From Pandoraea communis (GTDB taxonomy: Bacteria > Pseudomonadota > Gammaproteobacteria > Burkholderiales > Burkholderiaceae), in NCBI RefSeq assembly GCF_902459745.1, contig NZ_CABPSJ010000005.1, forward strand, positions 370,209-434,208: DNA of 64,000 bases, read 5' to 3'. Made by a program: the position numbers and the translations under genes. Under the pieces are notes generated by a model, which saw nothing but the letters and a program-made list of their open reading frames with translations, had not been told where the DNA came from and ran no database searches. Every line of letters starts with the position of its first letter. Within the stretch, counting starts at the first letter, position 1. Positions 1 through 64,000 of the stretch are shown here, in pieces.

Positions 1-70
1 GGTGCGCCCAGTCTTCGACGCCCGTTTCAACACCGTATTGGCGGCGGCTGCCGCGCGTGCGACGGCGTGA
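1..70 (+). CDS. 3' end of a gene cut by the window edge
   Basis: An open frame enters from the left edge (codons in phase with base 2) and ends at TGA 68-70. The visible tail is about 22 residues, VRPVFDARFNTVLAAAAARA followed by TA, Ala-rich. It is too short to identify. It lies 73 bases upstream of the OsmC-like gene and on the same strand, so it could be the first part of the same operon. Confidence 0.4.
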   Translation, partial: VRPVFDARFNTVLAAAAARATA

Positions 71-143
71 GGGTGTTGCCTGATTTTCCTGCCCTCGCGC
101 CGTTCATCCCATTCATTTCATCGACTTCATCGAAGAGGTTTTC

Positions 144-677
144 GTGAGCAACCTGCGTGAATATCTGCTGCAAAAGAAAGGCGCCGTGACAAGCTGGCGC
201 AACAAGATCCGCGACGATGGTTCGCAACCCGCGCAATTGAGCGCGCGCGTGAGCGCCGAAGGTCGCACGGGCGTGCGTCGCATCCGCGTGCGCGACTTTC
301 AGATCATTTTCGATAGCGGGCCCGAACTGGCGGGGCATTCGCTGGGCCCAGGCTCGCAGGAGATGCAGCTTGGCGTGCTGGGCACTTGCCTCACGCACAT
401 TTTTCTGACGCAGGCGGCGTTGCAGGACGTGCCGCTCGACGCGATCAATGTCGAGGTGACGGCCAACATCGATCACCGTGCCGGGCAGCCGGGTTTCGAG
501 AATGTGCCGGTCTATCCGGTCAACGTGCGCTACACGGCGCATATCGAATCGCCCGCGTCGCGCGAACAGATCGCGGCGCTGCACGAAGCGGTTGAGCGTA
601 CCTGCCCGATCTACAACTTCCTGATCAACCCGCAGACGATTCAGGGCCAGATCGAGCACACCCGTACCGCCGCGTGA
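144..677 (+). CDS. OsmC family protein
   Basis: 177 residues, somewhat longer than classical OsmC (about 140) because of an N-terminal extension. The two cysteines typical of OsmC/Ohr peroxidases are visible, one in LGTCLTH (about residue 80) and one in VERTCPIYNF (about 153), consistent with thiol-dependent peroxide or organic hydroperoxide reduction in the cytoplasm. The start is GTG at 144, chosen because GAAGAGG lies about 6 bases upstream. It precedes an LLM-class monooxygenase by 69 bases on the same strand, which suggests co-transcription. The family call is firm; the substrate cannot be told from sequence. Confidence 0.85.
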   Translation: MSNLREYLLQKKGAVTSWRNKIRDDGSQPAQLSARVSAEGRTGVRRIRVRDFQIIFDSGPELAGHSLGPGSQEMQLGVLGTCLTHIFLTQAALQDVPLDAINVEVTANIDHRAGQPGFENVPVYPVNVRYTAHIESPASREQIAALHEAVERTCPIYNFLINPQTIQGQIEHTRTAA

Positions 678-746
678 GCGTGTGGAACGACTTCCGGCGT
701 GGGCTGCGCTCAAGCTGACTGATACTGATTTTAGGAAACACCTGTC

Positions 747-1862
747 ATGCCCATCGAGATCCTCGGCACGGTGCCGCACAGCCGTGTCACTGAGACGACC
801 GGATTGCGCGGCGCGAGTGCCTTTGAACCGGAGTACATCGCGGCGGTGGCGCGCGCCCATGAGCAGGCGGGGTACGACCGCGTGCTGATCGGGCATGAGT
901 CATGGCGTCCGGATGCGTTCCAGATTGCCGCCTATGTGCTGTATCAGACATCGAGGCTCGGCGCGCTGGTGGCACATCGCCCCGGCTTCACGCAACCGAC
1001 GCTGGCTGCGCGTCAGGCGCTCACGCTGGAGCGTCTGGCCGGGGCAGGGCGCGTGGCGTTGCATATCATCACCGGAGGCGACGAAACCGATCAGCGCCGT
1101 GACGGCGACGACGTGCCGCACGATGCCCGCTACGCCCGAACCGACGAGTATCTCGACGTACTCAAACGCGTGTGGCGCGAGGCGTCCACGTTCTCTCACC
1201 ACGGCGACTTCTATCGTGTCGATGGCGCGTTTTCGGCGGTCAAGCCGCACCATCCCGATTCGATCGGGTTGTCGTTCGCCGGGGCGTCCGACGGTGCGGT
1301 GCGCGTTGGCGCAAAGCATGCCGATGTCTACATGCTCTGGGGCGAGCCGCTTGCACCGACACAGGCGTTCGTCGAGCGGGTTCAGGGCGAAGCGGCGCGA
1401 CACGGGCGGCAAGTCCGTTTCAGCGTGTCGCAGCGCCCGATTCTCGGGGCGACCGAAGCCGAGGCGTGGGAGCGCGCCGAACATATCTTCGAGACATCGC
1501 GCCGTGAACTCGAGGCGGCCGCAAAGGCGGATGGCCCGCAGTTCTCGTCGCCGGTACGCAGCTCCGTCGGCGCGAAGCGGCTCAACACCGTGGCGCAGGA
1601 GCAGGACGTGGCCGACGAACGCCTCTGGCTCAAGTACACGCGGTTGCTTGGCGCAGGCGGCTCGACGTCGGCACTGGTCGGCACGCCGGAGCAAGTGGCG
1701 CAGGCCTATCTTCGTTACTACGACATTGGCGTGAGCGCCTTCTACATCCGCGGCTGGAATCTGCTCGACGACACCGTGGAATATGGCCAGAAGCTCATTC
1801 CCCTGCTGCGCGAAGGCGCGGCCGAGCGGGACCGGGCGCGCGGGAATGCGGCCAATCGGTAA
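747..1862 (+). CDS. LLM-class flavin-dependent monooxygenase (SsuD-like)
   Basis: 371 residues resembling the alkanesulfonate monooxygenase SsuD group of bacterial luciferase-like TIM-barrel enzymes. Family signatures visible are the HRPGFTQPTLAARQALTLER segment (about residues 78-97), the HIITGG turn near 108-113, and FAGASDGAVRVGAKHADVYM (about 179-198). Such enzymes use FMNH2 supplied by a separate reductase plus O2, typically to release sulfite from organosulfonates. No ssuE or ABC transporter gene is next to it, so alkanesulfonate is only a guess. ATG 747 follows GGAAAC weakly. The neighbouring OsmC-like peroxidase could deal with peroxide from uncoupled turnover; that is inference. Confidence 0.85.
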   Translation: MPIEILGTVPHSRVTETTGLRGASAFEPEYIAAVARAHEQAGYDRVLIGHESWRPDAFQIAAYVLYQTSRLGALVAHRPGFTQPTLAARQALTLERLAGAGRVALHIITGGDETDQRRDGDDVPHDARYARTDEYLDVLKRVWREASTFSHHGDFYRVDGAFSAVKPHHPDSIGLSFAGASDGAVRVGAKHADVYMLWGEPLAPTQAFVERVQGEAARHGRQVRFSVSQRPILGATEAEAWERAEHIFETSRRELEAAAKADGPQFSSPVRSSVGAKRLNTVAQEQDVADERLWLKYTRLLGAGGSTSALVGTPEQVAQAYLRYYDIGVSAFYIRGWNLLDDTVEYGQKLIPLLREGAAERDRARGNAANR

Positions 1863-2024
1863 CTGAAAATCCGGTTCGCCGTCATTTTTTAAGCGTTTAC
1901 ACAAAAGACGCGAAACGGCGTATCATCCGGGAAAACCCTAGGATTGAGTTGACCTACGCGCATGCTTGCCCGGCGTGTGGGCTGGCGCTTCCTGGGGTTT
2001 CGTCGATTCCTGATCCCCTGCGCA

Positions 2025-3245
2025 ATGCCCAACGACACCCGCCCTGCGAACAGACAGTTCGCGACGACATTGCAGATCGTCTCCACCGTGTTCTTCACGT
2101 TCCTCTGCTATCTGACGGTCGGTTTGCCGCTCGCAGTGCTGCCGTCGTTCGTGCACGTGGATCTGGCTTACAGTTCGGTTGTTGCCGGGTTGGCCATCAG
2201 CGTCCAGTATCTGGCGACGCTGCTCTCGCGCCCTTACGCCGGGCGCACGGCCGACGCTTGGGGGCCGAAGCGCACGGTGCTGTGCGGATTGGTGGCCTGC
2301 GGCGCATCTGGCTTGCTCGTGGCGCTGGCCGGTGTGTTCTCCGATGCGGCGTGGCTCTCGCTCCTTGCGTTGATTCTCGGGCGTCTCGTGCTGGGTTTTG
2401 GCGAGAGTTGGGTGTCGACGGGCGCGATCATGTGGGGCATTGGGCAGGTGGGGCCGTCGCACACCGCGCGCGTTATCTCTTGGAACGGCGTTGCGACATA
2501 CGGCGCGTTGGCGCTGGGCGCACCGTTGGGCGTTGCGCTAGACAATGCCTATGGCATTGAAGCGCTGGGCGGGGCGATTGCGCTGTCCGGCATTGTGGGA
2601 TTGGTGCTGGCGCGCGTGAAGCGCGCGACACCGGTCATCCACGGTGAGCGTCTGGCGTTCCATGCCGTGCTTGGCCGCGTGTTGCCGTTCGGCATGGGCC
2701 TCGCGCTGGGTTCCATCGGCTTTGGCGCCATTTCCACCTTTATCACGCTTTACTACGCGAGCCATCACTGGGACAACGCGGCGCTTGCGCTGACCGCGTT
2801 CGGTGTGTGCTTCATGGGCGTGCGGCTATTGCTTGGCAGCAGCATCGGGCGCTTCGGTGGCTACCGTGTTGCGATGGTGTCGTTTGCGCTCGAAGCGTTC
2901 GGACTGGTCGTGCTTGGCATAGCGCCGACCGGATTCACCGCCTTGTTGGGGGCGGCGCTCTCGGGGGCGGGGTTCTCGCTGGTGTTCCCGTCGCTGGGTG
3001 TGGCGGCTGTCAACCTGGTGCCGGCACAGAACCGTGGTGCGGCACTGGGTGCGTACTCCGTGTTTCTCGACGTTGCGCTTGGCGTAACAGGCCCGGTGGC
3101 GGGCCTGATCGTGGGGGCGTATGGGTACGCCGAGGTGTACTTGTGTGCAGCCATCGCAGCCGTCGCGGCTATCTTGCTGACGTTGTGGATGGCGCGTGCT
3201 GCACAGGCTCGCGAGGGCGGCAAGAAAGTCGCACAGACTGCGTAA
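2025..3245 (+). CDS. MFS transporter, YhhS-like
   Basis: 406 residues from ATG 2025 ([11 protein letters not shown]). An open frame extends upstream to 1962, but alignment in memory with E. coli YhhS begins with the segment after MPND, so the internal start is preferred. Strong YhhS-like stretches: [67 protein letters not shown] and [16 protein letters not shown]. Twelve transmembrane helices are expected. Members are drug/metabolite efflux permeases of the inner membrane with poorly known substrates. It is followed tail to tail (18 bases) by a MocR regulator. Confidence 0.88.
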
Positions 3246-3263
3246 TACCCTACGGCGGCGCGA

Positions 3264-4829
3264 TTAACTCGCCGCCGACTTTTGCGCTGCCACGATGGTG
3301 GCAAGCCGCTTGATCAGGCTGGGGATACGCGAAGCATCCGTATCGCCGTAGCCGATCACGAGACCGTTATTCGTGGGTAGTGGGTCGAGTGCAAAGCTCG
3401 ACAGGGCGCGGGGGCCGATGCCTTCGCGCTGTGCGGCGGCCACGATGGCCTTGTCGGGGAAGGCGGGATCGAGCCGCACTGTCAGGTGCAGGCCGCAGCG
3501 TTCTCCGATCACCGCATACGCCGGGTCGAAATACGAGGCCAGCGCGTCACGCAGTGCGGTCTGACGTTCCCGATACAGACGCCGCATGCGGCCGAGATGT
3601 CGCGCGAACTGACCGCTTCGGATGAAATCGGCCATAGCGAGTTGTTCGAAGCGATGACCGCCGCGCAGGAGTTCGTCGAGTGCATCGCGGGCTTGCGTGG
3701 CGAGTGTTGCGGGCAGAATCAGGAAGCCGAGGCGGAGTGCGGGAAACATCGTCTTGCTGAACGTTCCGACGTACACCACGGGGCTATCCGGCACCATGCC
3801 TTGCATGGCGGCGATGGGTTCGCCTTGATGGCGAAACTCACTATCGTAGTCGTCTTCCAGAATCCAGCTACCGTGATGCCGAGCCTGAGCGATCAGATCG
3901 AGGCGGCGAGCGGCCGACAGCACGCTGCCGAGCGGATATTGGTGCGAGGGCGTGACATACACCAGTCGTGGCGGCGACGTTTCCCACAGACCATCCGGAA
4001 TCACGATTCCTTCGTCATCGACGCGAAGGGCTTGGAGGCGAACGTCGCTCGAATGAAAGGCGGCCTTGGCGCCGCGATAGCCGGGATCTTCCATCCAGAC
4101 CGTATCGCCGGGGTCGGTGAGTAGCCGGACGCAGAGGATCAGTGCCTCGTGCGCGCCTTCCGTAATGACGACCTGAGAAGCATCGCAACGCACGCCGCGA
4201 GAGATGCGGAGGTGTTCGGCGATGGCTTCGCGCAGGGCGGGTTCTCCGAGCGGGTCGCCATAGTGATAGTGGCGGGGTTGGGCCTCGCGCATGACCCGTT
4301 CGAGTGTGCGACGCCAGGTACTGGCGGGAAAGCGGGTGAGTGCGGGCACACCGGGTGTGAACGGGAGGGGTGTTTCGTTGGCGCGGGCGGCGTGCCGGGT
4401 GGATGGCAGGCGTTGGATGCGTCGTGAGGCGGCGGGTGTGGCGGGGAGATCGTCCGGCGGCAGGGGCATGAGCGCGTCGGCCTTTTGCTTGGCGGCTTCG
4501 GCGGCGAAGTGTGGGTCGAGGGAGAGTTGTGCGACGCGGGTACCGAGTCGGTGGGGGACGATGAAGCCTTCGGCGGCGAGTTGATCGTAGACGATGGAGA
4601 CGGTGTTCCGTGAGACGGCGAGATCTTCGGCGAGGGTGCGGGAGGCGGGAAGTCGGGCACCGGCGGGCAGGCGGCCTTCGAGAATGGCGTGTTTGAGCCG
4701 GGAGAGAAGTTGTTTTTGGAGAGAGGCGCCGCGACCGGGCCCGAGGGTGAGTGGGCTATCGAAGAGTGCGGCGACATTTTCCGGCGAGTGATCGTGGAGA
4801 GCGGGGCGGCCTTTCGGAGCGGTGGTCAT
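3264..4829 (-). CDS. MocR-type transcriptional regulator (GntR HTH + aminotransferase fold)
   Basis: 521 residues from ATG 4829. Residues about 40-100 form a GntR winged helix (LSRLKHAILEGRLPAGARLP, then SRTLAEDLAVSRNTVSIVYD). Residues about 155-510 are a class I aminotransferase fold with EDDYDSEFR (325-333) and the PLP lysine in VGTFSKTMFPALRLGF (K359). MocR/PdxR proteins sense PLP or amino compounds, commonly controlling vitamin B6, taurine, GABA or exporter genes. The frame stays open to 4919, but that extension would run through a palindromic repeat (4882-4952), so the later start is preferred. Target is unknown; the divergent GNAT gene or convergent MFS gene are candidates. Confidence 0.88.
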   Translation of the reverse strand: MTTAPKGRPALHDHSPENVAALFDSPLTLGPGRGASLQKQLLSRLKHAILEGRLPAGARLPASRTLAEDLAVSRNTVSIVYDQLAAEGFIVPHRLGTRVAQLSLDPHFAAEAAKQKADALMPLPPDDLPATPAASRRIQRLPSTRHAARANETPLPFTPGVPALTRFPASTWRRTLERVMREAQPRHYHYGDPLGEPALREAIAEHLRISRGVRCDASQVVITEGAHEALILCVRLLTDPGDTVWMEDPGYRGAKAAFHSSDVRLQALRVDDEGIVIPDGLWETSPPRLVYVTPSHQYPLGSVLSAARRLDLIAQARHHGSWILEDDYDSEFRHQGEPIAAMQGMVPDSPVVYVGTFSKTMFPALRLGFLILPATLATQARDALDELLRGGHRFEQLAMADFIRSGQFARHLGRMRRLYRERQTALRDALASYFDPAYAVIGERCGLHLTVRLDPAFPDKAIVAAAQREGIGPRALSSFALDPLPTNNGLVIGYGDTDASRIPSLIKRLATIVAAQKSAAS

Positions 4830-4881
4830 GGCGACGTGGCGAAATAGAGGGCGGGGGGCGGCGAAACCGAGAGCGTATGCG

Positions 4882-4952
4882 GCCGGACCGGAGCCCCCTT
4901 CCGCTGCGAGTTGGGTCACTGTCTGAGTGGCGGAAGGGGGCTTCGGTCTGGC
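4882..4952. repeat. dispersed palindromic repeat, copy 1
   Basis: Two 23-base arms, 4882-4904 and 4930-4952, are reverse complements with two mismatches (a GACCGGAGCCCCC-type arm) around a 25-base loop. The loop and arms reappear in opposite orientation at the end of the window (63942 onward), so this is a dispersed REP-like element and not a gene-specific site. It lies in the gap between the divergent MocR and GNAT genes. Confidence 0.75.
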
Positions 4953-5081
4953 TTGCGGCGGGTTTTACAAAAATCCTGGCACCATGAGATTTCCGCATAG
5001 TGGTGCTTTTAATCGTACCACTGAAGCGATACCTTGAGCGTCATGAACTGAACGTGGGCCTATTTTCGGAGAAAGAAGGAC

Positions 5082-5807
5082 ATGACTGACGCACCAAACT
5101 TCAACGAGTACGACCAGCCGATCGGCGCTGCGCTGCCGGATTGGAAGCCGCGAGCGGCGCCGTCGCGTACGCCGATCGAGGGGCGTTACTGCCGGATCGA
5201 GCCGATTGACGTGGAGCGTCACGCGAAGGATTTGTACGAGGCATATGCTGGCGCGCCGGACGGCCGCGACTGGACATACATGAGTGGTGGCCCGTTCCCG
5301 GACTTCGACAGTTACTACGCGTACGCGACCAAGTTGGCGTCGTCTGCTGATCCGTTGCATTACGCGATCGTTGATCGGGAGACGGGCAAGGCGGTGGGGA
5401 CGTTTGCGCTTATGCGCATCGACGTGGCGAACGGCGTGATCGAGGTCGGGCATGTGGCGTATTCGCCGTTGCTCAAGCGCACGCGTGTGGGTACGGAGGC
5501 GCAATACCTGTTGATGCGCCGAGCATTCGACGAGTTGGGTTATCGCCGATACGAGTGGAAGTGCGATGCTTTGAACGCACCGTCGCGCAGAGCGGCGGCG
5601 CGTTACGGTTTCATCTTCGAGGGCATCTTCCGTCAGGCGATTGTGTACCGGGGCCGTAGCCGCGACACGGCGTGGTTCTCGATTATCGATGGCGAATGGC
5701 CGGCCATCAGCCGTGGTTTCCAGCAATGGTTATCACCGGAGAACTTCGATGCGCAGGGGCAGCATCGTGCGGGGTTGGCCGCATTGATTTCGGCTGCGAA
5801 GGCGTGA
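5082..5807 (+). CDS. GNAT family N-acetyltransferase (RimJ/RimL-like)
   Basis: 241 residues. ATG 5082 is preceded by AGAAGGA about 3-9 bases upstream. The Acetyltransf_3 arrangement is visible: an N-terminal part RYCRIEPIDVERHAKDLYEA, the central IEVGHVAYSPLLKRTRVGTEAQYLLMRRAFDELGYRRYEWKCD (about residues 126-168) and the ending NAPSRRAAARYGFIFEG typical of RimJ/RimL-type enzymes. It should transfer acetyl from acetyl-CoA to an amine; the substrate is unknown. Many YhhS/MocR/GNAT groupings relate to stress resistance, but nothing here fixes that. It ends at a strong bidirectional terminator. Confidence 0.88.
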   Translation: MTDAPNFNEYDQPIGAALPDWKPRAAPSRTPIEGRYCRIEPIDVERHAKDLYEAYAGAPDGRDWTYMSGGPFPDFDSYYAYATKLASSADPLHYAIVDRETGKAVGTFALMRIDVANGVIEVGHVAYSPLLKRTRVGTEAQYLLMRRAFDELGYRRYEWKCDALNAPSRRAAARYGFIFEGIFRQAIVYRGRSRDTAWFSIIDGEWPAISRGFQQWLSPENFDAQGQHRAGLAALISAAKA

Positions 5808-5854
5808 GTGCCGGGTAGGGCAACTGCTGCGAGCCGCAGCATCGCATCGCAATG

Positions 5855-5895
5855 CAAAACGGCCCGCCGGGGGAATCCTCCGGCGGGCCGTTTTG
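5855..5895. terminator. bidirectional intrinsic terminator
   Basis: A perfect 16-base stem, 5855-5870 with 5880-5895, of GC core CGGCCCGCCGG flanked by AAAA on the left and TTTT on the right, around a 9-base loop. It sits between the convergent GNAT gene and the NCS2 permease gene and can terminate both. Confidence 0.9.
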
Positions 5896-5915
5896 TCATG
5901 GGGATGTCGAATCGA

Positions 5916-7208
5916 TCAACCCGGGAAGAACGTGTACTTCAGCACGAACAGGACGGCGATCACCCAGGCGGCCGGGTGAACTTGTTTCGCGCGGCCCGTG
6001 AACAGCTTGAGTACGGCATACGAGATGAAGCCGAATGCCAGACCCGTGGCGATCGAGTAGGTGAACGGCATTGCCAGTGCGGTCAATGCGGCCGGGGTGG
6101 CTTCCGTGATGTCGTCCCACTCCACGTCGAGCAGTTCGCGCAGCATCAGACCTGCGACATACAGCAGCGCCGGGGCGGCTGCGTAGGCGGGTACCGAACC
6201 GGCCAGCGGAGCGATGAACAGTGCGAGGATGAAGAGTGCGGCAATCGTGAGGGCGGTGAGGCCCGTGCGGCCGCCGGCTTGAACGCCCGAGGCGCTTTCC
6301 ACGTAGGCAGTCGTGCTGCTCGTACCCAGCAGCGAGCCGATGAAAATTGCGATCGAGTCGGCGAAGAGCGCGCGGCCAAGGCCCTTGTAATGCGTACCTT
6401 CGAGCAGACCGGCGCGCTTTGCCACGCCCATCAGCGTGCCGGTGGCGTCGAACACTTCCACCAGCACGAACGCGAGAATCACGTGAACGAAGCCTGCGTG
6501 CAGTGCGCCTGGAATGTCGAGTTGGAGGAACGTCGGGGCCAGGCTCGGCGGCATGGCGAAGACACCCTGGAACTGGTTCAGGCCCAGGACCATCGAGAGA
6601 ACCGTCACGGCCAGAATGCCGATCAGGATGGCGCCACGTACGCGCAGGGCGTCGAGCACGGCAATCAGGAAGAAGCCGAAGATCGCGAGCAGCGCTTGCG
6701 GCGAGTGGAGATCGCCCAGACCGATTTTCGTCGCCGGGTTCGCCACGACCACGCCGGCGTTACCGAGCGCGATGATCGCGAGGAACAGCCCGATACCGGC
6801 CGCAATCGCACATCGCAACGATTTGGGCACCCCGGCAATCAGCCATGAGCGTATGCCTGTTACTGTCAGGATGATGAACAAACACCCTGAGATAAACACC
6901 GCGCCCAGCGCTTGTTGCCACGTGTAGCCCATTGCGCCGACGACCGTGAAGGCGAAGAAGGCGTTCAGCCCCATGCCCGGCGCCATGCCGATCGGGTAGT
7001 TCGCGACGAACGCCATCACCACCGAGCCGATGGCGGCCGCAAGACAGGTCGCCACAAACACGGCGCTCTTGTCCATGCCGGTCGTGCCGAGGATGTTGGG
7101 GTTGACGAAAATGATGTACGACATGGTGAGGAAGGTCGTGAGACCTGCCACCATTTCTGTCCGTACATTGGAGCCATGCTCCTTGAGCTTGAAGAATTTA
7201 GTCAGCAA
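5916..7208 (-). CDS. NCS2 family purine permease (AzgA-type)
   Basis: 430 residues. The AzgA/GhxP-type signature is visible: EMVAGLTTFLTMSYIIFVNP (about 19-38), NYPIGMAPGMGLNAFFAFTV (about 70-89), VFDATGTLMGVAKRAGLL, and FIGSLLGTSSTTAYVESASG (about 300-319), with about 12-14 membrane segments. Such transporters import adenine, guanine or hypoxanthine with protons. The start appears to be TTG at 7208: AAGGAGA (7214-7220, complement) ends 5 bases upstream, and the next ATG lies deeper inside the conserved N-terminus. It is monocistronic, ending at the shared terminator at 5855-5895. Confidence 0.9.
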   Translation of the reverse strand: MLTKFFKLKEHGSNVRTEMVAGLTTFLTMSYIIFVNPNILGTTGMDKSAVFVATCLAAAIGSVVMAFVANYPIGMAPGMGLNAFFAFTVVGAMGYTWQQALGAVFISGCLFIILTVTGIRSWLIAGVPKSLRCAIAAGIGLFLAIIALGNAGVVVANPATKIGLGDLHSPQALLAIFGFFLIAVLDALRVRGAILIGILAVTVLSMVLGLNQFQGVFAMPPSLAPTFLQLDIPGALHAGFVHVILAFVLVEVFDATGTLMGVAKRAGLLEGTHYKGLGRALFADSIAIFIGSLLGTSSTTAYVESASGVQAGGRTGLTALTIAALFILALFIAPLAGSVPAYAAAPALLYVAGLMLRELLDVEWDDITEATPAALTALAMPFTYSIATGLAFGFISYAVLKLFTGRAKQVHPAAWVIAVLFVLKYTFFPG

Positions 7209-7299
7209 CGTGCTCTCCTTGTCACTTTGTTATGCCGTTGTCCGTGTGCAGCGGGGGCGCGCGCATTGTACTGCGAGCGAACCCGTGCAGCCGAGTTTG

Positions 7300-8340
7300 T
7301 CAGAACTTGGTGCGCATGCCCATCCCAAAAGTATTCCCCGCTTCGAGCCCGGACACCTTGTCGTTCAGGTAGGCCACATAGAGATCCGTACGCTTGGAGA
7401 GGTGGTAATCGTAGCCGAGCGCCCAGGTGCTTCGGCTCGTGTCGTTCATACCCGAATTCTTCGTATAGGCGAACGAAGCCATCACGCTGCCTCCGCCGAG
7501 CGGCACCGACACGCCCAACTGAGCGCCCTTCGACGTCAGGTTGCCGCCGGTAATCGTGTTCTTGATGTACTGATACTGACCGTAGAGCTTGACCGCCTGA
7601 AAGTCGTAAGTCAGACCGGCTTGCAGGGCCTGCTGATTGCGAAAGCCGGTGATACCCGCTTGATCGTCGGGCGTTGAATCGAACTTCACCTGTTGATAGG
7701 CGAGGGTGGCCGCGAGCGGGCCATGGAAATACATCGCGGCGGCGCTCCACTTGTTCTGGCCCATTTCACCGGCCTTGTTGCCAAAGGCGTACGAGAAGCT
7801 GGCGCCGAGCCCCTTGTAATCCGGCGTGGCATACATCACCGCGTTGCTCCACCCCGAATCACCGACGATCCCCTGACCCGCGAGGCCGAGGAACGTGTGA
7901 TAGACCATCGGGCTAAACGTATACGAGTCCACGAACGGGTTAAACAGAATCGTCGAGACGAAATAGGACGTGGTGAGACGCCCCATCGTCACCGTGCCGA
8001 GCGAGTTCGATTGCAGTCCGACATAGGCGTTGCGCGAGAAGAAACTGTCGCCGGTGAAGCGGCCATAGCGTCCGCTCTGCGGCAAGAAGAAATCCTCCAG
8101 CGTGAAGATCGCCTTGAGACCGTCGCCTAGATCCTCAGAACCCTTCATGCCCCAGTAAGAAGTGGACATTCCGCCACCGCCTTGCGTCCACGCGCGCTCA
8201 CCGCCCGGTGCCTTGGCGGCCCCGACCCAGGCGTCGACCTGACCGTAGAGCGATACGTTGGATTGTGCGTGGGCGACGCCCGCTGCGCTACAGACCGCGA
8301 GGGCGAGCGCGCCTCGCAGCCAATCTGCTGCCTTGCTCAT
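7300..8340 (-). CDS. Gram-negative general porin (Burkholderiales type)
   Basis: 346 residues. A signal peptide ends at VAHA-QS (about residue 25). The mature start SNVSLYGQVDAWVG, the GLKAIFTLEDFF strand near residue 80, the VTMGRL motif and the C-terminal ...TKF with terminal Phe (needed for BamA recognition) are typical of 16-strand trimeric OmpC-like porins of beta-proteobacteria. It should provide diffusion of small hydrophilic solutes through the outer membrane. It lies 91 bases upstream of the purine permease on the same strand; no terminator is evident between them, so a read-through link is possible. Confidence 0.92.
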   Translation of the reverse strand: MSKAADWLRGALALAVCSAAGVAHAQSNVSLYGQVDAWVGAAKAPGGERAWTQGGGGMSTSYWGMKGSEDLGDGLKAIFTLEDFFLPQSGRYGRFTGDSFFSRNAYVGLQSNSLGTVTMGRLTTSYFVSTILFNPFVDSYTFSPMVYHTFLGLAGQGIVGDSGWSNAVMYATPDYKGLGASFSYAFGNKAGEMGQNKWSAAAMYFHGPLAATLAYQQVKFDSTPDDQAGITGFRNQQALQAGLTYDFQAVKLYGQYQYIKNTITGGNLTSKGAQLGVSVPLGGGSVMASFAYTKNSGMNDTSRSTWALGYDYHLSKRTDLYVAYLNDKVSGLEAGNTFGMGMRTKF

Positions 8341-8599
8341 GAATGTGTCTCCGTCTCGTTTTAGTTTGTGCGTGCCTCTGAACTTCTCTTTTCACCGAAG
8401 AGTGCAAGGGGGCACGCCTGAGTCATTGACACACTGACTTCGCTTCGCGAGGGTATCGGTGTTGCTTTGAGGCGTGATTATTATTATCAAGTTGCCTCAT
8501 ATGACATATCACCTGGCTTTGATACTCGGTATTCCGTTGTTGACGGCACAATTCTCGGGTTAACGCCGGTGGTTTGCCCCTTGCACACGGCTGCGGTCT

Positions 8600-8670
8600 G
8601 CCATCGGCGGGGTCCCCGTTTTCGTCGCTCCACGAAATTCGCTTTGGAAAACGGGGACCCCGCCGACGGC
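8600..8670 (+). repeat. hairpin repeat A (conserved loop)
   Basis: Arms 8600-8623 and 8647-8670 pair over 24 bases with one mismatch; the loop 8624-8646 begins GTCGCTCCACGAAATTCGC. The identical 23-base loop occurs as reverse complement in hairpin B, while the stems differ by paired changes. Confidence 0.85.
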
Positions 8671-8740
8671 CATCTCCATGCCATCGATTCGACGCGACCT
8701 CCCCCGGCGCACGCGCTTGCGCAGTCGTTCGCCTTACCGT

Positions 8741-8831
8741 CACGACGACACCGTCTTCTCATGCGCCCAGGCTCTCGCCGACCGTCCCCACGTGCTTCGC
8801 AACTGCTGGGGCCCGATCGTCGAGAGCCTCG
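8741..8831 (+). repeat. left arm of 91-base inverted repeat
   Basis: These 91 bases match the reverse complement of 8973-9063 with about a dozen mismatches and no gaps. Read left to right it contains an open stretch giving HDDTVFSCA and RPHVLRNCWGP; the same peptide reading comes from the right arm on the minus strand. Confidence 0.8.
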
Positions 8832-8972
8832 TTATCCCCAAAGAACTTCTTCGCCCCCGGTTTGCAGGTGTCGTCGTGAAATACGCGACACGCCCACGTT
8901 ACCGAGTGTGTTGCAACCTTGTCGGTAGCCACGGCCGTTGCGGACTGGGTGGAGGAGGCACCGGTGTGATGT

Positions 8973-9063
8973 CGAGGGCCTCGCTGCTCGGGCCCCAGCA
9001 GTTGCGAAGCACGTGGGGACGGGCGGCGAGGCCCTTGGCGCATGAGAAGACGGTGTCGTCGTG
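8973..9063 (-). repeat. right arm of 91-base inverted repeat
   Basis: Reverse-complement partner of 8741-8831, ungapped over 91 bases. Its minus-strand reading gives HDDTVFSCA and RPHVLRNCWGP like the left arm. The 141 bases between the arms are unique. Confidence 0.8.
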
Positions 9064-9133
9064 AAGATGGGGGTGGTGGGGGAAGCGAGGCGGGGAGGGG
9101 GATGGGTTGCGACGATGCGAGGGCGTGTTTCGT

Positions 9134-9204
9134 GCCGTCGGGCCGGTACCCGTTTTCCAAAGCGAATTTCGTGGAGCGACGAAAACGGGTACCGGCCCGG
9201 CGGC
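9134..9204 (-). repeat. hairpin repeat B (conserved loop)
   Basis: Arms 9134-9157 and 9181-9204 pair over 24 bases with one mismatch. The loop 9158-9180 is the exact reverse complement of the loop of hairpin A. Compared with A, stem bases change in pairs (GTCCCC/GGGGAC in A, GTACCC/GGGTAC in B), so pairing is kept while sequence drifts. Confidence 0.85.
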
Positions 9205-9253
9205 CGACCGCTGAGGGAAGCGCAGGTCAGCCGTCAGCAACCGGCAAAGCAAA

Positions 9254-10093
9254 TCAACGAACGGCGCGCCAACTGGCGCTATGGGCCTCAAGCCAGTTTT
9301 CAGCGAGCTTCGGATCTCCGTGACGGTTCGGATGAAACGAGGGCGCGAGGTACTTGAGCATTGGCCCGGTGCTGCGCCAGACGATGCCGTCCTGGCCGAA
9401 GAACATCGTGGTGAATCCCCACCAGGTACGCGGCTTGAAGAGCGTGCCGTCGTGCCAGAGGTTATTGATCGTCTGCGCATGGCTTTCCAGCGCGAACATG
9501 AACAGCACATAGAGATAGGTCAGGATGCGCTGACGCTCGCTGCCCCCGAGTGTGCGATACAGATCGAACGCGACGGCCTTGTGCTCGGTTTCTTCGGCCG
9601 CATGCCATTGCCACATCAGGCGCATCTTCGGCGCTGCCTTCGCGAGCCAGCGGTCGTAACGAAGTGCGCCATCGCCGAACACGGCCGTGCAGTGCTCGTA
9701 TGCAGCCGTCACGGCGAGCATATACATCGGCGAGAGCTTGCGGCGGCGAGCCCATTGAATGCGGGCCGTCGCCCAGTTTTCCCAGTGATTGACCAGCCCC
9801 TGCCTGGCCAACTGCGCGTTGTACTGGCCATGCAGATGACGATGTGTCGCCTCTTGTCCGATGAACTGCGCGATGTCGGCACGTAACTTGTCGTAGCGGG
9901 CATCGTCGGGCAGATGGTCCATCGTGTCGCGCACCGAATCGATGAACGACTGCTCGCCAACCGGGAAGCTCATCGACAGCGCGTTGTAGTACATCGTGCG
10001 GTACGCGTCGCCGCTATGCCAATGACGGTCGAAGCCACTGGCGAGGTCGACAGTCAGCTTGCGTACGGTCAGGGCGGAAATGTCGTTGCTCAT
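9254..10093 (-). CDS. PF10118-type metal-dependent hydrolase
   Basis: 279 residues. It carries the family's His/Glu-rich segments: FIGQEATHRHLH (about 92-103), AAYEHCTAVFGD (about 129-140) and WHAAEETEHKAVAFDLY (about 162-178), a pattern like a four-helix di-iron protein. Named a predicted metal-dependent hydrolase in databases; the actual reaction is not known and a ferritin/desaturase-like di-iron oxidase is also possible from these motifs. It starts at ATG 10093, divergent from a TetR regulator 157 bases away, the usual arrangement for this family, which is often linked to lipid or hydrocarbon stress. Confidence 0.85.
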   Translation of the reverse strand: MSNDISALTVRKLTVDLASGFDRHWHSGDAYRTMYYNALSMSFPVGEQSFIDSVRDTMDHLPDDARYDKLRADIAQFIGQEATHRHLHGQYNAQLARQGLVNHWENWATARIQWARRRKLSPMYMLAVTAAYEHCTAVFGDGALRYDRWLAKAAPKMRLMWQWHAAEETEHKAVAFDLYRTLGGSERQRILTYLYVLFMFALESHAQTINNLWHDGTLFKPRTWWGFTTMFFGQDGIVWRSTGPMLKYLAPSFHPNRHGDPKLAENWLEAHSASWRAVR

Positions 10094-10250
10094 GGTGTCT
10101 CGGCTCTCCGGCGATATTGGCGAATTTGCGGCACTCGCTGAGTGCGGAAGGCTCGCCTTGTCGCCGTCACTTGAGTTTTGTCTTGAATGTGAGCATTATT
10201 CATTTTTCAGGCGTCTTGCCGCAACTCGCTTCCCGCTCAGGTTTTTCAAC

Positions 10251-10901
10251 ATGTTCACACCCAAGCCGCCCGTTACCCCGAACGCCCCGTCAACCATGAG
10301 AAAGCGGCCGATGCAGGCACGCGCGCAACACACCGTCGAGACGATTTTCGAGGCCACTGCTCAGGTTCTGGACGAAGAAGGCGAGGCCGCGCTCACCACC
10401 AATCGTATCGCTCGGAAGGCCGGCTTCTCTATCGGCACGCTTTACCAGTACTTCCCGACCAAAGAAGCGATTCTGCTGGCGATGATCGCGCGTGAACGTC
10501 GCCGCGTGATGGACGAACTCAATGAACGTATTGCCCGAGCCGCCGAAGAAGGCGCCGACCCCGAGCGTGTGATCCGTGAGCGGCTTCGGGTGCTCATCGA
10601 AGCGTTCGGCGCGGGCGGGCGCGTGAAGCGCTCGCTCATCAAGATGGCGTGGCAACTCGATCATCACGAGAACATCATGCAAGCCATGCGCGAGGCAGCC
10701 GAACATATCGCCGTCGCCATGTCGCGGCGCGACGCCCCAGAGATGCGTCCGCCCACCGCCGCCACCATCTTCGTGCTCACACGCGCCGTCATGGGCACGC
10801 TGCGCTCCGCCGCGCTTGAAGACTCCCCGTTGCTCGGCACGCCCGAGTTTGAAGACGAACTCTACCGGTTATGTTGGGGGCTGCTGCGCGCAGACGGCTA
10901 A
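10251..10901 (+). CDS. TetR/AcrR family transcriptional regulator
   Basis: 216 residues from ATG 10251. The frame is open further upstream, but that part has no family similarity and the ATG lies a sensible distance before the HTH. The TetR helix-turn-helix is at residues about 35-75: TVETIFEATAQVLDEEGEAA, then TTNRIARKAGFSIGTLYQYF, then PTKEAIL. The C-terminal ligand domain is typical of the AcrR-like group with a C-terminal TetR_C segment. It is divergent from the PF10118 gene and probably represses it by binding in the 157-base gap. Confidence 0.9.
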   Translation: MFTPKPPVTPNAPSTMRKRPMQARAQHTVETIFEATAQVLDEEGEAALTTNRIARKAGFSIGTLYQYFPTKEAILLAMIARERRRVMDELNERIARAAEEGADPERVIRERLRVLIEAFGAGGRVKRSLIKMAWQLDHHENIMQAMREAAEHIAVAMSRRDAPEMRPPTAATIFVLTRAVMGTLRSAALEDSPLLGTPEFEDELYRLCWGLLRADG

Positions 10902-11029
10902 GGCTCAAAGCGCCGGCCGGTGCTTCCCGTCGCGGTCGTTCGTTCGACGTTCGACGTCCGTCGGCACGTCATGGCGTCTTCTCGCCAGCCGGGCCGGTAC
11001 CGTGTTCCTGTGCGGTGTACCGGTCGTCG

Positions 11030-11929
11030 TTACATGGCGTGCACGTCGCCGCTGATCCAGCAGCCGACGGCAGCATCGAGCGGATCGCGCAACGTGACGG
11101 TGATGGCGGAGGGATGCCCCATTGCCACCCCCTGGCGCACGACGACGCCACGCTCGCCGGGCGCGAGCCAGCCGTAGCGGCGCGCACCGTAGAGCAGGGC
11201 GGCGGCCGCTATGCCGGTCGCCGCATCTTCCGGATAGCCGGAAGCGCGCGGGAACTGACGCGCTTGCAGTACCGGTAACGCACGTCCGTTGCCAACGTCT
11301 TCCCGGGCACACGGGTACAGGCCGGTGGACCCGATGGCGTCGCATGTGGCGAGCATCGTCGTAAAGTCGGGTGCCAACGCCTGTAACTGTTCGACGCTGC
11401 GTAGCGGCACCAGCGTCTTCACGCGGCTGGTCGCGGCGTTACAGATACCTTCGAGCGCGATGTCGTCAGGTGAGATTCGCAGCGCCGCGCAAATGGCGGC
11501 GATGGCGCTGGCATCGATGACCGGTTCGGTGCGCCCGGCCGGCTGGCTCACTTCGATATGCTCGCCATCCGACGCGAGGCGGCCTTCGACCCGTCCGCTG
11601 AGCGTCTCAATCGTGACGGGGCTGCCATCCCATCGCCCGGCGCGACGCAACACCCACAACGCCCCCAGCGTCGCGTGTCCACACATCTCCATCTCGTGAT
11701 TCGGTACAAAGAATCGAAAACGCCAGGCATTGCCCGCGTGTTCTGGAGCCATCACGAACGCGCTCTCGTGGCCATAGTGCGCAGCCACGGCACGCATGTC
11801 GTCTGCGGTCATGGCATCCGCATCGAGCACGATGGGCGCCGGATTGCCACCGTTCTCGGCAGCGGGAAACACACTCACCAACGAGACCGTCGCCGGCGTG
11901 GGGAGAGAAAGAGCAGTGGGTGACGTCAT
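11030..11929 (-). CDS. PhzF family isomerase
   Basis: 299 residues. It shows the two-domain PhzF/DapF-like fold: N-terminal VSVFPAAENGGNPAPIVLDA, catalytic-region FFVPNHEMEMCGHATLGALW (about residues 73-92, Glu in the NHE segment) and the second-domain SGYPEDAATGIAAAALLYG (about 231-249). PhzF proteins isomerise small metabolites such as dihydro-3-hydroxyanthranilate; most genomic copies, as here, are outside phenazine clusters and have no assigned substrate. It faces the TetR gene tail to tail and is divergent from the MFS gene at 12568. Confidence 0.9.
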   Translation of the reverse strand: MTSPTALSLPTPATVSLVSVFPAAENGGNPAPIVLDADAMTADDMRAVAAHYGHESAFVMAPEHAGNAWRFRFFVPNHEMEMCGHATLGALWVLRRAGRWDGSPVTIETLSGRVEGRLASDGEHIEVSQPAGRTEPVIDASAIAAICAALRISPDDIALEGICNAATSRVKTLVPLRSVEQLQALAPDFTTMLATCDAIGSTGLYPCAREDVGNGRALPVLQARQFPRASGYPEDAATGIAAAALLYGARRYGWLAPGERGVVVRQGVAMGHPSAITVTLRDPLDAAVGCWISGDVHAM

Positions 11930-12567
11930 GGCGATAGGTGACTCGGAAAATGTCTCGGCGGGAGGCCTTGCACGACGTCTCGCTCCATCTCGCGACGGGC
12001 ATTGCAGTGCACCGCGTGATGCCTCCCGAAAACGTCTAGGTTACGCGCCAAGCCGCCTGGCTGTCAGGTGGCGATGTGACGAATTTTCGATGGCTTTTCA
12101 GACACGTCCTTATCGGCATACGCATGTCAGCCTCCGGACGCACCGCGCTGCGCGGCATTGCGACGCTGACATCGATCGCAACGCCGCATTGTGTCAGCTC
12201 GCGATAAACGTCGTGTCAACACGACATTTTCGGCGTACGCGGTTTCGGCATGTGGCCAATGGCCGGGCAAGCGTTCGAAATGGAGCGGTGTCCTATGGTT
12301 TACAATCCCGTCGGCCTCCCAATGACGAAAGGGGATGGCAGGGTGAGAAACGTCGCCCAACGGCCCGCTGGCCGGGGGCGACGTCCGGAGACAATGCGTC
12401 CGGACTTCGCGCGATCGGTTCTCTTATGGCGAGAACCGTGAGGTCTTTCAGAGCAGTCGAGTGGGTAAGGCGGCGTGATCAGTGCGAGTGGTCCGGGGGC
12501 AGCGTTGCAGTCGTGATTCTGGCTGCATGAACAGATAAATGAGCAGCCAAGGTTCGAAGTGGAGACC
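11930..12567. other. long divergent intergenic region
   Basis: About 640 bases between the phzF-like start and the MFS gene. The plus-strand open frame through it (from 11796) reads on the opposite strand of PhzF and has no recognisable family, so it is not called. The part next to the MFS gene contains the structured segment 12350-12405. Nothing else convincing was seen. Confidence 0.5.
12350..12405 (+). promoter_or_regulatory. structured leader upstream of MFS gene
   Basis: Two adjacent stem-loops: ACGTCGCCC (12350-12358) pairs with GGGCGACGT (12376-12384), enclosing an inner GGCC/GGCC hairpin (12362-12372); then GTCCGG (12383-12388) pairs with CCGGAC (12400-12405). The two outer stems share 12383-12384, so they may compete slightly. 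It lies about 160 bases before the MFS start. It could be a cis-acting RNA, but it matches no riboswitch class I know. Confidence 0.35.
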
Positions 12568-13878
12568 ATGAGTACTATCGCTAGCGGAGTCAAACCCAGC
12601 GCGCATACGCGCGAGATCGAGGCGCAAGCCTATGCAAAAGCGACCTGGCGTTTGTTGCCTTTCCTTTTCCTGTGTTACGTCGCGGCCTATCTCGACCGCG
12701 TGAACGTCGGCTTTGCCAAGTTGCAAATGCTGAACGACCTTCAGTTCAGCGAGACCATCTACGGTCTGGGCGCCGGCATCTTCTTCATCGGTTACTTCTT
12801 CTTCGAGGTGCCGAGCAACATCATCATGCATAAGGTCGGTGCGCGCCGCTGGATCGCGCGCATCATGATCTCGTGGGCAGTCCTCTCGGCCGCCACGCTG
12901 TTCGTGAAGACACCGACGCAGTTCTATGTCGTGCGCTTCTTCCTCGGCGTGGCCGAGGCAGGCTTCTTCCCCGGCATCGTGCTGTATCTGACCTACTGGT
13001 TTCCGGCGCAACGCCGTGGCCGGATGAACGCGCTATTCATGATCGGCATTCCCATTGCGGGCGTGTTCGGCGGGCCGCTCTCGGGCTGGATTCTCGCCGC
13101 GTTCAATGGCGTGGGCGGCTGGTCCGCATGGCAGTGGCTGTTCTTCATCGAAGCCATTCCGTCGGTGATTCTCGGTGTCGTGACGCTGATGTATCTGCCG
13201 AACGGCATTCGTGCCGCGTCCTGGCTGACGGAAGACGAAAAGGCGGTTCTCGAGCACAACATTGCGCAAGACAGTGCGGGCAAGGTTCAGCATTCGGTCA
13301 CATCAGTGTTCGCGAACGGTCGCGTGTGGCTGATGGCCGTGATCTACTTCTGCTGCATGATGGGGCTCTACGGCATCGGCTTCTACCTGCCGACGCTGAT
13401 CAAGGCCAGCGGCGTGAAAAGCGCACTCGACGTCGGCCTGCTCACCGCCATTCCGTACGCCTGTGCCGTGCTCAGCATGATGGGTGTCGCACGTAGCTCG
13501 GACCGCACGCGTGAGCGTCGTTGGCATTTTGCCGTGGTGTCGTTCGCCGGTGCCGTGGGCTTGTACCTGAGCACCGTCTGGGGCAACAATGTGCCGCTCG
13601 CGATGGTTGCACTCTCGGTCGGCACGGCGGGCATGCTTGCCACGATGCCGGTGTTCTGGACCTACCCGAGCGCGCTCCTTGTCGGCGGCTCAGCGGCCGC
13701 AGCTATCGGCATGATCAACTCGATCGGCAACCTCGCCGGCTTCGTGAGCCCCTTCGTCATCGGCTGGCTCAAGGACGTGACGCACAGCACCAACGCGGGC
13801 ATGTACTGCGTATCGGCGGCACTGGCCATCGGCGCTGTGCTCGCACTCACGCAATCGAAGGAACAGGTCAATCGCTAA
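12568..13878 (+). CDS. MFS transporter, anion:cation symporter (ACS) family
   Basis: 436 residues from ATG 12568; a GTG at 12559 in the same frame with AAGG 6 bases upstream is an alternative start. ACS-family hallmarks: FLCYVAAYLDRVNVGFAKLQ (about 22-41), GAGIFFIGYFFFEVPSNII (about 62-80), FFLGVAEAGFFPGIVLYLTYWFP (about 121-143) and RRGRMNALFMIGIPIAGVFG. The family imports organic anions such as tartrate, glucarate, phthalate or allantoate. No catabolic gene adjoins it, so the substrate is open. The gene ends at the perfect palindromic terminator at 13939. Confidence 0.9.
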   Translation: MSTIASGVKPSAHTREIEAQAYAKATWRLLPFLFLCYVAAYLDRVNVGFAKLQMLNDLQFSETIYGLGAGIFFIGYFFFEVPSNIIMHKVGARRWIARIMISWAVLSAATLFVKTPTQFYVVRFFLGVAEAGFFPGIVLYLTYWFPAQRRGRMNALFMIGIPIAGVFGGPLSGWILAAFNGVGGWSAWQWLFFIEAIPSVILGVVTLMYLPNGIRAASWLTEDEKAVLEHNIAQDSAGKVQHSVTSVFANGRVWLMAVIYFCCMMGLYGIGFYLPTLIKASGVKSALDVGLLTAIPYACAVLSMMGVARSSDRTRERRWHFAVVSFAGAVGLYLSTVWGNNVPLAMVALSVGTAGMLATMPVFWTYPSALLVGGSAAAAIGMINSIGNLAGFVSPFVIGWLKDVTHSTNAGMYCVSAALAIGAVLALTQSKEQVNR

Positions 13879-13938
13879 CGCATTGATCCGGTGGGGCGAA
13901 GGGCGGCATCGCCCGCTTTCGCACCACCTGCGTGAAGT

Positions 13939-13974
13939 CAACAAAAAAGCTGGCCTAGGCCAGCTTTTTTGTTG
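13939..13974. terminator. bidirectional intrinsic terminator
   Basis: A perfect 36-base palindrome: CAACAAAAAAGCTGGCCT followed by its exact reverse complement. The stem AGCTGGCC/GGCCAGCT is flanked by A6 and T6, so it can end both the MFS transcript and the convergent icd transcript. Confidence 0.9.
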
Positions 13975-14033
13975 GATGCTGCGGTGTTCCCGGGCGGTCC
14001 TCACAGACCGCCCGCATCGCATGCTTTCCCGTC

Positions 14034-16274
<2,241 letters not shown>

Positions 16275-16838
16275 CGCTGGTCTCGGATTCAAGAAGCAGG
16301 GAAAGGTGGGGGAACGCCGCTGACTGAGATGCCAGTCCGCTAGCCATGACAAATTTCCCCGATTGTGACACGGGTCGGGGGCAAAACTGAAATGCCTTTT
16401 CGTAATGTGAATGCTTGGGTCTTATATAAGACTGCCTCTGTAGGCCCCATAACTTCGTGCAAAATCCCGCAACGTGCGGCGAGGCGTGGATCAGGGGGTG
16501 TGTTGATGGGGGACGATGGGAAGATAAATGTTAATTAATTTAATATTTTCATAGAAATAATCTATTGAAAAGGGTGCGCCGAAGTCGAGTTCACTGGGCG
16601 AACCCTGAGCGAATGCCGTGGACGTGCCTCCGGATTCCCCGCTTGCCATGCCTATATCGTTGCGCTTTAATGGCGCTCACGCACCGGCCCTGGGACGCCG
16701 CGCGTTCACTGCCGTTGCTGCAATGAAAACAGGTAGGCGCGCGACAGTGAGATTCGGCTGTACAAAGTAAAACCAATAAATAGACCAGCAAGAGGCTACC
16801 GGTGCGGCCGGAGTCTCGTCGTATCGGGGATTCTTGGC
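16275..16838. other. intergenic region with AT-rich tract
   Basis: About 560 bases between the divergent icd and Slam-like genes. Most of it has ordinary GC, but 16528-16570 is strikingly AT-rich (TTAATTAATTTAATATTTTC and following), and CTTATATAAG (16420-16429) is a short palindrome on the icd side. It probably carries both promoters; a minus-strand open frame at 16591-17022 has no family features. Confidence 0.5.
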
Positions 16839-18254
16839 ATGTCCGTTCTATCGTTTCGCTGGCGCGCGTTCGTTGCGGCGGCGTTTTCCGTTGTTCTCGC
16901 CGGCGGGGCATACGCTTCCGAAGGCGCTGTAGTCGACGCTCGTTCCTTTGCTCAGCCAGGCTCGTCAAATTCGTCAGATTCGCCCGATGCAAAAGATCAG
17001 GCGCTTCAACAGGCGCGCGCATTGATGCAGGCGAAGTCGCCCGATGCGGCCTACGCGGTGCTCGCTCCGCTGGAGGATCGTCTGGCCGGGGATTCGGCGT
17101 ATGACTATCTGCTTGGCATCGCTGCGGCGGATAGCCGTCATCTCGAGGTTGCCGAACGAGCGTTGAAGCGCAGTGCTGCGGCGCGTCCCGATGACGGGCC
17201 CACGCATCTCGAGCTTGCCAGAACCTATTTCCTGCTGGGGCAACGCGAGAATGCGCGGCGCGAATTCGAGAGCGTGGCCGCAGGCGATGTGCCGGAAGGG
17301 GTGCGCCCCGTCATTCAGGCTTATCTGAACGCGATCAATGCGCCGGCGGGCGTGCGCACCGCGTGGTCGGGATACGTGCAAGGCAATTTCGGACGCGACA
17401 CCAACGCCAACAACGCGACGACCAACTCGTCGATTGCCATTCCGTCGCTCGGCGGTCTGGTGTTCGTTCTCGACGGCAGCGCCCGCGGCACGCCCGCGAA
17501 TTTTGGCGATGTGAGCGGTGGGTTGTCGGTGCGTCATGCCGTGACGGAGAACCTCGTGGTGTCGGGCGGTGCCGACATTGATATTCGCCGATATGGCGGC
17601 AACGCCCGGGGGTTCGATCAGGGCAGCTATATGTTCCAGCTTGGGGCGAACTGGCTATCCGGTGCAAACAACTTCGGCCTGCAATATGCCAATCAGCACA
17701 TGTGGCTGGACGCGGAGAGCTATCGCAATCTGAACGGTTTCACGGCGCAGTGGACGCGAGATCTGGGTGACAGCCTTCAGGCTGCGGCGTTCGCGCAGTA
17801 CACGCCGCTGCGCTATATGGGAACAGACGCGCGCGATGTGAACCGCGCGTTGGGCGGCGCCTCCATCGTCAAGGGATTCACGTCGGTGTATGGCGAGCCG
17901 GTGGTGTTTGCGTCGATGTATGCGGGACGTGAGAGTCCCAAGGACAACAATGCTGCGGCGTTCGGCAATCACCTGTGGGGCGGACGCTTCGGTGGCGAAT
18001 GGCATGCGATGCCTAATCAGGTGCTGTTTGCGAACGTGAGCTTCGAGCGGCGCAACTACGACACGCTCGACAGCATGTTTCTCGTCGAGCGCCGCGACCG
18101 CCAGCTAGATGTGCGAGCGGGCTATTCGTATTTCGTGACGAAGGCATTTTCAGTCACACCGCAATACAGCTTCACTCGCAACCGTTCCAGTCTGACGCTG
18201 TATGACTATCACCGCAGCGTTTATGAAGTTGTGGCGCGTTATGACTTCCGCTGA
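16839..18254 (+). CDS. Slam-like outer-membrane protein (TPR + DUF560 barrel)
   Basis: 471 residues. A signal peptide ends near AYA-SE (about residue 26). Residues about 50-165 are TPR-like helices (QQARALMQAKSPDAAYAVLA; HLELARTYFLLGQRENARRE). From about 170 the sequence is an amphipathic outer-membrane barrel ending in VVARYDFR, with strands such as GYVQGNFGRDTNANNAT, ENLVVSGGADIDIRRYGG and LDVRAGYSYFVTKAFSVTPQYSFTRN. This N-TPR/C-barrel plan is that of surface lipoprotein assembly modifiers (DUF560, type XI secretion). The next gene, 73 bases away, has features of a Slam cargo. The family call is from pattern recognition, not a search. Confidence 0.75.
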   Translation: MSVLSFRWRAFVAAAFSVVLAGGAYASEGAVVDARSFAQPGSSNSSDSPDAKDQALQQARALMQAKSPDAAYAVLAPLEDRLAGDSAYDYLLGIAAADSRHLEVAERALKRSAAARPDDGPTHLELARTYFLLGQRENARREFESVAAGDVPEGVRPVIQAYLNAINAPAGVRTAWSGYVQGNFGRDTNANNATTNSSIAIPSLGGLVFVLDGSARGTPANFGDVSGGLSVRHAVTENLVVSGGADIDIRRYGGNARGFDQGSYMFQLGANWLSGANNFGLQYANQHMWLDAESYRNLNGFTAQWTRDLGDSLQAAAFAQYTPLRYMGTDARDVNRALGGASIVKGFTSVYGEPVVFASMYAGRESPKDNNAAAFGNHLWGGRFGGEWHAMPNQVLFANVSFERRNYDTLDSMFLVERRDRQLDVRAGYSYFVTKAFSVTPQYSFTRNRSSLTLYDYHRSVYEVVARYDFR

Positions 18255-18327
18255 CACTTCGCGGGTGCGTGCCCGGTCTGTTTCCGACTTCGATATGTTG
18301 CCTTGCCGTCCTGATATGGAGCGAAAA

Positions 18328-19464
18328 ATGACGTTGCGCAAACCGATACTGACCCGGGGGGTGTCTCGCGACGCCTTCCGGCGTGTGGCGGCACTTCTGA
18401 GTGCAATGCCGTGCTTGATGGTGGCCGGGATTTCGCCAGCCGCCGCTCAGACCGCGATCCCGGATTTCGGCCGCTTCGCGCAACCCTCGGCACCGGGGAG
18501 TACTGTGCCTAGCGGCGCCGGTGGTAGTTTCACACAACTGAATCCGGGGCTTTATGTTCAGGTGCTGGACGGCTTGATCAACGTGACGAATCCTGGTGGC
18601 ACGCAGCAGTTCGTTGCGGGACAGTTCGGCTTCACGCCGCAGCTCGCCACGCCGCCGGTCTTCATGCCCGTGAATCCTGGGCTGACGTTCACGCCGCCGT
18701 CCGTTTTTCGGGATCCGCCGCCTAATGTCGTGACGGCAGTCATTCCCCCTGTCGTGATACCGCCGGCCGCGCTGCCCAGCGTGCTGGCAAGTGGTTCGGG
18801 CTATTACCTGATGAACTGGGGCTCGGACGGTCTTGGTAATCTTGGCTCGGGAACGGCGACGTTCAATGTGTTGAACTGGCTGACCAACTTCACGGGATCG
18901 ACCATGCCGTTCGCCGTGAATTCGACGTTGACGGCGATTGAGGTCGGCAAGCTCGACGACCTCGGTTGGGGGAGATGGACGTCGGGGAGTGTGTCCGATC
19001 ACAACGTGGCGTTCGATCTGTCGACGTGGCGCTCAGGCATGCCATACCTCGTGGGGCGCCCGACGCTGGATGCCAATCTGCCGGTGTCGGGCACGATGAC
19101 CTACGCGCTCGCCGGCGCAACGAAAGCTGTCGACATGACGACGGGCGCGGTTGGCACGCTATCGGGGGCGCTCAGCATTGCGTTTCAGAATGGGCAGTAC
19201 AACGTCACGCCTAATTTGAATATTGCGATGCCCGGACAGACCTACGTGACGGGATCGGGGATCACGAGAGTCGGCCCGGATGGCGCACGGGGTACGTTCA
19301 CCACCATGACACAGAACGTGACTGGTGGCGCGTGCGCGGGCAGCGCCTGCACGTTTTCGACGCAGGGCATGCTCACGGGCGCGGCGGCGAACAACGCGGG
19401 GATCGTTTATTCGCTGACGGGACCGGAGACGCGAGTGATCGGTGCAGCGGGGTTCAAGCGCTGA
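18328..19464 (+). CDS. probable Slam cargo: secreted protein with FecR-like segment and C-terminal barrel domain
   Basis: 378 residues from ATG 18328, chosen because GGAG (18318-18321) is 6 bases upstream; the longer frame would overlap the Slam gene and lose the signal peptide. The signal peptide ends at SPAAA-QT (about residue 40) with no lipobox, so the product is soluble or secreted, not a lipoprotein. Residues about 65-105 (NPGLYVQVLDGLINVTNPGG, then FVAGQFGF) resemble a FecR-type strand segment followed by a Pro-rich linker. The C-terminal ~200 residues end in TGAAANNAGIVYSLTG and GAAGFKR, like the small barrel handle domain of TbpB/hemophilin-type Slam cargo. Role (e.g. haem or metal capture) is inference. 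Confidence 0.6.
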   Translation: MTLRKPILTRGVSRDAFRRVAALLSAMPCLMVAGISPAAAQTAIPDFGRFAQPSAPGSTVPSGAGGSFTQLNPGLYVQVLDGLINVTNPGGTQQFVAGQFGFTPQLATPPVFMPVNPGLTFTPPSVFRDPPPNVVTAVIPPVVIPPAALPSVLASGSGYYLMNWGSDGLGNLGSGTATFNVLNWLTNFTGSTMPFAVNSTLTAIEVGKLDDLGWGRWTSGSVSDHNVAFDLSTWRSGMPYLVGRPTLDANLPVSGTMTYALAGATKAVDMTTGAVGTLSGALSIAFQNGQYNVTPNLNIAMPGQTYVTGSGITRVGPDGARGTFTTMTQNVTGGACAGSACTFSTQGMLTGAAANNAGIVYSLTGPETRVIGAAGFKR

Positions 19465-19648
19465 TGATGGGGTGAGGCGATAGAGGCGTGCGGTGCGTCT
19501 GAAACCGTTGCACCGCTGGATATGCTGTCTGTTCGCCTATGAAAAATTGGTCCCGACCGGCAGAAGTCAGTATTAAAACAAGGGCTTGAGAGTGCCAGCC
19601 CAGGTTCGCCGATCGTCTCAAGACAACCCGTCACGCCATCTCGACTGA

Positions 19649-21019
19649 TTACGCTGAACCGGTCTTCTCGCGCACCGGCTTCGCGGACGCCAGCGGCAGA
19701 CCATCGATGCTCACCTGCAGGCCGTCCTGCCAGCCCGGAACCGGTGAGCGCAGCGTAAGGACCGAACCTGCGCCGCGGACAATCGCGTCGACGATCGCCA
19801 GACCAAGCCCGCTGCCTGTGGCGGTAGTCGCGCCGCGCTCGAACGGTTTCGTCAGGCGCTCAAGTTCATCGTCCGGCAGCACGGGTCCTTGATTCCTTAC
19901 CCTGAGCGTACCGGCGACCGACAGCACAATCTCCACCGGTTTCCCGGGCGCACCGTGTTTGAGTGCATTTTCAACCAGATTGCGCACGACGATGGCGAAT
20001 GCGTCCGGATCGATCCACGACGGTACGGGCTGGTCGGGCACGTCGAGCTGGATCGGCTGCGCCGATGCAACGCGCCGAAAATCCTCGACGACAAGCTCCA
20101 GCACCGGGCGCAGATCCTGCGGCGCGTCCCCGAGCACGCGTCCATTTTCGGCCTTCGCGAGTTGCATGAGCCTTTCGCTGACCCGCGACAAAGTGTGCAG
20201 GGCTCTCTCGACATGCTGTACGCGTTCCCGCGTGGCGGCGGAAGGCATTTCGGCCATGAGGCGCTGCGTCTGCGCGAGGGCTGCGGCAATTGGCGTGCGC
20301 AACTCGTGCGCGCTATTGGCAGTGAAGCTGCGCTCCGCAGCCAGCGCGCGGTCCAGGCGAGCCATCAGGTCGTTGACCGCGTCGGCGACCGGCGCGACCT
20401 CCGTCGGCAGTTCCTTCTTTTCGAGTGGGGTCAGGTCGTTCTGGCCGCGTGCAGCGATGCTGTCGCAGAAGCGCCGGATTGGCCGTAGCCCGGTGCGGAC
20501 AATCAGCCAGATGCCGCACAGGCCGACCGGCAGAAACAGGATGAGGACCCTGGCGACCGCGAGCGCGGCCTCAATCACTGCATGCCGGCGCGTGGCGAGC
20601 GGCTCGGCGATCATCAGGGAGATCGTGCCCTGCAAGCCCGGTTCGGCGTAAATCCGGTGCGACGCCGTGGAAGTGAAACCTGCTTTCAGGTCAGGCGGGA
20701 AGATGGCGAGATCGGCGTCGTGCGATTGCAGCAGGAGCTTGCCACTGTCATCGCGAACCGCGTAGGTCAGCAATTCGTCGTGCGGGCGAACGGCTGCGAT
20801 ACGGCGGCTGCCATCGTCATCGCCATCCGAATCGCGCCCGACGATATCCATGATGGCGAGCGGCAACAGGCGCTGCGCCGTTTCCTGCAACGCACTGTCC
20901 GACATCTGATCGACTTCGTGGCGCAGCACGTAGAATGAAGCGGCCGCAGCCGCGAGCGATAGCACCGCGAGCCCTGCAACCAGTGCTGCCGCCAGTCGAC
21001 TTTGCAGGCTGCGCAGCAT
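19649..21019 (-). CDS. sensor histidine kinase (QseC/PmrB-like)
   Basis: 456 residues from ATG 21019; the longer frame to 21220 would overlap the regulator gene. Membrane segments at about 9-31 and 154-175 frame a periplasmic sensor of about 120 residues, which contains an acidic run DSDGDDDG (64-71) that might bind cations. HAMP follows, then the H box SFTANSAHELRTPIAAALAQ (His 238), N box NLVENALKHG and G box GSGLGLAIV. It phosphorylates the regulator encoded 2 bases upstream in the same transcript. The pair is divergent from the PepSY/DUF2271/ApbE operon and likely controls it. Confidence 0.92.
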   Translation of the reverse strand: MLRSLQSRLAAALVAGLAVLSLAAAAASFYVLRHEVDQMSDSALQETAQRLLPLAIMDIVGRDSDGDDDGSRRIAAVRPHDELLTYAVRDDSGKLLLQSHDADLAIFPPDLKAGFTSTASHRIYAEPGLQGTISLMIAEPLATRRHAVIEAALAVARVLILFLPVGLCGIWLIVRTGLRPIRRFCDSIAARGQNDLTPLEKKELPTEVAPVADAVNDLMARLDRALAAERSFTANSAHELRTPIAAALAQTQRLMAEMPSAATRERVQHVERALHTLSRVSERLMQLAKAENGRVLGDAPQDLRPVLELVVEDFRRVASAQPIQLDVPDQPVPSWIDPDAFAIVVRNLVENALKHGAPGKPVEIVLSVAGTLRVRNQGPVLPDDELERLTKPFERGATTATGSGLGLAIVDAIVRGAGSVLTLRSPVPGWQDGLQVSIDGLPLASAKPVREKTGSA

Positions 21020-21021
21020 GG

Positions 21022-21681
21022 TCAGTCCAGTTTCAGCCGATAGCCGAGCCCACGCAAGGTCTCGATGACATCGGCACCGAGCTTCTTGCGCAGCCGGCTC
21101 ATATGTACCTCGATGGCGTTGCTGCCAATTTCCTCGTTGAAGGAATAAAGGCGATCCTCCAGCCGGCTCCTTGATACGATCATCCCCGGATGCCGGATCA
21201 GGGCTTCGAGAAGCGCCCATTCACTGGCGGTCAGGTCGATGCGCGCGGCACCCCGCATCACGCTGCGTCCCGCCGTATCGATACGCAGTTCGCCGAGATT
21301 GACCAGGGGATTCGGATTGCCCGAATACCGGCGCGACACCGCGCTCACCCGCGCGGAAAGCTCGGACAGGTCGAATGGTTTGACGAGATAGTCATCCGCG
21401 CCGGCGTTCAGGCCGTCGATACGATTCGACACCTGGTCGAGCGCTGTCAGGATGATGACGGGCACGGTCGATCCACTCGCACGAAGCTGTCGCAGGAAGT
21501 CGAGCCCCCTGCCATCGGGAAGCAGCAGATCGAGCAGGACCAGATCGTAGTTGGCGGCCGCGAGGTGTCGGCGTGCTTCGGCGAGGTTGGTGACGAAGTC
21601 GGTCGGATGTCCGTCTTTCTCGATCTGGTCGCGAACGGCCTCCCCGAGCCAAGGCTCATCCTCGATGAGAAGGACTCTCAT
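21022..21681 (-). CDS. OmpR/QseB-family response regulator
   Basis: 219 residues from ATG 21681, with GGGAGA a few bases upstream on the minus strand. The receiver domain has the acidic pocket IEDEPWLG and phosphoacceptor D51 in LVLLDLLLPDGRGLDFL, and the lysine in DDYLVKPFDLSELSARVSA. The C-terminal OmpR winged helix includes LTASEWALLEALIRHPGMIV and the final VHMSRLRKKLGADVIETLRG. It precedes its kinase by 2 bases (likely coupled translation). Divergent from the PepSY gene across 143 bases where its operator probably lies. Confidence 0.93.
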   Translation of the reverse strand: MRVLLIEDEPWLGEAVRDQIEKDGHPTDFVTNLAEARRHLAAANYDLVLLDLLLPDGRGLDFLRQLRASGSTVPVIILTALDQVSNRIDGLNAGADDYLVKPFDLSELSARVSAVSRRYSGNPNPLVNLGELRIDTAGRSVMRGAARIDLTASEWALLEALIRHPGMIVSRSRLEDRLYSFNEEIGSNAIEVHMSRLRKKLGADVIETLRGLGYRLKLD

Positions 21682-21824
21682 TAAGATCTCCCTGATGGGT
21701 GTCTCGCGTGACTTTGCCATGCGAACCTGTCGCGAACATGACGGAAATTTCCTGTGTCCGCAAGCTTGGCTTCAGGTTTGGGGTGCATTGTGGCGTCTAA
21801 GGATGGGAACGGGAGATGTTAGTT

Positions 21825-22241
21825 ATGAAACACCTGCGAATAGCCAGACGCCTGGTGCTCACGATGTTTGTCCTTGTCGGCGCTGTCGGCATCCACTATC
21901 CCGCACAGGCGCACGACAGCGACGATTGCGAGGCCCCGGTCAACGCCTGGAAGCCGCGTGATGCCGTCCGGACGATGGCGCAGCAAAAGGGGTGGCAGAT
22001 CGACAGGCTCAGGATCGACGACGGTTGCTACGAGGTCAAGGGGCGTGATGCCGATGGCCGGCGTTTCAAGGCAAAACTTGATCCTGTCACCCTCGATGTC
22101 GTCCGCATGAAGCGTGAAGACGACGACCACGACGGAGCACGCGGACGCCTGCCGGATGCGAATTCTGGCAAGCCACCGGCTGACGCACCCTCCGAAGGTT
22201 TGCTGAAGCCCGGCACGAAGCCCCGGGTCCAGATCCGCTGA
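21825..22241 (+). CDS. PepSY domain protein, periplasmic
   Basis: 138 residues from ATG 21825 (MKHLRIARR); GGGAG at 21811-21815 supports it over the ATG at 21816. A signal peptide ends around YPAQA-HD. A single PepSY-like module follows (PRDAVRTMAQQKGWQIDRLR; GCYEVKGRDADGRRFKAKLD), then an acidic and Pro-rich tail (REDDDHDGARG). Small PepSY proteins often accompany a two-component system and redox or metal functions, as here. It is the first gene of the operon leading to apbE; there are 112 bases before the DUF2271 gene. Confidence 0.8.
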   Translation: MKHLRIARRLVLTMFVLVGAVGIHYPAQAHDSDDCEAPVNAWKPRDAVRTMAQQKGWQIDRLRIDDGCYEVKGRDADGRRFKAKLDPVTLDVVRMKREDDDHDGARGRLPDANSGKPPADAPSEGLLKPGTKPRVQIR

Positions 22242-22353
22242 CCCTTTATCGCCGATGCACCGCGTACCTCATCGGCGTTGGCCCTGCTGAAGCAGCGGCA
22301 GGCCAATGCGATGGGTGCGATGCCCCCCTTTTGCCTAAATCAGGAGAATCCAG

Positions 22354-22821
22354 ATGAAACACGCATTCCCGATTGCCGTGCTTGCCGGTGCGCTTGCTGC
22401 TCCTTCACTTGCATCCGCGCGTCAGGTTTCGTTCGAAACGCAACTGTCGAACTATGGGGGAGATGGCGCTTACGTTGCCATGTATGTCACCGATCGCACC
22501 GGACGGTATCAGGGCACGCTGTGGGTGGCGGGGCGGAAAGCCAAGTACTACCGACACCTGCGCGACTGGTATCGCGCCACAGGCGGCACCGCAAAGGTGG
22601 ACGGCATTACGGGCGCCAGCGTCGGCGCAGGCAAGACGCTGCGTGCGACGCTGGATCTTTCCGACACGCTGCTCGACGCCGGATATGAGGTCCACATCGA
22701 CACCGCGGTCGAGGACATGAAGGAGTACCCATCCGAGGTCGTCGTGCCGTTGACCACCTCGGGCGCAAACAAGACGGTCAAGGGGAGCGGCTATGTGAAG
22801 TCGTTCCGCTATTCCCTGTAG
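22354..22821 (+). CDS. DUF2271 protein with a flavinylation-type motif
   Basis: 155 residues; ATG 22354 has AGGAG about 7 bases upstream. Signal peptide through SLASA-RQ (about residue 22). The body (VSFETQLSNYGGDGAYVAMY; HIDTAVEDMKEYPSEVVVPL) matches DUF2271. At residues 83-89 it contains D-G-I-T-G-A-S, which fits the D-x-x-(S/T)-G-A-(S/T) signature that ApbE enzymes modify by linking FMN to the final Ser/Thr (here S89). With a PepSY flavoprotein reductase and apbE directly downstream, it is a good candidate for a periplasmic covalent-flavin electron carrier. Confidence 0.8.
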   Translation: MKHAFPIAVLAGALAAPSLASARQVSFETQLSNYGGDGAYVAMYVTDRTGRYQGTLWVAGRKAKYYRHLRDWYRATGGTAKVDGITGASVGAGKTLRATLDLSDTLLDAGYEVHIDTAVEDMKEYPSEVVVPLTTSGANKTVKGSGYVKSFRYSL

Positions 22822-22846
22822 CCAGGGGCAGGCGAGGAGGTGCCCG

Positions 22847-25057
22847 ATGTTACGCAAGCTCCATTCAATCCCCGGTCTCATCGCTGCATTGCTGATGACG
22901 ATCGTCGCCTTGACAGGCGCGGTGTTGTCAGTAAATCCGGCACTTGAGCACGCAAGTGCCGTCCGCCCAGACCTGGCGCCGTTGAGCGTGGCAACGCTCG
23001 CCAGCCGCGTGAGCACCTCGGTGCCCGGCGTCGAAACGCTCATGCGCCGACCGTCAGGGGAGATCATCGCGTACTACCATGTTGGCGGCGAACAGCGTGC
23101 ATCGATCATTGATCCCGTGACCGGCAAGGCTGTCGGCGACTATCGCCCATCGCCTGTCGAGCGTTGGCTGAAGAACCTCCACCGCAAGCTCTTTCTCGGC
23201 GACGCTGGCCGGATAGCAACAGGCGCGACTGCCGCCTTCATGCTGTTCGCGGTGTTGTCTGGGCTTGTTTTGCTCGCACGCCGGATGGGCGGGTGGACGC
23301 ATATTTTGGCCCCGATCCGGGGTGACGGGTTGCAGCGACTGCATAACGAGACTGCGCGAGCCGTGCTTGCCGGGCTCACGCTGTCGGCGATGACCGGGGT
23401 GGTCATGTCGTTGACGACGTTCGGCGTGATCCCGGAAGGCGGCGCGCAGGAGCCCAGCCTCAGCGTTTCGGCAATCACCCCGTCCCCGATGCCACTGCGG
23501 CAGTTGTCTGCACTGGCAATCGACGTCTCCAGGCTGCGTCAGTTGACGTTTGCCAACGCGGCCGACCCGAGCAGCGTCATCGAAGTGAATACGACGGATG
23601 GCGCCGGTTATGTCGATCCATCGTCAGGCAGATGGCTTGCCTTTCAGCCGGTCGACGCCTGGCAACGTTTGCACGGGATGGTCCGCATGCTGCACACGGG
23701 CGAAGGTCTATGGTGGCTCGGGCTGATCCTCGGCGCATCGTCGGCATCGGTGCCGTTGTTGGCCACCACCGGCCTGTTGCTGTGGCTGCGTCGTCGACGG
23801 GGCATGCCGAAGCTCGCCTGCAACGTGCCGGCACGCGACGCAGATACGGTGTTGCTAGTGGGTACGGAGGGCAATAGCACGTGGGGCTTTGCTTCGGCAC
23901 TGCATGCAGCACTGACCCGGGCTGGCTTTCGCGTGCATGTTGCGCCGATGAACGATCTTGCAGCCGACTACCGCGGCCTGCGGTATCTGCTGGTCCTGAC
24001 TGCGACCCATGGTGACGGCGATGCACCGGAGAGCGCTGCACGATTCCTGCCGAAGCTCGAGCGTCTGACGATCCCTGGCGGGGTGGCGTTCGGGGTGTTG
24101 GGCTTCGGCGACCGTCAGTTTCCTCATTTTTGCGGGTATGCGCGAACGGTTCATGACGCGCTGACGGCCAAGGGGCTAGACGCACTGACCGATCCGGGCA
24201 CGGTTGACCGGCAGTCTGAACCCGAATTCCGGCAGTGGTGCACGGGGCTCGCCGAAAGGCTCGGCGTGTCGCTCGATATTCGCTACACGCCATTGCTGCC
24301 TCCCACGATACCGCTCAAGCTCGTCTCACGAGACGACTACGGTGCCGATAAAGAGGACATGACTTCGGTGCTGCGCTTCATGCCTGCCGAGCGGGCAAGA
24401 TCCTGGGCCCTCCTGCTACGGCGGCGGCTGCCTCGGTTCGAGACGGGGGATCTGCTCGGCGTCGTGCCGCCGGGCGCCACCTCGCCCCGGTACTACTCGC
24501 TCGCGAGCGCGGCGGCGGACGGCCTGGTCGAGATCTGCGTGCGGCGTCACCCGAACGGCGTGTGTTCCGGGTATCTCACGGACCTGCGGCCCGGCGAAAC
24601 GATTGAGGCATTCATGCGGCCGCACGCGTGTTTTCGGCCGGGGGCTGGAAGTGCTCCGGTGATCCTGATCGGGGCCGGTACTGGGATCGGTCCACTGATC
24701 GGGTTCATCCGGCACAACGCGGTTCGTCGTCCGATGCACCTGTATTTCGGTGCGCGCGACGCTGACGATGGCTTCCTGTATCGCGACGAACTCAAGCATC
24801 TGGTAGCCGACCGGCGACTGCGGGCGCTCACGACTGCCTTCTCACGTTCCGGAAGCCGGAGCTATGTGCAGGAGCGCCTTGTCGCCGATGCGCAGAGCCT
24901 GCGCACGCTGGTTGCGCACGGCGCGCAAATCATGGTGTGCGGCGGCCGCAGGATGGCGGAAGGTGTCGCGCAGGCGTGGGAACGTATTTTGATGGATACC
25001 GGCTTGTCCGTCGAACAATTGAGAGCGCAGGGGCGCTATGTCGAAGATGTCTATTGA
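22847..25057 (+). CDS. PepSY-TM / flavodoxin / ferredoxin-reductase fusion
   Basis: 736 residues with GAGGAGG just upstream of ATG 22847. Order of parts: PepSY-associated membrane region (helices near 10-32, 125-150, 165-190, 285-310) with an extracytoplasmic PepSY part; flavodoxin-like domain (about 335-475: VLLVGTEGNSTWGFASALHA; TATHGDGDAPESA; VLGFGDRQFPHFC); then FAD/NADPH reductase of the sulfite-reductase type (RYYSLASAAADG, GVCSGYLTDL, ILIGAGTGIGPLIGFIR, ending RYVEDVY). It should take electrons from cytoplasmic NADPH via FAD and FMN and pass them across the inner membrane to flavinylated DUF2271. The direction is inference. Confidence 0.88.
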   Translation: MLRKLHSIPGLIAALLMTIVALTGAVLSVNPALEHASAVRPDLAPLSVATLASRVSTSVPGVETLMRRPSGEIIAYYHVGGEQRASIIDPVTGKAVGDYRPSPVERWLKNLHRKLFLGDAGRIATGATAAFMLFAVLSGLVLLARRMGGWTHILAPIRGDGLQRLHNETARAVLAGLTLSAMTGVVMSLTTFGVIPEGGAQEPSLSVSAITPSPMPLRQLSALAIDVSRLRQLTFANAADPSSVIEVNTTDGAGYVDPSSGRWLAFQPVDAWQRLHGMVRMLHTGEGLWWLGLILGASSASVPLLATTGLLLWLRRRRGMPKLACNVPARDADTVLLVGTEGNSTWGFASALHAALTRAGFRVHVAPMNDLAADYRGLRYLLVLTATHGDGDAPESAARFLPKLERLTIPGGVAFGVLGFGDRQFPHFCGYARTVHDALTAKGLDALTDPGTVDRQSEPEFRQWCTGLAERLGVSLDIRYTPLLPPTIPLKLVSRDDYGADKEDMTSVLRFMPAERARSWALLLRRRLPRFETGDLLGVVPPGATSPRYYSLASAAADGLVEICVRRHPNGVCSGYLTDLRPGETIEAFMRPHACFRPGAGSAPVILIGAGTGIGPLIGFIRHNAVRRPMHLYFGARDADDGFLYRDELKHLVADRRLRALTTAFSRSGSRSYVQERLVADAQSLRTLVAHGAQIMVCGGRRMAEGVAQAWERILMDTGLSVEQLRAQGRYVEDVY

Positions 25058-26030
25058 AGCGTTGCCAGACGCGCAACTTAAGCTCTGGCGCCTTAGCGGC
25101 GCGACGATGGGAACCCGCTACACTGCGGCCTTCCATGCGTCGCCGACGACGGATGAAAAGGAACTGGCGGCGCGGCTTGCGGCGGCGGTTGGCGCGGTTG
25201 ACGAGCAGATGTCGAACTGGAAGGAAAGCTCCGACCTGTCGCGGCTGAATCGTGCCGAGCTGGACTGCTGGGTGCCGGTATCCAGAAGTCTTGCGGTTTT
25301 GCTCGCACGTGCGCTGGAGATTGGCCGTGATACGCACAACGCCTTCAACATCGGCGTCGGTGACCTTGTTGGTATGTGGGGTTTTGGGCCATCGGGCGAG
25401 CAGCGTGCACGTCATCCAGGCGCGGTGGAGACGTCGCGAGCGAGCCCATGTTCGTCTGTGAGCGATCTGATCGACGTGGATGTGCAACAGTGCCGGGTAC
25501 GCAAGCGTGGACCGGTTGCGTTGGATCTGTGTGGCATTGCAAAGGGATTCGGCGTCGACGAACTGGCACGCGTGTTGAACGAGCACGGGATCGGCTCATG
25601 GCTTGTTGGCATCGACGGTGAAATGCGCGCTTGCGGAAGCAAGCCGGATGGGTCGCTGTGGGCGATTGCGCTTGAAGCCCCGGATGACGAGCGGCATACC
25701 GCAATGAGTGTGATCGAACTAAGCAATGCCGCCATTGCGACGTCCGGCGACTACCGTCACTGGGCCGACATCGACGGTGTGCGTGTCTCGCACACAATGG
25801 ATCCCAGAACCGGTGCGCCACTGTGCAGTTCCGTTGCGTCGGTGACGGTCATTGCACCGACATGCGCGGACGCGGACGCTTACGCGACAGCCTTGTTGGT
25901 GCTAGGCGTGGATGCAGGGCGAGATTATGCCCAGCGCCGGCGCCTCGACGCACTCTTCGTCGTGCGCGACGGCGGAGCGCTGCGCATGATCGGGACTGGC
26001 TGTTTTGCCAACGAGCAGCAGGCAGATTAA
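25038..26030 (+). CDS. apbE: FAD:protein FMN transferase
   Basis: 330 residues, overlapping the preceding gene by 20 bases; a second in-frame ATG at 25047 is possible. ApbE features: GATMGTRYTAAFH near the N-terminus, DEQMSNWKESSDLSRLNRA, DLCGIAKGFGVDELARVL (about 158-175), LVGIDGEMRACGSKPDGSLW, ATSGDYRHW and the metal-site region SHTMDPRTGAPL with DADAYATALLVLG. It transfers FMN from FAD to Thr/Ser of target proteins; DUF2271 is the likely target. Oddly, no signal peptide or lipobox is visible, though most ApbE enzymes act outside the inner membrane. Confidence 0.93.
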   Translation: MSKMSIEALPDAQLKLWRLSGATMGTRYTAAFHASPTTDEKELAARLAAAVGAVDEQMSNWKESSDLSRLNRAELDCWVPVSRSLAVLLARALEIGRDTHNAFNIGVGDLVGMWGFGPSGEQRARHPGAVETSRASPCSSVSDLIDVDVQQCRVRKRGPVALDLCGIAKGFGVDELARVLNEHGIGSWLVGIDGEMRACGSKPDGSLWAIALEAPDDERHTAMSVIELSNAAIATSGDYRHWADIDGVRVSHTMDPRTGAPLCSSVASVTVIAPTCADADAYATALLVLGVDAGRDYAQRRRLDALFVVRDGGALRMIGTGCFANEQQAD

Positions 26031-26376
26031 AGGCAAATACGTTTGCCGACAGGAAGGGCAGGGCATCGATCGTGATGCCTCGTTTTCCGCACAGCCCGGG
26101 AGCCGCTGCGAAGTGAGGGGGCTCTTTGGGCAATGCTGCATGAAGCAGGCCGATGCGTAGGCAGAATGATTGATGCTGTGGCCGGTGATGCCCCGATGTC
26201 GAATGTCCGACTTTGCGCGGGGTAATCTTTCCTTCGGACGAAGGCTCGCCAGAAGTCTCCGCATCTTTTGAACGACGCCCCGTGTTGCGCCATACGAGTT
26301 CTTGTTGAGGTCTGGACGCATTTTCTGACTGCACCGCCCTTGCACCTAAAGCTCTCGAAGAGGTTAGGCAACAAAA
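26031..26376. other. intergenic, nothing recognised
   Basis: About 350 bases between apbE and the terminator that follows the tRNA. Minus-strand open frames cross it (25849-26514) but have no family features and run through the tRNA, so they are not called. Confidence 0.4.
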
Positions 26377-26413
26377 GAAAAAGGCCCTCGGCATTTGCCT
26401 GAGGGCCTTTTTC
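26377..26413. terminator. intrinsic terminator, bidirectional
   Basis: Stem GAAAAAGGCCCTC(GGCA) at 26377-26393 pairs with (TGCCT)GAGGGCCTTTTTC at 26396-26413, with a one-base bulge. The A and T runs allow termination in both directions; on the minus strand it follows the tRNA-Val gene by about 20 bases. Confidence 0.88.
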
Positions 26414-26432
26414 AGCGCGGTTCGCGCAAATT

Positions 26433-26507
26433 TGGTGGGTGGTACAGGGATTGAACCTGTGACCCCTGCCGTGTGAAGGCAGTGCTCTACCGCTGAGCTA
26501 ACCACCC
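26433..26507 (-). tRNA. tRNA-Val (CAC)
   Basis: 75 bases including an encoded CCA end. On the minus strand the acceptor GGGTGGT pairs with ACCACCC; D-arm TTAGCTCAGCGGTAGAGCA; anticodon stem CTGCC/GGCAG with loop TTCACAC, giving anticodon CAC (Val, GUG); T-arm CACAGGTTCAATCCCTGT. It is intact, and no integrase gene or duplicated tRNA 3' end is seen beside it. Confidence 0.97.
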
Positions 26508-26774
26508 AAATCATTAACTAAATCAATGATTTAGTGCTGATTGCTAACGCTTTCGTTTCGCAATCAGGAGCAGAACTTTAACTGTTTTCGTAGAAGCCTG
26601 CAACTTTTCTTTCGTTCTTTTTTGCTGCCGCCGTGACGATATCTCTCGATCACTTCACGCCGTTTCTCGCGATGACTCGCAAGCAGCAAAGACCGCAATT
26701 ATAGGGATGTTTTCTTCGCTTGGGAAGAGCGTCATGCGAAATTTTCGCAAAGTCCCGGATCGTGCTGCGCGAAC

Positions 26775-27515
26775 TTACGGGGCGGAAGGCGCATCGCCTT
26801 CGGGCGGTGCCGGTTCTTTGCGCCACACGCACGTGCCCTTCACGCTCTTGTCGATGCCGTTCAGCACGTCGTCGTGCAGCGCAATCTCTTCGGTCGCGGC
26901 CGCAATGATCGGCAGGTCGAACTGACGCAGCGAAATCTTCTCGCGATGTGCGCCGGCTTCCCCATCGTCGCCATCGTACGTATCCATGACGAGACTTTCC
27001 TGACCGCGTGTCATGGCGAGGTAGACGTCGGCAAGCAGTTCCGCGTCGAGCAATGCGCCGTGCAGCGTGCGGTGCGCATTGTTCACACCGAGACGCTCGC
27101 AAAGGGCATCCAGCGAATTGCGCCGGCCTGGGAACATCTCGCGGGCCTGCATCAGCGTGTCGATGAGGCTCGAGCAGTGCTGCATGAATGGCGGCCAGCC
27201 GAGACGGCCGAACTCCATGTCGAGGAAGCCCAAATCGAACGCGGCGTTGTGGATGATGATCTCGGCGTCGCGGCAATATTCGCGCAACTCTTCAGCGATC
27301 TCGGCGAATTTGGGCTTGTCGGAGAGGAATTCGGTGGTCAACCCGTGCACCGCCAGTGCGCCCGGATCGCTGTCGCGTTCGGGGTTGATGTAGAAGTGCA
27401 GGTTGTTGCCGGTCAGGCGGCGATTGACCAGTTCGACGCAACCGATTTCCAGCAGACGGTCACCCGTCTTGGCATTCAGGCCAGTGGTTTCGGTATCGAG
27501 GATCAGTTGTCGCAT
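26775..27515 (-). CDS. dnaQ: DNA polymerase III epsilon subunit (3'-5' proofreading exonuclease)
   Basis: 246 residues from ATG 27515 (MRQLILDTETTGLNAKTGD); the frame is open to 27575 but the family begins here. DEDDh exonuclease motifs are complete: ExoI LDTETTG (D7, E9), ExoII HNAAFDLGFLDMEF, ExoIII HGALLDAELLADVYLAMTRG. The C-terminal ~60 residues are divergent and would hold the alpha-binding part. It is 100 bases downstream of rnhA on the same strand, the classic rnhA-dnaQ pairing (co-directional here, divergent in E. coli). Confidence 0.95.
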   Translation of the reverse strand: MRQLILDTETTGLNAKTGDRLLEIGCVELVNRRLTGNNLHFYINPERDSDPGALAVHGLTTEFLSDKPKFAEIAEELREYCRDAEIIIHNAAFDLGFLDMEFGRLGWPPFMQHCSSLIDTLMQAREMFPGRRNSLDALCERLGVNNAHRTLHGALLDAELLADVYLAMTRGQESLVMDTYDGDDGEAGAHREKISLRQFDLPIIAAATEEIALHDDVLNGIDKSVKGTCVWRKEPAPPEGDAPSAP

Positions 27516-27615
27516 GATGTTCGGTGAGTCTCGTGTGTTTTCGGAATTGGCGCGCTGCGGGTCATGACGCCTCACGCAACGCGCGGATGGTGCTTGTCGG
27601 ATCGCCGTCGCCGCG

Positions 27616-28062
27616 CTAACCGCGACGCAGACTCTCCACGCCGCGATTGGCCAACTGGTCGGCGGCTTCGTTGCCTTCGTGCCCCGCGTGGCCCTTCACC
27701 CAGCGCCAGTCGATTTCGTGTTTCTGCGAAACGACATCGAGCGTTTGCCAGAGATCGGCGTTCTTCACCGGCGCTTTGGCTGCCGTTTTCCAGCCGCGCG
27801 TCTTCCAGCCGTGAATCCACTCGCTGATGCCTTTCTGCACGTATTGCGAGTCGGTGTGGAGCACAACGTGGCAGGGCTTGGTCAGCGCTTCGAGCGCGCG
27901 AATGACGGCAAGCAGTTCCATGCGGTTATTGGTGGTGTTGGCTTCGCCGCCGAACATTTCCTTGCGGTGTTTGCCCGCGACGAGCAGGGCGCCCCAACCG
28001 CCGGGGCCGGGGTTGCCTTTGCAGGCACCGTCGGTATAAATCTCAACTTGCGGCAAGGTCAT
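27616..28062 (-). CDS. rnhA: ribonuclease HI
   Basis: 148 residues, the normal length. It degrades RNA in RNA:DNA hybrids. Active-site residues are in place: D in [19 protein letters not shown] (N-terminus), E in [15 protein letters not shown] (about 48), D in [14 protein letters not shown] (about 70), and the final [14 protein letters not shown] (His and Asp). It lies 11 bases downstream of the methyltransferase gene and upstream of dnaQ, making a three-gene minus-strand group. Confidence 0.96.
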
Positions 28063-28073
28063 CTCTCAAACAA

Positions 28074-28934
28074 TCAATCGGGCGCGTCGGTTGCTTCGGC
28101 CATCTGGCGATGCGTGGTGTTGGGCGTAGCGACCGGTGCCGCCGCTGGCTGGAGGCCGAGTATACGCTTGCGGACTTTGCCGACCAAGCGCATGCCCCGC
28201 ACCCGCTTGACCGCCCGCACTGCATAAAGCGCACCGAAGATCGGCCACCAACGGTCGCCTGCCGGTTCCATGAACTCGAAGCGTTGCAGCCAGTGGTCGC
28301 CGCGCAACGGCGGACGATAGCAACCGAAGCGTCCGCGATCGATGTCGAAGGACAGCAGCTTGAGCCAGTCTTTCAGGCGCGTGAACGCAATGAGATCGGC
28401 GCCCGGCGGCAGAAATGGCGCACCGGCCAGCTTGCCCAGTTCCTCGCGCGCGCCCCACAGGCTCAGATTGTTGAAGCCGGTGATGATGACTTGTCCCTCG
28501 GGCACGAGAATACGCTCGACCTCGCGCAGGATGTCGTGCGGATTCTCGGCAAACTCGAGCACGTGCGGCAGTACGACAAGGTCGGTGCTTGCCGTGGCGA
28601 TGGGCAACTCGTCGAACCGGCTCACGAGGATGTCGCGGGCGACCATGGCCGCCGAACTCGCGTCGCACGACGGTGTGCTGCCGGTCGTATCGCTGGCGGC
28701 CTTGGTCATGAGCGGCGGTGCTTCAGCGCCGCGCGCGGCAGGAAGAATGAGGCCCCGGTAAGGCATGCGGTTCTCGCGCAGCGTATCCAGCTCGGGACGG
28801 CCGAGTTGCAGCGCGTGATAGCCGAACAGATCCCCGACCCATTGGTCGAAGAGGGCCTGTTCCCACGCGAGCGCGTAGCGGCCTGGCGGTGAGACGAGCC
28901 AGACGGGCCAGTCTATAATCGGACGTTCTGACAT
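28074..28934 (-). CDS. class I SAM-dependent methyltransferase
   Basis: 286 residues from ATG 28934 ([20 protein letters not shown]). A Methyltransf_11-type core is visible: [20 protein letters not shown] (post-motif I/motif II region, about 127-146), [20 protein letters not shown] (about 147-166) and [15 protein letters not shown]. This protein sits next to gloB and rnhA/dnaQ in many beta- and gamma-proteobacteria; its substrate is not established. The upstream frame to 28994 is rejected because it would run into gloB. The 5' ends of this gene and gloB are only 14 bases apart. Confidence 0.85.
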
Positions 28935-28948
28935 GGTGGCGAGTATAT

Positions 28949-29773
28949 ATGGATGCGCACACAGATGCGGCGAGTAAGCAGTCGGCCGGTACACTGACAG
29001 TCTTTCCCGTCCCCGCGTTCCAGGACAATTATCTCTGGGTCATCGATGACGGCAAAGATGCCGTCGTCGTCGACCCGGGCGACGCCGCCCCGGTGCTCGC
29101 CTATCTCGAATCGCGCGGCCTCACGCTGCGCGCCATCCTCGTCACGCACAAGCATGCCGACCACATTGGCGGCGTCGGCACGCTGCTCGAGCATTTCGAC
29201 GTCCCCGTGCACGGCCCGGCCCGTGAGGCCATCGCATGTGTCGATCATCCGCATGACGGTGGCGAGACGGTTCACATTGCAGCCCCGGCCATGACACTGG
29301 AAGTGATCGACGTGCCCGGCCACACGTTGGGCCATATCGCGTACTTCCTCGGCACCGGTGCAGGCGCACCGCGCCTGTTCTGCGGCGACACACTGTTCTC
29401 GTGCGGTTGCGGCCGCCTGTTCGAGGGCACGCCCGCGCAGATGCTCGCGTCGCTCGATGCGCTTGCGGCACTCCCGCCCGCCACGCTCGTGCACTGCGCT
29501 CACGAATACACCCTGTCGAACATTCGCTTCGCGCTGGCCGTCGATCCGGACAACGCGGCACTTGCCGCATGGCATCGGCAGGCAACGGCGCTTCGCGATG
29601 CCGGTCGCCCAACGCTGCCCACCACGCTCGCTCAGGAGCGGGAGACGAACCCTTTCCTGCGCAGCGACGCGCCGGCTGTCATCGCCGCCGCCGAAGCACA
29701 TGCCGGCCACGCAACGCCTTCCCGCGAGGCGGTATTTGCCACCGTGCGCCGTTGGAAAGATACCTTCCGCTAA
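28949..29773 (+). CDS. gloB: hydroxyacylglutathione hydrolase (glyoxalase II)
   Basis: 274 residues. It hydrolyses S-lactoylglutathione to lactate and glutathione, the second step of methylglyoxal detoxification. Metallo-beta-lactamase metal motif [10 protein letters not shown] (about 66-75), followed by [19 protein letters not shown] (about 124-135), [18 protein letters not shown] (about 145-162) and [15 protein letters not shown] (about 183-197), all typical of GloB. An N-terminal extension of about 12 residues precedes the conserved [16 protein letters not shown]. Its promoter must lie within or upstream of the start of the divergent methyltransferase gene. Confidence 0.95.
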
Positions 29774-30115
29774 TCGGAGTGCTTCATGACCGGAGTGCGT
29801 CATGCTGTCAATAGCGTGACGCATCATGACTTCTGCTATGAGACGGACGTTGACATCTTCGTGCGCGCCTGCTCAACCCTGCCGGATCGCCTCGAATGCG
29901 AAGTTTCGGTACCGTTTCGATGGCATCGAGTACGCCGCTCAGATGTATCTCTTCGACCACATTGCTGGAAATTAAACTAAGGGATAACCCCCATTTTTGG
30001 GGCGTTTTGGCATAAATTTTGCAAAAAAATTAGGCAGAAAGGTTGACGCATCCGAAGGGTTTCCTTACCATCCATGCCAATTTCATGAAGATGTCACTCA
30101 ATTTGAGCCCGATCA
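29774..30115. other. intergenic region upstream of mltD
   Basis: About 340 bases. A 64-codon open frame at 29786-29980 has no ribosome binding site of note and no family match, so it is not called. The right half is AT-rich (CATAAATTTTGCAAAAAAAT at 30011-30030) and contains the promoter candidate at 30043-30071. Confidence 0.5.
30043..30071 (+). promoter_or_regulatory. sigma70-type promoter candidate for mltD
   Basis: TTGACG (30043-30048) and TACCAT (30066-30071) are separated by exactly 17 bases, close to consensus, and end 44 bases before the mltD ATG. Confidence 0.55.
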
Positions 30116-31795
30116 ATGCGACTTCTCGTTAGCTTGCTACTGACGCTGCTTCTTGCGGCTTGCGCCAGCACAGCGCCGACTACAGGTGCGTCGAATTCCA
30201 CCCCCGAAGCGCAGAGCAAGTCACCTCTCGCGTCGACCGCCAAAGGCAAGCAGCGAGTCTCCAGCGATCAAACCATCGATCTCGATAACGACTCGTTGAA
30301 CGATCTGGCCTACGGCACCGACGCCGATCTCTGGTCACGCATTCGTCATGGTTTCGCCATCCCCGATCTGGATACCGACCTCGCGCAGGACCGCACGCAG
30401 TGGTACGCACAGCGTCCTGAATACGTCGAGCGCATGATCCAGCGGTCGAACAAATATCTGTTCCACATCGTTGAAGAACTTGAGCGCCGTCACATGCCGA
30501 CGGAGCTGGCGTTGCTGCCGTTTGTGGAAAGTGCGTACAACCCGCAGGCGCTCTCGACGGCCAAGGCCGCCGGTATGTGGCAGTTCATTCCGAGCACGGG
30601 CAAGACGTACAACCTCAAGCAGAACATGTTCCAGGACGAGCGCCGCGACGTGCTCGCCTCGACGACCGCCGCGCTCGATTACCTCTCGAAGCTCTATGCG
30701 ATGTTCGGCGACTGGCACCTGGCGCTCGCTGCCTATAACTGGGGCGAGGGCAACGTGCAGCGCGCGATCGACCGCAATCAGGCGCAAGGTCTGCCCACCG
30801 ATTACCTGAGCCTGCGTATGCCGACCGAGACACGTTATTACGTGCCGAAGCTGCAGGCGATCAAGAACATCATTGCGCATCCGGACCTCTACAGCGTGAA
30901 GCTGCCCGAGATTCCGAATCACCCGTATTTCGTCAGCGTGACCACCAAGCGCGACATCGACGTGGCGCTCGCCGCGAAGCTGGCCGATCTGCCGCTCGAC
31001 GAATTCCATGCACTCAACCCGTCGTTCCGCAAGCCCGTGATTCTCGGCGCCGCGCAGCCGCAAATTCTGCTGCCGTTCGACAGCGCCGAAGTGTTCCAGC
31101 GCCGGTTGAAGGGCTACGACAAGCCGCTGTCGAGCTGGACGACGTACACGTCGGCTTCGCGTGAGCGTCCGGAAGATGTGGCGCTCAAGCTGGGCGTCGA
31201 CGCTGCCATCATCCGCTCGGTCAACAACATTGCACCGCGTATGCGTCTGAAGGCCGGCTCGACGCTGCTGGTGCCGCGTTCGAACGACATCGATCAGGAC
31301 ATCAGCGCGTCGGTGGCCAGCAACGCGGTGCTGGCGCTGGAGCCGGATCTTCCCGACACCCGCAAGGTCATGGTGCGTGCGCGCAAGCACGACACGCTCG
31401 CCAGCGTTGCCTCGCGCAGCGGTGTGAGTGTGGCGCAGATCAAGAGCTGGAACCGCCTGCGTCGCGATACGCTCACGTCGGGCCAACTGCTGGTGCTGCA
31501 TGTACCGGTCAAGGATGCCTCACGTGTGATGGCCGCTTCCGCCGCACCGGCGGCACCGGCAGCCAAGGAAGACGACGACGCACCGCGCACGCGCATGGTG
31601 CGTGGCAAGAACGGCAAGATGATTCGCGTGGTCGACCGCCGCCCGGCCGCCAGTCCGGCCAAGGCCGCCGTGGCCAGCAGCAAGACCGCCCCGGCAAAGG
31701 TCGCGTCGAAGGCGCCCGCGAAGGCCCAGGCAAAGACGGTGGCCAAGACGGCTGCCAAGGCGCCCGCGAAGGTCACCAAGACGGCGCAGCGCTAA
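30116..31795 (+). CDS. mltD: membrane-bound lytic murein transglycosylase D with LysM repeats
   Basis: 559 residues. The N-terminus (MRLLVSLLLTLLLAACAS) is a lipoprotein signal with lipobox LAAC, so the enzyme is anchored in a membrane facing the periplasm. The SLT domain has the catalytic Glu in LLPFVESAYNPQALS (about 141) and AAGMWQFIPSTGKTYNL (about 156-172). Two LysM-type repeats follow (SRERPEDVALKLGVDAAIIR; RKHDTLASVASRSGVSVAQI, then KSWNRL). The last ~70 residues are an Ala/Lys/Pro repeat tail (KAPAKAQAKTVAKTAAKAPA), a cationic low-complexity extension that could bind cell wall or DNA. Confidence 0.94.
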   Translation: MRLLVSLLLTLLLAACASTAPTTGASNSTPEAQSKSPLASTAKGKQRVSSDQTIDLDNDSLNDLAYGTDADLWSRIRHGFAIPDLDTDLAQDRTQWYAQRPEYVERMIQRSNKYLFHIVEELERRHMPTELALLPFVESAYNPQALSTAKAAGMWQFIPSTGKTYNLKQNMFQDERRDVLASTTAALDYLSKLYAMFGDWHLALAAYNWGEGNVQRAIDRNQAQGLPTDYLSLRMPTETRYYVPKLQAIKNIIAHPDLYSVKLPEIPNHPYFVSVTTKRDIDVALAAKLADLPLDEFHALNPSFRKPVILGAAQPQILLPFDSAEVFQRRLKGYDKPLSSWTTYTSASRERPEDVALKLGVDAAIIRSVNNIAPRMRLKAGSTLLVPRSNDIDQDISASVASNAVLALEPDLPDTRKVMVRARKHDTLASVASRSGVSVAQIKSWNRLRRDTLTSGQLLVLHVPVKDASRVMAASAAPAAPAAKEDDDAPRTRMVRGKNGKMIRVVDRRPAASPAKAAVASSKTAPAKVASKAPAKAQAKTVAKTAAKAPAKVTKTAQR

Positions 31796-31846
31796 GCGCC
31801 AGTCTTCTCCGGTTCACCCGGCGATCATCGCATCGCCGGCGTCAAA

Positions 31847-31883
31847 CAAAACGCCCGTGAGGATCTCCCTCACGGGCGTTTTG
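31847..31883. terminator. intrinsic terminator after mltD
   Basis: Perfect 16-base stem CAAAACGCCCGTGAGG (31847-31862) with its complement at 31868-31883, a 5-base loop, and TTTTG at the end. It isolates mltD from the RiPP-like genes. Confidence 0.9.
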
Positions 31884-32025
31884 TATTTGCGGCCGGGAAT
31901 GTCTCCCGCGTCTCTGGGCCCGCTTCACACCTGCTTCGGAAAATTCCCATGAATAGACCGGCTCTCGCTTCCTATGATGAAGACGCGGATAGATCCGTTC
32001 GTACTCACTCAAAAAGGAATCCTAA

Positions 32026-32208
32026 ATGAAGGGTCAAATGGGAACCACGAAGGCAGTGACCGAACTTGATGTGCTGTCCTCGGTGGACGCCACCCATGCT
32101 ATGCGCGGTGTTCCTGGCAATGGCGCTGGTGGCATCGCGGTCCCGCCGCGCAGTTTCTCGCCGATTTGTATTCCGCCGTTGCCGGTGGCCACTGGGGGTA
32201 ACGCCTGA
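32026..32208 (+). CDS. candidate RiPP precursor peptide (lasso-like cassette)
   Basis: 60 residues. ATG 32026 has a good AAAGGAA site 6-7 bases upstream, the gene directly precedes two lasso-biosynthesis-like genes, and the next start (32210) follows its stop by one base, so translation is coupled. The N-terminal half (TKAVTELDVLSSVDATHAM) looks like a leader: acidic, with Thr in the -2-like position of ATH, as in proteobacterial lasso precursors. The C-terminal half (GVPGNGAGGIAVPPRS, then FSPICIPPLPVATGG) is rich in Gly, Pro and hydrophobic residues, with one Cys and no Asp or Glu, so a normal lasso ring cannot form. Confidence 0.55.
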   Translation: MKGQMGTTKAVTELDVLSSVDATHAMRGVPGNGAGGIAVPPRSFSPICIPPLPVATGGNA

Positions 32209-32209
32209 G

Positions 32210-32503
32210 GTGACGGATTCGATGCGAATCGGAGCCAACTCGTGTGCGAACGCGCTGGTTTTCCGTCATCTGGCGCTCGATGTGCACGTCGTGGGTATCG
32301 ATGGGCATATGGTGGTGCACAAGCTCTCCCGCGATCGCCACTTGAATCTCTCATACGACCATTCACAAGCGCTACGCCGTTTGATCGGCGTTCAGCGTCA
32401 GCCGTTTTACGCCAACGCGTGGGCCGTGGCGCAGGGACACATCGTCGGTGACGATCCGCCGCGCCGAGAGCAACTCGCCGTGATCTTCGAGACACCCGCC
32501 TGA
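32210..32503 (+). CDS. short lasso B-like (transglutaminase-fold protease) protein, possibly defective
   Basis: 97 residues from GTG 32210, one base after the precursor stop; the frame is also open upstream to 32066 but there it overlaps the precursor. The C-terminal part LRRLIGVQRQPFYANAWAVA, then GHIVGDDP (about 56-83), matches the end of lasso B2/transglutaminase-like proteases (family pattern: IGV-x-PF-x-AHAWV-x-x-G-x-V-x-D). The catalytic His position is Asn69. Normal B proteins are longer; the N-terminal half here (HVVGIDGHMVVHKLSRDRHL) looks more like a PqqD-type B1 recognition part, so an internal deletion may have removed the Cys region. C12 is the only cysteine. Confidence 0.5.
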   Translation: MTDSMRIGANSCANALVFRHLALDVHVVGIDGHMVVHKLSRDRHLNLSYDHSQALRRLIGVQRQPFYANAWAVAQGHIVGDDPPRREQLAVIFETPA

Positions 32504-32568
32504 GCCGAGGTGGAGCGCGGTGAGCCGCGGCAAGTTGGCGTTACGACTCAATTCAAACGGAGCCCGCA

Positions 32569-34347
32569 ATGAGAATTGCCCGCCTGAGACCTGGGCCGGC
32601 CGAGCGGCACGTGCCGTTGCCCGGAGCCGTCGTACTGCGTGCCCTGGATGGCCAGCCCGCAGCCCGCATTTGTCCTGAACCGAGCGGTGAGCGCCAGCAC
32701 ACGAGTGGCCAGAGCGAGTTGCTGGCCTGGTATGTGAGCGGCCACGTGTTCCGCAAGGAGGATGGTCAGGAAGTGGCGCCGGGGCTCGAACTGGCCCGCA
32801 CGGCGATCGAATCGCCGGAGCGTTTCGTCGAGCAGTTCTGGGGGCATTACCGGGTCATCGTGCACGACCGCTGGTGCGCGACGACGCTCGTTCTGTGCGA
32901 CCCATGTGGCCACTGTCCGACGTATTACCGCTTTTGCCGAGACGGGGCGGTGCATGTCGCCGCGAACCCGGCTTCGATTGCCGACGCCCGCCCGGCGTTC
33001 AATAGCGACGCACTCAAGTCCTTTCTCGTTCATGGCGACATTGGTGGCGTGCAGTGTGCGCTGCACGACGTGGAACGTCTGCCGCTGGGACATGCGCTGT
33101 GGATTCCCGAGCGCGGCGCGCCGAAGACCCGTGTCGTGTGGTGGCCGTCGTGGCAACAGCGCGGCGACGCGAATGGGGCCGGCGAAGTGGCGTCTGGCGA
33201 GGGGGTGCTGGGACTGTTGCGCCGATCGGCAGAGCGGTGCCTCGGAGACAAGCCCGCCGTGCTTGAGCTGTCGGGCGGCGTCGAGTCGACATCGCTCGCA
33301 TTGGCGCTTGCCGAGTCGGGGCGTGCCGGCAACTGCACTGCGGTGAATCATCGTGATCCGGCATTGCCATCGAGCGACAGGTCGCATCATGCGGACAACG
33401 TCGCGCGGCATGTGCGTATGGCGTTCGAGCGTTTCGATATCGAACATGGCGCGTTTTCTCCGCCTGCGACGATCCCGCGTCTGGCGCGTCCTGCGCTGCA
33501 TGTGTGCATGCTCGCGCAGCTCGACGCCCTGCGCGAACGGCTGACGTCTTACCGCGACCACCGGCTCGTCAACGGGCATGGCGGCAACGCCATCTTCCTC
33601 GCCTCGCCACCTGATGGCGCGCTTCTCGATGCTTTTGCCGACGGTCAGTGGCGGCGAGGATTCGGTGCGTGGCGAGATCTGGCGGTGATGCAGCGCTTGC
33701 CGCTATGGTGGGTGTTGCAGCGCGCCTTCGTGCAGTTGCGGCAGTGTCACGCCGATCCCCTGGCGGCACAGGCGAGCGATCTGCTTACGGCAGCGGCCTG
33801 CGATGGTCTGGCCGAGGGCACTGAGCCGCTCGCTCAGGCGTGGCTCGCGCAATGGCCGCTTCGGATACGCCCAGGCAAGCGCGTGCAGATTCTGCGCACG
33901 CTGGGTAACCTTCGCGACATCGAGGTGCACCCGTCGCTGGCTGCGAGCGGCACGGTGTTTCCGTTCCTGACGCAGCCGGTCATCGAAGCGGGTTTCGCCA
34001 TGCCGACGTACCGCCTTTTCAATGCGATCTACAACCGGCTGCCGTTGCGCCGCGCGGCCTATCTTGCAAGCGGCCTGCCGAATCTCTGGCAGCGCGACAA
34101 GGGGATGACGACGGGCATCGTGGAGGCGGGCGTGGCGGCCAACCTCCAGCATGTGGAAGAGGTGTGTCTGGAGGGCTACTGTGCGGCGTCGGGATGGATC
34201 GACCGCGACGCATGCCGGCGGGCCATCGGCCGCATTGCGCATCACCATCTCGAATCGACGGCGACGATCCGGCGCTTGTATGCCGTAGAGATGTTCGTGC
34301 GCGGCTGGCGGGAGGATGCAGGCCAGCATCGGGCGGCACCGGCATGA
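32569..34347 (+). CDS. asparagine synthetase-like lasso peptide cyclase (C protein) homologue
   Basis: 592 residues, full length for lasso C proteins; GGAG precedes ATG 32569. The N-terminal half is an AsnB-like Ntn fold without the glutaminase Cys2 (EQFWGHYRVIVHD; DPCGHCPTYYRF; AANPAS). The C-terminal synthetase half has LELSGGVESTSLALAL (235-240 SGGVES, normally SGGxDS), NGHGGNAIFLASPP (335-348, normally GHGGD), FPFLTQPVIEAGFAMPTYRL and LPNLWQRDKGMTTG. It would adenylate a carboxylate and form an amide in a precursor peptide. Two ATP-site Asp are replaced (E239, N340), so activity is uncertain. Confidence 0.75.
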   Translation: MRIARLRPGPAERHVPLPGAVVLRALDGQPAARICPEPSGERQHTSGQSELLAWYVSGHVFRKEDGQEVAPGLELARTAIESPERFVEQFWGHYRVIVHDRWCATTLVLCDPCGHCPTYYRFCRDGAVHVAANPASIADARPAFNSDALKSFLVHGDIGGVQCALHDVERLPLGHALWIPERGAPKTRVVWWPSWQQRGDANGAGEVASGEGVLGLLRRSAERCLGDKPAVLELSGGVESTSLALALAESGRAGNCTAVNHRDPALPSSDRSHHADNVARHVRMAFERFDIEHGAFSPPATIPRLARPALHVCMLAQLDALRERLTSYRDHRLVNGHGGNAIFLASPPDGALLDAFADGQWRRGFGAWRDLAVMQRLPLWWVLQRAFVQLRQCHADPLAAQASDLLTAAACDGLAEGTEPLAQAWLAQWPLRIRPGKRVQILRTLGNLRDIEVHPSLAASGTVFPFLTQPVIEAGFAMPTYRLFNAIYNRLPLRRAAYLASGLPNLWQRDKGMTTGIVEAGVAANLQHVEEVCLEGYCAASGWIDRDACRRAIGRIAHHHLESTATIRRLYAVEMFVRGWREDAGQHRAAPA

Positions 34348-34672
34348 CGTGTCGGACGGGCAGGCCGACAACACAACAACGCGGCAACATCGCCGACCCG
34401 GCCTGACGCCATGTCCGTGTAATCCCCTAGGGTTTCGCGGGCAGGGCGAGGTCGCCCGGTAAGCCTTCCGTAAGCGTCAACGCGCACACTGAACGCGAGG
34501 CACGTCACCCGTGCCTGACGATTTCATTGCACCGAAACGCATTGCCGTTCGATGGCGATGCGCGACCGACTCCGCCGGCCCGATCCGGCGCCGCGCCAGC
34601 TCCGTTTCGCCCCGGCACCGCCGGTATGGCATGACGGGCGCGCGAGCCAATTCATATATGCAAGGAGACAAT
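34348..34672. other. intergenic region upstream of prpE
   Basis: About 325 bases. It contains short hairpins GGGCG/CGCCC (34444-34457) and AGGCACG/CGTGCCT (34498-34516). An upstream in-frame extension of prpE (from 34511) is open but lacks the conserved PrpE start. No transporter or further RiPP gene is present. Confidence 0.45.
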
Positions 34673-36574
34673 ATGACTTCGTATGCGTCGTTTCACGCCC
34701 GCTCGATTACCCCCGATTCGCGCGCGGCCTTCTGGGAGGAGCAGGCCCGGCTGATCGATTGGGAGACACCTTTTACGCAGGTGCTCGACTATGACAAGCC
34801 GCCGTTTGCCCGCTGGTTCGTCGGTGGTCGAACGAATCTGTGCCACAACGCCGTCGACCGCCACCTTCCGTCGCGCGGCACGCAAAACGCACTGATCTGG
34901 GTGTCGACGGAGACCGAACAGGAACGTGTCTACACGTACGACGAACTGGCCGCGGAAGTCAATCGCATGGCAGCGTCGTTGCAATCGCTGGGCGTTGCGC
35001 GTGGCGAGCGGGTGCTGATCTACATGCCGATGGTGCCTGAGGCGTTGTTCGCGATGCTCGCGTGTACGCGTCTGGGCGCAATCCACTCGGTGGTGTTTGG
35101 CGGCTTCGCGTCCGTCAATCTGGCGACCCGCATCGACGACGCGCGACCGAAAGTCATTGTCTCGGCCGACGCCGGTTCGCGCAATGGCAAGGTCGTTCCG
35201 TACAAGCCGTTGCTCGACGAAGGCATCACGCTTGCGCAGCACAAACCGTCGAGCGTGTTGCTCGTCGACCGGGGGTTGGCACCGATGACGCGTGTGGAAG
35301 GCCGCGATGTCGACTACGCGTCATTGCGCGAACAACACCTCGATGCCTTGGTGCCATGCGAATGGCTTGAGTCGAGTGAGCCGTCCTACGTGCTCTACAC
35401 GTCTGGCACGACGGGCAAACCGAAAGGGGTGCAACGCGATACCGGCGGATATGCGGTGGCGCTGGCGGCGTCGATGCAGCATATTTTCTGCGTGAAACCG
35501 GGCGACACGATGTTCTGCGCGTCGGACATCGGTTGGGTGGTCGGACACAGCTACATCGTGTACGCGCCGTTGCTCGCGGGCATTGCCACCGTGATGTACG
35601 AGGGCACGCCGATCCGTCCCGATGGCGGGATCTGGTGGCGCATTGTCGAGAAATACAAGGTAACGCAGCTTTTCACCGCCCCGACGGCGATTCGTGTGCT
35701 TAAGAAGCAGGATCCGGCGTACCTGACGCAATACGACCTGTCGTCGCTGCGGCTGATTTTCCTCGCAGGCGAGCCGCTCGACGAGCCGACGGCGCGCTGG
35801 CTCACCGAGGGCGTAGGCAAGCCGGTCGTCGACAACTATTGGCAGACCGAGACCGGTTGGCCGATCCTCGGCATGACGCGTGGCGTCGAAGTCTTGCCGG
35901 GCAAGCTCGGATCGCCGGGCAAGCCGGTGTACGGCTACGATGTGAAGCTTGTTGACGAGGTGACGGGAGAGGACTGCGGCCCGAACCAGAAGGGCGTGCT
36001 GGCCATCGAAGGGCCGCTGCCACCCGGGTGCATGAGCACGGTGTGGGGCGACGATGCCCGCTTCGTCAAAACCTATTGGCAGACGGTGCCGGGCCGCATG
36101 CTGTACTCCAGCTTCGACTGGGGGCTGCGCGACGAGGATGGGTATTACTTCATTCTTGGCCGCACCGATGACGTCATCAACGTCGCGGGTCACCGGCTGG
36201 GTTCGCGTGAGATCGAGGAGAGCATTGCAAGTCATCCCGCCGTGGCGGAAGTGGCGGTCATCGGTGCCCAGGATGCGCTCAAGGGGCAAGTGGCGATCGC
36301 ATTTGCAGTGTTGCGTCAGCCGGAACTGGCCGCGACGCCCGAGGCGCGTCTGGCGCTGGAAGGCGATGTCATGAAGACGGTCGACAAGCAATTGGGCGCG
36401 GTAGCGCGTCCGGCGCGAGTATTCTTCGTGACCACGCTGCCCAAGACGCGCTCCGGCAAACTGCTGCGCCGTGCGATTCAGGCGATATGCGAGGGCCGCG
36501 AGACGGGCGATCTGATCACGCTGGAGGACCCGGTGGCGCTGGAGCAGGTGCGCGATGCCGTGAAGGGCGTGTAG
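34673..36574 (+). CDS. prpE: propionate--CoA ligase (PrpE family)
   Basis: 633 residues from ATG 34673, with AAGGAG 5 bases upstream. An acyl-AMP-forming synthetase: N-terminal FWEEQARLIDWETPFTQVLD and CHNAVDRHL typical of acetyl/propionyl-CoA synthetases, P-loop YVLYTSGTTGKPKGVQRDTG (about 238-257), DNYWQTETGWPI (about 393-404), DVINVAGHRLGSREIE (about 500-515) and the catalytic C-terminal lysine in LPKTRSGKLLRR. The tryptophan-containing QTETGWP segment is as in PrpE/Acs. It activates propionate (and other short acids) for the methylcitrate pathway. No other prp genes are in the window. Confidence 0.9.
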   Translation: MTSYASFHARSITPDSRAAFWEEQARLIDWETPFTQVLDYDKPPFARWFVGGRTNLCHNAVDRHLPSRGTQNALIWVSTETEQERVYTYDELAAEVNRMAASLQSLGVARGERVLIYMPMVPEALFAMLACTRLGAIHSVVFGGFASVNLATRIDDARPKVIVSADAGSRNGKVVPYKPLLDEGITLAQHKPSSVLLVDRGLAPMTRVEGRDVDYASLREQHLDALVPCEWLESSEPSYVLYTSGTTGKPKGVQRDTGGYAVALAASMQHIFCVKPGDTMFCASDIGWVVGHSYIVYAPLLAGIATVMYEGTPIRPDGGIWWRIVEKYKVTQLFTAPTAIRVLKKQDPAYLTQYDLSSLRLIFLAGEPLDEPTARWLTEGVGKPVVDNYWQTETGWPILGMTRGVEVLPGKLGSPGKPVYGYDVKLVDEVTGEDCGPNQKGVLAIEGPLPPGCMSTVWGDDARFVKTYWQTVPGRMLYSSFDWGLRDEDGYYFILGRTDDVINVAGHRLGSREIEESIASHPAVAEVAVIGAQDALKGQVAIAFAVLRQPELAATPEARLALEGDVMKTVDKQLGAVARPARVFFVTTLPKTRSGKLLRRAIQAICEGRETGDLITLEDPVALEQVRDAVKGV

Positions 36575-36626
36575 CTGGCCGAGGGCTTCGGGAGCGGAGC
36601 CTTCGATGACGATGACGGAAAGCAAG

Positions 36627-36663
36627 ACTGCGGCGCATCCGATTTTTCGGACTGCGCCGCAGT
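36627..36663 (+). terminator. stem-loop after prpE, possible terminator
   Basis: ACTGCGGCGCA-TCCGA (36627-36642) pairs with TCGGA-C-TGCGCCGCAGT (36647-36663), one bulge, TTTT loop. There is no clear T-run after it, so termination may be weak. Confidence 0.5.
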
Positions 36664-36822
36664 GCATTTAGACGGCGGATATGATTCGATATCGGTAATC
36701 GACGTTGCATTACGACATGCGGTCGACCATCGCCGGTATGATCTCGCGAGACGTCTGCGGGACAGGCGACTGTTTTATCCGCGGCGGGCGTGCGTGCCCA
36801 TGACCGTTCATTACTCATCGAC

Positions 36823-38277
36823 ATGACTTCACCCAACCCGGCCGCGTGGCGGCAGAAAGCGATGCTCCTTGTGGTGTCCATCGGCTTCTTCATGCAGACG
36901 CTGGACTCGACGATCGTCAATACGGCGCTGCCAGCCATGGCGCGCGATCTCGGTCAATCGCCGTTGCACATGCAGGCGGTGGTCATCGCCTATGCGCTGA
37001 CCATGGCCGTGACGATTCCGTTATCGGGGTGGCTGGCGGACCGCCTGGGCACGCGTGTGGTTTTCTCCAGTGCATTGACGATCTTCTCCATCGGCTCTGC
37101 AATGTGCGCCTATTCCGGCACGCTCGAGGCGCTGGTCTGGTGGCGCGTGGTGCAGGGATTCGGCGGAGCGATGCTGCTGCCGGTGGGACGGCTGGCGGTG
37201 TTGCGCACCTTCCCGCGCGAGCAATTCTTGCAGGCGCTCGCATTCGTTGCGGTGCCGGGAATGATCGGTCCATTGATCGGGCCGACGCTGGGCGGGTGGC
37301 TTGTCAAGGTGGCGTCGTGGCATTGGGTGTTCCTGATCAACGTGCCGGTTGGGGTGGCGGGGTGCGTGGCGGCGCACTTCTTTCTGGTTAACGCGCGCGC
37401 CCCGCACCAGACGCCGTTCGACCTCAAGGGCTATCTGTTGCTCTGCGTCGGTATGGTGGCGACCTCGCTGGCGCTCGACCGGCGTGCCGACATGGCGGGC
37501 GCGCACGCCCTCATGCTGGTGTTGCTGGTGGTGGGGTTTGCCGGCTTTGTCGCCTACGGGCTATACGCGAACCGAGCGCCGCAGCCGTTGTTTTCGCTGG
37601 CGATGTTTCGCGTGCACACGTTCAGCGTCGGGTTGCTGGGCAACCTCTTTGCGCGAATCGGCATCGCGGCGGTGCCCTATCTCGTGCCGCTGCTGCTGCA
37701 AGTGAGCCTTGGCTATACGGCCTTCGAAGCGGGGCTGCTGATGCTGCCGATCACGATCACGGGCATTTTCGCCAAGAGTCTCGCGACACATCTGGTCATG
37801 CGTTACGGCTATCGGCCGGTGCTGGTGTGGAACACGATCCTTGCCGGATGCGTGATGGCGAGCTTCGCCGCCGTCACCCCCAACTATCCGATGCCATTGT
37901 TGATCATCCAGTTGGGGATTCTCGGCGGCATCAATTCGATACAGTTCACGGCCATGAACACGCTGACGCTCAAGGACCTGACTCCGGACGATGCCAGCGG
38001 TGGCAACAGCCTGTTCTCGCTCGTGCAGATGCTGGCAATGAGCTTTGGTCTGACCGTGGGCGGTGCGCTTCTGGTGACGTTTACCGGGGCGTTCGGCGCG
38101 AGTGAGGGCGTTGGGGCGCTGCCCGCATTCCGGTCGACGTTCGCGTGCGTCGGCGTGATCACCTGTTGTTCTGCATGGATCTTCGCGCAGTTGACCGATC
38201 GTGAGCAGATGGCCGATGGCGACGGCGACACGCAGGCACAGGCCGTGACGGCTACGCCTGCGCCGCCGACAAATTAG
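36823..38277 (+). CDS. DHA2-family MFS multidrug transporter (MdtD-like)
   Basis: 484 residues from ATG 36823 (MTSPNPAAWRQKAM); GTG 36790 is an in-frame alternative. 14-helix DHA2 pattern: SIGFFMQTLDSTIVNTALPA with LQAVVIAYALTMAVTIPLSG-like segment, GWLADRLGTRVVF, WWRVVQGFGGAMLLPVGRLA (motif C region), and FVAVPGMIGPLIGPTLGGWL (about 148-167). Close to E. coli MdtD/YegB by these motifs. It probably exports drugs or metabolites using the proton gradient. It is convergent with the LysR gene 41 bases away and might be unrelated to it. Confidence 0.9.
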   Translation: MTSPNPAAWRQKAMLLVVSIGFFMQTLDSTIVNTALPAMARDLGQSPLHMQAVVIAYALTMAVTIPLSGWLADRLGTRVVFSSALTIFSIGSAMCAYSGTLEALVWWRVVQGFGGAMLLPVGRLAVLRTFPREQFLQALAFVAVPGMIGPLIGPTLGGWLVKVASWHWVFLINVPVGVAGCVAAHFFLVNARAPHQTPFDLKGYLLLCVGMVATSLALDRRADMAGAHALMLVLLVVGFAGFVAYGLYANRAPQPLFSLAMFRVHTFSVGLLGNLFARIGIAAVPYLVPLLLQVSLGYTAFEAGLLMLPITITGIFAKSLATHLVMRYGYRPVLVWNTILAGCVMASFAAVTPNYPMPLLIIQLGILGGINSIQFTAMNTLTLKDLTPDDASGGNSLFSLVQMLAMSFGLTVGGALLVTFTGAFGASEGVGALPAFRSTFACVGVITCCSAWIFAQLTDREQMADGDGDTQAQAVTATPAPPTN

Positions 38278-38318
38278 CCGCGACGAATCGAGATGACCAT
38301 GGGGGACGCTTAGGCCCT

Positions 38319-39245
38319 TCAGCCCCTTGAAGTAAAGGGTTTGTCGAGAATTTCAGGTGCGCGAATGGCATCGATCAGCAGGCCGAGGAAGGCTTCGACG
38401 GGGGCAGGCAGGGTGCGACCGGCCATCGTCTGCACTTGCAGTGAGCGCTGATGCAGTGCCGGATTCCGAATGGGAATGGCGACGAGCCCTTCGGGCGCGA
38501 GACGACTGCGCACCGTGAGCAGACCTGTGAGTGTCACCGCATTGCCTGAGCGCACGAAGCTGTGCAATGCGGCGTGATAGTTGCTCACGAACACCGGTTC
38601 GAACAACAGGCCTTCGAGCGTGCAGCAAAGGTCGAACATCTGCCGGATGGTCACGCCGGCGTTCGACAGTGCCAGCGGATACGGCAGCAGGTCGGCCAGC
38701 GCGACATCGCGCCGTTTGGCGAGCGGGTGGCGCTTGGCCATCAGGGCATAGATCGGCGCTGGCTGCGAGTGCACGACCTGCACCCCTTTTTCAGGGGCGA
38801 CGCTGAAACATACGGCGATGTCGGCCTCGCCATCTCGCACCCGGACGGTGGCTTCGAACGGCGAGACGACGTCGAGCAGGAAGTGTGCGCCGGGATACGT
38901 TTCGCGAAAGCGCGCAAAGACTTGTGGCAGGAAATCCCGCGCCACCCCCTCGGCGCTGGCGACGCGAATCGTCGCGCGTCCCACTTCCGCGAGTCCTCGG
39001 ATTTCCGAGGTGACACGCTCAGCATCGAGCAGCACGCGACGCGCATGATCGGCGAGCAACTCACCGGCTTCGCTTAACACCATGCCACGTGGCCGGCGTT
39101 CGAACAGCGGCGTGCCCAGATCCTCCTCGAGCTTTGCGATCTGACGGCTCAGGGCCGAGACGGCCACATGCAGGCGCTCAGAGGCGCGACTGAGCGAGCC
39201 CGTACGGGCGACTTCGAGAAAGTAACGCAGCGCGTGAGTTTGCAT
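38319..39245 (-). CDS. LysR family transcriptional regulator
   Basis: 308 residues from ATG 39245 (MQTHALRYFLEVARTGSLSR); the frame open to 39359 lacks family similarity. The N-terminal helix-turn-helix is ASERLHVAVSALSRQIAKLE (about 20-39) followed by LGTPLFERRPRGMVLSEAGE. The substrate domain follows (VRVRDGEADIAVCFS; LALSNAGVTIRQMFD; SGNAVTLTGLLTVRSRL). It is divergent from the M20 peptidase/MHS transporter operon over 229 bases, the standard layout for a LysR activator of that operon, with its inducer likely the transported substrate. Confidence 0.92.
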   Translation of the reverse strand: MQTHALRYFLEVARTGSLSRASERLHVAVSALSRQIAKLEEDLGTPLFERRPRGMVLSEAGELLADHARRVLLDAERVTSEIRGLAEVGRATIRVASAEGVARDFLPQVFARFRETYPGAHFLLDVVSPFEATVRVRDGEADIAVCFSVAPEKGVQVVHSQPAPIYALMAKRHPLAKRRDVALADLLPYPLALSNAGVTIRQMFDLCCTLEGLLFEPVFVSNYHAALHSFVRSGNAVTLTGLLTVRSRLAPEGLVAIPIRNPALHQRSLQVQTMAGRTLPAPVEAFLGLLIDAIRAPEILDKPFTSRG

Positions 39246-39474
39246 GGGCGAGAGACAGAATGACGAACGCGGAATAGCGCGATCGATCGTGAGTGTAACT
39301 TCGATTTTCGCTTTGCCGAAACGGCAAAGAAACCTTCGAAATATTGTCATTGTTGTCAAAAATACCCGCTCCTAGAATGGCCTGAACGGTTGTGCCGCAG
39401 CGTGCTGCCGACACGCGTCGCAGTGATGTGCGAGACAGGCCGCCGTGCTCTCACAAGCCATCTGGAGACAAGCA

Positions 39475-40872
39475 GTGACACGTAGCGCAGCGATTTCCCA
39501 AGCCACCGCCCAATACGACTCGGGCGCGTTCCTCGATGTTCTTAACCGTCGCGTCGCCTACAAGACCGAGAGTCAGGAGGCGGATAGCGGTGACGTTTTG
39601 CACGCTTACCTCTCCGATGAAATGACGCCCGCGCTCGCGGCGCTTGGCTTCACGTCGCGCATCGTGCCCAATCCGGTGCCGGGCGGCGGGCCATTCCTGA
39701 TCGCGCAGCGTCACGAAAGCGACGACGCGCCCACGGTGCTCACCTACGGACACGGCGACGTGGTGCGAGGCTATGACGCGCAATGGCGCGACGGCCTGAA
39801 GCCGTGGGAGATCGTGGTGGAGGGAGATCGCTGGTACGGACGCGGCACCGCCGACAACAAGGGCCAGCACACGATCAATCTGGCGGCGCTGGCGGAGGTA
39901 TTGGCTTCGCGCGGCGGCAAGCTCGGATACAACGTGAAGATGATCGTGGAGATGGGCGAAGAGATGGGCTCGCCTGGGCTGCACGCGATCTGCGAGCAAT
40001 TGCGCGACGAGTTGCGAGCCGACGTGCTGATTGCCTCCGACGGGCCGCGGTTGACGGCGGAGCGTCCCACGGTATTCCTCGGTTCGCGGGGGCTGGTCAA
40101 TTTCAAACTCAGCCTGAACTTGCGCGATGGTGGTCATCACTCGGGCAACTGGGGCGGGCTGTTACGCAATCCTGGGGTGGTGCTGGCGAACGCGATTGCA
40201 TCGATCGTCGACGGCAACGGGAAGATTCTCGTGGAGGGGCTGCGTCCGCCCGAGCTGCCGGTGTCGGTGCGTCGTGCGCTCGCCGGGCTGGAGGTTGGCG
40301 GTGGGCCGAACGATCCCGAGGTCGACGTCGACTATGGCGAGCCTGGGCTGACGCCGACCGAGCGCGTGATCGGCTGGAACAACATTGAGGTATTGGCGTT
40401 CAAGACAGGTAATCCTGAGAAGCCCGTCAACGCGATTCCCCCATATGCCTATGCGCACATGCAGATCCGCTTCGTTGTGGGCACCGACTGGGAGCGGCTG
40501 GGAGAGATGTTGCGCGCGCATCTGGACGCGCACGGTTTCCCGATGGTCGAGGTCGAGGTGGAGCGCGGTGTGATGGCCACGCGTCTCGACCCGGATGACC
40601 CGTGGGTGCTGTGGGCGCTGGCATCGATGCGTGAGACGACCGGCAAGGCGCCGGTGCTGCTGCCGAATCTCGGCGGCACGCTCCCGAACGATGTGTTCGC
40701 CGATGTGCTCGGCCTGCCGACACTGTGGGTGCCGCACTCGTACCCGGCGTGTTCGCAGCACGCGCCGGACGAGCATCTGCTTGGATCCGTCGCGCGCGAA
40801 GCGTTGCAGATCATGGCGGGTCTGTTCTGGGATCTGGGGAATGTGGACCTGAAAGAGGGGAAGCCGCGATGA
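39475..40872 (+). CDS. M20 family metallopeptidase/amidohydrolase
   Basis: 465 residues from GTG 39475, preferred because GGAG (39463-39466) lies 8 bases before it; ATG at 39445 in frame has no such site. Di-zinc M20 motifs: VLTYGHGDVVRGYD (about 80-93), WYGRGTADNKGQHTINL (about 121-137, bridging Asp), VEMGEEMGSPGLHA (about 160-173, catalytic Glu pair) and the final NLGGTLPNDVFADVLGLPTL. Probable role is cleavage of a peptide, N-carbamoyl or N-acyl amino acid. The stop overlaps the start of an MHS transporter (ATGA), so import and hydrolysis of one substrate are coupled. Confidence 0.9.
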   Translation: MTRSAAISQATAQYDSGAFLDVLNRRVAYKTESQEADSGDVLHAYLSDEMTPALAALGFTSRIVPNPVPGGGPFLIAQRHESDDAPTVLTYGHGDVVRGYDAQWRDGLKPWEIVVEGDRWYGRGTADNKGQHTINLAALAEVLASRGGKLGYNVKMIVEMGEEMGSPGLHAICEQLRDELRADVLIASDGPRLTAERPTVFLGSRGLVNFKLSLNLRDGGHHSGNWGGLLRNPGVVLANAIASIVDGNGKILVEGLRPPELPVSVRRALAGLEVGGGPNDPEVDVDYGEPGLTPTERVIGWNNIEVLAFKTGNPEKPVNAIPPYAYAHMQIRFVVGTDWERLGEMLRAHLDAHGFPMVEVEVERGVMATRLDPDDPWVLWALASMRETTGKAPVLLPNLGGTLPNDVFADVLGLPTLWVPHSYPACSQHAPDEHLLGSVAREALQIMAGLFWDLGNVDLKEGKPR

Positions 40873-42224
40873 ACAGCACCGTTGCCGCCACCGGGGCGGA
40901 TCATGCGAGCGGCGCGTCCAGCGCCGGTAAGGAGGGCGCACGTACGGACGTGCCCGTCTACAAACTGATCGTCGCGACGTCCATCGGTAACGCGCTCGAA
41001 TGGTACGACCTGATCGTCTACGGCTATTTTGCCGTGACGATTTCGAAGCTGTTCTTCCCCGCGCACGACGAGACTGTGTCGCTGCTGATGGCGCTGGGCA
41101 CGTTTGCGCTGTCGTATCTTGCGCGTCCTCTGGGGGCCTTCGTGCTGGGCGCGTATGCGGATCGTCGTGGGCGCCGCGCCTCGCTGATGTTGTCGATTGC
41201 GATGATGACGGTGGGCACCGGGCTGATCGCGTTCATGCCGACGTATGCGGTGATCGGCGTATGGGCGCCGATTGGCATTTTCCTGTCGCGGCTGATGCAG
41301 GGGTTCTCGGCGGGCGGAGAGTTCGGTAGCTCGACGGCGTTCCTTGTCGAGCACGTGCCGAACCGGCCGGGCTTCATGTCGAGCTGGCAGTTCGCGAGTC
41401 AGGGAGCGAGCACGCTGCTGGCGTCGGCGTTCGGGGCGGTACTCACGGGTGCGTTGACGCAGCCGCAACTCGAGTCATGGGGGTGGCGTATTCCGTTCCT
41501 GTTCGGGATGCTGGTGGGGCCGATCGGGCTTTACATCCGGAAGTACATGGACGAGACGCCTGCGTTCGAGCACGACGTCGCGCGTAAGAACGCCGCGCGC
41601 ACGGCTGACGGTGACGCGGGCAAATCGCCGGTATGGGAAGTGTTGGCGACGCAGAAGGCGCGTTTGCTGGTGTCCATCGGTGCGCTGGTGCTGACGACGA
41701 CGGCGAACTACATGATCTTGTACATGCCCACGTATGCGACGAAGCAGCTTGGCTTGCCGCCGTCACAAGGCTTCATTGCGACGCTGGTGACGGGCTTCGT
41801 CATCATGACGCTGACGCCGTTCGTCGGTCATTGGTCGGACAAGATCGGGCGTATCCGTATCATGCTGGTGGCGGGGGTGTTGTTCCTGTGCACGGTGTAT
41901 CCGGCGTTTGCGTTCATGAACGCGCATGCGTCGCTGGCGACGATGATGGTCGTGATGCTCTGGGTCGGCATGTTGAAGGCGGTGTACTTTGCGCCGATCC
42001 CCGCACTGATGTCGTCGCTGTTCCCGACGCGCACGCGCGCGACGGGTATGGCGGTCGGCTACAACCTCGGCACGACGATCTTCGGCGGCTTTACTCCGCT
42101 GGCGGTGGCATGGCTGATCGCGGCGTCGGGCAACAAGCTGGCGCCGGGGCTGTATCTGATGGTAGGGGCGGTGATCAGTCTGACGACACTGCTGATCGCG
42201 CGGGTGCGGCTGGGGGCGCGCTGA
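40869..42224 (+). CDS. MFS transporter, metabolite:H+ symporter (MHS) family
   Basis: 451 residues; ATG 40869 overlaps the upstream stop by 4 bases. MHS signature SIGNALEWYDLIVYGYFAVT (about 39-58) and FFPAHDE, then LARPLGAFVLGAYADRRGRR (about 86-105), RLMQGFSAGGEFGSSTAFLV (about 144-163), ESWGWRIPFLFGMLVGPIGL (about 202-221) and YIRKYMDETPAF. Relatives carry citrate, shikimate, 2-oxoglutarate or proline/betaine. Here it most likely imports the substrate of the co-transcribed M20 hydrolase. Confidence 0.92.
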   Translation: MNSTVAATGADHASGASSAGKEGARTDVPVYKLIVATSIGNALEWYDLIVYGYFAVTISKLFFPAHDETVSLLMALGTFALSYLARPLGAFVLGAYADRRGRRASLMLSIAMMTVGTGLIAFMPTYAVIGVWAPIGIFLSRLMQGFSAGGEFGSSTAFLVEHVPNRPGFMSSWQFASQGASTLLASAFGAVLTGALTQPQLESWGWRIPFLFGMLVGPIGLYIRKYMDETPAFEHDVARKNAARTADGDAGKSPVWEVLATQKARLLVSIGALVLTTTANYMILYMPTYATKQLGLPPSQGFIATLVTGFVIMTLTPFVGHWSDKIGRIRIMLVAGVLFLCTVYPAFAFMNAHASLATMMVVMLWVGMLKAVYFAPIPALMSSLFPTRTRATGMAVGYNLGTTIFGGFTPLAVAWLIAASGNKLAPGLYLMVGAVISLTTLLIARVRLGAR

Positions 42225-42628
42225 GGGGAGTGGTTGGTGGGTCGGGGGACCCGAGAGGAGGCGCTCGACGGTGTCGCGTGTGAGGATGGGCACGCGAGGC
42301 TGCCGTGGCGCCGCCTTGTGATGGCGAAGGGGGGGCGTGGCCTTAGTGATGTCGCCGCGGCGTACCGTCGCTGGACGTGGCGGTTGGGGGTGCCGAGTTC
42401 CTTGAGGAAGTGCTCCCGAACCAGCGCCAGGGAGTCGGTATCCGTGCGCGGGTAGCTTTGCTGCAGCGTGGTCGATACCTGGCGGGCGACGTCGGCGAGA
42501 ATCGCGCCCCAGATGGCCTCTTCCGACACCCTCTTCGTTTCCTGATACATCCCGATTTTCATTGAGCGGTACATCGTCTGATCTGCGGTCCAGACGCGCA
42601 GCATCTCCACAGCGTCGTCGTCATGCAT
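42059..42628 (-). pseudogene. DUF5076-like gene with aberrant 3' end
   Basis: From ATG 42628 the first ~85 residues resemble DUF5076 proteins: DDDAVEMLRVWTADQTMYRS (about 3-22), AIWGAILADVARQVSTTLQQ (about 39-58) and LALVREHFLKELGTP (about 67-81). DUF5076 proteins are normally about 100 residues, with unknown function. Here the frame has no stop at the expected place and continues to 42059 as Arg/Ser/Pro-rich sequence that overlaps the 3' end of the MHS transporter gene by 166 bases, so the natural C-terminus seems lost. It sits beside an IS remnant, which may explain the damage. Confidence 0.45.
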
Positions 42629-42630
42629 GA

Positions 42631-42726
42631 TGGAATCGGGGATCGGGCATGTTCTACAACCATCGACGGCCCCATCAGGCGCTGAAGATGAAAACCCCGG
42701 CTGAGGTATTTGCATTAGCCGCTTAA
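42631..42726 (+). mobile_element. IS3-family transposase (OrfB) C-terminal remnant
   Basis: The reading ending at TAA 42724-42726 gives MFYNHRRPHQALKMKTPAEV followed by FALAA, the characteristic C-terminus of IS3-group integrase-type transposases (YN-x-x-RPH-x-ALxxxTP). Only about 30 codons remain and an in-frame stop (42628 area) precedes them. The short sequence after it (42727-42750) may be the old IS end. It abuts the orphan CdiA-tip fragment. Confidence 0.75.
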
Positions 42727-42738
42727 TCTGAGCAGGTT

Positions 42739-42942
42739 TCACTGGGTCACTACACCACCCGCTGTGATACTGGCCGCAGCCGCAGGGGGGGCCGCACTGA
42801 GTGCAGGTGCCCCTCCCATAAAGATTGCCCAATTTTTCGGAAACGCTGTCGTCAGCTGCGGTATCGCGCCTGCCACACCCTCCTTTGCGGACGCTCCAGT
42901 TGTGACAGTGATGATGATTTCAAGTCCTATTATTAGACTCAT
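42739..42942 (-). pseudogene. orphan CdiA toxin-tip fragment
   Basis: A 67-codon minus-strand reading contains PKNWAIFMGGAPALSAAP, which matches LKNWAVLMAAAPSIAGG of the CdiA C-terminal region (about residues 3355-3372), with the same upstream spacing of small residues and a Gly/Ala-rich continuation. It begins inside the end of cdiI and is cut at the IS remnant. This fits a displaced ('orphan') cdiA-CT module, common downstream of CDI loci. It has no ENN motif of its own in what is left. Confidence 0.5.
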
Positions 42943-43171
42943 ATTTCTTAATCTTATCTAGGGCCCATAACCCGACTCCAAGTGTGACGCCGGCCATGGC
43001 TCCGGCCTTTGCGGAGAGAACGAAGTCGGATATGTCAAAGTGAAATACACCTTTATTTATGGCGAAATACGCAGCGACTAAAAGTCTGGTAAAAAATCCT
43101 AATATTGATAGGAAGATTGTCGAATACCAAGTTAGTAGTGCCAATACCATCAACTCACTTCTTTTTTTCAT
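42920..43171 (-). CDS. cdiI: CDI immunity protein, small membrane protein
   Basis: 83 residues from ATG 43171 (MKKRSELMVLALLTWYSTIF), overlapping the end of cdiA by 17 bases. Two hydrophobic segments are visible, about 7-36 and about 55-72 (AMAGVTLGVGLWAL), ending in a charged tail KIKKYESNNRT. Base composition is more AT-rich than the rest of the locus, as is usual for toxin-tip/immunity modules. Position and size say immunity protein; membrane location implies it protects against a toxin tip acting at the inner membrane. No family could be named. Confidence 0.65.
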   Translation of the reverse strand: MKKRSELMVLALLTWYSTIFLSILGFFTRLLVAAYFAINKGVFHFDISDFVLSAKAGAMAGVTLGVGLWALDKIKKYESNNRT

Positions 43172-46100
43172 TGTTAGATCCACTGTTAAATTGGGATTGC
43201 GTTTTTGAAGAAATGAATTCTGAAACGAATGATCCGGTAAGCGAGCCGGCGGTGCCCGAGGCAGTATCGGTAACTAGGCCTGCCGCGGCTTTTGTTATGA
43301 CCTTGCCCGCTTGTGCCCCAATAGCAGCTCCCGACGCGGCTCCAACGGCCGCATTAGTGACATCGTCTCCCTTGATGATTGCCCCCATCGCCGCGCCGCT
43401 AGCACTTGTGGAGACGGTCGCCAGAATGCCTCGCCCTTGCGTTGCCGCTCCGGTCGCGATCGCGATGAGCACATCGACACTACTCATGTCCTTTTCGCCG
43501 TTGAGTGCAGATTGAACTAGGACGTTCGACGTTCCACCTATCGCACCGCCAGCGGCCATGCTGGACACTGTCGCAGTGACACCACCAGCGATAGAGGGCG
43601 CTGCGGCCATGAGAACTGCCCAGTTCTTTAACAACTCCGTCGCTGGCTGGGCCGCGTCAGTGCCCAGCCCTCGCAATAGGTCAGATTGGGCCTGCTGGAT
43701 GTCTTCATCGGACGCCCCATTTTTGGCCATGAACTCGCCCAACGACGCTGACGCGGCTCCAGCCCTCACGATTCCCTGTGGAAGCTGAAACTGGTTGTTT
43801 TCCAATTCCAGTCGCGACGCGACGCTCGCCGCAGTAGCATCGCCACCGGTTCCGGCGGTGATGCCTGCGACGACAGATTCAATCAGGTTCATTCGCGCTT
43901 CCTTCTCGCGTTGAGAGAGGTTTTCGTTACTTGTGTTTGCGACTGCGTTAAGCAAGTTGCCGAGAACCACACTTGCAGCACCGCCCATCGCTCCGGCGCC
44001 GCAAGCGCTCCCGACCGCAGTGGCACCGGCACAACCCACGATGCCGTGCAATGCGGCACGCGCGGATTCGCTCTTGAGGTCGTCCGCGATCTCCTTAACC
44101 TTCTCCACGGCGAGCGTTTGCAAATAGCCGACAGCGGCGCGCTGCAGGAATTCCCCCGTGCCTGCGGTGACGTTCCCACCGGCTGCGGCTGCGATCACGG
44201 TGACGATTTGGCGATATCGCCCGCCAGGTGCCCACTTGGCCGCATCGTCAAGTTGTCGATCCAACTCGGCTACCTTCGCGGGATCAGTCTCCTTCTTGCG
44301 CGCTTCCTTGAGCGCTTCGTATTCCTTAGCCCGATTCCCCACAAACGTGCCCACCTGTCGCTGCAACGTCTGCACGATTTCAAAGCTGGTTTCGATTTGC
44401 TCCTTGTCGAAATTGTTGGCGAGCGCGCCGCTGCCGTCCTTGTCGGAGGACACGTCGCGGTTGACGGCGGCAACCGTTTCTTCTGCCGTCTGACCGGTTC
44501 GCTCGCGTTGGCTGGCCTCGTTGGTGATCTCGATCACCCCCGCGCTGATGCCGCTGCGGGTCGTGCTCGACGCGCTCCCCCCTGCCGCCACCGCAACGGG
44601 CGGTGCGATGCTCACCGGCCCCGTCTTCGGCAACTCGCTCCCGGGCGTGGCGTTCGCGCCGCTCTGTGCGTCTCCCTTTTGATCCGTCCCGACTTTGGCG
44701 TTCTCCCCAAAGCCCTTGCTGAAACCGGCCCCCAGGCTGATGCCAAAGGCGTCGTACTCTGCGTGGTTTTCGATGTCACGCGTCGTCAACGAGCCGGTTT
44801 TCAGACGGTTCCTATTACCGGCAGCGGCTTTATCGGTCGAGGCGATGACGGCGCCCGTCAGATCGGTGTTGCCCTTGACGGTGACGTCGAAGCCGCCGTC
44901 TCCGGCCTTGATCCCTGACTGCTCCGTCACGCTAGCGAAATCGCTGTTGACCTGCTGATGGCTGACGTTGATGCTGCCGGATGCGCCACCAAACCCGACC
45001 GTGACGTCTCCGCCGATCGACTGATCCTTCGATGCGTAGACGCTGGTGTCCTGCAGGCTCTCGATGTTCAGGTCGCCGCCAACGTCGGCAACGACGCGCT
45101 CGCCGGCAATCGTCCCGCCGCGAATATTGGTGTCGCTGCCCGACACAATCTCAGCCACGCCGCCCGCCACGATATGGCTGTTGCGCTGGGTGACGTCCTT
45201 CCCGTCCGCCTTGCCACGCGACGCGCGCGCGTTGGCCGTCACCCCCATCGACATGCCATTCGCGCCCATGGAGATGCCCAGGCCGATGCCGCCGGACACG
45301 CCGGTGGATGTGCGGTGATGTTCCGAGGTGTCCGTGGCCGCGAGGATGTCTAGCGTGCCATCGGACTTGAGCTTGACGTTCCGCCCGGCGGCGATCTCGC
45401 TGCCGCGAATGAGCACCGAGGACTGGTCGCCGTCCCCTGTGGCCGCGATGGTAACGTTGCCGCCCGCACGGACGGCGGAGCCGTTGGACGTCGTGCTGTC
45501 GTTGGTCTCACGGCTGACCTGATGCGATCCGCCGACGGTGACTGAGACGCGGACGTTTGCCGCATCCTTGAGGTTCTTGACGGCATCGGCGGCGTTTTTC
45601 GCCGCGAGTCCGCCTGCCGCGACACCGAGGGCTTTCATGCGGGGGTCCTTGACCTTGCCAACTGCTTTGCCCATCTGGCCGACGGTCTGCGCCGCATCCA
45701 GCAGCGGACTGGAGACCGCAACCGTCAATCCCGCTTGCTTGACTTCCCGCTCATGCAGGCGCTGTTCCGACGCTTGACTCTCCGTAATGGAAACGCGCTT
45801 GCCCGCGATGTCCACATCGCCATCGCGTGCGACGACCGTGCTGCCCTCCTGCCGATAGTCGTTGCCGGCATGAATTGCGACATCGCCACTCACCGAGCCG
45901 ACGACGCTCCCCGTTTGGCTAACCTCATCGCGACGCCGTTTGTCTTTCTCGGATCGACTACCGATGGTGAAGCCCGTGCCACTGCCAAAGAGGCCGGACG
46001 TTGTCTTTTCCGAAGTACTCAGGGAGCTGCCTTGGTCTTCGGTGGACGAAATCGTCACGTTCCGTCGCGCGCCGATGGTCATGTCGCGATCCGCGACGAC

Positions 46101-49100
46101 TTGCGACCCAGCGATCGTGACGTCGCGGCCCGAGGCGATTGTCACCGCTTCGCCCGATAGCGTGCTGCCCGTTGTTCGCGTGCCATGGGTGTCGCGGTAA
46201 TTCTCCTGCGTCGTGGACGAGAGCAGGCCGCTCTGGGTGTTTTGTGACCAGCGCGTGTCGTCGTATCGGGCCGATGCACCGCCGACGGTAACGTCGCCGG
46301 TGGCAATGATCTTGAGATCCGCTTTGCCGTCGCTGGAGGCGGGCGGCTGCCTCCCGGCCTTTGCCTCGTCGCTGGCCCCGGCGCTCAGATAGGAACCGAG
46401 AATCGTGACATTGCCGCTGGTGGCATCCGCTGTCGAAACGTATGCGGTGACGCCGCGTTCGTCCAGCAGTCGACTAATCGCTTCGGCTTGTCCCGCAGCG
46501 ATGCCGATGCCATTTCGCGCATGGATTCGACTGCCCCGTACGCTTTCCTCATAGGAATCAACCGTCGCAGCGTACGTGTCGCCACTCACTCGCCCCATGT
46601 CCGTGACGGTGTCGATCGCTGCACCGATCTCGACGTCTCTCGCCGCCGCGATAACGACGCGCTTGCCCGCATCAACGTTCGCACCCACGCTGGATACATC
46701 GCGTCCGGCCATGAAGGTGGCGTCGCCGCCCGCATGGATGCCTGACGCGACGTGTTCGGTCACTTGCGTACGACTGTGACTCTCGCTCGATCCGCCGCCA
46801 AATTCACGGCTCGACGCAATCGCTCCCAGCGATAGGTCGCGTCCCGCCGCAAGATCGACATTGCCGCCGGCATCGACAGCCGCACCGGTGACCGAGATGT
46901 CTCGGCCTGCGGTAATCACCACGGCGTCTCGTGCATCGATGCGTCCGAGCGATTCGATGGCCTTGGTCTTGCCGCTCTGAGAACCCTTCACCCATTCGTT
47001 GGTGCGGCTCTGGCTCGTGACGACAACGTCGCGTCCGGCCGAGACATGAACGCGCTCGCCAGCGATCTCGCCGCCGATGTTCTGGAAGTCTCGCGCCGCG
47101 ACGACCTCGACCACGCCGGCGCCGCCCTTGCCAGCGGGACCGCCGGCATCCCTGGAGCCACCGATCACGCCGAGATTTTCGATGTCAATCGCGCTGATTC
47201 GGGTGCTTGAATCGCCAACGATCTGTCCACTGTTGCTGACCTGGTTCGTTGCCTCGACGATGACGTCCCGGCCCGTCACCAAGGCGCCGCCTGGCTGCAT
47301 GACGACACGCTTGCCATGCGCGAGATACACCGTTGGCACCAGAACCGTTGTCGATGTGCCGTCGGGCAGCGTGACGGTCTGGCGAACCAGCCAGACGATG
47401 TCGTCCGTCAGCGCGCGCATCTGCTCCGGCGTCAGTCGAATACCGACGCGAAGTTCCAGATCGCGTCCCGCTCGCGCACCCTGCGCGAGAAGCGCTCGGA
47501 ATTCCGAATCGATGGCTGCCGGCGAGCGGCTGTCACGACCGCCGAGGGAGGCCCGTCCCGTCAGTTCCAGGATCTGCTCGCGCACGAGCCTCCCCTCGTA
47601 GAATCCGTCTCCGATACGACGCTCGATGCTGTCAGGCGCCACGCCGAGCAGATCCAGCATGTAGTTGCTCGAGACGAAGGTGCCACGGTCGGTGAATCGG
47701 GAGTCGGTCTCGACGAGGTACGGGTGGCCGGGCGTTGCAACGACTTTGAAGAGGGCGCTGCGGGGAAGCGTCAATCCGGGGATGCCGCCGGAAGCGGTAT
47801 CAAGTGTCTGAACGGCGCCGGCTATCTCGGCTACGGCTGGCTTGGCGACCAACGCGTCGACGGGCGCTGGCTTACCCGTAGAGACGGTGGCGCTGTCGGT
47901 GCCGACGGCAACGCGCTGCGATGTGCCGACACCGCTATCCGTCTGCCTGCTACCGATGACCGTCCCGTCAACCGTGGCGGTTTCAATCGTGATGTCGCGA
48001 CCACGAAGGTGAGTCGTCCCGTTCGACGAGATCAGGCTCTGAAGACCACCGACAATGGATCGGCGTTCCGCGACATCGAAATCGATTGTCGTCAACAAGC
48101 GGTCGCTGTTTCCACGCTTTTCATGCCAATACAGATCGGACGATTGCTCGACGCGTTCGGTGCGCTCCAGGCCGATGCTGCGGCTCGTGATTCGGCCGCC
48201 GTTGCCGCGAACGTGAATATTGCCGCCGGCACTGATCGTGGATGCGTGATTCAACGCGGTGCCGTTGTCGACGTTCAGGCGAATCGTGCCTTGCGACGTG
48301 AGGACGCCGGGGGCGGCGACGTCGCCCATGACGTCGGTCTTGCTGCGAACGGTGACGCGACGGCGGTATTCGTTGGTGTCGCGATTGTCCTGAATGCCGT
48401 ATCCGCGACGGAAGATGCGAACGCCTTCGTCGGCGGCACCGGTGATGGTGCTCTTCGACTGATCGACCACCGTCGGCCGAATATGCGCCGACGGATCGAA
48501 GTCGGGCCAGAACTGGATGACCCAGTTGCCCTGACCGTCGTCGTGAATGGCCTCGAAATGCTGAACGGCACGTTGAGTGATGTTGCGGGTGCCATACTCC
48601 GCCGGGAAGGCGTTTACCCGATACACCTCGACGATGGATTTTTCCAGCGAGAACGTTCTGGCGTCGACGTCGAGCGCCGTCAGCCCGCGCTTCGGAATCG
48701 TGACGCTGATGGGGCTGCCTACCGCGTGAAGCTTCTCGCTGGAGAGCGCGGCACGCGCCTCCTGATTCCAGCGCCATTGCGTGAAGGCCTGATTGCGGGG
48801 GTTGGGCACAACACGGGACCGCCGTACTTCCTTGCCGTCCGCGTCAGTCTCCTTATAGAACTCCCGGATCATCGCGGGCTCGCCGTCAACGCTCAGGCTG
48901 TGGCTCACATGGACCGTCGGCAGTTCCTCACAAGTGCCACCGCCAGCGGTACATCGCGCGCGACTGTCGGCGTCGGGAAGCGCCACGTAGCCTGCGATCC
49001 AAAGATCGCGTACCTGCTGTGTTTCGCCCTCGTCAACGCCTCGCACGATGTTGACGTAGCTGCGGTCATTCACGAACTCACGTGTCGCGATATTAAGGTC

Positions 49101-52100
49101 TCCCCCAACTTCCACGACGGCCGACCGATTGATGAATCGTCCCGACTGCTGTGTCAGGAATCCCTGCGCATCGCGCGCTTCGCCAGCAGCCACGCGAAGG
49201 TCGCCAAGGCTGTAAAGCGTTGCGCCGTTCTCGTTGAGGACATCGCCGGTGGCGAAGAGATCCAATTGCTGTGTCGCCGCCAGTACGGCGCGATCTCCCG
49301 TGTTATTGACGCTCCCGCCGTCAAAGCGGATTCGACCGCCAACGACGGCGCCGGTATTGATGAACCGCATGCCGCGAAGGCGGACTTCATCGCCGTCGAT
49401 GCGGGTCTCGTTGGTAATGTCGCCGGCTACGTTGAGAAGAACCGATCCGGCCCGAAGGAGGCCTTGTCCGGCGTTGACGAGATGGGCGGCGTGCACCGAG
49501 AGTTGCTTGATGGCCCCAAGCGCACCATGCACGCGTAGCAAGCCGCCGACAGCGAGTGTCAGATTTCCATTCGCTTGCCAGGTGTGATCGGCACCGTATG
49601 TGAAGTCGCCCGGCAAGCTGATATTCAGATCGTTACCCGCTCGCAATCGAGCGGCGCCGGTCAAACTGCCGGTATGCAGGTTCAGGTTGTGATTGACGGC
49701 AATTTCGCCCGCGCGATGGTCCAGTGTGTTGACCGCGAGAGATGCGTTACGCCGCGCCTGCACATCCCCGGTGTTATCGAATGCCCCCGTTTGCTTGGCG
49801 TCGCGCCAGGTCAGGTCGAGATCCGCGCCGGAAAACAGGGTGCCGGCATTGCCGAGCTTGTCTCTGACGGTCAGCGAAAGGTCTGTTCCGCCGCTGACGA
49901 GGGCGTTCGGCCCATTCAACAACGTGAACGTCGTGATGGAAACGCCGCCATTGCCGCCGATCAGCCCAACGGGGCGATTCGACGTCGAATCGCGTGTCCA
50001 TGCGTTCACTATCGTCTCGGCGGTGATGCTCAGATGGCCACCGCTGCGCGTGCCGTTGACGATTCGGCCGTCCGTGTTGTCGAGCGACGTGACGAAGACG
50101 GCGAGGGTGTCGTCTCCGCGAATCGACGGGTCGCCGGACGTTTCGATGCTGCCGTGCGTGTTATCGAGTGTCCCGCCCGTCGCCAGTTTCAACGCTTTGC
50201 CTGAATGGATGAAGCCATTCGCATTGGCAGTGTTCCGATTCGCGTTGACGCTCAGAGGGCCATTGGCTTGCAGTCGTCCGCGCCGATTGTTGACGTCGTT
50301 GGTCGACCTGAGCGAGAGCGACGTACCGGCGGCGATCCATGCGCCGTCGATGTTGTCGATGCCGTTTGCCCATAGGTTAATGGCGCCGTTGCCCGCAATG
50401 CTGCCGGCATGACCCGGCATACGGCTCGCAGATGCGCGATTGCGCAGTCGCTCCAGGACGGCGATGTCGATGGCGCCCGTTCCGGCGTTCGAAAAGCGGC
50501 CACCCGCGTTATCCAGTTCCCGCGCCGACACACTCATTTGTCCACTGGACGCGCTGACTTCGACCTTGCCGTCGGCGTTGTCGACACGGTTGGCGACGTT
50601 GATGCGCAACGCGTCGCGGGCGCTCGCCTGACCGGCGCGATTGACGAAGTTGCCGCCGATGTCGGCATCCAGACGGCCACCGGCAGCGAGGTATCCGGCG
50701 TTGTTGGTGACGTCGGTGGCGACGTTCAGTGCAAGAGAACCGCCGGCATGCAGACGACCTTCAGTATTGTCGAGGCTGCCTGCATCGACGGAGATGTCTG
50801 CGTTCGCCGCGATGCTCCCGCCATCCGTGTTGGCCAACGCTTTCTGGACGGTGATCGCCGTTTGCGCGCGGCCGCTGTTCTGTAGTTTGCCTTTCGCGTT
50901 GTTGATGCGGAAAGCACTGAGAAACAACGTGTCGCTGGCCTCAATCGCACCCTTGCCGTTGTCCAATGTTTCGCCGACGTTCAGCGAGACGGAAGTCCCT
51001 ATCAGTTCTCCCGATACATTGCTCAGTCGTTCCTCTACGGCCGACTTCAGTTTGCGCATGGCCGTCATGCGGCCGTCGGCGTTGTCTACCGATTTGGCGC
51101 TCAGCAGCAGATCGCCATTCGTGCCGATGCGTCCGCCGCGATTGCCCACCTGTTTGGCATTGACGGACAAAACGCCATCCCCGGCGTGCGCCACGGTGCC
51201 GCCAGCGTTGTCGAATTCGGAGGTATCGATTGCGGCTTCCCGAGCCGCCAGATGAATCGAGCCCGCGTGATTGTTCATTCTATTGGCGACGCGCAAACGC
51301 GCCAGACCGTCGGAGCCTGTACCCGCCTGAACGATCCTCCCAGAGCGGTTTTCGAGATCGCGGGCAGACACGCTGAGCGAACGCGATTGCATTTCTCCGA
51401 GCGTGTTGTCGACGGTGTCGGCGGTAACGGTCAGTGTCTCGCCGGCGTTCACTGTGCCGCGGGTGTTGTCGAGCGCTCGGCGCACGGCAACGGCGACTTG
51501 ATGCCGAGCGACGATGCGTCCACCTACGTTCAGAAGATCACCGGCGGCGTTCGCGAGGAGCGAGCCCTGGGCTGTCCAGGTCCCGCTGTTGACGAGTGAC
51601 GTGGCATCGAGCCGGACATCGCCGCGCCCGGCAATTTCGCCCATCGCCGTGTTGAGACGGCCGTTCTCGATACGTCTGTCGGCGGATAAGCGGAGATCGG
51701 CACTGCTAAGGGCAAGCATGCGGCCGCCGAGATTGCTGATGTCGCCGGCTTTCAGCGAAAACAGACCGCCGGTCTGCATCAGCCCGGCCGTGTTCGTCAC
51801 CCGGTTGCGGACGCCGGCTGTCAGCGACTGCTTCACCGAAAGTGTGCCTCGATCGTTTCGCCAGTCGCTGGCGTCGATGGTCATGGCGCCGTTGGTGGCG
51901 AGTGTTCCTCCAACGTTCTCGACGGCACCTGTGACGAGACGGAGGTGGCCCGCACCAGCATGTTCGATCTTGCCGCCGGTGTTATCGACCCTGCCGGAAG
52001 TCAGCAGCAGGTCGCGGCCATTCGCGAGAATCTGGCCTTCACGATTGCTCAGGGAACCGGAGAGCGTCATCCGGAGCGGGGATGTCGACCCCCATTGCCG

Positions 52101-53696
52101 GATGCGTCCCTTATGGTTACGCAACCCGGCGCCCGCGATGAAGAGGTCGGACGTGCTGAGGGTCGCGCCGTCGTGAATGACGTCACGACTCGCCGTGATT
52201 TGCGTCGTGCCGCCAACTTTCGTTGTCGCGCGCGTCATCGTGACGGCACCTGTGCGTGCGCGCATCTGGAGTCCGTGCAGCGCGGTCGACGTCGAGCCGG
52301 TCAGGTCGATGGCATCCGCAAGCAGACGAATGTCGCCGACGGCCGTGTGGGTTCCGCCAGCTTGCAACATGCCCGCCGTCGAGAGCGAGATGTTGCCCGT
52401 CGCCGCTTTCGTTCCGTCAGCGCGGGCGCCTGCCGCCATGACGCCTGACGAGGCGACTGCCGCCGCGTCGGCCACGAGGTGCTGGCCCGCAGACACGGTG
52501 CCGGTGTGGCGCCATGTGCCTCCGGCATTGAGCCTCACGCCGCGAGCGCCACGCAGGCTGCCAGTGCTAACCAGATTCCGCGCTGTGCCAAGGGTCAAAT
52601 GACCTTCGGCTACGGCGTCGCCGCCGATCGTGAGGTCTTCGGCAACCTTCAGGCGAATGTCTTCGCGCGCTTGCAGCTTGCCGCCAACCCGAAGCCCCCC
52701 GGCACTGTCGAGCGTCAGCGCCCCGTGGTTGGCGGTAACGTGTCCGTCCAGGTTGACGCCGACGCCCGTTTCCGTGCCGATGAGCCGGATCTTTCCTGCG
52801 TACATGCCACCGAGACGAGAGATGTCCAGCGCAAACGAGGGCGCCCCGCTCGCGGATGCTTGACTGCCATTGATGCCGAACGTTGCCGCGTCGATGTCGT
52901 TCAGGCCGGCAATGACATCCAATTGCTGTGCATGCACGGCAGCATTGACTTCGACGGCACGCGCAAGCAGGGCGGCGTGCTCGAGATTGCCGGCGTTCAG
53001 ACCGCCGCCGGTAATGCGCAGACGGCCTTCGGTGACACGGAAGGCTTCAAGAGAGCCGCTACCGCCGAACACGGGTATGCCGGTCGTGAGTACGCCGCGA
53101 GAGGTATTGATGAAGCCACAGCCGTTGCAGGTAAGCCCGTTGGGGTTGCTGACAATGACTTCGGCACGACTCCCTGCCACCTCGAGATAGCCGGCGAGAT
53201 TCGATGGCAACGCTCCCGTCACCTGATTGACGATGATGCGGGCGGGAGCTCCCGCGAGATTGGGGTTGCCTGGCACAAGGCCACCGATCTGCGTTTGCGC
53301 GATGGTGCGCGAGTTGTTGAGTATCGCGCCCTGTGCAGGAACGTCGAACTGCTGATACTGGTTTTGCGACACGCCCGCCGCGCTCGGTGTGGTGATGTTG
53401 ACGAGCGGCAGGCCGTTCGGTGTCGCGCTGACCCCAGGGGCGTGTGGTCCGGGGGCCGCGACGATTTGCGGCAAAGCGGTGACGGGCAAGCCGAGGGCGA
53501 CCAGCGCTGACAACATGGCCGCACTAAATGGGCGCAACAGGATCGTCTGCGGCGCAGGCGATCCTATGCTGCCCAGCCCATGCCGGCGAGCGCTGCGCCC
53601 GCATCCGGGCGTGCGCCCGCGGCGGACGTTTTCGCCGACGGCGACCCACTGGCGTCGGACATGGCTGAAGATCAGACGAAAGCAACGTGTGTTCAT
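43155..53696 (-). CDS. cdiA: CdiA/FHA-like two-partner secretion exoprotein (contact-dependent inhibition effector)
   Basis: 3513 residues. The extended signal peptide (NTRCFRLIFSHVRRQWVAVG) is followed by the TPS domain (about 75-330, with NPNGLTCNGCGFINTSRGVL). FHA-1 repeats of the LDN/NxxGxI type span about 480-1400. A non-repeat region (about 1500-1900, e.g. QWRWNQEARAAL; NWVIQFWPDFDPSAH) corresponds to the receptor-binding/YP part. FHA-2 repeats (about 2050-3080, e.g. GRDVTIAGSQVVADRDMTIG) precede the pretoxin domain, with Glu-Asn-Asn at 3299-3301. The last 212 residues are the toxin tip, Gly/Ala-rich (GAASGAAIGAQAGK), suggesting membrane action. It starts 9 bases after cdiB. Confidence 0.93.
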   Translation of the reverse strand: MNTRCFRLIFSHVRRQWVAVGENVRRGRTPGCGRSARRHGLGSIGSPAPQTILLRPFSAAMLSALVALGLPVTALPQIVAAPGPHAPGVSATPNGLPLVNITTPSAAGVSQNQYQQFDVPAQGAILNNSRTIAQTQIGGLVPGNPNLAGAPARIIVNQVTGALPSNLAGYLEVAGSRAEVIVSNPNGLTCNGCGFINTSRGVLTTGIPVFGGSGSLEAFRVTEGRLRITGGGLNAGNLEHAALLARAVEVNAAVHAQQLDVIAGLNDIDAATFGINGSQASASGAPSFALDISRLGGMYAGKIRLIGTETGVGVNLDGHVTANHGALTLDSAGGLRVGGKLQAREDIRLKVAEDLTIGGDAVAEGHLTLGTARNLVSTGSLRGARGVRLNAGGTWRHTGTVSAGQHLVADAAAVASSGVMAAGARADGTKAATGNISLSTAGMLQAGGTHTAVGDIRLLADAIDLTGSTSTALHGLQMRARTGAVTMTRATTKVGGTTQITASRDVIHDGATLSTSDLFIAGAGLRNHKGRIRQWGSTSPLRMTLSGSLSNREGQILANGRDLLLTSGRVDNTGGKIEHAGAGHLRLVTGAVENVGGTLATNGAMTIDASDWRNDRGTLSVKQSLTAGVRNRVTNTAGLMQTGGLFSLKAGDISNLGGRMLALSSADLRLSADRRIENGRLNTAMGEIAGRGDVRLDATSLVNSGTWTAQGSLLANAAGDLLNVGGRIVARHQVAVAVRRALDNTRGTVNAGETLTVTADTVDNTLGEMQSRSLSVSARDLENRSGRIVQAGTGSDGLARLRVANRMNNHAGSIHLAAREAAIDTSEFDNAGGTVAHAGDGVLSVNAKQVGNRGGRIGTNGDLLLSAKSVDNADGRMTAMRKLKSAVEERLSNVSGELIGTSVSLNVGETLDNGKGAIEASDTLFLSAFRINNAKGKLQNSGRAQTAITVQKALANTDGGSIAANADISVDAGSLDNTEGRLHAGGSLALNVATDVTNNAGYLAAGGRLDADIGGNFVNRAGQASARDALRINVANRVDNADGKVEVSASSGQMSVSARELDNAGGRFSNAGTGAIDIAVLERLRNRASASRMPGHAGSIAGNGAINLWANGIDNIDGAWIAAGTSLSLRSTNDVNNRRGRLQANGPLSVNANRNTANANGFIHSGKALKLATGGTLDNTHGSIETSGDPSIRGDDTLAVFVTSLDNTDGRIVNGTRSGGHLSITAETIVNAWTRDSTSNRPVGLIGGNGGVSITTFTLLNGPNALVSGGTDLSLTVRDKLGNAGTLFSGADLDLTWRDAKQTGAFDNTGDVQARRNASLAVNTLDHRAGEIAVNHNLNLHTGSLTGAARLRAGNDLNISLPGDFTYGADHTWQANGNLTLAVGGLLRVHGALGAIKQLSVHAAHLVNAGQGLLRAGSVLLNVAGDITNETRIDGDEVRLRGMRFINTGAVVGGRIRFDGGSVNNTGDRAVLAATQQLDLFATGDVLNENGATLYSLGDLRVAAGEARDAQGFLTQQSGRFINRSAVVEVGGDLNIATREFVNDRSYVNIVRGVDEGETQQVRDLWIAGYVALPDADSRARCTAGGGTCEELPTVHVSHSLSVDGEPAMIREFYKETDADGKEVRRSRVVPNPRNQAFTQWRWNQEARAALSSEKLHAVGSPISVTIPKRGLTALDVDARTFSLEKSIVEVYRVNAFPAEYGTRNITQRAVQHFEAIHDDGQGNWVIQFWPDFDPSAHIRPTVVDQSKSTITGAADEGVRIFRRGYGIQDNRDTNEYRRRVTVRSKTDVMGDVAAPGVLTSQGTIRLNVDNGTALNHASTISAGGNIHVRGNGGRITSRSIGLERTERVEQSSDLYWHEKRGNSDRLLTTIDFDVAERRSIVGGLQSLISSNGTTHLRGRDITIETATVDGTVIGSRQTDSGVGTSQRVAVGTDSATVSTGKPAPVDALVAKPAVAEIAGAVQTLDTASGGIPGLTLPRSALFKVVATPGHPYLVETDSRFTDRGTFVSSNYMLDLLGVAPDSIERRIGDGFYEGRLVREQILELTGRASLGGRDSRSPAAIDSEFRALLAQGARAGRDLELRVGIRLTPEQMRALTDDIVWLVRQTVTLPDGTSTTVLVPTVYLAHGKRVVMQPGGALVTGRDVIVEATNQVSNSGQIVGDSSTRISAIDIENLGVIGGSRDAGGPAGKGGAGVVEVVAARDFQNIGGEIAGERVHVSAGRDVVVTSQSRTNEWVKGSQSGKTKAIESLGRIDARDAVVITAGRDISVTGAAVDAGGNVDLAAGRDLSLGAIASSREFGGGSSESHSRTQVTEHVASGIHAGGDATFMAGRDVSSVGANVDAGKRVVIAAARDVEIGAAIDTVTDMGRVSGDTYAATVDSYEESVRGSRIHARNGIGIAAGQAEAISRLLDERGVTAYVSTADATSGNVTILGSYLSAGASDEAKAGRQPPASSDGKADLKIIATGDVTVGGASARYDDTRWSQNTQSGLLSSTTQENYRDTHGTRTTGSTLSGEAVTIASGRDVTIAGSQVVADRDMTIGARRNVTISSTEDQGSSLSTSEKTTSGLFGSGTGFTIGSRSEKDKRRRDEVSQTGSVVGSVSGDVAIHAGNDYRQEGSTVVARDGDVDIAGKRVSITESQASEQRLHEREVKQAGLTVAVSSPLLDAAQTVGQMGKAVGKVKDPRMKALGVAAGGLAAKNAADAVKNLKDAANVRVSVTVGGSHQVSRETNDSTTSNGSAVRAGGNVTIAATGDGDQSSVLIRGSEIAAGRNVKLKSDGTLDILAATDTSEHHRTSTGVSGGIGLGISMGANGMSMGVTANARASRGKADGKDVTQRNSHIVAGGVAEIVSGSDTNIRGGTIAGERVVADVGGDLNIESLQDTSVYASKDQSIGGDVTVGFGGASGSINVSHQQVNSDFASVTEQSGIKAGDGGFDVTVKGNTDLTGAVIASTDKAAAGNRNRLKTGSLTTRDIENHAEYDAFGISLGAGFSKGFGENAKVGTDQKGDAQSGANATPGSELPKTGPVSIAPPVAVAAGGSASSTTRSGISAGVIEITNEASQRERTGQTAEETVAAVNRDVSSDKDGSGALANNFDKEQIETSFEIVQTLQRQVGTFVGNRAKEYEALKEARKKETDPAKVAELDRQLDDAAKWAPGGRYRQIVTVIAAAAGGNVTAGTGEFLQRAAVGYLQTLAVEKVKEIADDLKSESARAALHGIVGCAGATAVGSACGAGAMGGAASVVLGNLLNAVANTSNENLSQREKEARMNLIESVVAGITAGTGGDATAASVASRLELENNQFQLPQGIVRAGAASASLGEFMAKNGASDEDIQQAQSDLLRGLGTDAAQPATELLKNWAVLMAAAPSIAGGVTATVSSMAAGGAIGGTSNVLVQSALNGEKDMSSVDVLIAIATGAATQGRGILATVSTSASGAAMGAIIKGDDVTNAAVGAASGAAIGAQAGKVITKAAAGLVTDTASGTAGSLTGSFVSEFISSKTQSQFNSGSNNEKKK

Positions 53697-53705
53697 GGGT
53701 GGGAC

Positions 53706-55532
53706 TCAGTAGCGAAGGGCGAGCGAGATGCCTGCAACTGCGGCATTGGTCGGGAACCGGGAGGGATGGGAGAGGGGGCGGCTAATGAAGATGTCGTAAC
53801 TGGCGTTGCCCCAGGGGCCACCGTACGCACCGGTTTGTCCGCGCAGACCGATGACCGCGCCGGCGAGCCGGGTGCCGGGAAGGAAGCGGGCGCTCGGGCC
53901 GAAGACACGTCCGTAGTCCACACCTGCATAAACGGCGTGTGCGCTGACGCCGATCGGGACATGCAACTCGTTGCGAAGGAAGAAGCCGCGCTCGGCGCTC
54001 AGCGTCTGATCGCCGGTGAAGCCACGCACGCTGTACCGTCCGCCAATGGCTAACTGATCGACGGCCCATAGCGTGTCTGCCGTAGTCTGGCCGTGGAACA
54101 TGCCGACGTATCTGAGCGTGAGCGCCGACACCTGTAGCGGCACGGACCATTGCACGTCCAGGGTGAACATGCGATAGCGATACGTCTGTTGCGTTGGCGC
54201 ACGGGTGACGGGATCGCGCAGATCGTCCTGTGCGCCAAACCAGGGCATGCCTTGCCGGTAGTTCAGCGCGATGTCGGCTTGCGCGTTGCCGAGGTACTGC
54301 CGGTGCGTTGCGCCGGCTTGGAGATAGGTACTGTTCCGATACTGCTGCGAGATTTCAAAGTCTTCGATGAAGCTCTTGCCGAAGCGGCGTCCGAGCCGCA
54401 CGTCGATGGCTGTCTTGCCAAGATTGTCGCGACGCACGACGCGCTCGAGTCGAAGCTCCGCCGTCTGGTTGCGGCCGCTCGATACGAACGACTCGTTGGC
54501 ACCCGCAATGCGTTGGAAGTACGCACGTGTGCTACCGAAGATCGAGACGGTGTTGTAGCCCCAGGGCATTGAATAGCTAACGCTGGCGCCCTTTGTGCCG
54601 AACCGATCATCGCCGGTCGACAAATCGTGCTGAACGGCCACATCCATAAGGTCGTTCACGCCGAGCGGATTGTCGACGCCGATGACCAACTGACCTTGCA
54701 GGCGTCCGGTGTCGCGCGTACCGCTATTGTCAATTGACGCGAGCAGGCGCCATGGCCGTTGCCGTTGGACATCGATCAGCACCTCGCTCGAGCCCGGCAT
54801 GTCGCCAGGTTCGATGCGGATATCCGCGTCCTGGCTCGGCATGCGCTTCAGTTGCTCAAGCCCTTGTTCCAACGCATTCAGCGAGAGGGTGTCGCCGGCG
54901 CGAAGAGGAACGGCAGAGCGCCATGTGCCGCGCGTGGAAGGGTCGGAAAAGCGGACGGCCGAGACTTTGCCCGGGATGATGTGCAGGCTCAGGTGCCCAT
55001 CACCAATGTTTTGCTCGGGGAGGATCACGCGAGTCGTGACCCAGCCTCTTGCGAGGATTGCCTCGGTCGCCACGGCGGCGATCTGCGCCACGCCGTCGGC
55101 GCCGGCGCATTGCCCGACAAACGGGGCCAGTGCCGGCTCGACGAACGCAAACGATGCGGCAGGCGGGGCGCCGTCGAGTCCGGTGACGGTGACGCGGCGC
55201 AACGTGATACACGGCGATTCGGCCGGTAGCGTTTTGATATCGACAGGCGACGTGCCGTCGGCCACGGGGGATAAACGAACATCCGGTGCGTCGGCGCGCT
55301 GTTCCCGCTCCTCGGCTTCCCGACGTTGGCGTTCTAGCTGTTCGTCCTGAACGCTTTGCCGGGCGGCGTCTCTGAACGCCGGTGGGGGAGGCTCCTGAGC
55401 GGCAAGCGGGGCGCAAGTGAGCGCGAGTCCGCATGCCAGCACGCCGGTCTTTAAAAAGGGTGCGTAAGGTGCGAATCGGCCAACACGACGGGAGATAGAG
55501 ACGTTGGAGACCTGACGGTCACGATGTGCCAC
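53706..55532 (-). CDS. cdiB: CdiB/ShlB-type outer-membrane TPS transporter
   Basis: 608 residues from GTG 55532. Signal peptide ends near PLAAQ-EP. The N-terminal plug helix is seen as AARQSVQDEQLERQRREAEE (about 55-74), two POTRA domains follow (ITLRRVTVTGLDGAPPA; TTRVILPEQNIGDGHLSLHI; GKVSAVRF), and the 16-strand Omp85 barrel carries the lid motif as YSVRGFTGDQTLSAERGFFL (VRGF) and ends ISLALRY. It exports CdiA through recognition of its TPS domain. Order cdiB-cdiA-cdiI with an ENN motif is the E. coli-type arrangement, unlike the bcpAIOB type common in Burkholderia. Confidence 0.94.
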   Translation of the reverse strand: MAHRDRQVSNVSISRRVGRFAPYAPFLKTGVLACGLALTCAPLAAQEPPPPAFRDAARQSVQDEQLERQRREAEEREQRADAPDVRLSPVADGTSPVDIKTLPAESPCITLRRVTVTGLDGAPPAASFAFVEPALAPFVGQCAGADGVAQIAAVATEAILARGWVTTRVILPEQNIGDGHLSLHIIPGKVSAVRFSDPSTRGTWRSAVPLRAGDTLSLNALEQGLEQLKRMPSQDADIRIEPGDMPGSSEVLIDVQRQRPWRLLASIDNSGTRDTGRLQGQLVIGVDNPLGVNDLMDVAVQHDLSTGDDRFGTKGASVSYSMPWGYNTVSIFGSTRAYFQRIAGANESFVSSGRNQTAELRLERVVRRDNLGKTAIDVRLGRRFGKSFIEDFEISQQYRNSTYLQAGATHRQYLGNAQADIALNYRQGMPWFGAQDDLRDPVTRAPTQQTYRYRMFTLDVQWSVPLQVSALTLRYVGMFHGQTTADTLWAVDQLAIGGRYSVRGFTGDQTLSAERGFFLRNELHVPIGVSAHAVYAGVDYGRVFGPSARFLPGTRLAGAVIGLRGQTGAYGGPWGNASYDIFISRPLSHPSRFPTNAAVAGISLALRY

Positions 55533-56009
55533 GAGTTGCGTTGCCCTTTCTTATGATTGAAACGATGCATTGCACGAACACGCACGCGCCAGAGACCGCG
55601 ATAGCGGTGATCGGCGCGCACGTAAGCGCGAATGCGCGAGACGGGCGCAACAGTGAGCACGACGGACATGCAACAGCAGGGGGGGCTTACACCCTGGCGT
55701 CAGGCCAGAGGTTGAATGGAACCGCAGACGACAAGACGGCCGCGATTCTGGCGCATAGGCGGCGCGCCGTATTCTGGATTTGGACCTGACACTCAGGTTT
55801 CCGGAAGCGCCGACCCCGACATTCGGGTTTCCGAAAATGTCCGAGGGGCGGCGGCGATAGCTTCCTAAGTACTTTCCCGACCCCTCCGGCGCCAAGGCTT
55901 GGCGACCTTGCCGCCGGAAATTTTTTCCTCTAGTATTTTAGGCATAAACTATTTACAATTTAACAAAGGTCGGCTAGCGCGACGCGATCTGTGAATCCGG
56001 AGGTTGGAG
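55533..56009. other. intergenic region upstream of cdiB and the aminobenzoate operon
   Basis: About 475 bases between divergent operons. It contains a pair of 19-base direct repeats (55788-55806 and 55818-55836). The last 70 bases before the monooxygenase are AT-rich (TATTTTAGGCATAAACTATT at about 55935-55954), likely its promoter. No open frame here has family features. Confidence 0.5.
55788..55836. repeat. 19-base tandem direct repeats
   Basis: GACACTCAGGTTTCCGGAA (55788-55806) and GACATTCGGGTTTCCGAAA (55818-55836) match at 16 of 19 bases and start 30 bases apart, about three helical turns. This spacing suits binding of a dimeric or tandem regulator; a remnant IS end with repeated transposase sites is the alternative. 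Confidence 0.5.
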
Positions 56010-58352
56010 ATGAATATCGTCTGTATCGGCGGCGGTCCTGCTGGTCTGTATTTCGGGTTGTTGATGAAGCTGCGCGAGCCCTCCCACCGTGTCGTGGTGG
56101 TTGAGCGCAACCGGCCCTACGACACGTTCGGCTGGGGGGTGGTGTTCTCCGACGCCACCATGGACAACCTTCAGGAAGCCGATCCGGTCAGCGCCGCGCA
56201 GATCAACGACGCCTTCAACCACTGGGACGACATCGACATCCACTTCGAAGGCCGCACCATCACCTCCGGCGGCCACGGCTTCATCGGCATCGGCCGCAAG
56301 AAGCTGCTCAACATTCTGCAAGCGCGCTGCGAAGCCCTTGGCGTCGAACTGGTCTTCGAGACGGACGTCGCCGACGATCAGGACATTGCGCGCCGCTACC
56401 AGGCCGATCTGGTGATCGCCTCCGACGGCCTCAATAGCCGTATCCGCACGCGTTACGCCGACACCTACCGCCCGGATATCGATACGCGTCAGAACCGCTT
56501 CGTCTGGCTCGGCACGCATCGGCGTTTCGACGCCTTCACGTTCGCTTTCGAGAAGACGGAGCATGGCTGGTTTCAGGCGCATGCCTATCAGTTCGATGCC
56601 GACACATCGACGTTCATCGTCGAGACGCCCGAGGAAGTCTGGCGTGCCCACGGCATCGATCAGATGAGCCAGGAAGAGGGCGTGAAATTCTGCGAAAACC
56701 TCTTCGCCAAGTACCTCGACGGTCATGAACTGATGAGCAACGCCAAGCACCTTCGCGGCTCAGCCATCTGGATTCGTTTCCCGCGCGTGATTTGCGAACA
56801 CTGGGTGCACTGGAGCAATGTCGACGGCAAGCGCGTGCCTGTCGTACTCATGGGCGACGCCGCGCACACCGCACACTTTTCCATCGGGTCAGGCACCAAG
56901 CTCGCGCTGGAGGACGCCATCGCACTCGCCGACGGTCTCGGCACTCAGGGCGTCGACGCCCTGCCGGGCGTGCTGGCCGATTACGAAGCCGCGCGCAGCG
57001 TCGAAGTGCTCAAGATTCAGAACGCCGCACGCAACTCGACCGAGTGGTTCGAAACTGTCGAGCGCTATGCACGCTTTTCTCCGGAACAATTCGCTTATTC
57101 GCTGCTGACGCGCTCGCAACGCATCTCGCACGAAAATCTGCGCGTGCGCGACGCTGGTTACGTCGAAGGCTACGAAGACTGGCTCGCCGAGCATGCGGGT
57201 GTGAAACGTGCCGAAGGCCAGCACGCGATTCCGCCGATGTTCACGCCATTCCGTGCGCGCGAACTCACGCTCAAGAACCGCATCGTGATGTCGCCGATGG
57301 CCATGTACTCGGCCGTCGACGGCGTGCCAGGCGACTTTCACCTGGTGCACCTCGGCAGCCGCGCGCTGGGCGGTGCGGGCATGATCGTCGCGGAGATGAC
57401 CTGTGTGTCGCCTGACGCTCGCATCACGCCGGGATGTCCCGGTCTGTGGAACGATACGCAGCGCGACGCCTGGAAGCGTATCGTCGACTTCGTGCACGCG
57501 GGCAGCGATGCCAAGATCGCCATGCAGATCGGTCATGCCGGTCGTAAGGGCTCGACGCGCCTGGCCTGGGACGGGATCGATCAACCGCTTGCCGAGGGCA
57601 ACTGGCCGCTGATCTCCGCCTCGCCGCTGCCCTATATCGAGGACGTGTCGCAAACACCGCGCGAAATGACGCGCGCCGATATGGACCGGGTGAAGGACGA
57701 CTTCGTACACGCCGCCCGCCGCGCTGCCGAAGCCGGATTCGACTGGCTAGAGCTGCACTGTGCCCACGGGTATCTGCTCTCGAGCTTTATCTCGCCGCTC
57801 ACGAACCAGCGTGCCGACGAGTACGGCGGCTCGCTGGAGAATCGCCTGCGCTATCCGCTGGAGGTCTTCCATGCGGTGCGTGACGTCTGGCCGTCGGCCA
57901 AGCCGATGTCGGTGCGTATCTCCGCGCACGACTGGGTCGAGGGCGGTATTACGCCGGACGACGCGGTCGCCATCGCCCGCGCGTTCAAAGACGCCGGTGC
58001 CGATCTCATCGACTGTTCGTCGGGGCAGGTCAGCAAGGCCGAAAAACCGGTGTACGGACGGATGTTCCAGACGCCGTTCGCCGACCGCGTGCGCAACGAA
58101 GCGGGCATTCCAACGATTGCCGTCGGCGCGATTTTCGAGGCGGATCACGTGAACAGCATCATCGCGTCGGGCCGCGCCGATCTTTGTGCGCTGGCGCGCC
58201 CGCATCTGGCCGATCCGTTCTGGACACTGCATGAAGCCGCCAGGATCGGCTACAAGGATTTGCCGTGGCCGGCGCAGTACTATGCGGGCAAACGGCAGTA
58301 CGAGACCAATCTGGAGCGTGCTGCCGCCTACGCTCAACAGATTGGAAAATAA
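56010..58352 (+). CDS. 2-aminobenzoyl-CoA monooxygenase/reductase (bifunctional)
   Basis: 780 residues from ATG 56010, with GGAGG 6 bases upstream. N-terminal flavin monooxygenase half: FAD motif [16 protein letters not shown] (3-18) and [20 protein letters not shown] (about 285-304). C-terminal old-yellow-enzyme half from about 405: [51 protein letters not shown] (about 587-606), and [12 protein letters not shown]. This fusion is the ACMR enzyme of aerobic anthranilate degradation in Azoarcus evansii, which hydroxylates and reduces the ring; databases often call it salicylyl-CoA 5-hydroxylase. The downstream CoA ligase and beta-oxidation genes support the anthranilate role. Confidence 0.88.
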
Positions 58353-58361
58353 GGACAGTTC

Positions 58362-59183
58362 ATGACGTCAACGACAACCTCGCCCGGCCCGTCACCGGTA
58401 TTGCCGGCGTCGCTCAAGGGCGTGCACGCCCTCGTGACCGGCGGTGCGCGCGGCATCGGCGAAGCCGTCGCCAGGTCGCTGCTCGCACAGGGCGCACGTG
58501 TAACGCTGCTCGGGCGTAGCGAAGCCACACTCTCGCGCGGTGCACAGGCACTTGCCGTGCATGGTGACGTTGCCTGGGTGAGCGCTGACATTTCGGACGC
58601 CGCCGCAGTCGCAGCGGCCTTTGCGCAGGCAGCCGAGCGTTTCGGCCCGGTGCAGGTGCTCGTCAACAACGCGGGACAAGCGCTCAGCGCACCGTTCGGC
58701 AAGACGGACGGTGTACTTTGGCAGCAGATGATCGACGTCAACCTGACGGGGACGTTTCACTGCATTTCTGCCGCACTGCCCGCCATGGTGAGCGCCGGCT
58801 GGGGCCGTATCGTGAACGTGGCGAGCACCGCCGGGTTGATCGGCTACCCCTACGTGACGGCGTATTGCGCTGCGAAGCACGGCGTTGTCGGACTGACGCG
58901 CGCGCTGGCGCTCGAAGTGGCGAAGAAGGGCGTGACGGTCAACGCCGTCTGCCCGGGCTATACGGAAACGGACATCGTGCGCGACGCCGTGGCGAACATT
59001 GTCGCCAAGACCGGACGCAGCGAAGACGACGCACGCGCCGAGCTGGCCAAGCGCAATCCGCAGGGGCGTCTCGTGCAGCCGCAAGAGGTCGCCGATGCGG
59101 TGCTGTGGCTCTGCCAGCCGGGTGCCGGTGCGGTAACGGGACAGTCGATCGCGGTCGCCGGCGGTGAAGTCACCGTCGGCTGA
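58362..59183 (+). CDS. SDR-family dehydrogenase (3-hydroxyacyl-CoA dehydrogenase-like)
   Basis: 273 residues, 9 bases after the monooxygenase stop. Rossmann motif [20 protein letters not shown] (about 23-42, TGxxxGxG), NNAG (about 104-107), Ser in [20 protein letters not shown] and the catalytic Tyr/Lys in YCAAKHG (about 166-172). By place in the operon it likely oxidises a hydroxyacyl-CoA formed after hydration of the ring-derived enoyl-CoA. The exact substrate is inferred from pathway context only. Confidence 0.88.
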
Positions 59184-59218
59184 GCGCGAATATAAAACCT
59201 ATCCAAGGAGATCGGCCA

Positions 59219-60082
59219 ATGAGTGACGTGAAACTGACGATGGCGCATCACAAGCGCCCATTCGCGAACTATGAAGCCAAGCACTTTCTGTGGTCGGTGT
59301 CGAACGACGCCGGGGGGCGTCCGAGCATCGGCACGATCACGCTGAACCGTCCGGGCAAGAAGAATCCGCTGACGTTCGACTCGTATGCCGAACTGCGAGA
59401 TCTGTTCCGCGGACTGGTCTATGCGACGGACGTCAAGACGATCGTCGTAACGGGCGCGGGCGGCAATTTCTGCTCGGGCGGCGACGTCCACGAAATCATT
59501 GGGCCGCTCACGCAAATGAGCATGCCGGAGCTGCTCGATTTCACGCGCATGACGGGCGATCTGGTCAAGGCGATGCGCGCGTGTCCGCAGCCGATCATCA
59601 GCGCTATCGACGGCATTTGCGCTGGCGCGGGGGCGATGATGGCGCTCGCGTCGGACATGCGTCTGGGCACGCCGCAGGCGAAGACGGCGTTCCTGTTCGT
59701 GCGCGTCGGTCTGGCCGGTGCCGACATGGGGGCTTGCACGCTGCTGCCGCGCATGATCGGACAGGGGCGCGCTTCGGAACTGCTTTACACCGGTCGCGTG
59801 ATGACGGCGGAGGAAGGGCTGCAATGGGGGTTCTTCAATGCGCTGCATGACGGTGGCACGGTGCTCAGCGCCGCGCAGACGCTGGCCGATCAGATCGCTT
59901 GCGGCCCGACGTTCGCGCACGGCGTGACGAAGAAGCTGCTGCATCAGGAATGGAATATGGGCGTGGACGAGGCTATCGAGGCCGAAGCCGAAGCGCAAGC
60001 GATCTGCATGCAGACGAAGGATTTCCGTCGTGCCTACGACGCTTTCGTCGCGAAGCAGAAACCGGTATTCAACGGCGACTGA
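59219..60082 (+). CDS. enoyl-CoA hydratase/isomerase family protein
   Basis: 287 residues; AAGGAGA lies about 7 bases before ATG 59219. Crotonase-fold features: [20 protein letters not shown] (about 38-57), oxyanion-hole segment [15 protein letters not shown] (about 83-97) and [20 protein letters not shown] (about 130-149), then [20 protein letters not shown]. Probably hydrates or opens a ring-derived CoA thioester in the aminobenzoate pathway. 13 bases separate it from the acyl-CoA dehydrogenase gene. Confidence 0.88.
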
Positions 60083-60095
60083 CGCGAGCGAGACG

Positions 60096-61280
60096 ATGAG
60101 CGATATCACTCCCCATAACCCGCGCAACGCCGACTTTCTGGCGTGGCCGTTTTTTGACGATGCGCATCGCCGTCTGGGCACGGAACTGGACGCCTGGTGC
60201 TCGCGCGAATTGAAGGTCGATCATCACGCCGACACCGATGCGACGTGCGTGTCGCTGGTACGGCAACTGGGCCGCGCGGGCTGGCTGAGGTATTGCGTGC
60301 CCGCCAGTCACGGCGGCGCGCTGGACAAGCTGGATTCGCGGGCGTTATGCGTGCTGCGCGAGACGCTCGCGCGTCACGACGGCCTTGCCGACTTCGCTTT
60401 CGCGATGCAGGGGCTGGGCAGCGGCGCGATCACGCTCGCGGGCAGCGAGTCGCTCAAGCAGCGTTATTTGCCGCGCGTAGCGTCAGGTGAGGCGATTGCG
60501 GCGTTCGCGCTGTCTGAGCCGAACGCCGGATCGGATGTGGCGGCGATGGCCTGTTCGGCGACGCCGGATGGCGGGGACTATGTTCTGAACGGTGAGAAGA
60601 CCTGGATTTCGAATGGCGGCATCGCGGACTTCTACTGTGTGTTCGTCCGCACGGGGGAAGCACCAGGGGCGCGGGGTATCAGCGCGTTCGTGGTCGACGC
60701 GAACACGCCGGGTCTGACGATTGCCGAGCGCATCGACGTGAGCGCACCGCATCCGCTCGCCCGTCTGAAGTTCGAGAACTGCCGCGTGCCGGCCTCGCAG
60801 CGCTTGGGCGAAGCGGGGCAGGGCTTCAAGGTTGCGATGATGACGCTGGATATTTTCCGTGCGTCGGTGGCGGCGGCGGCGCTGGGCTTCGCGCGTCGCG
60901 CGCTCGATGAAGGGCTCGCACGTGCGAAGTCGCGCGAGATGTTCGGCCAGACGCTGGCCGATTTCCAGATCACGCAGGCCGCGCTGGGCGAGATGGCGAC
61001 GTCGGTGGACGCCGCAGCATTGCTCACGTATCGCGCAGCCTGGCAACGCGATGTGCAGGGGCAGCGTACGACGCGCGAAGCGGCGATGGCAAAGATGTAT
61101 GCGACGGAATCGGCGCAGCAGGTCATTGACCGTGCATTGCAGATGTTTGGCGGCGCGGGCGTGGTATCGGGCGCGATTGTGGAGCGTCTGTATCGGGAGA
61201 TTCGCTCGCTGCGGATCTATGAAGGGGCAACGGAAGTACAAAAGCTGATTATCGCGCGAGAACTGCTCAAGGACGCCTGA
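60096..61280 (+). CDS. acyl-CoA dehydrogenase
   Basis: 394 residues from ATG 60096 ([14 protein letters not shown]); the frame open to 60030 overlaps the previous gene. FAD-binding segment [20 protein letters not shown] (about 134-153), [20 protein letters not shown] (about 165-184), [20 protein letters not shown] (about 281-300), and the C-terminal [40 protein letters not shown]. The catalytic Glu is in YEGATEV. Likely introduces a double bond into a CoA thioester after dearomatisation. Electrons would go to ETF, which is not encoded in the window. Confidence 0.92.
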
Positions 61281-61318
61281 GCGCTGTCTTTGACTTACCC
61301 GGGGGCAAGGAGAAGCAC

Positions 61319-62962
61319 ATGGAACGATCTGGACATCTCGACACTTTCGCGCGCGACAATCTGCCGCCCGCCGATCAGTGGCCTGAGTTTCTGCTGGACA
61401 ATCCGGATGTGGCATACCCGGCGCGCATCAATTGCGCCGCCGAACTGCTGGATCGTGTGATCGATGAAGGTCGCGGCAATGCGCCCGCGATCTATTCGGT
61501 GGAGAACGGCACGCCGACGGTCACGACGTATCTCGGTTTGCGCGAGATGGTGGATCGCATCTCTCATGTGCTTCGCAATGACATGGCATTGGTGCCGGGC
61601 AACCGTGTGTTGCTGCGCGGCCCGAACAATCTGTTCATGGCCGCCGCATGGCTTGCCGTGATCAAGGCGGGACTTGTCGGCGTGCCGACGATGCCGCTGC
61701 TGCGCGCGAAGGAACTGAAGCAGATCATCGACAAGGCGGAGGTCGGCGCGGCACTGTGCGACGGGCGTCTGAAGGAGGAGCTTGAGTTCAACCGCGAGTC
61801 GAGCAACGAGTATTTCTGCCCGGCGTTGAAGCAGGTGGTGTATTTCCACGATGTGGGTGAGGGCTCACTGGAGGCACGCATGGCGCGTCAGCCAGCGAGC
61901 TTCGAGGCCTGCGATACAGCGGTGGACGATGTCTGCCTGATCGCTTTCACGAGCGGTACGACGGGCCAGCCGAAGGGCACGATGCACTTTCATCGCGATG
62001 TGCTCGCGATGTGCGATTTGTTCCCCCGTCATGTGCTGAAGCCGAGGCTGGATGACATCTTCTGCGGTACTCCCCCGTTAGCGTTCACTTTCGGCACGGG
62101 TGGCTTGTTGACGTTCCCGTTGCGTGTCGGGGCGGCGACGGTGTTGCTGGAGAAGCTCACACCGGACAGTCTGTTGCAGGCGATAGAAACTTACCGCGCG
62201 ACGATCTGTTTCACGGCCCCGACGTTTTATCGTCAGATGGCGGCACTCGTGGGCAAGTACGATTTGTCGAGCCTGAAGAAGACGGTGTCGGCCGGCGAGG
62301 CGTTGCCCGATGCGACGCGTCAGCTATGGAAGCAGGCTTCGGGCATCGAGATGATCGACGGTATCGGCGGCACGGAGATGATCCACATTTTCATCTCGGC
62401 GGCAAACGGTGACGTGGTGCCGGGGGCGATCGGTAAACCGGTGCCGGGCTACATCGCGATGATCGTGGACGAAAATATGCAACCGCTGCCGCCGGGCAAG
62501 GTGGGCAAACTGGCAGTGAAGGGCCCGACCGGTTGCCGGTATCTCGCGGACTCGCGTCAAACGAGTTATGTGAAGAACGGCTGGAATCTGCCGGGCGACA
62601 CGTTCATGTGCGACGAAGCGGGCAATTACTACTATCAGGCCCGCTCCGACGACATGATTGTCTCGGCCGGATATAACATCGCAGGCCCGGAAGTGGAGTC
62701 GGCACTACTGAAGCATCCGGCCGTGGCGGAGTGCGGGGTGGTGGGCGCGAACGATGAGGCGCGCGGCCAGATCGTGAAGGCGTATGTGGTGCTCAAGGCC
62801 GGTGAGTCGCGCGACGACGCGATGGTGAAGACGCTTCAGGAGTATGTGAAGGCTAACATCGCCCCGTATAAATATCCGCGCGCCATTGAGTTTGTCGACA
62901 CGTTGCCTCGTACGGAAACGGGCAAACTGCAACGCTTCAAGCTCCGGCAGACGGGGCAGTGA
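61319..62962 (+). CDS. 2-aminobenzoate--CoA ligase (benzoate-CoA ligase family)
   Basis: 547 residues; ATG 61319 follows CAAGGAG by 7 bases. AMP-forming ligase: P-loop LIAFTSGTTGQPKGTMHFHR (about 203-222), aromatic-acid pocket region PLAFTFGTGGLLTFPLRVGA (about 251-270), IDGIGGTEMIHIFISA (about 345-360), YYYQARSDDMIVSAGYNIAG (about 439-458) and the C-terminal lysine in LPRTETGKLQRF. The GGTEMIHIFISA segment is as in benzoate/2-aminobenzoate ligases. It activates anthranilate to 2-aminobenzoyl-CoA, the substrate of the bifunctional monooxygenase encoded at 56010. Confidence 0.9.
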   Translation: MERSGHLDTFARDNLPPADQWPEFLLDNPDVAYPARINCAAELLDRVIDEGRGNAPAIYSVENGTPTVTTYLGLREMVDRISHVLRNDMALVPGNRVLLRGPNNLFMAAAWLAVIKAGLVGVPTMPLLRAKELKQIIDKAEVGAALCDGRLKEELEFNRESSNEYFCPALKQVVYFHDVGEGSLEARMARQPASFEACDTAVDDVCLIAFTSGTTGQPKGTMHFHRDVLAMCDLFPRHVLKPRLDDIFCGTPPLAFTFGTGGLLTFPLRVGAATVLLEKLTPDSLLQAIETYRATICFTAPTFYRQMAALVGKYDLSSLKKTVSAGEALPDATRQLWKQASGIEMIDGIGGTEMIHIFISAANGDVVPGAIGKPVPGYIAMIVDENMQPLPPGKVGKLAVKGPTGCRYLADSRQTSYVKNGWNLPGDTFMCDEAGNYYYQARSDDMIVSAGYNIAGPEVESALLKHPAVAECGVVGANDEARGQIVKAYVVLKAGESRDDAMVKTLQEYVKANIAPYKYPRAIEFVDTLPRTETGKLQRFKLRQTGQ

Positions 62963-63033
62963 AGCACGGGGGGAGTGCTCCAGTCGGCGCTCACTCACTT
63001 TGAACAATCCTGCTCGCAGGGGAGGAGAAAACT

Positions 63034-63504
63034 ATGTCGGAGGCTGATGTGGCCACGCACGCATTCGTGAAGCCGCTGCTGGTGCGCTTCAAACACTGCG
63101 ATCCGGCAGGCATCGTTTTTTATCCGCGCTATTTTGAGATGATCAACGATCTGGTCGAAGACTGGTGCGCCGAAGGGCTCAACCTGTCATTCGGCGAGAT
63201 GCATCTGCGCGACGGCATGGGTGTGCCGACAGCGAACGTCGAATGTCGCTTCAGTGCCCCCAGTTTCTTAGGCGAGACGCTGCTTCGCTCGCTGGAAGTC
63301 TCGCGTCTCGGCCGCTCATCCATGACGCTGCGCATCCGGTTCGCCGGTGCAAACGACGAGACGCGTCTACAAGCCACGCTGGTACTGGTCTGGGTCGCGA
63401 AAGGCGCAGGCGGAAGACCCGCCCCGATCGCCATACCCCCGGCCCAACGCGAGGCCATCGTGCGCTTTGCCGCACCCGATTCTGTCATTGAAGGAGTGTC
63501 CTGA
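63034..63504 (+). CDS. acyl-CoA thioesterase, 4-hydroxybenzoyl-CoA type
   Basis: 156 residues; GGGGAGGAG lies just upstream. Hot-dog fold with the 4HBT active-site segment LVRFKHCDPAGIVFYPRYFE (about 13-32, catalytic Asp in CDPAG), then MINDLVEDWCAEGLNLSFGE. It may release free acids from stalled CoA thioesters of the pathway, recycling CoA. Its stop shares one base with the start of the RidA gene. Confidence 0.88.
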   Translation: MSEADVATHAFVKPLLVRFKHCDPAGIVFYPRYFEMINDLVEDWCAEGLNLSFGEMHLRDGMGVPTANVECRFSAPSFLGETLLRSLEVSRLGRSSMTLRIRFAGANDETRLQATLVLVWVAKGAGGRPAPIAIPPAQREAIVRFAAPDSVIEGVS

Positions 63505-63917
63505 TGCTGCAAGTTCTGCAACCACCCGAATGGGCGAAACCGCGCGGCTACGCGAACGGCATGGCTTTCGAAATGACGGCCGGCAGCCGCATCGTGTTTG
63601 TCGGCGGTCAGATTGGCTGGAACGGACAGCAACGTTTTGAAACGGATGATTTCGCACTGCAAGTTCGTCAGACCCTCGAGAACATCGTGGCGATTCTGGC
63701 CGAAGGCAACGCCAAGCCGGAACACATCGTGCGGATGACCTGGTACGTCAAGAATAAACGCGAGTATGTGGAGAGCTATCGCGCCATCGGCGAACACTAC
63801 CGCGCCATCATCGGACGCCATTTCCCCGCAATGACCGCCGTCGAAGTCGCCGATCTGATCGAGGACGAAGCCAAGGTCGAGATCGAAGTGACTGCGGTGG
63901 TGCCCGCCGCTCTATAA
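63504..63917 (+). CDS. RidA/YjgF family enamine/imine deaminase
   Basis: 137 residues, translationally coupled to the thioesterase (TGATG overlap). Features: GSRIVFVGGQIGWNGQQRFE (about 27-46), DFALQVRQTLENIVAILAEG, VRMTWYVKNKREYVESYRAI and FPAMTAVEVADLIEDEAKVE (about 109-128), the last being the family's C-terminal signature. RidA proteins hydrolyse enamines/imines to ketones plus ammonia. In this operon the ring-reduced 2-amino-oxocyclohexene carboxyl-CoA is itself an enamine, so RidA could remove its amino group; this is inference. Confidence 0.9.
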   Translation: MLQVLQPPEWAKPRGYANGMAFEMTAGSRIVFVGGQIGWNGQQRFETDDFALQVRQTLENIVAILAEGNAKPEHIVRMTWYVKNKREYVESYRAIGEHYRAIIGRHFPAMTAVEVADLIEDEAKVEIEVTAVVPAAL

Positions 63918-63941
63918 ATCCGCCCTCAACACCGCCCTCCA

Positions 63942-64000
63942 GACGGACCGGAGCCCCTTTCCGCCTCTCAGACATAAACCCAACTCGCTGCAGAAAGGCG
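63942..64000. repeat. dispersed palindromic repeat, copy 2 (cut by window end)
   Basis: The arm 63942-63964 (GGACCGGAGCCCC-type) and loop CTCTCAGACA...CCCAACTCGC match the repeat at 4882-4952 in opposite orientation. The second arm begins at about 63991 and is cut at the end of the window. Confidence 0.7.

Follow-up and report, generated by a model that had tools for sequence, protein, structure and literature searches.

A probably degenerating orthologue of the pandonodin lasso peptide cluster in Pandoraea communis

Introduction

Pandonodin, according to the excerpts of the papers cited here, is a 33-residue class IV lasso peptide (PMC13352647) whose source is Pandoraea norimbergensis and which is made by panABCD (PMC7549694); a further pandonodin source is PMC9266682. 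In this pathway PanB takes off the leader, PanC forms the isopeptide bond, and PanD is an ABC transporter (PMC13003496, likewise an excerpt). Among titles and abstract openings on pandonodin, Pandoraea lasso peptides, lasso cyclases and cluster decay, we found no decayed pandonodin cluster.

Here we analyse a stretch of 64,000 nucleotides from Pandoraea communis (henceforth the window). A sequence-only reading had described in it an atypical lasso-like RiPP cassette with a candidate core that contains no Asp or Glu, and had proposed that the cassette either makes a different bond, for example by head-to-tail closure or C-terminal amide formation, or is decaying. We find that the cassette is very probably (about 0.93) a degenerating orthologue of panABCD, and represents a known cluster in an ordinary, decayed form.

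Results

Inspection of the window confirmed three ORFs, of 60 aa (32026-32208), 97 aa (32210-32503) and 592 aa (32569-34347). The good ribosome site claimed for the smallest is present as AAGGA upstream of its ATG. The short lasso-B-like gene said to be coupled to the precursor begins with GTG one base past the A stop, and the third ORF is indeed a full-length lasso-C-like gene with an Asn_synthase match above the cut-off (29.8 vs 21 bits). Judged from sequence comparison, the three ORFs are the remains of panABCD, the pandonodin lasso peptide cluster, in a Pandoraea genome, and we assign the following features:

panA remnant: 32026..32208, + strand, 60-aa precursor ORF with core residues 28-60 (bases 32107-32205)
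panB pseudogene: 32210..32503, + strand, ATG lost, internal deletion, His to Asn
panC: 32569..34347, + strand, full-length 592-aa lasso cyclase / asparagine-synthetase-like ORF
panD stub: 34344..34406, + strand, recognised by comparison with L032 and L034

Searching 32 genomes of the genus with C, the genome of the window included, we found panC in 16 and no C in the other 16; the set was itself found by searching with C, so survivors of C are favoured. The named loci found with C all belonged to Pandoraea (9/9). Ten of the 16 C-holding genomes are intact, with a 60-aa A, a 253-aa B, C and the ABC exporter D, five are without a working D, and one carries a frameshifted C and a B without its ATG:

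Intact, genome (locus): G001 (L035), G006 (L045), G009 (L042), G010 (L044), G016 (L039), G022 (L032), G024 (L038), G027 (L043), G030 (L034), G031 (L036)
Window (G000): damaged, no working D
P. horticolens (G005, L031): damaged, no working D
P. bronchicola (G008, L058): no working D, no B
P. anapnoica (G013, L037): D only in pieces; A without its leader end and with little of its core; B open
G007 (L041): no working D, neither A nor B
G020 (L046): B ATG lost, C frameshifted, D kept

The window features are not due to chance, since relatives of C occur in 16 of the 32 genomes and the intact ones share the gene order. When the core of an intact relative was compared with PDB sequences, the one match was pandonodin (6q1x_A, 33/33 residues aligned, E 1.5e-18). 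The cores of G009, G027 and the main copy of G010 are letter-identical to pandonodin, those of the other intact genomes are close variants, and the intact relatives have Glu8 and Cys16/Cys21. This match, together with the published panABCD cluster, means that the family was already known. In the intact relatives, the precursor is A, its leader is taken off by B, the isopeptide ring is closed by C, judging from position between Gly1 and Glu8, and export is the task of D.

Two further sets of loci came to light. G010 holds a second, distant copy at another site (L047, G010:C37:627264-638003), with a C 54% identical to that of the window and a 242-aa B; at this locus no A was picked up by the ORF filter, and the only D-like match is short, weak and near the locus end. 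In other genera of the family, the B-C loci L053, L054 and L055 follow two to three tandem short ORFs with near-identical ends (e.g. GGSGQYREAGVGRFL) and are probably multi-precursor lasso clusters.

The window precursor is still open over 60 codons, and the absence of Asp and Glu after DATH that had drawn attention to it is confirmed. Its core had been taken as the roughly 36 residues after DATH; comparison with pandonodin instead places the core start at Gly28 (base 32107), giving 33 residues. None of these is Asp or Glu, including at core positions 7-9, where a lasso peptide requires one. Relative to the intact relatives, Glu8 and Asp6 have both become Gly, Cys16 has become Ser, and Thr at leader position -2 has become Met. 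Core position 8 is Asp or Glu in 12 of the 13 precursors compared, with the window (Gly8) as the sole exception, and it is Glu in all ten relatives with an intact cluster. Position -2, where we take Thr to be important in lasso peptides, is Met in the window and P. horticolens and Thr in the other 11 of 13. With Ser16, only Cys21 is left of the Cys16/Cys21 pair that forms the class IV tail disulfide. The P. horticolens precursor retains Asp8 and shares Ser16 and Met(-2) with the window.

The protease gene is more heavily damaged. Its product would have 97 aa, compared with 253 aa in intact B, and the native ATG, which overlaps the panA end in intact relatives, reads ACG. Measured on the 253-aa B, 153 codons (459 bases) are missing through an in-frame deletion at an 8-base repeat (32382-32389), of which P. 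horticolens still has both copies. This deletion takes out the region of what is presumably the catalytic Cys, and the residue that we take to be the active-site His has become Asn (32414-32416), leaving the window without a complete B protease carrying Cys and His. Lasso B2 models align with the window ORF at their C-terminal end only and score below cut-off (PF13471, 22.4 vs 26 bits; NF033537, 22.0 vs 33 bits), and intact P. commovens B passes NF033537 (63.6 vs 33 bits). In P. horticolens the B start is also lost, and the gene has its own separate deletion with a frameshift and a His to Arg change. The window B sequence matched 14 of the 32 genomes, all of which also hold C. A second B acting in trans was rejected from searches of the genome of the window: an intact-B search (E up to 1) returned only the two window fragments, and PF13471 had no match over its cut-off of 26, with one weak match elsewhere (21.4 bits).

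That no ABC exporter adjoins C also holds, and the comparison supplies a reason. D directly follows C in the ten intact relatives and in G020, so that it is kept in 11 of the 16 genomes with C (match over residues 1-589 of 610). The window has only a 63-base stub, with a start that overlaps the C stop and is joined in frame to the last exporter codons, about 600 codons of panD being deleted. The lack of an exporter reflects a deletion. The D deletion, the B start loss, the Cys16 and Thr(-2) changes and GGN (see below) recur in the separate P. horticolens record, and the B deletion is in frame and at a repeat; although the genome is a draft of 17 contigs, it is extremely improbable that the cluster works and that faulty sequencing or assembly produced the lesions.

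The cyclase gene is full length. Window C scores below cut-off with the macrolactam cyclase model NF033561 (74.4 vs 300 bits), and both it and intact P. commovens C are below cut-off for NF033561 and NF033535; given its Asn_synthase match, the ORF is an asparagine-synthetase-like putative C cyclase. Its GGD motif reads GGN (Asn340, 33586-33588), as it does in P. horticolens only, and the remaining 14 of the 16 C proteins in the alignment have GGD; a motif scan of 10 more distant C relatives found GGD in seven and no pattern match in the other three. Of the five genomes that lack a working D, four have changed residues in the motifs that we take to form the ATP site: the window and P. horticolens read GGN, P. 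anapnoica SGDVAS and G007 SGDVES. A search of the genome of the window (E up to 0.001) found no second C, and no solved PDB relative of C was found by single sequence (E up to 1) or profile (E up to 0.01). In G007, the deletion of A and B has brought the A ribosome-site region to about 27 bases before C, so that C may still be expressed.

We compared evolutionary rates with a codon model (F3x4, one omega per branch class) using a single implementation of our own in Python. The tree was built from C, and support is weak at some of its nodes (61 and 74 within the P. commovens group, 76 and 85 close to the window); the G009-G010-G006-G027 group, with 47-51, was handled as a polytomy, the second distant G010 copy served as outgroup for the tree only, and G020 was excluded from rate tests for its frameshifted C. 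On the window and P. horticolens tips, the B fragments have an omega of 0.67 vs 0.085 in the background (p 3.9e-6), and omega 1 was not rejected (p 0.36), in a test of 13 of 15 taxa (L058 and L041 lack B) restricted to the 96 codons that remain in the window. These fragments evolve neutrally or near-neutrally. C on the same tips has an omega of 0.13 vs 0.075 (p 0.024), with a range of roughly 0.08 to 0.20 (log-likelihood lower by 2.07 at 0.08 and by 1.81 at 0.20), and omega 1 is rejected (p 1.7e-20): C in this pair is relaxed yet still constrained by purifying selection. Over the six broken-cassette branches C has an omega of 0.147 vs 0.060 (p 8.9e-14), where the branches beyond the two tips cover periods both before and after the damage. 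The flanking genes show no rate change in either test, two tips or broken-cassette branches; mltD is at 0.030 and prpE at 0.021 (p 0.39 and 0.80 against background), prpE being tested in 14 of 15 taxa (L039 missing), cut by locus ends in three, over 603 codons. Since both evolve at the background rate, the rate effect is confined to the cassette.

The rates of A, like those of B, fit decay: its omega is raised to 0.56 vs 0.17 over broken-cassette branches with the same mixture of times (p 0.0006), and on the two tips its value of 0.43 is told neither from background (p 0.26) nor from 1 (p 0.065), in 13 of 15 taxa (L037 and L041 lack the A core). 

These data bear on whether a functional cassette makes a non-isopeptide RiPP, a head-to-tail ring or C-terminal amide, from an Asp/Glu-free core. 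An open A with its ribosome site and an intact, constrained C are what such a product would call for. However, B has neither its start ATG nor its His, is largely deleted and evolves neutrally, and D is deleted; the sister species combines Asp8 with a differently broken B, so that no shared new product is seen; and the Asp/Glu-free core is a property of the window and not of the family. We consider this reading very improbable. We reject a new bond type given the broken B and D and the lost core residues, and the proposal of a different bond finds no support, in view of a truncated protease, the loss of conserved core residues and ten intact relatives with an ordinary lasso Glu8. We read the lack of an acidic residue as most likely due to a mutation of the ring acceptor in the course of decay, and not as a clue to a new bond.

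A second question is whether C persists as an orphan enzyme or other protein that serves some purpose besides lasso synthesis, selection having kept the cyclase in several Pandoraea lineages after the protease and exporter died and the precursor degraded, with its motifs altered in most. C is an open frame in all five genomes without a working D (window, L031, L058, L037 and L041). On the same two tips its omega of 0.13 stands against 0.67 for the B fragments, and differing codons number 28 nonsynonymous and 60 synonymous in C vs 16 and 7 in the B fragments; in G007, which has neither A nor B, the A ribosome-site region lies just before C. Against this, the broken-cassette branches show a raised omega for C, its ATP-site motifs are changed in four of five D-less genomes, G020 has D but a frameshifted C, the 16 genomes without C show that the genus does not need it, and the C-based search favours survivors. 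We regard such retention as unlikely, though less so than a new bond type. If true, it would make C a repurposed orphan cyclase with a substrate still to be found, or a protein with a non-catalytic role.

We also examined the site in genomes without C. The prpE side was fetched in 11 of the 16, and the mltD-prpE interval was readable in ten (in G019, mltD is absent from the fetched piece). In this interval G017 (L095) retains the A promoter region and leader scraps, and G018 (L104) a 38-base piece of C; because these scraps sit at the same site, the cassette was lost in both. G011 has a 25-base match near the A ribosome site, and the other seven have only the pre-prpE stretch also found in intact genomes. 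From these remnants, the cluster seems to predate part of the genus at the least and to have been lost more than once; a gain in part of the genus, instead of greater age and loss, is conceivable.

Discussion

What we observe are the lesions, their sharing between species, the homology and the rates. Decay, one half of the sequence-only reading, is supported by the damage to A, B and D, the motif change in C and the near-neutral B fragments. Some findings sit less easily with plain decay: C is intact and constrained on the very tips where B is neutral, the A ORF is open, and its omega there fits either the background or neutrality. Under decay, the common ancestor of the window and P. horticolens would have lost the exporter by deletion and the B start, changed Thr(-2) and Cys16 of the precursor, and exchanged GGD for GGN in C; most of B, and the ring acceptor at A position 8, would have gone later in the window lineage. 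We infer this order from the lesions, with the shared ones probably older than the split, and would expect no pandonodin-like product to be made.

With this analysis a false lead towards a new RiPP bond can be set aside, and the locus offers a clear example of a natural-product cluster damaged repeatedly within one genus. The intact relatives represent ten natural variants of the pandonodin cluster, and a neutral protease gene next to a constrained cyclase gene in one broken operon is a testable oddity.

The closest relative found is P. horticolens LMG 31112 (L031), with a C 95% identical to that of the window. The two share the D deletion, the B start loss, Cys16Ser, Thr(-2)Met and the GGD to GGN change, and these common lesions therefore most simply predate their split. 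They differ in that P. horticolens has an Asp8 core and a B broken by another deletion, with a frameshift and His to Arg. Compared with the pandonodin cluster panABCD of P. norimbergensis, the window has orthologous A, B and C in the same order, and its 33-residue core layout and leader (VDATHATR followed by G) are those of the pandonodin-like relatives. Unlike that cluster, it is without Glu8, Cys16, Thr(-2), most of B and nearly all of D, and its C motif is altered.
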